Source of the DNA: an uncultured Clostridia bacterium
GTDB taxonomy: Bacteria; Bacillota; Clostridia; Oscillospirales; Oscillospiraceae
Direction of reading: 5' to 3'
DNA: 33,789 nucleotides
Assembly (NCBI GenBank): GCA_947367115.1
Contig: CANBCW010000023.1
Location: 1 to 33,789 of the forward strand
The notes under the pieces are model-generated. The model did no database searches. It was given only the letters and a program-made list of their open reading frames with translations, and was not told where the DNA came from. Positions within the stretch are counted from its first letter, which is position 1. The number at the start of each line of letters is the position of its first letter. This document shows positions 1 through 33,789 of this stretch, piece after piece. The translations under genes were made by a program, and so were the position numbers.

Positions 1-66
1 ATTCTTGGTTTATCCATGGATGAGTTGGGGGCAGAGTCGGACATAGATTAAAGGGGCTAAAATGAC

Positions 67-92
67 GCGCGCGGCGAACCATCGCAGCGCGC
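67..92. terminator. Bidirectional hairpin downstream of the decarboxylase gene
   Basis: GCGCGC(67-72)/GCGCGC(87-92) outer arms with inner GCGA(74-77)/TCGC(82-85). A T-rich tract follows on + (ttcttttatt) and a weaker one on - (gtcatttta). Confidence 0.45.
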
Positions 93-97
93 TTCTT

Positions 98-1426
98 TTA
101 TTCAGATACGACGCAGCATTCTTCAATGCCGTAGTAACGGAAGTGTTGTACCGTTTCCTCATCAATCTGCTCTCCGCAGACGATGATTGGCACCGCCGGA
201 GGACAGCCCACCGTGGCAGCGGCAAGAACTCTGCCGATGCTGTCTGATACGCAGATGGTTTCAAAGGGGGATAGGGCAGCCGCGCGGATCCCCATGACGC
301 GTTTAGCTATGTGAAGATGTGGCGGGCGGTCTGACAAAGCAGGACACCGGGGAATGCCAACGAGGGCTTTTTCCAGTCGGTTCAGCCCCTCATCACCGGT
401 TTCAGGTGTGACCATCAGCACCAGATAGTCGGGGTCGGAGAATTCGCATTCAATATGCGCCTTCCGCAAAAGGTCAGCCAGTTCAGTACCGTAATAGCCG
501 CAGCGCTTTGCGTCTATGGTCAGTTTGATCGGTTCGCTGCCCGAAAAAACAAACCCATGTGCAGCCAGCCTTGCTTTACAGCCTTGCACAGCCTTGACGG
601 CTGCCGAGAGCCGTTCCCTGTAACCGTCGGACAAATACTGATTTGCCGCGTCCAGAGATTGCAGGATCAGGTAAGAAGGACTGGTGGAACCAAACAGTGC
701 CAGCACGTTTTTGGCATAACCGCTCAGGGCAGGGGAGGTGTGCAGATAGGCACCGCCAGTGAGCACCGGCAATGTCTTATGGGCGGAGTCGCAGCACAGA
801 TCCGCGCCCAAATCCATGGGATGAAGAGAGCCGGGGAGAAATTTCAGATAGGAACCGTGGGCGTTATCCACGATAAAAAGGCAGCCGTGGCGGTGTGTTG
901 CTTCCGCTAAAGCGGCAATATCTAGCATATTGCCCAGATAATCCGGACTGGTCACATAAACTGCAGCGGGTTTTTCGGACATATTCGCCAACGCCCTGTC
1001 CAAATCCTCGGCGCTGATGCTGCAGGAAAGATATGAATTAGAATCCTCAGGATACAGCCATTCGATATCCATATCCAGCAGAGCCGCGGCGTGGAGCAGT
1101 GCTTTGTGGGCATTGCGCCCGGCGGCGATCAAAGGCTGTCTGCCGGTACGTTTTGCGTGGAGCAGACACAGGTACAGCATAGCCTGGATGCAGTGGGAAG
1201 ACCCTCCTGTGGAATAAAAAGTGGGGCATCCAAACAGGGCAGAGGCGTTTGCTTCACTTGCGGCGATGATGCCGTTTGCTTCATACAGACTGTCGGCACC
1301 GGCGATCTCAGTAATGTCAAGATGTTCGATGCCAAGCGGCCCCGCACCTTTGTGGCCGGGCATATGCAGCCGCAGGGTGCCGCTTTCGGTGTAGCGGCGG
1401 ACAAAGTCGCAGATGGGGGTATCCAT
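98..1426 (-). CDS. Orn/Lys/Arg decarboxylase family PLP-dependent enzyme
   Basis: Protein from MDTPICDFVRRYTESGTLRLHMPGHKG with the family hallmark 'PGHKG', plus 'STGGSSHCIQAM' and 'CDSAHKTLPVLTGGAYLH' (PLP-lysine region). Start trimmed from the ORF-track start at 1474 to ATG at 1426, overlapping the stop of the upstream gene. Confidence 0.88.
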   Translation of the reverse strand: MDTPICDFVRRYTESGTLRLHMPGHKGAGPLGIEHLDITEIAGADSLYEANGIIAASEANASALFGCPTFYSTGGSSHCIQAMLYLCLLHAKRTGRQPLIAAGRNAHKALLHAAALLDMDIEWLYPEDSNSYLSCSISAEDLDRALANMSEKPAAVYVTSPDYLGNMLDIAALAEATHRHGCLFIVDNAHGSYLKFLPGSLHPMDLGADLCCDSAHKTLPVLTGGAYLHTSPALSGYAKNVLALFGSTSPSYLILQSLDAANQYLSDGYRERLSAAVKAVQGCKARLAAHGFVFSGSEPIKLTIDAKRCGYYGTELADLLRKAHIECEFSDPDYLVLMVTPETGDEGLNRLEKALVGIPRCPALSDRPPHLHIAKRVMGIRAAALSPFETICVSDSIGRVLAAATVGCPPAVPIIVCGEQIDEETVQHFRYYGIEECCVVSE

Positions 1427-2811
1427 CAGCCGTTTCCTTCCAAGGCTCTTGCCACGGCGACCATGATGGCGCACTCCATCCGCTTGCGGAACAGGTCGCA
1501 GCCATATTGATAGACACCCTTAACGGAGCCGGTGGAGTGATAGGCGTTGGCAGCGCACCCGCCGGAGCAGTACAGCTTTGCCCAGCAGTCGCGGCATTCC
1601 GGGCGGGAGTAGACATTGCAGGACATAAATTCATCCTGAATGGCGGTGTTGCTGACACCGTCCCAAATATTACCGAGCCTGAACTTTTCATCACCTACGA
1701 ATTGATGGCAGGGGTACAGGTCGCCCCAGGGGGTGACCGCCATATACTCCGTTCCGCTGCCGCAGCCGGAGATTCGCTTGTAAATGCAGGGGCCGCCCTT
1801 CAAATCAATCATGTAGTGGTAGAAGGTGAAGGGTCTGCCCTCCTTGTCCCGCTGCAGCATCAGCTCAGCCAGCTTCTCATACTGCTCCATAACGATGGCC
1901 TTATCCGCTTCCGTCAACTCAGAAGGATCGCCGGGGGCGCACACCACAGGCTCCATGCTCAGTTCCGTAAAGCCAAGATCCAGCATCTGCTGGATGTCCT
2001 TGAGAAAATCAGGGTTGGCGTGGGTGAAGGTGCCGCGCATGTAGTAGTTCTTGCCGCCCCGAGCCTCCACGAATTTCTGGAACTTGGGTACGATTCGCTC
2101 CCAGCTTCCCTTACCGGCGTAGTCCACACGATAGCGGTCGTGGATCTCCTTCCGGCCATCCAGACTCAGAACGACATTACTGCATTCCCGATTAGCAAAA
2201 TCGATCACATCATCGTTGACCAGCATGCCGTTGGTGGTCAGGGTAAAGCGGAAATTCTTGTTATGTTCCTTTTCAATGCTCCGGGCGTAAGCAACCAGAT
2301 CCTTGACCACCTGGAAGTTCATCAGCGGCTCACCGCCGAAAAAGTCTACCTCCAGATTGCGCCGGGAGCCGGAATTGGCCACCAGGAAATCCAGAGCCTG
2401 CTTGCCAACCTCAAAGCTCATCACCGCTCGCTCGCCGTTATACTTACCCTGACTGGCAAAGCAGTAGGAACAATTCAGGTTGCAGGTGTGAGCGATATGC
2501 AGGCATAGAGCCTTGACAACACCGGCGGTCTTCTGCTTCAGCTTGCCCGCCATGGGCTCGTAGTTGTCCGGCACGAACAGCTTGCCCTGCTCTTTCAGTA
2601 TGACCACCTGATCATAGCATTCGGTGAGATCACCGGCGGTGATATCCGTCCGTCCGGCATACTTTTCTGCCATGGCAGCGAGGATATCCTCCCGGCTGTT
2701 AGTTTCAAACATGGCAATGATATCGTAGGCGACTTCATCCACCGCGTGAACAGCGCCGGAACAGATATCCAGCACGATATTGTAGCCGCCCAGTTTATAT
2801 TGATGTACCAT
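1426..2811 (-). CDS. scfB: SCIFF peptide maturase, radical SAM/SPASM protein
   Basis: 461 aa from MVHQYKLGGYNIVLDICSGAVHAVDEVAYDII; radical SAM 'CNLNCSYCF'; 'DFFGGEPLMN'; C-terminal Cys-rich SPASM region (CRDCWAKLYCSGGCAANAY). SD ggagga lies just upstream. The track ORF 1426..3129 is an N-terminal over-extension. Confidence 0.92.
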   Translation of the reverse strand: MVHQYKLGGYNIVLDICSGAVHAVDEVAYDIIAMFETNSREDILAAMAEKYAGRTDITAGDLTECYDQVVILKEQGKLFVPDNYEPMAGKLKQKTAGVVKALCLHIAHTCNLNCSYCFASQGKYNGERAVMSFEVGKQALDFLVANSGSRRNLEVDFFGGEPLMNFQVVKDLVAYARSIEKEHNKNFRFTLTTNGMLVNDDVIDFANRECSNVVLSLDGRKEIHDRYRVDYAGKGSWERIVPKFQKFVEARGGKNYYMRGTFTHANPDFLKDIQQMLDLGFTELSMEPVVCAPGDPSELTEADKAIVMEQYEKLAELMLQRDKEGRPFTFYHYMIDLKGGPCIYKRISGCGSGTEYMAVTPWGDLYPCHQFVGDEKFRLGNIWDGVSNTAIQDEFMSCNVYSRPECRDCWAKLYCSGGCAANAYHSTGSVKGVYQYGCDLFRKRMECAIMVAVARALEGNG

Positions 2812-2826
2812 AAGTGCTTCCTCCAT

Positions 2827-2857
2827 AAAAAATGCCGCCATGCTGGCGGCATTTTTT
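2827..2857. terminator. Perfect 14-bp hairpin between scfA and scfB (attenuator-like)
   Basis: AAAAAATGCCGCCA (2827-2840) TGC TGGCGGCATTTTTT (2844-2857): perfect inverted repeat with a T6 tract, located between the two genes. Confidence 0.85.
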
Positions 2858-2866
2858 GCTTTGCAA

Positions 2867-3013
2867 TTACTCGCCCTTGTTCTCGCAGGCCTGGTTGGCA
2901 ATGCCGCAGCTGGTCTTACAAGCAGACTGGCAGGAAGTCTGGCACTCGCCGCAACCGCCGTTTTTGGCGCTGTCGCACAGGTTACGAGTCTCAATGGTCT
3001 TGATGTGTTCCAT
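2867..3013 (-). CDS. scfA: SCIFF (six-cysteines-in-forty-five) ranthipeptide precursor, 48 aa
   Basis: Reverse-strand translation MEHIKTIETRNLCDSAKNGGCGECQTSCQSACKTSCGIANQACENKGE*. Matches the SCIFF family core CGECQTSCQSACKTSC and lies directly upstream of the maturase. Too short for the supplied ORF track. Confidence 0.95.
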   Translation of the reverse strand: MEHIKTIETRNLCDSAKNGGCGECQTSCQSACKTSCGIANQACENKGE

Positions 3014-3043
3014 AATGGTAACCTCCATAAGATAGTTCGACTT

Positions 3044-3072
3044 ATTTTAACATATACAGGTGGAAAAGTCAA
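3044..3072 (-). promoter_or_regulatory. Sigma-A-type promoter for scfA
   Basis: On the minus strand: TTGACT - 17 nt - TAAAAT (+ strand AGTCAA 3067-3072, ATTTTA 3044-3049). Confidence 0.65.
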
Positions 3073-3140
3073 TATTCGCCCGGGGGAATTATTTGCCGGC
3101 AAGGTCAGATAAATTGTTGTTTGGCGCACGAAGAAACGCT

Positions 3141-3375
3141 GTCATTGCGAGGCCCGCAGGGCCGTGGCAATCCCCCACGGCGATGCGCAAATGTTACGAT
3201 AACCACCGAAAATGCCGGAAGAACCGGGGGATTGCCAGAAGGTGAATTGCCCCGAAGGGGCAAGAGAGGCCACCCTGGGGTGCGCCAGTGTCTAGCCCCG
3301 CAGGACTGTGCAAGCGAGCAACCGATGCGCCAGCATCGGCTCTTAGCGAGTCGCAGCGCACTGGCTCGCAATGAC
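3141..3375. repeat. Dispersed palindromic repeat, family A, composite copy
   Basis: Terminal inverted GTCATTGCGAG (3141-3151) / CTCGCAATGAC (3365-3375); internal GGCAATCCCCC (3166-3176) / GGGGGATTGCC (3226-3236); further internal hairpins TTGCCCCGAAGGGGCAA and CCGATGCGCCAGCATCGG. Confidence 0.8.
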
Positions 3376-3460
3376 ATATTTCTTTTTTTGTGTGCCAATA
3401 ACTCCGTAAACACCAATTCCGCCCACCAGATACAATATGTGCCAAATGCACAAAAGATGC

Positions 3461-3489
3461 TTTACTTTTGGCTGCCGCTATGGTAAACT
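3461..3489 (+). promoter_or_regulatory. Promoter of the hydrogenase-maturation operon
   Basis: TTTACT (3461-3466) - 17 nt - TAAACT (3484-3489). Confidence 0.4.
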
Positions 3490-3507
3490 TGTTTCGACAA
3501 ATTAACT

Positions 3508-3608
3508 GACGCGGAAGGGGGAGACCCTGACGGGAAAGGAATGCCATACAGTCTTTGATCCACGGTGGTGGGCCTTGGTCGGCGTTCCCTTTTCGGGAGC
3601 GCCGCGTT
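3508..3608 (+). promoter_or_regulatory. Candidate structured 5' leader RNA of the hyd maturation operon
   Basis: Closing pairing ACGCGG (3509-3514) / CCGCGT (3602-3607); internal GGG-GAGA-CCC, CCAC-GGTG-GTGG and GGCGTTCCC (3581-3589)/GGGAGCGCC (3595-3603) hairpins, all upstream of the SD at 3615-3620. Confidence 0.4.
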
Positions 3609-3625
3609 CTATTTTGGAGGTCAGT

Positions 3626-3886
3626 ATGGATAATCGAATCGCATTGCTGGGGATTGTGGTGGAGAATGAAGGTTCGGTGGAACCCTTGAACCGGCTTCTT
3701 AGTGAGTATAAACAATATGTTGTGGGACGTATGGGCATACCATACCGTCAACGCGGTGTGAACCTGATCAGCATTGTTCTGGACGCGCCGGGGGATGCCA
3801 TCAGCTCCCTGTCCGGCAAATTGGGGATGCTGCCGGGGGTCAGTGCCAAAACCTTATACGCCAAACTGCCGGAGAATGGATCATGA
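3626..3886 (+). CDS. TM1266-family iron-only hydrogenase system regulator, 86 aa
   Basis: MDNRIALLGIVVENEGSVEPLNRLLSEYKQYVVGRMGIPYRQRGVNLISIVLDAPGDAISSLSGKLG; first gene of the hydE/G/F cluster; SD ttggagg. The ORF-track start at 3575 is too far upstream. Confidence 0.85.
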   Translation: MDNRIALLGIVVENEGSVEPLNRLLSEYKQYVVGRMGIPYRQRGVNLISIVLDAPGDAISSLSGKLGMLPGVSAKTLYAKLPENGS

Positions 3887-4932
3887 GGGCGCTGATCGAA
3901 AAGCTGGAGCGTGAACACACGTTATCAGCAGTGGAGTTTACGGCGCTCATTGAGGGGAGAAATGAGACAGCAGCCGAACTGCTTTTTGAGAAGGCGGTCG
4001 CCCAGAGACAGAAATATTATGGGAAGGACGTTTATTTACGAGGTCTCATCGAGTTTACGAATTACTGCAAAAACGACTGTTACTACTGCGGTATTCGGCG
4101 CTCCAACCGACATGCTCAGCGCTACCGGCTGACGAAGGAAGACATACTGGACTGCTGCCGGATGGGCTATGCATTGGGTTACCGCACCTTTGTTTTGCAG
4201 GGTGGGGAGGATCCGTGGTATACCCCGGAGCGGATCGAAGATCTGGTACGTTCCATTAAAAAAGAGTATTCCGACTGCGCTGTGACCCTTTCCGTTGGGG
4301 AACACTCCCATGCGGTATATCAAAGCTGGTTCAATGCTGGGGCTGACCGATATCTCCTCCGGCATGAAACGGCTGATCCAAACCATTACAGTAGTTTGCA
4401 TCCTGAAGCAATGTCGCTGGAAAACCGGCTTCGCTGCCTGTGGGATCTGAAGGAGATCGGATATCAGGTAGGCTGCGGCTTTATGGTGGGATCTCCGGGG
4501 CAGAATGCGGAGCATTTGGCGAAAGATTTGCTGTTTATTCGGACATTGGAGCCTCACATGGTGGGCATCGGCCCCTTTATTCCTCAGAAGGATACGCCCT
4601 TTGGAAAGGAAACCGCCGGAACGCTGGAGCTGACGCTTTACTTGCTTGCGATCATCCGCCTGATGCTGCCGGAGGTGCTGCTGCCAGCCACTACAGCCTT
4701 GGGAACCATTCATCCCATGGGGCGGGAAAAGGGAATTCTGGCCGGAGCCAATGTATGTATGCCCAATTTGTCACCAACCAGTGTTCGGAAAAAATACGCA
4801 TTGTATGACAACAAGATCTGCACCGGTGACGAAGCCGCTGAGTGCGTCCAATGCCTGTGCCGCCGCATTGAGCGAATCGGTTACAAGACCGCGGCAGGCC
4901 GTGGCGACCATATTCGTATAGAGAGGAAATGA
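3883..4932 (+). CDS. hydE: [FeFe] hydrogenase H-cluster radical SAM maturase HydE
   Basis: 'IEFTNYCKNDCYYCGIRRSN' CxxxCxxC radical SAM/BioB-like motif; overlaps the upstream gene by ATGA. Confidence 0.93.
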   Translation: MRALIEKLEREHTLSAVEFTALIEGRNETAAELLFEKAVAQRQKYYGKDVYLRGLIEFTNYCKNDCYYCGIRRSNRHAQRYRLTKEDILDCCRMGYALGYRTFVLQGGEDPWYTPERIEDLVRSIKKEYSDCAVTLSVGEHSHAVYQSWFNAGADRYLLRHETADPNHYSSLHPEAMSLENRLRCLWDLKEIGYQVGCGFMVGSPGQNAEHLAKDLLFIRTLEPHMVGIGPFIPQKDTPFGKETAGTLELTLYLLAIIRLMLPEVLLPATTALGTIHPMGREKGILAGANVCMPNLSPTSVRKKYALYDNKICTGDEAAECVQCLCRRIERIGYKTAAGRGDHIRIERK

Positions 4933-4938
4933 TTAGCT

Positions 4939-6354
4939 ATGTATGATCCGAAATCTATGAAGGCCGAGGAGTTTATCGACCACCAGGAAATTCTGGATAC
5001 CCTGGCCTATGCCGCTGCCCATAAAACAGACGCGGCCTTGATCGGCTCCATCATTGAAAAAGCCCGGCTGCGCAAAGGGCTTTCCCACCGGGAGGCCTCC
5101 GTCCTGCTGGCCTGTGAGTTGGAGGAGAAAAATCAGGAAGTTTACGCCCTGGCGGAGCAGATCAAAAAGGACTTTTACGGCAACCGCATCGTCATGTTCG
5201 CGCCGCTGTACCTTTCTAATTACTGCGTCAACGGCTGCCTGTATTGTCCATACCATAAGAAAAACACCCACATTCCCCGGAAAAAGCTGACCCAGGAGGA
5301 GATCCGGGCGGAGGTCATTGCGCTGCAGGATATGGGGCACAAGCGCTTGGCGCTGGAGGCCGGTGAGGATCCGGTCAATAATCCGCTGGAGTATATCTTG
5401 GAGTCGATCAAGACCATTTACTCCATTAAACACAAAAACGGTGCCATCCGCCGGGTGAATGTCAACATCGCTGCCACGACTGTAGAAAATTACCGCAAAC
5501 TCAAGGATGCGGGGATTGGCACCTATATTTTGTTCCAGGAAACTTATCATAAGGAAAGCTACGAGCATCTGCATCCCACCGGCCCAAAGAGCAATTATGC
5601 CTACCACACGGAAGCCCACGACCGGGCTATGCAGGGCGGCATTGATGATGTGGGGCTGGGCGTGCTGTTTGGCTTGGAGCTTTATCGTTACGAATTTGCG
5701 GGTCTGCTGATGCACGCGGAGCATCTGGAAGCGGTGTTTGGTGTAGGCCCTCATACCATCAGCGTGCCGAGAGTATGTCCCGCCGATGACATTGACCCCG
5801 GCGAATTTGACAACGGCATTTCCGATGAGACCTTTGAGAAGATCGTGGCCTGCATCCGGGTGGCAGTGCCTTACACCGGCATGATCATTTCCACGCGGGA
5901 AAGCCCCAAGGTTCGTCAGCGGGTGCTGCATCTTGGTATCTCTCAGATCTCCGGGGGCAGCCGCACCAGTGTGGGCGGCTACACATTGCCGGAGCCGGAA
6001 AATGACACGGCTCAGTTTGATCTTTCCGACCACCGCACGCTGGATGAAGTGGTGAAGTGGCTGATGGAGATGGGCTATATCCCATCCTTCTGCACTGCCT
6101 GCTATCGGGAAGGACGTACCGGTGACCGGTTTATGAGCTTGTGCAAGTCCGGGCAGATCAACAACTGCTGTCTGCCTAACGCGCTGATGACCCTGAAGGA
6201 ATACCTGATGGATTACGCCGCTCCGGCGACGAAGGAGATCGGTGAAAAGCTGATCGCGTCCCTGCTTGGGGATATCCCCAGAGAACGCACCAGACAGATC
6301 GTGACAGAACGCCTGGAGCGCATCGCCAACGGCGAGCGGGATTTCAGATTTTAA
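4939..6354 (+). CDS. hydG: [FeFe] hydrogenase H-cluster radical SAM maturase HydG
   Basis: 'LYLSNYCVNGCLYCPYHKKN' radical SAM motif and C-terminal 'CTACYREGRTGDRFM...INNCCLPNAL' cluster-binding region. Confidence 0.95.
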   Translation: MYDPKSMKAEEFIDHQEILDTLAYAAAHKTDAALIGSIIEKARLRKGLSHREASVLLACELEEKNQEVYALAEQIKKDFYGNRIVMFAPLYLSNYCVNGCLYCPYHKKNTHIPRKKLTQEEIRAEVIALQDMGHKRLALEAGEDPVNNPLEYILESIKTIYSIKHKNGAIRRVNVNIAATTVENYRKLKDAGIGTYILFQETYHKESYEHLHPTGPKSNYAYHTEAHDRAMQGGIDDVGLGVLFGLELYRYEFAGLLMHAEHLEAVFGVGPHTISVPRVCPADDIDPGEFDNGISDETFEKIVACIRVAVPYTGMIISTRESPKVRQRVLHLGISQISGGSRTSVGGYTLPEPENDTAQFDLSDHRTLDEVVKWLMEMGYIPSFCTACYREGRTGDRFMSLCKSGQINNCCLPNALMTLKEYLMDYAAPATKEIGEKLIASLLGDIPRERTRQIVTERLERIANGERDFRF

Positions 6355-6464
6355 TTGTTGTTTGCAGTAGTTTTCGTACGACACCTATACAATGCGTGCC
6401 CTATACAACATGGATGTAAAACAATAATCTATCCTACAAAAAGCAAGGAGCAAGGAGCGTATCT

Positions 6465-7667
6465 ATGAGCAGCCTGAATCAAACACCCTCCGGGGAGCGG
6501 ATCCATATTGCCTTCTTTGGACGACGTAATGCGGGGAAGTCCAGCCTGGTCAATGCATTTACTGGGCAGGAAATGGCCATTGTTTCTGACGTAAAGGGAA
6601 CTACCACCGATCCGGTGTCCAAGGCCATGGAGCTGCTGCCTCTTGGCCCGGTGCAGATCATCGATACTCCCGGTATCGATGATGAAGGGGAGCTGGGGAC
6701 TCTGCGGGTTCGCAGGACGCGGCAGGTGCTGAACAGGACGGATCTTGCCATTGTTGTTGCCGACGCTGCCCAGCCCATAGGGGAAGCGGAAGAGGAACTG
6801 CTTACTATGATTCGGGCAAAAAATATCCCTTATATTTGGGTGCGGAATAAGGCCGATCTGTTGGAGCAGATCCCGGAAGATGGTTTTTATGCCAGTGCGA
6901 AAACAGGCTATCATATCCATGAGCTGAAAGAACTTGCGGCAAAAACTGCGCTGCGCGAGGAAACGAAACGCCCACTGGTCTCAGATCTTCTCGCCCCCGG
7001 TGATGTGGCTGTGTTGGTGGTGCCCATTGATAAGGCAGCGCCCAAGGGAAGGCTGATCCTGCCCCAGCAGCAGACCATCCGGGATATTCTGGAGGCGGGG
7101 GCATCCGCGCTGGTATGCAGAGATACGGAGCTGGTGGATACATTGGCCAAGCTGGTGCAGCCACCGAAAATGGTCATCACGGATTCTCAGGTATTTGGTA
7201 AGGTAAGCAAGATGGTATCGAAGGAGATTCTCCTGACATCCTTTTCTATCCTGATGGCTCGATACAAAGGAGATCTGCCTTTGACCGTCAGCGGTGTGGC
7301 AGCGGTGGACAGCCTGAGAGATGGTGACAAGGTGTTGATTGCGGAGGGGTGTACCCACCACCGGCAATGCGGCGATATCGGCACAGTGAAAATTCCGAAC
7401 TGGATCCGAAGGCACACCGGTGCGGATCCGGATTTCGTGTTTACTTCCGGCAGCCAGTTCCCGGAGGATGTCAGCGGCTATCAGCTTGTGATCCATTGCG
7501 GCGGCTGTACGCTGCCGGAGCGGGAGATGCGGTATCGGCAGCAATGCTGCGCTGATCAGGGAATTCCCATTACCAATTACGGTATCCTGATCGCGTATCT
7601 CAACGGTATTCTCCATCGGACGCTGGAACCGTTCCCGGATATTGGAAAACTTCTTAAAGAAATCTGA
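6465..7667 (+). CDS. hydF: [FeFe] hydrogenase H-cluster maturation GTPase HydF
   Basis: GTPase motifs 'GRRNAGKSSLVN', 'DTPGIDDEG', 'NKADL'; C-terminal cysteines 'HCGGCTLPEREM'. Confidence 0.95.
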   Translation: MSSLNQTPSGERIHIAFFGRRNAGKSSLVNAFTGQEMAIVSDVKGTTTDPVSKAMELLPLGPVQIIDTPGIDDEGELGTLRVRRTRQVLNRTDLAIVVADAAQPIGEAEEELLTMIRAKNIPYIWVRNKADLLEQIPEDGFYASAKTGYHIHELKELAAKTALREETKRPLVSDLLAPGDVAVLVVPIDKAAPKGRLILPQQQTIRDILEAGASALVCRDTELVDTLAKLVQPPKMVITDSQVFGKVSKMVSKEILLTSFSILMARYKGDLPLTVSGVAAVDSLRDGDKVLIAEGCTHHRQCGDIGTVKIPNWIRRHTGADPDFVFTSGSQFPEDVSGYQLVIHCGGCTLPEREMRYRQQCCADQGIPITNYGILIAYLNGILHRTLEPFPDIGKLLKEI

Positions 7668-7672
7668 ATTAT

Positions 7673-7706
7673 CAGGGCTTCCGTTGGCGGAAGCCCTGGT
7701 TTTTTC
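7673..7706 (+). terminator. Rho-independent terminator of the hyd operon
   Basis: CAGGGCTTCCG (7673-7683) / CGGAAGCCCTG (7688-7698) followed by gTTTTTTc. Confidence 0.92.
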
Positions 7707-7744
7707 TTTGATTTGTTCAAATTATATAGCGTGGCGGTAACATT

Positions 7745-8076
7745 TCCTGCTGCCGTCTGAGCTTCAATATTCCCACCTTGCCGGATGATTCCCTGACCAT
7801 CTCCAAGGATTTGGATACGGATGCGCTGGGTACACAGACTTATCAGTTCCGGGTTCTGACTGAGAACGGCGACCTGTATATTCCGGCCAACGCCGCGTAT
7901 ACCCTTACCGGCACCGACGAGGTGGGCTATACCGATGAAAACGGTTTGCCCTGGCTGCAGAGGAAATTACCTCGAATGTGGTGGGTGTCACCAATATGGT
8001 GGATATCTCCAAGCTGGGGGTCTTTGACAGACCGGCAGGCTGGCACCGTTCGGTGCGGGCCTGTATGCTATGGTAA
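7745..8076 (+). pseudogene. Decayed surface/pilin-like protein fragment (frameshifted)
   Basis: Frame 1 reads LSFNIPTLPDDSLTISKDLDTDALGTQTYQFRVLTENGDLYIPANAAYTLTGTDEVGYTDENGL (pilin-isopeptide/SpaA-like style). Sensible reading then shifts to another frame: AAEEITSNVVGVTNMVDISKLGVFDRPAGWHRSVRACMLW*. No clear start or RBS. Confidence 0.5.
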
Positions 8077-8111
8077 CGCCCCGGCCTTGCCTGAATGCGA
8101 AGCCGGGGCGT
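8076..8111 (-). terminator. Hairpin downstream of nadE
   Basis: ACGCCCCGGC (8076-8085) / GCCGGGGCGT (8102-8111); no clear T-run. Confidence 0.4.
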
Positions 8112-8123
8112 AAATGTTTGGTG

Positions 8124-10034
8124 TTACAGATTCTCGGCTTCATCCAGCCAAATGCGGGCGGAAGCATCGCTGGGCATCTGCCAGTCACCTCTGGGGCCAA
8201 GACCCACGGAGCCGACCTTCACACCGTCGGGCTGGCAGTTGCGCTTGAACTGCTGGGTAAAGAACCGGCGGTAGAAGTTCTTCAGCCACTTTTTAATGGT
8301 TTCGGCATCAAAGTCCCCTGCAAAGGCTCGGCAGGCCAAGGTGTAGATCTTGGTGGGAGTAAATCCGTAGCGTAGGGCGTAGAACAGGAAGAAATCATGC
8401 AAGGCGTAGGGGCCTACCAGATCTTCGGTTTTCTGGGCGATCTTACCTTCCGCATCCGGGGGCAGCAGCTCCGGGCTGATGGGGGTGTCCAGAATATCCA
8501 TGAGCACATCCCTGGCGGCAGCAAAGTCCGGCTGGGCGGCAATGGCCTCGATGATCCAGCGGATCAGGGTCTTGGGAATGGAGCCGTTGACACCGTACAT
8601 GCTCATGTGGTCGCCGTTGTAGGTGCACCAGCCCAGGGCAAGCTCGCTCAGGTCGCCGGTGCCCACCACGATTCCGCCGACGATGCTGGCATAGTCCATC
8701 AGAATCTGCGTCCGCTCTCGTGCCTGAGCGTTTTCAAAGGTGGCGTTGTGGACGTTGATATCATGGCCAATGTCCTTGAAATGTTGGGTCACAGCCTCCT
8801 TGATGGAAATTTCCTTGCTGGAGATTCCTAGCTTGCGCATCAGCTCCCAAGCGTTATTGTAGGTTCGGTCAGAGGTGCCGAAACAGGGCATGGTCACGCC
8901 GTAGACGCTGCTCAGGGGCTTGCCCAACTGCCGCATCGCCTCCACACTTACCAGCAGCGCCAGCGTCGAATCCAGTCCGCCAGATATGCCGATGACCGGG
9001 TTTGCGTTGATGGTGGCCAGCCGTTGCTTCAATCCCGCCACCTGAATGTTGAAGATCTCCATGCACCGCGCGTCCCGCTCGGCCTTGCTGGACGGTACAA
9101 AGGGCAGCTTGCGCAGGGGATAGAGTGTGCCGTCAGAGCGGAGGGGCTGCTCGCAGGGGGCACAGTCCAGTTTTTTAAAATACTGGCTCCGTCTGCGGTC
9201 TGCGCGAAGCCGTCCCAGATCGCAGTCCTGTACCAGCATATAGTCCGTGGCGATGAGGGGATCGTTTTCCGTGAGGATTCTTCCGTTCTCGGCAATCAGG
9301 CTGTGGCCGGAGTAAACCAGATCGGAAGATGATTCCGTATATCCGGCAGAGCAGAACGCGTATATGCAGTTACAGGATGCAGACCGGGTTTTGATGAGTT
9401 CCTTCCGGTAAGCACGCTTGCCCGCAATCTCGTTGGAAGCGGAAAGGTTCAGAATGATCTCAGCGCCGTCAATGGCAAGTTGTATCGAGGGGGAATTGGG
9501 TGCCATCAGATCTTCACAGATCTCGATCCCGCCTACGGCACCATCTCCAAATTTAATCGGCAAGCGGGGATCAATGATAATGCTCCAGCAGTCTTCGCTG
9601 GAAGCGACCCCCAGCTCCTCGGCAGTAATATATGCATCAAGCTTTTCTCCGGAAGAAAACCAGCGGTGCTCGTTGCCGGGAATATTGGTTTTGGGGATAA
9701 GGCCGTGTACAGAGCCGTGACGAATAACGGCAGCGCAGTTATACATCCGGGCTCCCAGCCGGACAGGTGTACCCACCACTACGGTAATCTCCGGGTGCTT
9801 GGCAGAACATTCTACAATCTGCTTCAGCCCCTCCTTGACGGCATGATGCAGCGCGTCCTGAAAGAACAGGTCGCCGCAGGAATATCCCGTCAGCGCCAGC
9901 TCAGGAAACAGCACGATGTCCGCCTTCTGCGCGTCTGCCTTCTCGATATAGGCGCAGATGTCGGCAGCATTTTTTTTCACGTCGCCCACCTTCACCGGTG
10001 GTACGGCGCAGGCAATACGAATAAAGTCCAGCAT
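8124..10034 (-). CDS. nadE: Glutamine-hydrolysing NAD+ synthase
   Basis: N-terminal nitrilase-type glutaminase ('LFPELALTGYSCGDLFFQ', 'ICEDLMAPNSPS') plus synthetase P-loop 'GISGGLDSTLAL' and 'GTGDLSELALGWCTYNGDHMSMY'. Confidence 0.95.
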   Translation of the reverse strand: MLDFIRIACAVPPVKVGDVKKNAADICAYIEKADAQKADIVLFPELALTGYSCGDLFFQDALHHAVKEGLKQIVECSAKHPEITVVVGTPVRLGARMYNCAAVIRHGSVHGLIPKTNIPGNEHRWFSSGEKLDAYITAEELGVASSEDCWSIIIDPRLPIKFGDGAVGGIEICEDLMAPNSPSIQLAIDGAEIILNLSASNEIAGKRAYRKELIKTRSASCNCIYAFCSAGYTESSSDLVYSGHSLIAENGRILTENDPLIATDYMLVQDCDLGRLRADRRRSQYFKKLDCAPCEQPLRSDGTLYPLRKLPFVPSSKAERDARCMEIFNIQVAGLKQRLATINANPVIGISGGLDSTLALLVSVEAMRQLGKPLSSVYGVTMPCFGTSDRTYNNAWELMRKLGISSKEISIKEAVTQHFKDIGHDINVHNATFENAQARERTQILMDYASIVGGIVVGTGDLSELALGWCTYNGDHMSMYGVNGSIPKTLIRWIIEAIAAQPDFAAARDVLMDILDTPISPELLPPDAEGKIAQKTEDLVGPYALHDFFLFYALRYGFTPTKIYTLACRAFAGDFDAETIKKWLKNFYRRFFTQQFKRNCQPDGVKVGSVGLGPRGDWQMPSDASARIWLDEAENL

Positions 10035-10152
10035 GGAAATTCCTCCATCCTTAATAAGTTGCCCTTATCATAGCAGGATTTCCACGAAATTGCAATGGTA
10101 TTCCACGATACGGTTGCTTTTGGCGCGAAATCTTTGGCTCGTGGAAAAAAAC

Positions 10153-10180
10153 TTGCAAAAGGGAGCAAAGTTGGTATAAT
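10153..10180 (+). promoter_or_regulatory. Promoter of ktrBA
   Basis: TTGCAA (10153-10158) - 16 nt - TATAAT (10175-10180). Confidence 0.7.
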
Positions 10181-10241
10181 GGAAATCATATTATGCGAAG
10201 TGTACGGTTTTGTACCGGTAATCTGTTGGAGGTGATGGACT

Positions 10242-11621
10242 GTGAGCATACGGCAGAGGATCGTTCATTATGTCTCCGGGATGCGCCCCAAAAAACTGAA
10301 TGCCACGCAGATCGTGGCAATTGTGTTCGCCCTGATCATTCTTGCGGGCGCATTTCTTTTAACTTTGCCTGCCGCGTCCCGAACCGGCGTTTCCTGCGGC
10401 TTCCGTCCGGCACTTTTTACCGCCACATCCGCCACCTGTGTGACTGGACTTGTGCTGTATGATACATGGAGCCAGTGGAGCGGTTTTGGACAGACTGTGA
10501 TTATCTGCCTGATCCAATTGGGCGGCCTTGGCTTTATGAGCGTTGCCACCATGGTGGTATTCCTGCTTCGACGGAAGGTGGGGCTGAAGCAGCGTTTGGT
10601 CATGGCGCAGGCGTTGAGCCTGAATGATATGGATGGCGTTGTACGGCTGCAGAAGTGGGTCATCGTTGGGAGCTTGTCCATTGAAGCCATCGGCGCGCTG
10701 ATTTTGACATTGCGTTTTCTGCCGGAGTACGGCTTTGCCACTGCACTGAAATGGGGCGTGTTCCACGCAATATCTGCCTTCTGCAATGCGGGCTTTGATA
10801 TTTTTGGCTGCATCACTCCAGGCGCGAGCCTGATGGAATTTCAGTCCGATCCGGTTGTCCTGCTGACATTGGGTGCGCTTGTGATCATCGGCGGTCTGGG
10901 CTTTCTGGTTTGGGAAGAAGTCGTTCGGGTTCGCCGATTTAGAAAAATGAGCGTGTATACCCGGTTGGTGCTGGTGACAACGCTGGCACTGCTGATACTG
11001 GGGACTGTCGGCATTGCAGCGCTGGAGTGGAATAATCCGGCTACGCTTGGCGGTATGTCTTGGGGCGATAAGCTGCTGAACAGCTTTTTTCAGTCTGTCA
11101 CTGTTCGTACCGCCGGTTTTGCGGCTGTGGATCAGGCCGCACTGACGGACGCGGGAAAGGGCGCAACGATCGTTCTGATGTTGATCGGCGGCTCCTCCGG
11201 TTCCACAGCAGGCGGCGTAAAAACCGTTACGATGATGGTTCTGCTGCTGTTCCTCTGGACACGGGCTCGTGGGCGGAGTACGGTATGCGTTTTTCACCGC
11301 ACCATTCCAAACGGCCAGGTCATGAATGCCATGACGATTGTGGCTATTCTTGTAGGACTTGCCGTGTTTGGCGGCATTTTTATCTCCGCTACCTCGCCGG
11401 TGAGCTTTACGGATGGGCTTTATGAGTCCGTATCGGCGCTGGCTACCGTGGGACTGACTGCGGGGGTAACCACGAAGCTCAGTGCAGCGGCTCAGATATT
11501 GATGATTGTGTATATGTATTTCGGCCGTGTGGGCGTGCTGACCATCAGCCTTGGCTTCCTGATGGGGCGCGAGGCGGAGGAGCGGTTCCGCTACGCGCAG
11601 ACGAATTTGCTGATCGGATAA
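10242..11621 (+). CDS. ktrB: TrkH/KtrB family potassium uptake protein
   Basis: Membrane protein with K+ filter-like repeats ('TATSATCVTGL', 'SAFCNAGFDIFG', 'TVRTAGFA', 'SALATVGLTAGVT'); GTG start after an SD ggaggtg. Confidence 0.9.
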   Translation: MSIRQRIVHYVSGMRPKKLNATQIVAIVFALIILAGAFLLTLPAASRTGVSCGFRPALFTATSATCVTGLVLYDTWSQWSGFGQTVIICLIQLGGLGFMSVATMVVFLLRRKVGLKQRLVMAQALSLNDMDGVVRLQKWVIVGSLSIEAIGALILTLRFLPEYGFATALKWGVFHAISAFCNAGFDIFGCITPGASLMEFQSDPVVLLTLGALVIIGGLGFLVWEEVVRVRRFRKMSVYTRLVLVTTLALLILGTVGIAALEWNNPATLGGMSWGDKLLNSFFQSVTVRTAGFAAVDQAALTDAGKGATIVLMLIGGSSGSTAGGVKTVTMMVLLLFLWTRARGRSTVCVFHRTIPNGQVMNAMTIVAILVGLAVFGGIFISATSPVSFTDGLYESVSALATVGLTAGVTTKLSAAAQILMIVYMYFGRVGVLTISLGFLMGREAEERFRYAQTNLLIG

Positions 11622-11633
11622 GGAGGATTTCCA

Positions 11634-12281
11634 ATGAAATCGTATGTTGTAGTCGGCCTTGGCCGATTTGGCGCTGAGGTTGCGGTAGCGCTGTGCCGTC
11701 TGGGGTGCGAGGTGTTGGCTATGGATATCAGCAGTGAGCTGGTTTCTGAGGTTGCCAATGATGTGACGCACGCAGTGGTTGGTGACGGTCAGGATAAAGA
11801 GGTTCTGCGTGCTTTGGGTGCCGGAGAATTTGACTGTGCCATCGTTGCCATCGGCGATGATCTTGCAGCCTCTGTGCTGGCTACTATGAATCTGAAGGAA
11901 CTGGGCGTGCCGAAGATCATCTGTAAGGCACATAATGAGACCCACCGCCGGGTGTTGGAAAAGCTGGGAGCTGATCAGGTGCTGATTCCTGAACAGGAGC
12001 AGGCAAACCGGCTGGCACGGAGCCTGTCTAACCCGAATGTGCTGGACTATATTGAACTGTCTGATGAGTACGGCATTATTGAGGTGCCTGCTCCCACGGT
12101 GTGGAGTGGCAAAAGCTTGCGGGAACTGAATGTCCGGGCGAAGCTGGGGGTAAATATCCTCGCTATCCGCCGCAATGGGAGCTTTACCGTATCTCCCGCT
12201 GCGGATTTTGCCATCGCCCAGGGCGATGTGATGGTGGTTCTTGGGGACAGCCGTGCGTTAAAGAAGGTGCAAAAGCTGTGA
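11634..12281 (+). CDS. ktrA: KtrA/TrkA family potassium uptake regulatory subunit
   Basis: RCK N-domain 'YVVVGLGRFGAEVAVALCRLGCEVLAMD' and C-terminal TrkA_C-like domain; adjacent to ktrB. Confidence 0.92.
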   Translation: MKSYVVVGLGRFGAEVAVALCRLGCEVLAMDISSELVSEVANDVTHAVVGDGQDKEVLRALGAGEFDCAIVAIGDDLAASVLATMNLKELGVPKIICKAHNETHRRVLEKLGADQVLIPEQEQANRLARSLSNPNVLDYIELSDEYGIIEVPAPTVWSGKSLRELNVRAKLGVNILAIRRNGSFTVSPAADFAIAQGDVMVVLGDSRALKKVQKL

Positions 12282-13027
12282 ATGAGATCAGAATTACTGC
12301 AAGAAAAAATCCCCTGCTGCAGCAGGTACGGCGGCTCTTGAGTTCACGTAAGGAACGGGAAAACGCAGGCTTGTTTGTGGCTGACGGTACGAAGCTCCTG
12401 CGTGAAGCGGTGCAGCATTGGCCTGGCCTGGACACGGTGATCCTTTCCGATGGCATCGATGCGGAGGTGCCGGAACATGTGCGGCTCATTCGGGTGCCGG
12501 AGGATGTCATGGCCTCCATTTCTCCCATGCAGGCTCCGCAGGGGGCGCTGTTTCTGTGCCGTCTGCCGGAAAAAACGGTGTTCCAGCCAAAGCCCGGTAT
12601 GCTGCTTCTGGACGGTATTCAAGACCCCGGAAATTTGGGGACTATTTTACGGACGGCGGATGCGCTGGAAGTGCCGGTGGCACTGCTGGAAGGCTGCGCG
12701 GATCCTTATAATCATAAAACCGTCCGAGCTAGTATGGGCGCGGTGTTCCGCACCCCGATTGTCACCGCTGCCTGGCAGGAGGTACGAACGGCCTGCGCGG
12801 AACAGGAGATTCCTGTGGCTGTGACAGCCTTGAGTGAACGCGCGCGGGATCTGCGGCAGGCCGAATTAAAGAAGATGGCGGTGGTCATCGGCAGCGAGGG
12901 GCAGGGCGTAAGGCAGGAGATCCTGAACTGCGCGGACGCGGAACTGATTATCCCCATGAATCCCAACTGCGAGTCGCTGAACGCAGCCGTTGCGGCAGCC
13001 ATCGTCATGTGGCAGATGAAGCAATAA
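12278..13027 (+). CDS. TrmH/SpoU family RNA methyltransferase
   Basis: SPOUT motifs 'LLDGIQDPGNLGTILRTADA', 'VVIGSEGQGV', 'IPMNPNCESLNAAVAAAIVMW'. Start trimmed to GTG at 12278, overlapping the ktrA stop. Confidence 0.88.
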   Translation: MNEIRITARKNPLLQQVRRLLSSRKERENAGLFVADGTKLLREAVQHWPGLDTVILSDGIDAEVPEHVRLIRVPEDVMASISPMQAPQGALFLCRLPEKTVFQPKPGMLLLDGIQDPGNLGTILRTADALEVPVALLEGCADPYNHKTVRASMGAVFRTPIVTAAWQEVRTACAEQEIPVAVTALSERARDLRQAELKKMAVVIGSEGQGVRQEILNCADAELIIPMNPNCESLNAAVAAAIVMWQMKQ

Positions 13028-13049
13028 AGATAGAGAGGAGGCATCCCGG

Positions 13050-14309
13050 ATGCTGGTACATTGGATATGGCTTGCGACCCGCCCCGGTATGAATGACCGG
13101 ATGAAGGCAGCGGTGCTGGATCATTTTGGAGATCCGGAGGATGCTTTTTACGCCGACAGTACTGCGTATCAAAAGATAGAGGGATTGACGCAGGAGGGGA
13201 TTGATGCCCTCCGGGACAAGTCCTTAAACGAAGCAAAGAAGATCCTTGCCCAATGTACAGACAAGGATATCGGCATCCTGACTTATCGGGACGCGGCCTA
13301 TCCGGCGCGGCTTAAGAATATTTCCGACCCACCTCTGGTACTCTACTATAAGGGGCGGCTCCCGGATTTTGACGGACTGCCTGTGATTGCCGTGGTGGGC
13401 ACCCGGGAAGCGACAGGCTATGGCTTAACCGCTGCCAAGCGAATCGGGTACGGAATTGCCAAATGCGGTGGCGTGGTTGTGTCCGGCCTTGCTTTCGGCA
13501 TTGACGGTGTGGCTATGAGTGCTGCTTTGACAGCGGGCGGTATGGTGGTCGGTGTTCTGGGGTGCGGTGCCGATGTGGTTTATCCGCTGTCTAACCGTGG
13601 GCTGTTTGCAGACACGGAGCGGTGCGGCTGCCTGCTGACGGAGTTTCCTCCGGGGACACCGCCGCACAAATGGAATTTTCCAAAACGCAACCGCATTATC
13701 AGCGGCTTGAGCTGCGGTGTCGTGGTAGTGGAGGCACCGGTGCGAAGCGGTTCTTTGATCACGGCTCGTCAGGCGGCAGATCAGGGGCGGGATGTGTTTG
13801 TGGTGCCGGGGAATATTGATGTGCCCACCTGTGAAGGCAGCAATGCGCTGCTTCGTGACGGTGCCATTGCGGTACGCTCCGGCTGGGATATTCTCAGCGA
13901 GTATCAGTCGCTGTATCCCGACCGGATCCGGAAATTTGACCAAACAGGAACGCAGAGCGCCTATCCTGACGAGGTGGAGCGGGTTCGGGCGGAAACGGAG
14001 AAAAAACCTCTAAAGGTGGCACAAAAGCCCAACCTTTTGGATAAAATCAAGGCTCCGAACCGGAAAAAAGATAAAAAAGTCATTGACAACGGTGAGTCTA
14101 CGCCGTATATTGACGTGGAAAAGGAGCTGCCAGCGCTGACTGCCGATGAGCAGCTGATTGTAGAGCAATTGAAAAAGGGTCAGTGCCTTCGGGACGATAT
14201 CATCGCCGGAACGGAGCTTCCTGCGGGGCAGGTGGCCGCAGCACTGACCATGCTGGAGGTCAAAGGCATCATCCGGCGGCTGCCGGGAAATATGCTTGCA
14301 CTGAAGTAA
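13050..14309 (+). CDS. dprA: DNA-processing protein DprA
   Basis: Rossmann motifs 'VVGTREATGYG', 'SGLAFGIDGVAMSAAL', 'FPKRNRIISGLS', 'SGSLITARQAADQGRDVFVVPGN'; C-terminal winged-helix-like domain. Confidence 0.94.
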   Translation: MLVHWIWLATRPGMNDRMKAAVLDHFGDPEDAFYADSTAYQKIEGLTQEGIDALRDKSLNEAKKILAQCTDKDIGILTYRDAAYPARLKNISDPPLVLYYKGRLPDFDGLPVIAVVGTREATGYGLTAAKRIGYGIAKCGGVVVSGLAFGIDGVAMSAALTAGGMVVGVLGCGADVVYPLSNRGLFADTERCGCLLTEFPPGTPPHKWNFPKRNRIISGLSCGVVVVEAPVRSGSLITARQAADQGRDVFVVPGNIDVPTCEGSNALLRDGAIAVRSGWDILSEYQSLYPDRIRKFDQTGTQSAYPDEVERVRAETEKKPLKVAQKPNLLDKIKAPNRKKDKKVIDNGESTPYIDVEKELPALTADEQLIVEQLKKGQCLRDDIIAGTELPAGQVAAALTMLEVKGIIRRLPGNMLALK

Positions 14310-14327
14310 CGGAAATGGAGTAAAGGA

Positions 14328-16565
14328 ATGGCAAAAGCATCGAATCTGGTGATCGTGGAGTCGCCCTCAAAGGCGAAGACCATCGGGAAATATTTAGGGC
14401 CGGGGTATACTGTTAAGGCCAGCATGGGGCATCTGCGGGATCTTCCCAAGAGCACCATGGGTGTCGATTTTGAAAATTTTGAGCCTCACTACATCCCTGT
14501 AAAGGGCAAGGAGGATCTGATCAAGGAGCTGAAGGAAGCGGCGGCCGAGGCCGAGGCGGTCTATCTGGCAACTGACCCGGACCGGGAGGGCGAAGCAATC
14601 TCCTGGCACCTGAAAGAGCTGCTGAAGCTGTCCGATGAGAAAGCGCACCGGGTTACTTTTAATGAGATCACCCAGCGGGTAGTTACGGAGTCCATCAACC
14701 ATCCAAGGGATATTGACTATGCTTTGGTGGATGCCCAGCAGGCTCGGCGTATTCTGGACAGAATCGTGGGCTACCAGCTCTCTCCTCTGCTGTGGAAAAA
14801 GGTGCGCAGGGGTCTGTCTGCCGGACGGGTGCAGAGTGTAGCCACCCGCCTGGTCGTGGATCGGGAAAATGAGATCCGCGCTTTCCAGCCCCGGGAATAC
14901 TGGTCACTGGATGTGACGTTGGATCGTATCGGAAAGCCCGGCTCTTTTGCAGCCCACTACTATGGTGAGGATAAGAAGCGGGAGCTGGAAAATGAAGTTC
15001 AGGTGGATGAGGTCATTCGTGATATCGAAGGCAAGGAATTCACTGTCACCAATGTAAAGAAGAGTGAAAAGAAGCGCTCCGCCGCGCCTCCCTTCACCAC
15101 CTCCACCTTGCAGCAGGAGGCTTCCCGGAAGCTGAATATGACTCCGAAGCGTACCATGGCTATCGCCCAGCAGCTTTACGAAGGTGTGGACGTGGCCGGG
15201 GAGGGGACTTTGGGTCTTATCACTTATATGCGTACAGACTCCCTGCGCCTGTCTGACGAGGCTATGGATGCCGCGGCTGAATTTATCAAGCACCGCTACG
15301 GTACTGCCTATTACTATGGAAAGAACCATGTTTTCAAGACAAAGAGCAACGCGCAGGATGCCCACGAAGCCATTCGCCCCACGCATGTGGAGCTGGATCC
15401 GGAGCGTATCCAGAACAGCCTGACCCGGGAGCAGTACCGGCTGTACAAGCTGATCTGGAGCCGTTTCCTTGCAAGCCAGATGGCAAACGCATTGTTTGAT
15501 ACGGTTTCTATTGATACGGAGTGCGCTGGACACATCTTCCGTTCCAGCCATCAAAGCATGCGTTTCCCCGGCTTTATTGCCGTCTATGAGGAGGGCAGGG
15601 ACGAGGAAGGCGAAGCCATGGGTTCTCCGCTACCGGATCTGCAGGCAGGAGAAAAGGCTCTGTGTATCAAGATCGACAAGGAGCAGCATTTCACCCAGCC
15701 TCCGGCTCGCTATACCGAAGCGACCCTTGTCAAAGCCATGGAGGAAAAGGGTGTGGGCAGACCTTCGACTTATGCCTCCATCGTTTCTACCATTCAGGAT
15801 CGCGAATATGTGAATAAGGTTGATAAGCGTTTGACACCCACACCTCTGGGAGAGGTGGTCACCGGCCTGATGCTGGAGCGTTTCAATGATATCATCGATG
15901 TGGAATTTACCGCCAACATGGAAAGCCGGCTTGATGAGGTGGAGGAGGGCAAGCGCAACTGGAAAGATGTGCTGTCCGATTTCTACGGTGACTTCTCCAA
16001 GGAACTGCAGGACGCCGAAGTGGCTCTGGAGGGCGTGCGCCTGAAGGTGCCGGATGAAGTAACAGACGAGATCTGTGAGGTCTGCGGTAAGAATATGGTG
16101 GTCAAAATGGGTCGTTTTGGCAAGTTCCTGGCCTGCCCGGGCTGGCCGGAGTGTACCAACACCAAGCCCATTGTGGAGCGTATGCCCGGACGCTGCCCGA
16201 AATGCGGCAGCACCATCCTCAAACGGAAATCCAAGAAAGGCTATGCCTACTACGGCTGCGAGCGCGGTGCGGAATGCGGCTTTATGACTTGGGATGTGCC
16301 CACTGCCGAGGATTGCCCCAGCTGTGGTCAGACCATGTTCAAGAAGTCCGGACGTGGCCGCATGAAGCCCTTCTGTATCAATGATGCCTGCGAGAAGTTC
16401 CTGCCCGAAGATAAGCGCGGCTACTATAAGAAGCCCGCTGCCGCCGGAGAAGGCGCGGAACCTGCGGCAGAAGCGCCCAAGAAAAAGACTTCTGCCAAGA
16501 AACCAGCCAAGAAAACGACTGCAAAGAAGACCACCACCCGGAAGAAGAAAGGGGCTGCCGAATGA
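14328..16565 (+). CDS. topA: DNA topoisomerase I, type IA
   Basis: 'NLVIVESPSKAKTIGKYLG', 'ATDPDREGEAISWHL', 'LITYMRTDS', C-terminal zinc fingers and Lys/Ala-rich tail. Confidence 0.97.
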   Translation: MAKASNLVIVESPSKAKTIGKYLGPGYTVKASMGHLRDLPKSTMGVDFENFEPHYIPVKGKEDLIKELKEAAAEAEAVYLATDPDREGEAISWHLKELLKLSDEKAHRVTFNEITQRVVTESINHPRDIDYALVDAQQARRILDRIVGYQLSPLLWKKVRRGLSAGRVQSVATRLVVDRENEIRAFQPREYWSLDVTLDRIGKPGSFAAHYYGEDKKRELENEVQVDEVIRDIEGKEFTVTNVKKSEKKRSAAPPFTTSTLQQEASRKLNMTPKRTMAIAQQLYEGVDVAGEGTLGLITYMRTDSLRLSDEAMDAAAEFIKHRYGTAYYYGKNHVFKTKSNAQDAHEAIRPTHVELDPERIQNSLTREQYRLYKLIWSRFLASQMANALFDTVSIDTECAGHIFRSSHQSMRFPGFIAVYEEGRDEEGEAMGSPLPDLQAGEKALCIKIDKEQHFTQPPARYTEATLVKAMEEKGVGRPSTYASIVSTIQDREYVNKVDKRLTPTPLGEVVTGLMLERFNDIIDVEFTANMESRLDEVEEGKRNWKDVLSDFYGDFSKELQDAEVALEGVRLKVPDEVTDEICEVCGKNMVVKMGRFGKFLACPGWPECTNTKPIVERMPGRCPKCGSTILKRKSKKGYAYYGCERGAECGFMTWDVPTAEDCPSCGQTMFKKSGRGRMKPFCINDACEKFLPEDKRGYYKKPAAAGEGAEPAAEAPKKKTSAKKPAKKTTAKKTTTRKKKGAAE

Positions 16566-17866
16566 ATACAGTCAAAGTGATCGGCGCGGGGCTTGCCGGC
16601 TCCGAAGCTGCCTGGCAGCTCGCCCAGCGGGGACTTCAGGTGGAGCTGATCGAAATGAAGCCCCATAAAATGACCCCCGCGCACCATAGCGAGAATTTTG
16701 GCGAGCTGGTGTGTTCCAACTCCCTCCGGGGCGACCGGCTGGAAAATGCAGTGGGTCTGCTGAAAGAAGAGCTGCGGCGCATGGACAGTCTGATCATCCA
16801 ATGTGCCGATGCGATGCGTGTAGAAGCTGGCGGCTGCCTGGCTGTTGACCGGCACGGTTTTTCTGCCCTTATTACCGAGAAACTGAAAAATCATCCCAAT
16901 ATCACCGTGACAGCCCAGGAAGTGACGGAGGTGCCGGCAGGGCCGGTGATCGTTGCCACCGGGCCTCTGACCTCGGACGCACTGAGTGAGGCCATCGGCA
17001 AGTATTTCGGTCAGGACTACCTGCATTTCTTCGACGCGGCGGCACCGCTGGTTACTGCCGAGTCCATTGACATGGAGCATGCCTGGTGGCAGTCCCGTTA
17101 TGACCGGGGCACGGCGGACTATATCAACTGCGCGATGAATAAGGAGCAGTACGAGGCCTTTATCAAGGAGCTGGTATCCGCCGAGGAAGCGCCTGTCCAC
17201 GGCTTTGAGGATAAAAATGTGTTTGAGGGCTGTATGCCTGTGGAGGTCATGGCCCGCCGGGGCTTTGATACGCTGCGCTATGGCCCCTTGAAGCCTGTGG
17301 GACTGCGGGATCCAAAGACCGGTAAGGAGCCTTACGCCGTTGTCCAGCTTCGGCAGGATAACGCCGCCAAGAGTGTATTTAATCTGGTGGGCTTCCAGAC
17401 CCACTTAAAATTCGGGGAGCAAAAACGGGTGTTCTCCATGATCCCCGCGCTCCACGACGCGGAGTTCGTCCGCTACGGTGTCATGCACCAAAATACCTTC
17501 CTGCAGAGTCCGAAACTGTTGGATCGCTACTATGCGGATCGCCGGAATCCTCTGGTGGCTTTTGCCGGACAGATGACCGGCGTGGAAGGGTATGTGGAGT
17601 CCGCGGCCTCCGGTTTCCTGGCGGCTGTTGCCATGGCAGCCAAGGTGCAGGGGAGGGAATTGCCTGATTTCCCCCGAACCACTGCCATCGGCGCGCTGGG
17701 TCTGTACATCAGCGACGAGAGTATTGAAAATTTCCAGCCAATGAACGTGAATTTCAGCATCATTCAGCCGCTGGAGCAGCGGATTCGTAAGAAGGCAGAA
17801 AAGAACCTGGCCATCGCGAACCGATCCCTCGCGGTGATCGACGAGCTGAAAGCCAAAGGTGTGTAA
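16562..17866 (+). CDS. trmFO: Methylenetetrahydrofolate--tRNA-(uracil-5-)-methyltransferase
   Basis: 'VKVIGAGLAGSEAAWQLAQRG', 'FGELVCSNSLRGD', 'GQMTGVEGYVESAASG'; ATGA overlap with topA. Confidence 0.96.
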   Translation: MNTVKVIGAGLAGSEAAWQLAQRGLQVELIEMKPHKMTPAHHSENFGELVCSNSLRGDRLENAVGLLKEELRRMDSLIIQCADAMRVEAGGCLAVDRHGFSALITEKLKNHPNITVTAQEVTEVPAGPVIVATGPLTSDALSEAIGKYFGQDYLHFFDAAAPLVTAESIDMEHAWWQSRYDRGTADYINCAMNKEQYEAFIKELVSAEEAPVHGFEDKNVFEGCMPVEVMARRGFDTLRYGPLKPVGLRDPKTGKEPYAVVQLRQDNAAKSVFNLVGFQTHLKFGEQKRVFSMIPALHDAEFVRYGVMHQNTFLQSPKLLDRYYADRRNPLVAFAGQMTGVEGYVESAASGFLAAVAMAAKVQGRELPDFPRTTAIGALGLYISDESIENFQPMNVNFSIIQPLEQRIRKKAEKNLAIANRSLAVIDELKAKGV

Positions 17867-17885
17867 AAAGAAAGAGGTGCGGTAC

Positions 17886-18920
17886 ATGAAGATCATTCTC
17901 GATGCCATGGGCGGCGACAATGCCCCACAGGCTCCTGTACTGGGCGCGGTGGACGCGGCAAAGGATTTTGGCGCTCAGATCACACTGGTGGGTCGCGGCG
18001 CGGATATTCTGAACGTTTTGAAGGAAAATGGCATTGACGATCTGCCCACCGGCATCACCATCGCCGATGCCGAGGACGTGGTGGATATGCACGACGATCC
18101 GGCTTCCGTATGCCGGAAAAAGAAAAATTCCTCCATGGTTGTCGGACTTCGGATGCTGTCTGAGGATCAGGGCGATGCCTTCATCTCTGCCGGTTCCACC
18201 GGCGCGCTGCTCAGCGGCGCGACCCTGATCGTTAAGCGGGTCAAGGGCATCCGTCGGGCTGCTATGGGTCCCTGCATGCCCAATAAGGCAGGCGGAAAGA
18301 CGGTTCTGCTGGACTGCGGTGCCAATGCCGAGTGCACGCCGGAATTTTTGCTGCAGTTCGGTCTGGTAGGCACTCTGTATGCCCGCAAGACTCTGAACAT
18401 TGAAAACCCCAAAGTGGGTCTGCTGAATATCGGCACCGAGGACAGCAAGGGCACGCCTCTGCAGAAGGAGGCATATGCACTTTTGACCAATGCCCATGAG
18501 AAGGGACTGATCAACTTCATCGGCAATGTGGAAGGCCGGGATGTTCTGCTGGGCGGTGTGGATGTCGTGGTCTGCGACGGCTTCTCCGGCAATGTCCTGC
18601 TGAAATCCATTGAGGGTACGGCCATGTTTATGGGCAGCCTGATGAAACACAAGATTTTTAAGCGCAATGCTCTATCCATGATCGGCTACCTCTTCTGCAA
18701 GAAGGGCGTGGATGAAGTCATGAAAATGATGGATTACCGGGAAATCGGCGGCACCCAGTTCCTTGGTATTAAGAAGCCGGTCATCAAGGCACACGGTTCG
18801 TCTGACCGGCTGGCCTTCCGCAACGCGGTGCGTCAGGCCATGGAGGCTGCCAAAAACGATATGTCCGTGGAGCTGGAGCAGAGCCTTGCGGCGATGAAGG
18901 AGACCGGCGATGATCAGTGA
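17886..18920 (+). CDS. plsX: Phosphate acyltransferase PlsX
   Basis: 'MKIILDAMGGDNAPQAPVLGAV', 'GSTGALLSGA', 'VCDGFSGNVLLKSIEG'. Start trimmed to ATG at 17886 with SD aaagaggtg. Confidence 0.95.
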   Translation: MKIILDAMGGDNAPQAPVLGAVDAAKDFGAQITLVGRGADILNVLKENGIDDLPTGITIADAEDVVDMHDDPASVCRKKKNSSMVVGLRMLSEDQGDAFISAGSTGALLSGATLIVKRVKGIRRAAMGPCMPNKAGGKTVLLDCGANAECTPEFLLQFGLVGTLYARKTLNIENPKVGLLNIGTEDSKGTPLQKEAYALLTNAHEKGLINFIGNVEGRDVLLGGVDVVVCDGFSGNVLLKSIEGTAMFMGSLMKHKIFKRNALSMIGYLFCKKGVDEVMKMMDYREIGGTQFLGIKKPVIKAHGSSDRLAFRNAVRQAMEAAKNDMSVELEQSLAAMKETGDDQ

Positions 18921-19593
18921 TCTGGAGAATGCCATCGGTTACCGTTTCAAGAATATATCCCTGCTGCAAAACGCGTTAGCGCATTCGTCTTATGCCAATG
19001 AGCGCTGGCACAACAGCCTGATGAGCAACGAGCGACTGGAGTTTTTGGGAGACTCCATTCTGGGTATGACCGTGGCGGATTATTTGTACCGTACGTTCCC
19101 TGACCGCCCGGAGGGCGAGCTGACCCGCATGCGTGCGGATATGGTTTGTGAAAAGACGCTGGCTGCTGTGGCGAACCGCGTCGGATTGGGTCAGCATCTG
19201 CTGCTGGGTCACGGCGAGGAACAGGGCGGCGGCAGAAAGCGGGAGTCTATCCTTGCAGACGCGGTGGAGTCCGTCATCGCTGCCTGTTATCTGGATGGCG
19301 GCTTTGAAGCGGCTGCCGGCTTTATTCGCAGCTTTATTTTGTGCCAGGTGCCGGTGAAGCAGCTGCACAATGTGGATTACAAGACTACCTTGCAGGAGTT
19401 GGTGCAGCAGAAGAAAAATCAGGTGCTGACCTATGCTTTGGCAGGGGAGTCCGGCCCGGATCACGATAAGCAGTTCATTGTGGAGGTTTCGCTCAACGGT
19501 GAAGTGGTGGGGCAGGGCGCTGGCCGCAGCAAGAAAAAGGCCGAGCAGGATGCCGCCCGCGCAGCAATCGAAAAACTGTTTCCCGAAAAGTGA
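18910..19593 (+). CDS. rnc: Ribonuclease III
   Basis: 'NERLEFLGDSILGMTVADYLY' signature, 'ADAVESVIAACYLDGG', C-terminal dsRBD. Confidence 0.96.
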   Translation: MISDLENAIGYRFKNISLLQNALAHSSYANERWHNSLMSNERLEFLGDSILGMTVADYLYRTFPDRPEGELTRMRADMVCEKTLAAVANRVGLGQHLLLGHGEEQGGGRKRESILADAVESVIAACYLDGGFEAAAGFIRSFILCQVPVKQLHNVDYKTTLQELVQQKKNQVLTYALAGESGPDHDKQFIVEVSLNGEVVGQGAGRSKKKAEQDAARAAIEKLFPEK

Positions 19594-19600
19594 ATGTAAG

Positions 19601-19629
19601 GACTGCCGGAACTCCGGCAGTCTTTTTTT
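19601..19629 (+). terminator. Rho-independent terminator downstream of rnc
   Basis: GACTGCCGG (19601-19609) / CCGGCAGTC (19614-19622) followed by T7. Confidence 0.92.
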
Positions 19630-19641
19630 GTGATATGGTAC

Positions 19642-19737
19642 GGTAAATTGTTGTTTACGGGTTTAATAAACAAACGCGCCCGTAGGGGCCGATGTGGTCA
19701 TCGGCCCCTACGGTGGGCACGTAAACAACAATTTACC
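19642..19737. repeat. Nested palindromic element upstream of smc
   Basis: Outer perfect 18-bp arms GGTAAATTGTTGTTTACG (19642-19659) / CGTAAACAACAATTTACC (19720-19737); inner perfect 15-bp arms CCGTAGGGGCCGATG (19680-19694) / CATCGGCCCCTACGG (19699-19713). Confidence 0.9.
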
Positions 19738-19773
19738 ATCCCAAACAAGATGACCGGGGCGGGAAAGAAAACC

Positions 19774-19802
19774 TTGCAATTTGGAGTCTTCCGCGGTATA
19801 AT
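19774..19802 (+). promoter_or_regulatory. Promoter of smc
   Basis: TTGCAA (19774-19779) - 17 nt - TATAAT (19797-19802). Confidence 0.75.
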
Positions 19803-19841
19803 AAAGTGATTTATTTTACATATTTCTAATGAGGTTTTGCT

Positions 19842-22800
19842 GTGTATTTAAAATCTTTGGAAGTGCAGGGCTTTAAGTCCTTCCCGGATAAGACGCTGAT
19901 CCGGTTTGGTGATGATATCACGGCCATTGTAGGCCCCAACGGCTCCGGTAAATCGAATATTTCTGACGCGATCCTATGGGTCATGGGCGAGCAGAGCAGC
20001 AAGACGCTCCGCGGTGCCAAGATGGAGGACGTGATCTTCGGCGGCACCCAAAAGCGCCCCGCCGTGGGCTTCGCGGAGGCGACGCTGACGCTGGATAATT
20101 CGGATCGTGCGCTGGCGTACGATGCCGATGAGGTCATGGTGACCCGGCGGTACTACCGCTCCGGTGACAGTGAGTATTACATCAATAAGCAATCCGCCCG
20201 CCTGAAGGACATCAACGAGATGTTCATGGACACCGGCTTGGGGCGGGAGGGATACTCCAACATCGGCCAGGGACGTATCGATGAGATCCTGTCCCTTAAG
20301 AGTGCCGACCGCCGTGAGATCTTTGAGGAGGCGGCCGGTATTTCCAAGTACCGCCACCGCAAGGAAGAGACGGAACGGAAGCTGGAAAAAACGGAAGATA
20401 ACCTGACCCGCATCAACGATAAGGTGTCTGAGCTGGAGCTGCAGCTGGAACCCCTGAAGGTGCAGTCCGAGAAAGCCAAAAAGTATCTGGAATTGAAGGA
20501 TGAACTGCAGGGCGTGGAAGTTGCCGTTTGGCTGGATACGCTGGATAAGCTCTCTGCCGCCGCAAAAAAGGCAGAGGAGGACTATGCCTCCGCGTCTTTC
20601 GTGCTGCAGCAGGCGCATGACGATCTGGATCGGCTTTATAACCAGGCTACGGAACTGGCGGAGATTCTCCACCGCCGTGACGGAGAATTGGAGACTGTCC
20701 GGGTCAAGGTGAATATGCTTGAATCCACCCATCAGCAGTTGGACGGCCAGATGGCTGTGCTGCGAGGCAATGTGGAGAATAACAATAATAATATCGCCCG
20801 GATCGAGGAAGAACTCCGGGGCGATGAAGACCGCAGCGGCGGGATTGTGGCGCAGATCGAACAGGCGCGCAGCCGTATTACGGAAATTGATGAAGCGCTG
20901 GCACAGAAGCGCCGGGTGCTCACAGGGCTGCAGCAGGAGCTGACGGCTATGACTGCCAATGCGCAGGGGCTGACCAGACAGTTCCTGGAGCTGCGCGGCA
21001 AGGAAACGAGCCTTGCGGCAGATCTGGCGGGGCGCGAAGCGGATATCCGCGGCCTGGAAGACAGCATGGCTCAGACAGCGGAGCGTCTGGGGCAGCTGAA
21101 GGATGATCTGCGTTCTGGCAGCGCCCGGGAACAGGAGGCACGTTCCAATCTGGAAAACTGCCGCAGAGAGCTGCGTAAGGCGCAGGATGATGTAACGGCG
21201 GCGAATAATACCATTTCCGGTTATGCGCTGCGTCAGAATACCCGCTTAAAGCGCCGGGACGAGCTGGCGCAGAGCCTGCGGGAGCTGAACAGTCAACTGG
21301 ATTCGGTCAGCGCCAAAGCCAAGGTGTTCCGAGCCATGGAGCGGGATTTTGAAAGCTATCAGAAATCCGTCCGTATGGTCATGCAGGAGGCACAGAGAGG
21401 CAGCCTGCGCAACATCCATGGGCCGGTTTCCCGGCTGATTCGCACGGACGACAGCTATACGGTTGCCATTGAGATCGCCCTGGGCGGTGCCATGCAGCAG
21501 ATCGTGGTGGAGTCCGAAGCGGACGGTAAAGCAGCAATCTCTTATTTGAAACGTACCGGAGGCGGACGCGCTACCTTCCTGCCGTTGTCCACCATTCAGG
21601 GGCGGGCTTTGCAGGAAAATGGCCTGGAAAGCTGCCGCGGCTATGTGGGTATCGCGTCGGCACTGGTCAGCGCTGACCAGCGCTACCGTGGCATTGTGGA
21701 CAATCTGCTGGGACGCATCGTCATTGTGCAGGATATTGATGCCGCCATCAGCATGGCCAACAAATATCATAACCGCTTCAAAATCGTCACGCTGGACGGT
21801 CAGGTCATAAACCCCGGCGGTTCCATGACCGGCGGCTCTGTTAATAAGGAGGCGGGCATTCTGTCCCGCGCCAATGAGCTGGAGAAGCTGACAAACCGGG
21901 AAAAAGACCTGCAGCAGAAAAAGATGATCGCGGAAGCGGAGCTGACGGAGGCGCAGCGGTCTTTGGATCAGGTGGAGTTCCAGATCGGCACGGCCAGAGA
22001 TCAGCTCCGTGAAGCGGAGGATCAGGTGCTCCGACTCCAAGGCCAGGAAAAGCAGCATGAGATTCTTCTTCATGCGATCGTGGATGCGGCCGCTTCCGCA
22101 CAGCGGGAGTGTGACGCTCTGGAGGAACGCCAGCGTGCGGATCGGGAGCGTTATGCCGCTCAGCAGGCGAAGATTCAGGTCTATACTGCCCAGCTGGCGG
22201 ATACCCGGGCACAGCTCGCGTCGCTGGAGGGAAGTCAGTCTGAAACCGCCAATGTAACCGCGCAGATCACGGAGCGGATGACAGCACTTAAGACGGAAGA
22301 AGCGGCGTTGGATGCGGAGCGCAATACTGCTGAAAATCATATTGCCGACCTTCAGAGTCTGCGTGGAGCTATGGAAGGCGACCGAGCCAAGAAATTGGCA
22401 CTGAAAGATGCCATCACGGCAGACAATGAACGTCTGGAGAAGGAAATTGCCCGGCTTCAGGAGCACCAGCGTGAAAATGACCATGATGCGGCCGATATGC
22501 GCCGTGCCATGGAGCGTGTGATCGCGGATCGGGCTGAGGCGGAAGCCACCAAGACCCGATCCGAGCGTGAAGCACAGGAGAAGAATAAGGATATCCTGAA
22601 TATGGAGCGTGCCTGTGCGCTGTTGGAGCAGAAGAAGGTCACGACAGCCATGGAGGAGCGCCAGATCATCGACAAACTGTGGGATTCCTACGGCCTGACC
22701 CCCGGCACGGCTGCGGAGCATCGTGGACAGATCGAATCCGTCACCGCCGGTAACCGCCGGATTGCTGAATTGAAGCGCAAAATTTCTGCTTTGGGTACGC

Positions 22801-23414
22801 CCAACCTGGGTGCCATTGAGGAATACGCCCGAGTGAATGAGCGTTATACGTATCTCAGCGCCCAGCGGGATGACGTTATGACCTCCAAGCGGGAGCTGGA
22901 GAGCATCATCCGGGGCATCACCCAAGAGATGACTACCATCTTTGTGACGGAGTTTGAGAAAATCGACCATTACTTCGGGCAGGTTTTTGAAGAAATGTTC
23001 GGCGGCGGTAAAGGACAGCTGATTCTGGAGGATAAGGACAACCCCCTGACCTGCGGCATCGAAATTCGTGTCCAGCCCCCCGGAAAGCAGGTAAAGACCA
23101 TCACGCTGCTCTCCGGCGGCGAAAAGGCTTTCGTGGCCACGGCGCTGTACTTTTCTATTTTGAAGGTGCGGCCGACGCCCTTCTGCCTGCTTGACGAGAT
23201 CGACGCGGCACTGGACGACCGAAACGTGGAGCGGTTCGCTTCGTATCTGCACAATCTGAGCAAAAAGACGCAGTTTATTGTGATTACGCACCGCCGTGGT
23301 ACGATGGAGGCATCCGATGTACTCTACGGCGTGACCATGCAGGAGCAGGGTGTCTCCAAGCTGCTGCGGCTGGATCTGAACCAGATGGAAGAATATCTGG
23401 GCATTGTAGAATAA
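19842..23414 (+). CDS. smc: Chromosome segregation protein SMC
   Basis: 1190 aa; Walker A 'GPNGSGKSNISDAI', hinge region with 'GGSMTGGS', C-terminal 'LLSGGEKAFVATAL' and 'LLDEIDAALDD'. GTG start. Confidence 0.97.
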   Translation: MYLKSLEVQGFKSFPDKTLIRFGDDITAIVGPNGSGKSNISDAILWVMGEQSSKTLRGAKMEDVIFGGTQKRPAVGFAEATLTLDNSDRALAYDADEVMVTRRYYRSGDSEYYINKQSARLKDINEMFMDTGLGREGYSNIGQGRIDEILSLKSADRREIFEEAAGISKYRHRKEETERKLEKTEDNLTRINDKVSELELQLEPLKVQSEKAKKYLELKDELQGVEVAVWLDTLDKLSAAAKKAEEDYASASFVLQQAHDDLDRLYNQATELAEILHRRDGELETVRVKVNMLESTHQQLDGQMAVLRGNVENNNNNIARIEEELRGDEDRSGGIVAQIEQARSRITEIDEALAQKRRVLTGLQQELTAMTANAQGLTRQFLELRGKETSLAADLAGREADIRGLEDSMAQTAERLGQLKDDLRSGSAREQEARSNLENCRRELRKAQDDVTAANNTISGYALRQNTRLKRRDELAQSLRELNSQLDSVSAKAKVFRAMERDFESYQKSVRMVMQEAQRGSLRNIHGPVSRLIRTDDSYTVAIEIALGGAMQQIVVESEADGKAAISYLKRTGGGRATFLPLSTIQGRALQENGLESCRGYVGIASALVSADQRYRGIVDNLLGRIVIVQDIDAAISMANKYHNRFKIVTLDGQVINPGGSMTGGSVNKEAGILSRANELEKLTNREKDLQQKKMIAEAELTEAQRSLDQVEFQIGTARDQLREAEDQVLRLQGQEKQHEILLHAIVDAAASAQRECDALEERQRADRERYAAQQAKIQVYTAQLADTRAQLASLEGSQSETANVTAQITERMTALKTEEAALDAERNTAENHIADLQSLRGAMEGDRAKKLALKDAITADNERLEKEIARLQEHQRENDHDAADMRRAMERVIADRAEAEATKTRSEREAQEKNKDILNMERACALLEQKKVTTAMEERQIIDKLWDSYGLTPGTAAEHRGQIESVTAGNRRIAELKRKISALGTPNLGAIEEYARVNERYTYLSAQRDDVMTSKRELESIIRGITQEMTTIFVTEFEKIDHYFGQVFEEMFGGGKGQLILEDKDNPLTCGIEIRVQPPGKQVKTITLLSGGEKAFVATALYFSILKVRPTPFCLLDEIDAALDDRNVERFASYLHNLSKKTQFIVITHRRGTMEASDVLYGVTMQEQGVSKLLRLDLNQMEEYLGIVE

Positions 23415-23419
23415 TGATA

Positions 23420-23473
23420 AATTACAAATTATTAATGATTACTGAAGTCTCTCGATATCTGTAATTTGTAATT
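23420..23473. repeat. AT-rich inverted repeat, family B copy 1
   Basis: Perfect AATTACAAATTA (23420-23431) / TAATTTGTAATT (23462-23473). Confidence 0.7.
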
Positions 23474-23508
23474 ATGAATTTATAATTGACGACTGAAAGG
23501 AGTCAAGA

Positions 23509-24414
23509 ATGGGATTTTTTGATAAGATCAAGGCCGGACTAGCCAAAACGAGAGATGCGCTGAGCAATACCCTTGGCAGCGTGTTCTCCGGCTTCAGCCA
23601 GCTTGATGATGATTTTTATGATGAATTGGAAGAAAGCCTGATTCTTGCGGATCTTGGCGTAGAAACTGCCACGAAGGCCACCGAGCGTTTGCGCAAGGTG
23701 ATCAAGGAGGAGCATCTGAAAACGCCCGAGGAAGCAAAGACCGCATTAAAGAACATTCTCGTGGAAATGCTGAACGTGGGTGATGTGGCGCTGAATCTCA
23801 GCACGACGCCGTCTGTGATTCTGGTCATCGGTGTCAACGGCGTTGGCAAGACTACCACCATTGGCAAGATCGCCACCCAGCTGGTCAAGCAGGGGAAAAA
23901 GGTTCTGCTGGTGGCCGGTGATACCTTCCGCGCCGCCGCGGCGGATCAGCTGGAAGTGTGGGCAGGCAGAAGCGGTGCCGACATTGTCCGCCAGCATGAA
24001 GGCGCGGACCCTGCTTCCGTGGTATACGATGGGATTCAGGCTGCCCGCGCCCGGAATGTGGACGTAATTATCGTGGACACTGCCGGACGGCTCCACAATA
24101 AGGCCAACTTGATGAATGAGCTGAATAAGATCAGCCGCATCGTGAACCGGGAGCTGCCCGATGCCGCGAAAGAAGTTCTGCTGGTGCTGGATGGCACCAC
24201 CGGCCAGAATGGTCTCATTCAGGCAAAGCAATTCAAGGAGATCGCCGGTGTCACAGCTATCGCTTTGACCAAGCTGGATGGCACTGCCAAGGGCGGTATC
24301 GTGATCGCTGTGTCCGACGCGCTGCAGATCCCTGTGAAATTCGTGGGCGTTGGCGAGCAGGCCGATGATCTGATGCCCTTCGTGGCCCGGGATTTTGTAG
24401 AGGCGTTGATTTAA
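23509..24414 (+). CDS. ftsY: Signal recognition particle receptor FtsY
   Basis: SRP GTPase NG domain: 'GVNGVGKTTTIGKIA', 'AGDTFRAAAADQLEVWAGR', 'DTAGRLHNKANLMNEL', 'TKLDGTAKGG'. Confidence 0.97.
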   Translation: MGFFDKIKAGLAKTRDALSNTLGSVFSGFSQLDDDFYDELEESLILADLGVETATKATERLRKVIKEEHLKTPEEAKTALKNILVEMLNVGDVALNLSTTPSVILVIGVNGVGKTTTIGKIATQLVKQGKKVLLVAGDTFRAAAADQLEVWAGRSGADIVRQHEGADPASVVYDGIQAARARNVDVIIVDTAGRLHNKANLMNELNKISRIVNRELPDAAKEVLLVLDGTTGQNGLIQAKQFKEIAGVTAIALTKLDGTAKGGIVIAVSDALQIPVKFVGVGEQADDLMPFVARDFVEALI

Positions 24415-24421
24415 AATTGGT

Positions 24422-24523
24422 GTCATTGCGAGCCAGTCATCACTGAATTTTGGTATGATTGCCACCGGCAATCATTAGGATTGCAATTCGCTGCGCGGCG
24501 CACCGCTGGCGTGGCAATCTCCC
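24422..24523. repeat. Dispersed palindromic repeat, family A, partial copy
   Basis: GTCATTGCGAGCCAGT (from 24422) ... CGTGGCAATCTCCC (ending about 24523); the left end and internal motif match the 25616 copy, but the right CTCGCAATGAC end is missing. Confidence 0.65.
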
Positions 24524-24541
24524 GGATAGTTAGGAGAATGT

Positions 24542-25147
24542 ATGAAAATCGTATTAGCTAGTAAAAACCCGCACAAGCTGGTGGAGATCAGTAAGATCAC
24601 GGAAAAATTCGGCTTTGAGCTGATCCTTCAGTCCGAGCTGGGCATTGATATTGATGTTGAGGAGACCGGCACCACGTTTGAGGAAAACTCTTTTCTGAAG
24701 GCGGAAGCGGTGATGAAGGCCACCGGACTGCCTGCGCTGGCGGATGACTCCGGCATTGCGGTGGATGCCTTAAACGGCGAGCCGGGGATCTATTCCGCCC
24801 GGTACGGCTTTGATGAAAGTCTGGATGACTGGGGCAGACTTCAGCTTTTGCTGAAGAATACGGAGCATGTGCCCGACGGTCAGCGCCAGGCGCAATTCGT
24901 CTGCGTCATCACCATGGTCACCCCGGATGGGCAAGTCATTCAGGCGCGCGGCGAGATCCACGGTGAGCTGCTTCGTGAGGCGAGGGGCGAAAATGGCTTC
25001 GGCTACGATCCGATCTTCTACTATCCGCCCTTTGGTATGACCACAGCGGAGATGAGCGCGGAGGATAAGAATAAGGTCTCCCACCGGGGCAATGCCCTGA
25101 ATGTGTTTTATGAGAAGTTAAAGGAGGCAGGTTATGCTGACAAGTAA
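24542..25147 (+). CDS. rdgB: XTP/dITP diphosphatase (RdgB/HAM1 family)
   Basis: 'IVLASKNPHKLVEI', 'ALADDSGIAVDALNGEPGIYSARYG', 'GFGYDPIFYYP', 'KVSHRGNAL'. Confidence 0.96.
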   Translation: MKIVLASKNPHKLVEISKITEKFGFELILQSELGIDIDVEETGTTFEENSFLKAEAVMKATGLPALADDSGIAVDALNGEPGIYSARYGFDESLDDWGRLQLLLKNTEHVPDGQRQAQFVCVITMVTPDGQVIQARGEIHGELLREARGENGFGYDPIFYYPPFGMTTAEMSAEDKNKVSHRGNALNVFYEKLKEAGYADK

Positions 25148-25604
25148 AGAGCGCGCGGAGCTGCGCTCCAAAGCCAATACCCTGGATACGACCCTGATGG
25201 TCGGCAAGGGCGGCGTGACGGAAATGGTCATTGCCGAGGCGGAAAACCAGCTCACAGCCAGAGAATTAGTGAAAGGAAAGGTGCTGGAGGGTGCGTTTAT
25301 GACCCCCAGAGAGGTGTCTGACGCGATCTGTGAAGTCACCGGGGCTGACGGCGTGGCGGTGATCGGCACCAAGTTTGTGATCTATCGTTTCAGCGAAAAG
25401 TGCCAGGAGGAGCGCAATGCTACCGGACGAGCCAAGCGAAAGGCAACACCGGTGAGCAAGGCAGACCCGGTTCGCAAGGGAATCCGCGCCCGCCGTGCCG
25501 CCGAAAAGAAGGTGCGCGAGCAGCGCAATGAATATTTCCGGCAGCAGGCCATCGAAAAATCCATCGAAAAGGCCAGAGAAAAGCAACTCCGGGGCGAAGA
25601 GTAA
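25134..25604 (+). CDS. yhbY: YhbY/CRM-domain RNA-binding protein with charged C-terminal extension
   Basis: 'LTSKERAELRSKANTLDTTLMVGKGGVTEMVIAEAENQLTARELVKGKV' CRM domain (GKGG); about 55-residue basic/acidic tail. Confidence 0.88.
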   Translation: MLTSKERAELRSKANTLDTTLMVGKGGVTEMVIAEAENQLTARELVKGKVLEGAFMTPREVSDAICEVTGADGVAVIGTKFVIYRFSEKCQEERNATGRAKRKATPVSKADPVRKGIRARRAAEKKVREQRNEYFRQQAIEKSIEKAREKQLRGEE

Positions 25605-25615
25605 CAAAAATTTGT

Positions 25616-25722
25616 GTCATTGCGAGCCAGTGCGCACACTGGCGTGGCAATCTCCTGAGATTTCTGTATATTCTATTCATCGGGGGGATTGTCACGTCGG
25701 CCTGCGGTCTCCTCGCAATGAC
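25616..25722. repeat. Dispersed palindromic repeat, family A, full copy
   Basis: GTCATTGCGAG (25616-25626) / CTCGCAATGAC (25712-25722) terminal inverted repeats, with internal CGTGGCAATCTCC and GGGGATTGTCACG. Confidence 0.82.
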
Positions 25723-25744
25723 AGCAAAAGTTGGGGGCGTGTTT

Positions 25745-26932
25745 ATGGACAGGATCGGCATTTACGGCGGTACCTTTAATCCGCCGCATATCGGACACAT
25801 TCGGGCTGCTGTGGACGCAGTGCGGACGTTGGAACTGACGAAACTATATGTGATTCCGGATCGTATTGCGCCTCATAAAGAGATTCCGGAAGGCTCTCCC
25901 TCTCCGCAGCAGCGGTTGGAGATGATCCGCGTTGCTTTAAGCGGTGAGTCCAATGTTGAGATTTTGGACATCGAGCTGCGCCGGGAAGGGAAGAGCTACA
26001 CCTACGAGACGGTGGAGCAGCTTCACGTCCTGCACCCTGATGCGGAGCTGATTCTGCTGATGGGAACAGATATGTTCCTCAGCTTCCATGAGTGGCGCTG
26101 TACGGAGAAGATCTTAGCGCAGGCATCTCTTGGCGTGTTTTACCGTGGCGACCGGGGAGAAAAAGCTGCCATTGCTGCCCGGAAAGCCGAAATGGAAACC
26201 GCCGGACACAGGATTTATCTGGTTTGCAATGACGTGGTGGACATTTCTTCCAGCGATCTGCGCCGGATGCTGGTGTTCCGCTGTGCCGCGCCGTTCCTGC
26301 CCAATGGTGTAGGAATGTATATCCGGGAAAACAGCCTGTATGGGACTGGACGTGATTATCGCAGCTTGCCGATGGACGAGCTGGAGAAGGTCGTGGTGAG
26401 CCTGCTGAAAAAGAGCCGGGTGAATCATGTCCTAGGCTGCCGGGATACGGCGGTGGAATTGGCAAGGCGTTGGGGCGCGGACGAGACGGACGCTGCACGG
26501 GCCGGTATTCTCCATGACATTACCAAAGCGCTGGACGGCCCCCTGCAATTGACATTGTGCGCCGAATATGGTACGATACTAAGCGATTTTGGAAAAAAGT
26601 ACCCTAAGACCCTCCACGCGCTCACAGGAGCCTTAGTGGCGGAGCGGATCTTCGGCGAAAACGAAGCGGTGATCAATGCCATCCGCAGCCATACCACGGG
26701 AAAAGCAGACATGAACCTGCTTGAGAAGATCATTTACGTGGCAGACTATATGGAACCCAACCGGGATTTCCCCGGGGTGGACAGGCTCCGTCAGCTTGCT
26801 TTCTCGGACATTGATGCTGCCCTGAAGCTGGGGCTGGAAATGACCCTGGAGCATTTGAAGGGGCAGGGGAATGAAGTATCTCCTGAATCCCGGGAAGCGC
26901 TGGCTTTTTTAAATACAAAAACAACTGTTTAA
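25745..26932 (+). CDS. nadD: Nicotinate-nucleotide adenylyltransferase fused to a YqeK-type HD phosphohydrolase
   Basis: N-terminal 'IGIYGGTFNPPHIGHI' nucleotidyltransferase and 'DISSSDLRRML'; C-terminal HD domain 'RVNHVLGCRDTAVELARRWGADETDAARAGILHDITKAL' and 'IRSHTTGKADMNLLEKIIYVADYMEPNRDF'. Start trimmed from 25718 to ATG at 25745. Confidence 0.93.
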   Translation: MDRIGIYGGTFNPPHIGHIRAAVDAVRTLELTKLYVIPDRIAPHKEIPEGSPSPQQRLEMIRVALSGESNVEILDIELRREGKSYTYETVEQLHVLHPDAELILLMGTDMFLSFHEWRCTEKILAQASLGVFYRGDRGEKAAIAARKAEMETAGHRIYLVCNDVVDISSSDLRRMLVFRCAAPFLPNGVGMYIRENSLYGTGRDYRSLPMDELEKVVVSLLKKSRVNHVLGCRDTAVELARRWGADETDAARAGILHDITKALDGPLQLTLCAEYGTILSDFGKKYPKTLHALTGALVAERIFGENEAVINAIRSHTTGKADMNLLEKIIYVADYMEPNRDFPGVDRLRQLAFSDIDAALKLGLEMTLEHLKGQGNEVSPESREALAFLNTKTTV

Positions 26933-26948
26933 GGAAAGGACAGATAAA

Positions 26949-27311
26949 ATGTTGACTCCGAAACAAATCGCCTATGAGGTGACCAAGGCTCTGGATGCCA
27001 AGAAGGGCATGGATATTAAGCTGCTGAAGATTGATCGGGTGTCCAGCCTTGCGGATTATTTTCTGATCTGCACCGGTACTTCCAATACCCACGTCAAGAC
27101 CCTGTGCGACTATGCGGAATATACCCTGGAGCAGATGGGGGAGAAGATGCTGGGGCGTGAGGGTCACCGGGGCAATACCTGGGAGCTGCTGGACTACGGC
27201 ACCATCGTCATCCACGTCTTTACCGATGAGGCCCGGAAGTTCTACGATCTGGAGAGATTGTGGGCTGACGCGGAAACTGTGGATCTGGGTGATATTATTA
27301 TTCCAGAGTAA
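26949..27311 (+). CDS. rsfS: Ribosome silencing factor (RsfS/Iojap)
   Basis: 'KGMDIKLLKIDRVSSLADYFLICTGTSNTHVKTLCDYAE', 'EGHRGNTWELLDYGTIVIHVF'. Confidence 0.95.
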   Translation: MLTPKQIAYEVTKALDAKKGMDIKLLKIDRVSSLADYFLICTGTSNTHVKTLCDYAEYTLEQMGEKMLGREGHRGNTWELLDYGTIVIHVFTDEARKFYDLERLWADAETVDLGDIIIPE

Positions 27312-27324
27312 GTTGCAAATTAAT

Positions 27325-27373
27325 AATTACAAATTACGAATTACAAATTGGGGGAGTTCCTTTATTTGTAATT
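27325..27373. repeat. AT-rich inverted repeat, family B copy 2
   Basis: AATTACAAATTACGAATTACAAATTG (27325-27350) / ATTTGTAATT (27364-27373); flank similar to copy 1 (TTGTAATT[A/T]TGAATT). Confidence 0.65.
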
Positions 27374-27397
27374 TTGAATTATTGATGAGGTGTAAAA

Positions 27398-29824
27398 ATG
27401 CCAAACTATGATTTTTCCGCCATTGAGAAAAAATGGCACAAATACTGGGAGGAAAATGACACGTTCCATACGGATGTGTGGGACTTCTCCAAGCCCAAGT
27501 ATTATGTTCTGGACATGTTCCCATACCCCTCCGGCGTAGGCCTGCACGCAGGCCATCCCGAGGGCTACACCGCCACGGACATCATGTCCCGCATGAAGCG
27601 GATGCAGGGCTACAACGTGCTGCACCCCATGGGATACGACTCCTTCGGCCTGCCTGCGGAGCAGTACGCCGTTTCCACCGGCAACCACCCCAACGGCTTT
27701 ACCCAGGAGAATATCAAGACCTTCTCCGGTCAGCTCAAGGAGCTGGGCTTCGACTACGACTGGTCTAAGGTCATCGCCACTTCTGACCCGGAGTTCTATA
27801 AGTGGACCCAGTGGATTTTCAAGAAGCTCTGGGAGGCCGGCTACGCCAAGCGGGTGGAAATGCCGGTCAACTGGTGTGAAGAGCTGGGCACCGTGCTGTC
27901 CAATGACGAGGTCATCGACGGTAAGTCCGAGCGGGGCGGCTATCCTGTGGTCAAGAAGAACATGATGCAGTGGGTCATCGATCAGCCCGCCTTCGCGGAA
28001 AAGCTGCTGGAGGGTCTGAACGAGATCGATTGGCCGGAATCCACCAAGGAGATCCAGCGCAACTGGATCGGCAAATCCACCGGCGTTGAAGTGGATTTCA
28101 AGCTGGTGGGCGGCGGTGAATTCTCCATCTATACCACCTGCATCGAGACCATCTACGGCATCACCTTCATGGTTCTGGCTCCCGACGGCAAGATCGTTCA
28201 GTCCCTCATGGACCGGGTGGAGAATAAGGACGAGGTTCAGAAGTACATCGACGAGACCGTCAAGAAGTCCGATATGGACCGCACCGAGCTGAACAAGGGC
28301 AAGACTGGCTGTCCGTTGAAGGGTGTTTATGCCATCAATCCCGTCAATGGCAAGGAAGTCCCTGTGTTCATCGGCGACTTCGTGCTGGCCAGCTACGGCA
28401 CCGGCGCGGTCATGGCAGTGCCCAGCCACGACCAGCGTGACTTTGAATATGCCATCGCCCATGATATCCCGATGATCCAGGTCATCGAGGGTCGGGACGT
28501 ATCCGAATGTGCCTTTGAAAAGCAGGATTACCTGGGGAAAGGCTGCCGCCTGGTCAATTCTGAGGAGTTCACCGGTTTGACCGTAGAGGAGGCCAAGGAG
28601 GCCATCACCTGCAAGCTGGAGAAAATGGGTGTCGCCAGAAGAAAGAATAATTACCACTTCCGTGAGTGGATCTTCGCCCGCCAGCGCTACTGGGGCGAGC
28701 CTGTTCCTTGTGTGTATACGGAGGACGGCAAGACCGTGTTCCTGCCGGACGAGGAACTGCCCCTGATCCTGCCGGAGCTGGAGGATTACAAGGGCCGCAA
28801 CGGTCAGGCTCCGCTGGAGAATGCCGCTGAGTGGAAGCAGTATGACCATAACGGCATCAAGGGCACCCGGGAAACCTCTACCATGCCCGGCTCCGCCGGT
28901 TCTTCCTGGTACTACATGCGCTATATCGACCCCAACAACGACAAGGCTTTCTGTGATCCGGAGCTGCTAAAGCACTGGATGCCTGTTGACCTGTACGTGG
29001 GCGGCCCAGAGCACGCCGTGGGTCACCTGATCTACTCGAGAATCTGGAACCGCTTCCTCTATGACAATGGCTTGTCTCCGGTGAAGGAGCCCTTTAAGAA
29101 GCTGGTGCATCAGGGCATGATCCTGGGCGAGAACGGCATCAAGATGGGCAAGCGTTTCCCGGAATTTGTGGTCAATCCCAGTGACGTGGTTCGGGAGTAC
29201 GGCGCGGATACCCTGCGGCTGTACGAAATGTTCATGGGACCCCTGGAGGTCTCGAAGCCCTGGAGCACCACGGCGGTTGCTGGTGCCAAGAAGTTTATCA
29301 ACCGTGTGTGGAATTTCTTCACTGAGCCTGCAAACATCACCGATACCGACGACGGCAAGCTCACCAAGATCTACCATCAGACCGTCAAGAAGGTGACCTC
29401 TGACTTTGAGGTGCTGGGCTTCAATACCGCCATCGCGCAGATGATGGTCTTTGTGAACGAGGTCTATAAGAACGGCACCTGCCCCAGAGAATATGCTGAG
29501 GGCTTCATCAAGATGATCTCCTGCATTACCCCCCATGTGGGCGAGGAAGTTTGGCAGCTCATGGGCCATGACCACACCATCGCCTATGAAAGCTGGCCCA
29601 GCTATTCTGAGGAGAAGTGCAAGGACAGCGAGATCAATATCGCCGTCCAGGTCAATGGCAAGATGCGCGGTACCGTGCTGATGGCTGCGGATCTGGATAA
29701 CGATACGGTGGTGGCCAACGTGGTGGCTGATGAGAAGATCGCCCGGTTCCTGGAGAAGAACGGCGGTTCCATTGTCAAGACCATCGTGGTCAAGAACAAG
29801 CTGGTCAACCTGATCGTGAAGTAA
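27398..29824 (+). CDS. leuS: Leucyl-tRNA synthetase
   Basis: 'FPYPSGVGLHAGHPEGYTATDI' HIGH-type region, 'SWYYMRYIDPNND', 'GIKMGKRF' (KMSKS-like). Confidence 0.96.
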   Translation: MPNYDFSAIEKKWHKYWEENDTFHTDVWDFSKPKYYVLDMFPYPSGVGLHAGHPEGYTATDIMSRMKRMQGYNVLHPMGYDSFGLPAEQYAVSTGNHPNGFTQENIKTFSGQLKELGFDYDWSKVIATSDPEFYKWTQWIFKKLWEAGYAKRVEMPVNWCEELGTVLSNDEVIDGKSERGGYPVVKKNMMQWVIDQPAFAEKLLEGLNEIDWPESTKEIQRNWIGKSTGVEVDFKLVGGGEFSIYTTCIETIYGITFMVLAPDGKIVQSLMDRVENKDEVQKYIDETVKKSDMDRTELNKGKTGCPLKGVYAINPVNGKEVPVFIGDFVLASYGTGAVMAVPSHDQRDFEYAIAHDIPMIQVIEGRDVSECAFEKQDYLGKGCRLVNSEEFTGLTVEEAKEAITCKLEKMGVARRKNNYHFREWIFARQRYWGEPVPCVYTEDGKTVFLPDEELPLILPELEDYKGRNGQAPLENAAEWKQYDHNGIKGTRETSTMPGSAGSSWYYMRYIDPNNDKAFCDPELLKHWMPVDLYVGGPEHAVGHLIYSRIWNRFLYDNGLSPVKEPFKKLVHQGMILGENGIKMGKRFPEFVVNPSDVVREYGADTLRLYEMFMGPLEVSKPWSTTAVAGAKKFINRVWNFFTEPANITDTDDGKLTKIYHQTVKKVTSDFEVLGFNTAIAQMMVFVNEVYKNGTCPREYAEGFIKMISCITPHVGEEVWQLMGHDHTIAYESWPSYSEEKCKDSEINIAVQVNGKMRGTVLMAADLDNDTVVANVVADEKIARFLEKNGGSIVKTIVVKNKLVNLIVK

Positions 29825-29848
29825 TTTCTGAAAAATTGGAATTATTTC

Positions 29849-29877
29849 TTGACAATTGGGGAATAAGCGGATATAAT
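29849..29877 (+). promoter_or_regulatory. Promoter of rpsU
   Basis: TTGACA (29849-29854) - 17 nt - TATAAT (29872-29877). Confidence 0.85.
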
Positions 29878-29944
29878 ATTCAAGCCGATATGGCCCTGAA
29901 AGCATCCTGGACATAGCCGGATGCCATCGGAGGGAGGGAAAACA

Positions 29945-30127
29945 ATGTCTGAAATTCGCGTTAAGGAAAACGAGTCTCTGGAGAGCGCTCTGCGCCGCTT
30001 TAAGCGGAGCTGCGCCAAGGAGGGCGTTATCGCTGAAGTTAAGAAGCGCGAGCATTACGTCAGCCCCAGCCTGAAGCGTAAGCAGAAGTCTGAAGCTGCC
30101 CGTAAGAACAAGAGAAAGTTCTACTAA
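29945..30127 (+). CDS. rpsU: 30S ribosomal protein S21
   Basis: [63 protein letters not shown] at 29945, SD ggaggg. Confidence 0.96.
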
Positions 30128-30148
30128 TATCCCTCTTGAATAGTGCTC

Positions 30149-30179
30149 AAAACCGCTCCGTTATCTCGGAGCGGTTTTT
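30149..30179. terminator. Terminator of rpsU, overlapping the 3' end of the convergent gene
   Basis: AAAACCGCTCCG (30149-30160) TTATCT CGGAGCGGTTTTT (30167-30179). Confidence 0.93.
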
Positions 30180-30820
30180 CTTGTTTCTATATTTTTAAGA
30201 GGATCGTTACAACGAGAAATTCGAAGAAGCCTTCCGGTTAGACGGATAAAATGAACAGTGGTGTCGGCGGTTCCACGGAAAAAACCTCTGTGGGTGAAGT
30301 AGGGCTCAGAACGGTTACCACTGTCAGTATTCAGATTCCCGAAATCTCCTCGATAGATTTCATACGGCTCAAGGTAACGCGCCAACTCCTGAAGTGATCG
30401 GAAGGGCTGCTCCAAAACCGTCGTTGCAAACTCCAGACAGGTGTACGCACCAGGAATATGGCACCGCAGATGGCAGGCGCTCAGCAGCGCACCGAGGGAA
30501 TTGTAGATTAACCCTGTTTCCCGCTTGCTGGCAAGAGAAAACACGGTCTGTAGCTGCTCATAGCGTGCATGGGGGACTTCTACCCGGAAAATGCGAACAG
30601 GCACCGGCTGGCCGCAGCTTAAGAACCGCGCCGGAGTTTCCTCCACAAAGCCGCCTGCCAGTGCTACGCCCTGTGTGTACCGGGCGAAGGAAACAAAATG
30701 GTGAAGCTTCTCGTCCAGCGTAAGGGAGACGTGATTATATTCGCTTTTGGTAAATGCGCGGATGATCTTCCCCATGCCGGTGCCGGTGCGGGAAAGCATA
30801 ATATATAGGTGCTGCGGCAT
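30161..30820 (-). CDS. Putative permuted papain-like (YiiX/NlpC-P60 superfamily) protein
   Basis: 219 aa with candidate catalytic His in 'SEYNHVSLTLDE' and Cys in 'GAYTCLEFATTVL'; good SD. Family call is by motif style only. Confidence 0.6.
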   Translation of the reverse strand: MPQHLYIMLSRTGTGMGKIIRAFTKSEYNHVSLTLDEKLHHFVSFARYTQGVALAGGFVEETPARFLSCGQPVPVRIFRVEVPHARYEQLQTVFSLASKRETGLIYNSLGALLSACHLRCHIPGAYTCLEFATTVLEQPFRSLQELARYLEPYEIYRGDFGNLNTDSGNRSEPYFTHRGFFRGTADTTVHFIRLTGRLLRISRCNDPLKNIETRKTAPR

Positions 30821-30879
30821 GGTTCATCCCTCCTGTTCTGATATCGTAACGGATTTGAAGGGGACTGTCAAGACCTGAA

Positions 30880-30908
30880 TTGACATCCATCTTTTTGTGG
30901 GATATAAT
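30880..30908 (+). promoter_or_regulatory. Promoter of the MFS-GH2 operon
   Basis: TTGACA (30880-30885) - 17 nt - TATAAT (30903-30908). Confidence 0.85.
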
Positions 30909-30940
30909 GAGAAAAACAGTCCGAAAGGGAGGCCTTGTTT

Positions 30941-32236
30941 ATGCAAAAGACAAAAAAATCCCCGAAATTTTATCTTGCTCTGATTATTTTCAGCCTGGTG
31001 GGTCAGGTGGCCTGGGTGGTTGAAAATATGTACCTGAACGTGTTCATCTACAAAATGTTCAATGCCAGCGCCGAGTCGATTTCTGCCATGGTGGCGGCCT
31101 CCGCCATTGCGGCTACCGTGACGACACTGCTCATTGGTGCTCTGTCCGATAAGATCGGTAAACGCAAGCTGTTTATTTGTGGCGGCTACATCCTCTGGGG
31201 CATTTCCATCTGGAGCTTTGCCGCTATCCGCATGGATGTGATCAACGCCCTGTTCCCGGCGGTGGCTTCCGCCGCCAGCCTTGGTGTGACGCTGGTCATC
31301 ATTACGGACTGCGTCATGACCTTCTTTGGCTCCTCTGCCAATGATGCCTGCTTCAACGCGTGGCTCACCGATTCCACTGACGACACCAACCGCGGCGCGG
31401 TGGAGGGCATCAATGCCATGATGCCTCTGGTGGCGATTTTGGTGGTGTTCGGCGGCTTTATGGGGTTGGATCAGAGCAAGGAGGAAAGCTGGACTCTGAT
31501 TTTTGGTATCATCGGTACGGTGGTTCTGGTGCTCGGCATTGCCGGTTTCTTCCTGATCGAAGAAAAGCCGGTAAAAACCGAGGGCAATCAGAGCTATTTC
31601 GCCAATATTTTCTATGGCTTCCGTCCTGGCGTGATCAGGGAAAATAAAATGCTGTATTTCACCCTCGTGGGTGTGGCGGTATTCAATATCTCCATCCAGA
31701 TCTTCATGCCGTACCTGATCCTGTATTACACCGTGACGCTGGGCATGGACAACTATGTGCTGATCTTCGCCCCGGCCATCATTGTGGCGGCGGCATTCAC
31801 CGGACTTTACGGCCGGGTCTATGACCGTAAGGGCTTCGGCGCGGCGATTATTCCCACGCTGATCATGCTGATGGTAGGCTATGTGATCCTGTATTTCTGC
31901 CGGAGCACCGCGCTGGTGTTCATTGGTTCGCTCATTATGATGTGCGGATATCTCGGTACCGGAGCCATGCTGGGGGCGAAGGTGCGTACCCATACACCGG
32001 AAAACCGCTCCGGTATGTTCCAGGGCTTGCGCATCTTCAGTCAGGTGCTGATTCCCGGCGTGATCGGCCCGGCTATTGGCGCGGCGATTCTGAAAAATGC
32101 GGATACCATCGTCAACAGCGACGGCACGACTTCCTTTGTACCCAATGAGAATATTTTCCTTGGCGCGTTCATCGCCATCGTATTCGCTTGGCTGGTGATG
32201 ATGCCCCTGCTGAAAAAGGAGAAGCACTATGGTTGA
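30941..32236 (+). CDS. MFS transporter, probably for a sugar or glycoside
   Basis: About 430 aa, 12-TM-like hydrophobic pattern, 'GALSDKIGKRKLFI' MFS loop motif; overlaps the GH2 gene. Confidence 0.82.
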   Translation: MQKTKKSPKFYLALIIFSLVGQVAWVVENMYLNVFIYKMFNASAESISAMVAASAIAATVTTLLIGALSDKIGKRKLFICGGYILWGISIWSFAAIRMDVINALFPAVASAASLGVTLVIITDCVMTFFGSSANDACFNAWLTDSTDDTNRGAVEGINAMMPLVAILVVFGGFMGLDQSKEESWTLIFGIIGTVVLVLGIAGFFLIEEKPVKTEGNQSYFANIFYGFRPGVIRENKMLYFTLVGVAVFNISIQIFMPYLILYYTVTLGMDNYVLIFAPAIIVAAAFTGLYGRVYDRKGFGAAIIPTLIMLMVGYVILYFCRSTALVFIGSLIMMCGYLGTGAMLGAKVRTHTPENRSGMFQGLRIFSQVLIPGVIGPAIGAAILKNADTIVNSDGTTSFVPNENIFLGAFIAIVFAWLVMMPLLKKEKHYG

Positions 32237-33789
32237 TCTGAAGACATATGAGGGGGAAAATCTGACCGGCCAGCCCTGGCAGGTCTACCCCCGCCCCCAA
32301 ATGCGCCGGGACAGCTTCCTGAACCTGAATGGGGAGTGGAAATTTTCTGTCAATTATGGTTATTCCGGAACCATTATGGTGCCGTTCTGCCCGGAATGCC
32401 AGCTTTCTGGAGTGAATAAGCATTTTCCCGAAGGTGCTTCTCTGGTCTATCATAAAACGCTTGATTTGCCGGAGGGCTTCAACCGAGGAAGAGTGCTGCT
32501 TCATATTGGGGCGGTGGATCAAAAAGCAGATATATTCATGAACCGCAAGAAAATTTTTCACCATGAAGGCGGTTATGAGGCGTTTACAGTGGATATCACT
32601 GATGGATTGGGAGAAGGCAATGAGCTGACTATTTGGACAACAGATAGCTTGTACGATAGACAGTATCCCTACGGCAAGCAGACGTTGAAGCGGGGCGGCA
32701 TGTGGTACACTCCGGTATCCGGCATCTGGCAGACGGTTTGGCTGGAAAGCGTACCGCAGACTTATATCCATAAGTTAAACATCGAAAACCGGGGCGCGTC
32801 CGTCACCATTTCCACCGAGCCTGCGCTGAATGGCAAGGTCAATGTCAACGGTCTTGGGGAATATGCCTTGGAGGACGGAACGGTGACCATCACCCCGGAC
32901 ACCCCCCATTTCTGGAGCCCGGAGGACCCCTATCTTTACGATTTTACCGTGGAGGCGGGGGAGGACAGGGTGGAATCCTATTTCGCCCTGCGTACCCTGG
33001 AAATCAAAAAAATCGGCAATTATCAGCGCTTGTGCCTTAATGGCAAGCCCTTTTTCTTCCACGGCCTGCTGGATCAGGGCTACTGGCCCGACGGCTTGTT
33101 TACCCCGGCAGCTCCCGAATGCTATGCCAATGACATCCTGGCCATGAAGCGCCTGGGCTTCAACACCCTGCGCAAGCACATCAAGGTGGAGCCGGAGGAG
33201 TTCTACTATCAGTGTGATAAGCTGGGCATGATCGTATTTCAGGATATGGTCAACAATGGCAAATACAGCTTCTTCCATGATACGGCTCTGCCCACCGTCG
33301 GCATTCAAAAATTGAACGACAAAAAGATGCATACCGATCCTGCTACCCGGGATGCGTTCCTTTGGGGGATGGAAGCCACGGTGAACCAACTCAAAAATCA
33401 TCCCTGCATTCTTTACTGGACCATTTTCAACGAAGGCTGGGGTCAGTTCGACAGTGACAATGTGTATCACCACCTGAAAGCCATGGATGATACCCGCTGG
33501 ATCGATTCCACTTCCGGCTGGTTCCGCCAAACGGAAACCGATGTGGACAGCCGCCATGTGTACTTTAAGCCCATTAAGCTGAAAGCAGGGGAGAAACCCC
33601 TGGTGCTGTCGGAGTTTGGCGGCTATTCCTTCAAGCCGGAGGGGCATGTGTTCAATACAGAGCAGACCTACGGCTACGGAAAGTTTGAAGATCAGAACGC
33701 CTTTGCTGACGCGGTGGAGAAGCTCTACCGGGAACAGGTGATCCCGGCGGTAAAAAATGGCCTGTGCGCCGCGATCTACACCCAGGTCT
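32229..33789 (+). CDS. Glycoside hydrolase family 2 protein (3' truncated by window end)
   Basis: Open frame MVDLKTYEGENLTGQPWQVYPRPQMRRDSFLNLNGEWKFSV... with 'GGMWYTPVSGIWQTVWLE', 'FFFHGLLDQGYWPDG', acid/base 'WTIFNEGWGQFD' and nucleophile region 'VLSEFGGYS'. Absent from the ORF track because no stop lies in the window. Confidence 0.9.
   Translation, partial: MVDLKTYEGENLTGQPWQVYPRPQMRRDSFLNLNGEWKFSVNYGYSGTIMVPFCPECQLSGVNKHFPEGASLVYHKTLDLPEGFNRGRVLLHIGAVDQKADIFMNRKKIFHHEGGYEAFTVDITDGLGEGNELTIWTTDSLYDRQYPYGKQTLKRGGMWYTPVSGIWQTVWLESVPQTYIHKLNIENRGASVTISTEPALNGKVNVNGLGEYALEDGTVTITPDTPHFWSPEDPYLYDFTVEAGEDRVESYFALRTLEIKKIGNYQRLCLNGKPFFFHGLLDQGYWPDGLFTPAAPECYANDILAMKRLGFNTLRKHIKVEPEEFYYQCDKLGMIVFQDMVNNGKYSFFHDTALPTVGIQKLNDKKMHTDPATRDAFLWGMEATVNQLKNHPCILYWTIFNEGWGQFDSDNVYHHLKAMDDTRWIDSTSGWFRQTETDVDSRHVYFKPIKLKAGEKPLVLSEFGGYSFKPEGHVFNTEQTYGYGKFEDQNAFADAVEKLYREQVIPAVKNGLCAAIYTQV

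Follow-up and report, generated by a model that had tools for sequence, protein, structure and literature searches.

The window, a 33,789-nt stretch of DNA from an uncultured Clostridia bacterium, carries on its minus strand the SCIFF precursor gene scfA (2867..3013), the gene of its radical SAM/SPASM maturase, scfB (1426..2811), and a gene for an Orn/Lys/Arg-decarboxylase-like PLP-dependent protein (98..1429; PF01276, E 9e-26). The scfA product is a 48-aa peptide, MEHIKTIETRNLCDSAKNGGCGECQTSCQSACKTSCGIANQACENKGE, whose ATG at 3013 lies inside a 53-aa minus-strand ORF (2867..3028); the plus strand at 2867-3013 reads a different frame. The initial annotation had placed a SCIFF precursor at exactly these coordinates; it had missed the minus strand, the seventh cysteine, the glycine at residue 37 and the terminator between scfA and scfB. 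The search against SCIFF family models that it had proposed gave scores above the curated cut-offs for both TIGR03973 (80.5 bits, E 5.9e-23; cut-off 50) and PF13165 (82.8 bits, E 1.5e-23; cut-off 27). scfA was the only SCIFF precursor gene in the assembly.

The peptide contains seven cysteine residues, at positions 13, 21, 24, 28, 32, 36 and 43. Cys 21, 24, 28, 32, 36 and 43 show the six-cysteine spacing of SCIFF peptides (~45 residues), and Cys13 is extra. When scfA was compared with 103 relatives of the same subgroup, 297, 174 and 1855 differences were counted at codon positions 1, 2 and 3, respectively. The median dN was 0.054 and the median dS 1.07 (NG86; computable for 81 pairs with dS > 0), indicating strong purifying selection. 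Since the differences sat mainly at third codon positions and dN was low relative to dS, the scfA frame is translated. A chance Cys-rich ORF, or an unrelated Cys-rich protein of the ferredoxin or metallothionein type, would agree with the short length and low complexity of scfA and with a weak match in the PDB to a segment of ferredoxin type; however, the family models, the synteny with scfB and the dN/dS values make this scarcely credible, and it is refuted unless the models are wrong. Judged by its sequence, scfA adds one more member to a family already known and common, which confirmed the initial finding. As a single gene, it is an ordinary annotation.

A radical SAM/SPASM maturase had been noted directly after scfA, and we found ScfB there, encoded at 2811-1426 and starting 55 nt downstream of scfA, with 758 bits to TIGR03974 (cut-off 425). 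ScfB is homologous to CteB (PDB 5wgg/5why; E 2e-160, residues 1-452). It contains a CX3CX2C motif (CNLNCSYC, 110-117) and SPASM cysteines at 342, 350, 368, 406, 409, 415, 419 and 438, all invariant in 220 relatives. scfA was paired with scfB at 222 of 223 scfA loci, the lone exception being a short contig. The 567-aa maturase ORF that crosses scfA in another frame, as previously described, was also seen; because its frame was open across scfA in just 5 of 222 relatives, the extension arose by chance and ScfB begins at 2811 (461 aa). The decarboxylase-like gene overlaps scfB by ATGA. It adjoined scfAB at 121 of 135 loci with Gly at residue 37 of the precursor and at 0 of 83 loci with Thr, and thus marks the Gly37 clade.

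Genes for TM1266, HydE, HydG and HydF stand divergently on the other side of scfA. This divergent arrangement in the window would suit a single functional unit of scfAB and the hydrogenase-maturation genes; however, hyd genes were nearly absent from the surroundings of scfA in relatives (a single HydF fragment at 3.5-4 kb and two weak matches to HydG, 29-30% identity), and a repetitive element separates scfA from the hyd genes. Such a unit is very improbable, and the hydrogenase linkage was rejected as the neighbourhood was not conserved among relatives. The repetitive element (3130-3400), with TGTCATTGCGAG/CTCGCAATGACA ends, gave 52 assembly matches, of which two were full length, and looks like a small non-autonomous repeat.

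Transcription and translation signals of scfA and scfB

A promoter with a TG extension (TTGACT-17-TAAAAT; 3044..3072, minus strand; 10/12 consensus) precedes scfA. Matches of at least 10/12 within 90 nt upstream of scfA were present in 135 of 222 relatives, compared with ~7 in shuffles, mostly 30-40 nt ahead of the ATG. A Shine-Dalgarno sequence, GGAGG (3022..3026, minus strand), was read directly 8 nt before the ATG. Both elements had been attributed to scfA in the initial annotation and were borne out.

The gap between scfA and scfB contains a putative intrinsic terminator (2827..2857, minus strand) with two perfect 14-nt arms, a 3-nt loop and a T6 tract; the Shine-Dalgarno sequence of scfB, GGAGG (2820..2824, minus strand), was read directly just past the T tract. 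A hairpin followed by T4 was found in this gap in 94 of 104 relatives having Gly37 and the leader cysteine, in 39 of 61 Thr37 relatives and in 6 of 19 Gly37 relatives without the leader cysteine; dinucleotide shuffles gave expectations of 0.3, 0.2 and 0.1, respectively. Compensatory exchanges occurred in every core pair of the stem (e.g. GC to CG, CG to TA). Rfam matches near the hairpin (E <= 5) were all below gathering and were dismissed as chance terminator matches. A word-based literature search found no description of a terminator between scfA and scfB. Attenuation between precursor and maturase is usual in other RiPP operons.

The stem ended a median of 23 nt from the scfB ATG, which leaves no room for a separate scfB promoter. 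The terminator and the lack of room together point to read-through as the route to scfB, and scfB is probably expressed in this way. Strong hairpins in general can protect 3' ends, so that the element could serve mRNA processing or stability rather than partial termination. This is unlikely, because an uninterrupted T tract is conserved right after the stem, as in terminator geometry, and the stem sequence recurs at other genome sites as a generic terminator-like sequence. From the conserved terminator, a simple expectation follows for the stoichiometry of precursor to maturase.

Leader of the hydrogenase-maturation operon

The leader of the TM1266-hydE-hydG-hydF operon contains a covarying hairpin (3503-3544, plus strand). 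The hairpin has a CUGA...RAAG frame, and its internal loop is in most cases tandem GA. Base pairing is possible between GGAATGCC (3538-3545) and GGCGTTCC (3581-3588), the latter being the 5' arm of a terminator at 3580-3604. An antiterminator/terminator pair after the hairpin is possible from these pairings (leader 3503-3604, plus strand).

A model built from 16 leaders gave the window 37.6 bits; one base of the window's row in the training alignment, in the flank and outside the structure, was mistyped, and the window's match was scored on the true sequence. Among the 16 leaders, 97% of the cells paired, with 32 double changes versus 10 when shuffled. The model had 59 distinct matches with 117 double changes versus 31, counted in an alignment fitted to the structure. 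When 98 whole genomes of the order were scanned, 23 matches came up, and hyd maturation genes adjoined 21 of these. For the class, 118 genomes were covered; there, every match with E < 1e-4 lay beside hyd genes except the one at L357, and weaker matches were often away from hyd genes. Rfam had no match at gathering in the window or in 20 hyd leaders. Hydrogenase was unmentioned in the main texts of the RNA-discovery literature that we compared. The leader is possibly an unreported riboswitch or attenuator, a candidate new regulatory RNA, and as such a more novel lead of the window than SCIFF itself.

At L333 and L342 (near 1501-1539), the motif precedes a small gene of ~160 aa, followed by HydG; because of this position, the small gene may be part of hydrogenase maturation or of the control of that process. 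At L348 and L346 (near 1501-1542) and at L351, the motif is found directly ahead of hydG, within the operon, as a second or separate copy.

Residue 37 and the position of the thioether ring

SCIFF was found in 146 of 197 genomes of the order and in 163 of 200 of a phylum sample; the precursor-maturase pair is common in Clostridia and already known. Removing duplicates left 223 scfA genes, drawn from close ScfB relatives (135 from 80) and from the 146 genomes of the order. Residue 34 was Thr in 222 of them, as in the window. At residue 37, 136 genes had Gly, 83 had Thr and 4 had Ser, in a set where the window's subtype is over-represented because the 80 relatives were picked by likeness to its ScfB. 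The window scfA has Gly37 instead of Thr37; a Thr37 acceptor is a trait of two studied SCIFF members and lies outside the family definition. Thr37 was present in 27 of 28 hits in a sample of best-scoring phylum hits, biased toward high scores, suggesting that Thr is probably the ancestral state.

The Thr37/Gly37 split was a single change on ScfB trees (FastTree local support 100; IQ-TREE quick SH-aLRT 100). Ten ScfB positions switched along with residue 37 of the precursor; residues 331 and 333 were Phe in 81/81 Thr37 maturases and Tyr in 134/134 Gly37 maturases. Since this was one event on the tree, the switching positions are compatible with co-adaptation and do not prove it. Leader Cys13 was shared by the window and 115 subgroup members and was missing from part of the Gly37 clade. 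It co-occurred with maturase Cys17 in 106 of the 114 Gly37 pairs having Cys13; there were 20 exceptions to this pairing and just 2-3 independent changes, and we therefore make no claim for it. In a four-member clade (L162, L176, L181 and L188), Cys32 and Thr37 were both Ser (CQSASKTSCS), and ScfB was intact.

Few peptide systems of Clostridia are as widespread as SCIFF, and published accounts disagree on where its ring lies (PMC8326336, PMC8172795). The Tte1186a ring is given as a Cys32-Thr37 thioether (PMC8326336), and the CteA ring as Cys32-Thr37 in vitro and as Cys32-Thr34 (C-gamma) in E. coli; reviews attribute the Thr37 acceptor to Bruender 2016 and Grove 2017, and the Thr34 acceptor to Hudson 2019 (PMC8326336, PMC8172795). 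The window scfA belongs to a gut-bacterial branch whose peptide no longer has one of the two cross-link sites in dispute, and the genome comparison thus bears on this question. A ring through the Thr37 side chain is impossible in the Gly37 clade; therefore, either Thr34 is the general acceptor or this clade differs. We favour Thr34 as the general acceptor on the basis of the alignment; its conservation alone is insufficient to show this because the entire stretch around it is invariant.

If the clade differs, the alternative link may be a sactipeptide-like (sactionine) thioether from Cys32 to the alpha carbon of Gly37, or there could be an extra ring at Cys13. The single, fully supported change from Thr37 to Gly and the ten co-switching maturase positions, including the Phe to Tyr changes fixed on both sides at 331 and 333, are in line with a different ring. 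Against it, the core CQSACKTSC is unchanged, the co-switching positions changed on the same branch and are not independent evidence, and Cys13 is a leader residue that some members of the clade lack. We consider a different ring quite unlikely. The ring may also differ between relatives, since the four with Ser32 keep ScfB. An equally improbable extension is that the Gly37 clade, with its co-inherited ScfB branch (Tyr331/Tyr333) and the Ser32 sister group, makes a ring unlike that of thermocellin, so that SCIFF would not be one molecule across Clostridia. The large clade without Thr37 and the small clade without Cys32 are natural test cases that need no mutagenesis; these variants, with Gly37 or Ser32, are together with the conserved terminator of value beyond ordinary SCIFF annotation.

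Proposed mechanism and comparison with known systems

Our preferred reading, with a probability of about 0.9, is that scfA encodes a SCIFF precursor in which ScfB forms a Cys32-Thr34 thioether ring, and that scfA has its own promoter with partial read-through to scfB. ScfB would bind the leader (about residues 1-20) through its N-terminal part. Its radical SAM cluster (CNLNCSYC) would abstract a side-chain hydrogen, and the SPASM auxiliary clusters would help to join a core Cys to a core Thr as a thioether. By homology, the ring would run from Cys32 to the C-gamma of Thr34, proposed because the alternative acceptor in the literature, Thr37, is replaced by Gly in the window. Transcripts from the scfA promoter would mostly end at the terminator after scfA, and partial read-through would give less scfB and less of the coupled decarboxylase-like gene. 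By analogy with characterised relatives, the product is predicted to be a ranthipeptide with a non-alpha thioether. The initial annotation fairly described the biological role of SCIFF as poorly understood: in solventogenic clostridia, quorum sensing has been linked to SCIFF ranthipeptides by one study, known through reviews (PMC8326336, PMC8102284), and any signalling role of the window product would be by analogy.

The freyrasin pair PapA/PapB has radical SAM/SPASM thioether chemistry in common with the window pair. However, the PapB model gave ScfB a score of 270, below the cut-off of 340, and the Cys-X3-Asp repeats of PapA are not found in scfA, which has no Asp four residues past any Cys. 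Tte1186a/Tte1186 of Caldanaerobacter subterraneus belongs to the same SCIFF family by definition; the window scfA, without Thr37, could not form the Cys32-Thr37 ring of Tte1186a through a Thr side chain. Thermocellin CteA/CteB (Clostridium thermocellum; PDB 5wgg, 5why) is likewise a precursor-maturase pair. ScfB aligns over residues 1-452 with CteB, a crystallised SCIFF maturase (E 2e-160), and the scfA leader aligns weakly (E 0.54), residue for residue, with the CteA leader 1-21 that is bound in 5wgg. CteA has Thr37 (reported by Grove 2017) and Lys13, whereas the window scfA has Gly37 and Cys13, and the window locus differs from CteA/CteB by the terminator between scfA and scfB and the decarboxylase-like neighbour described here.
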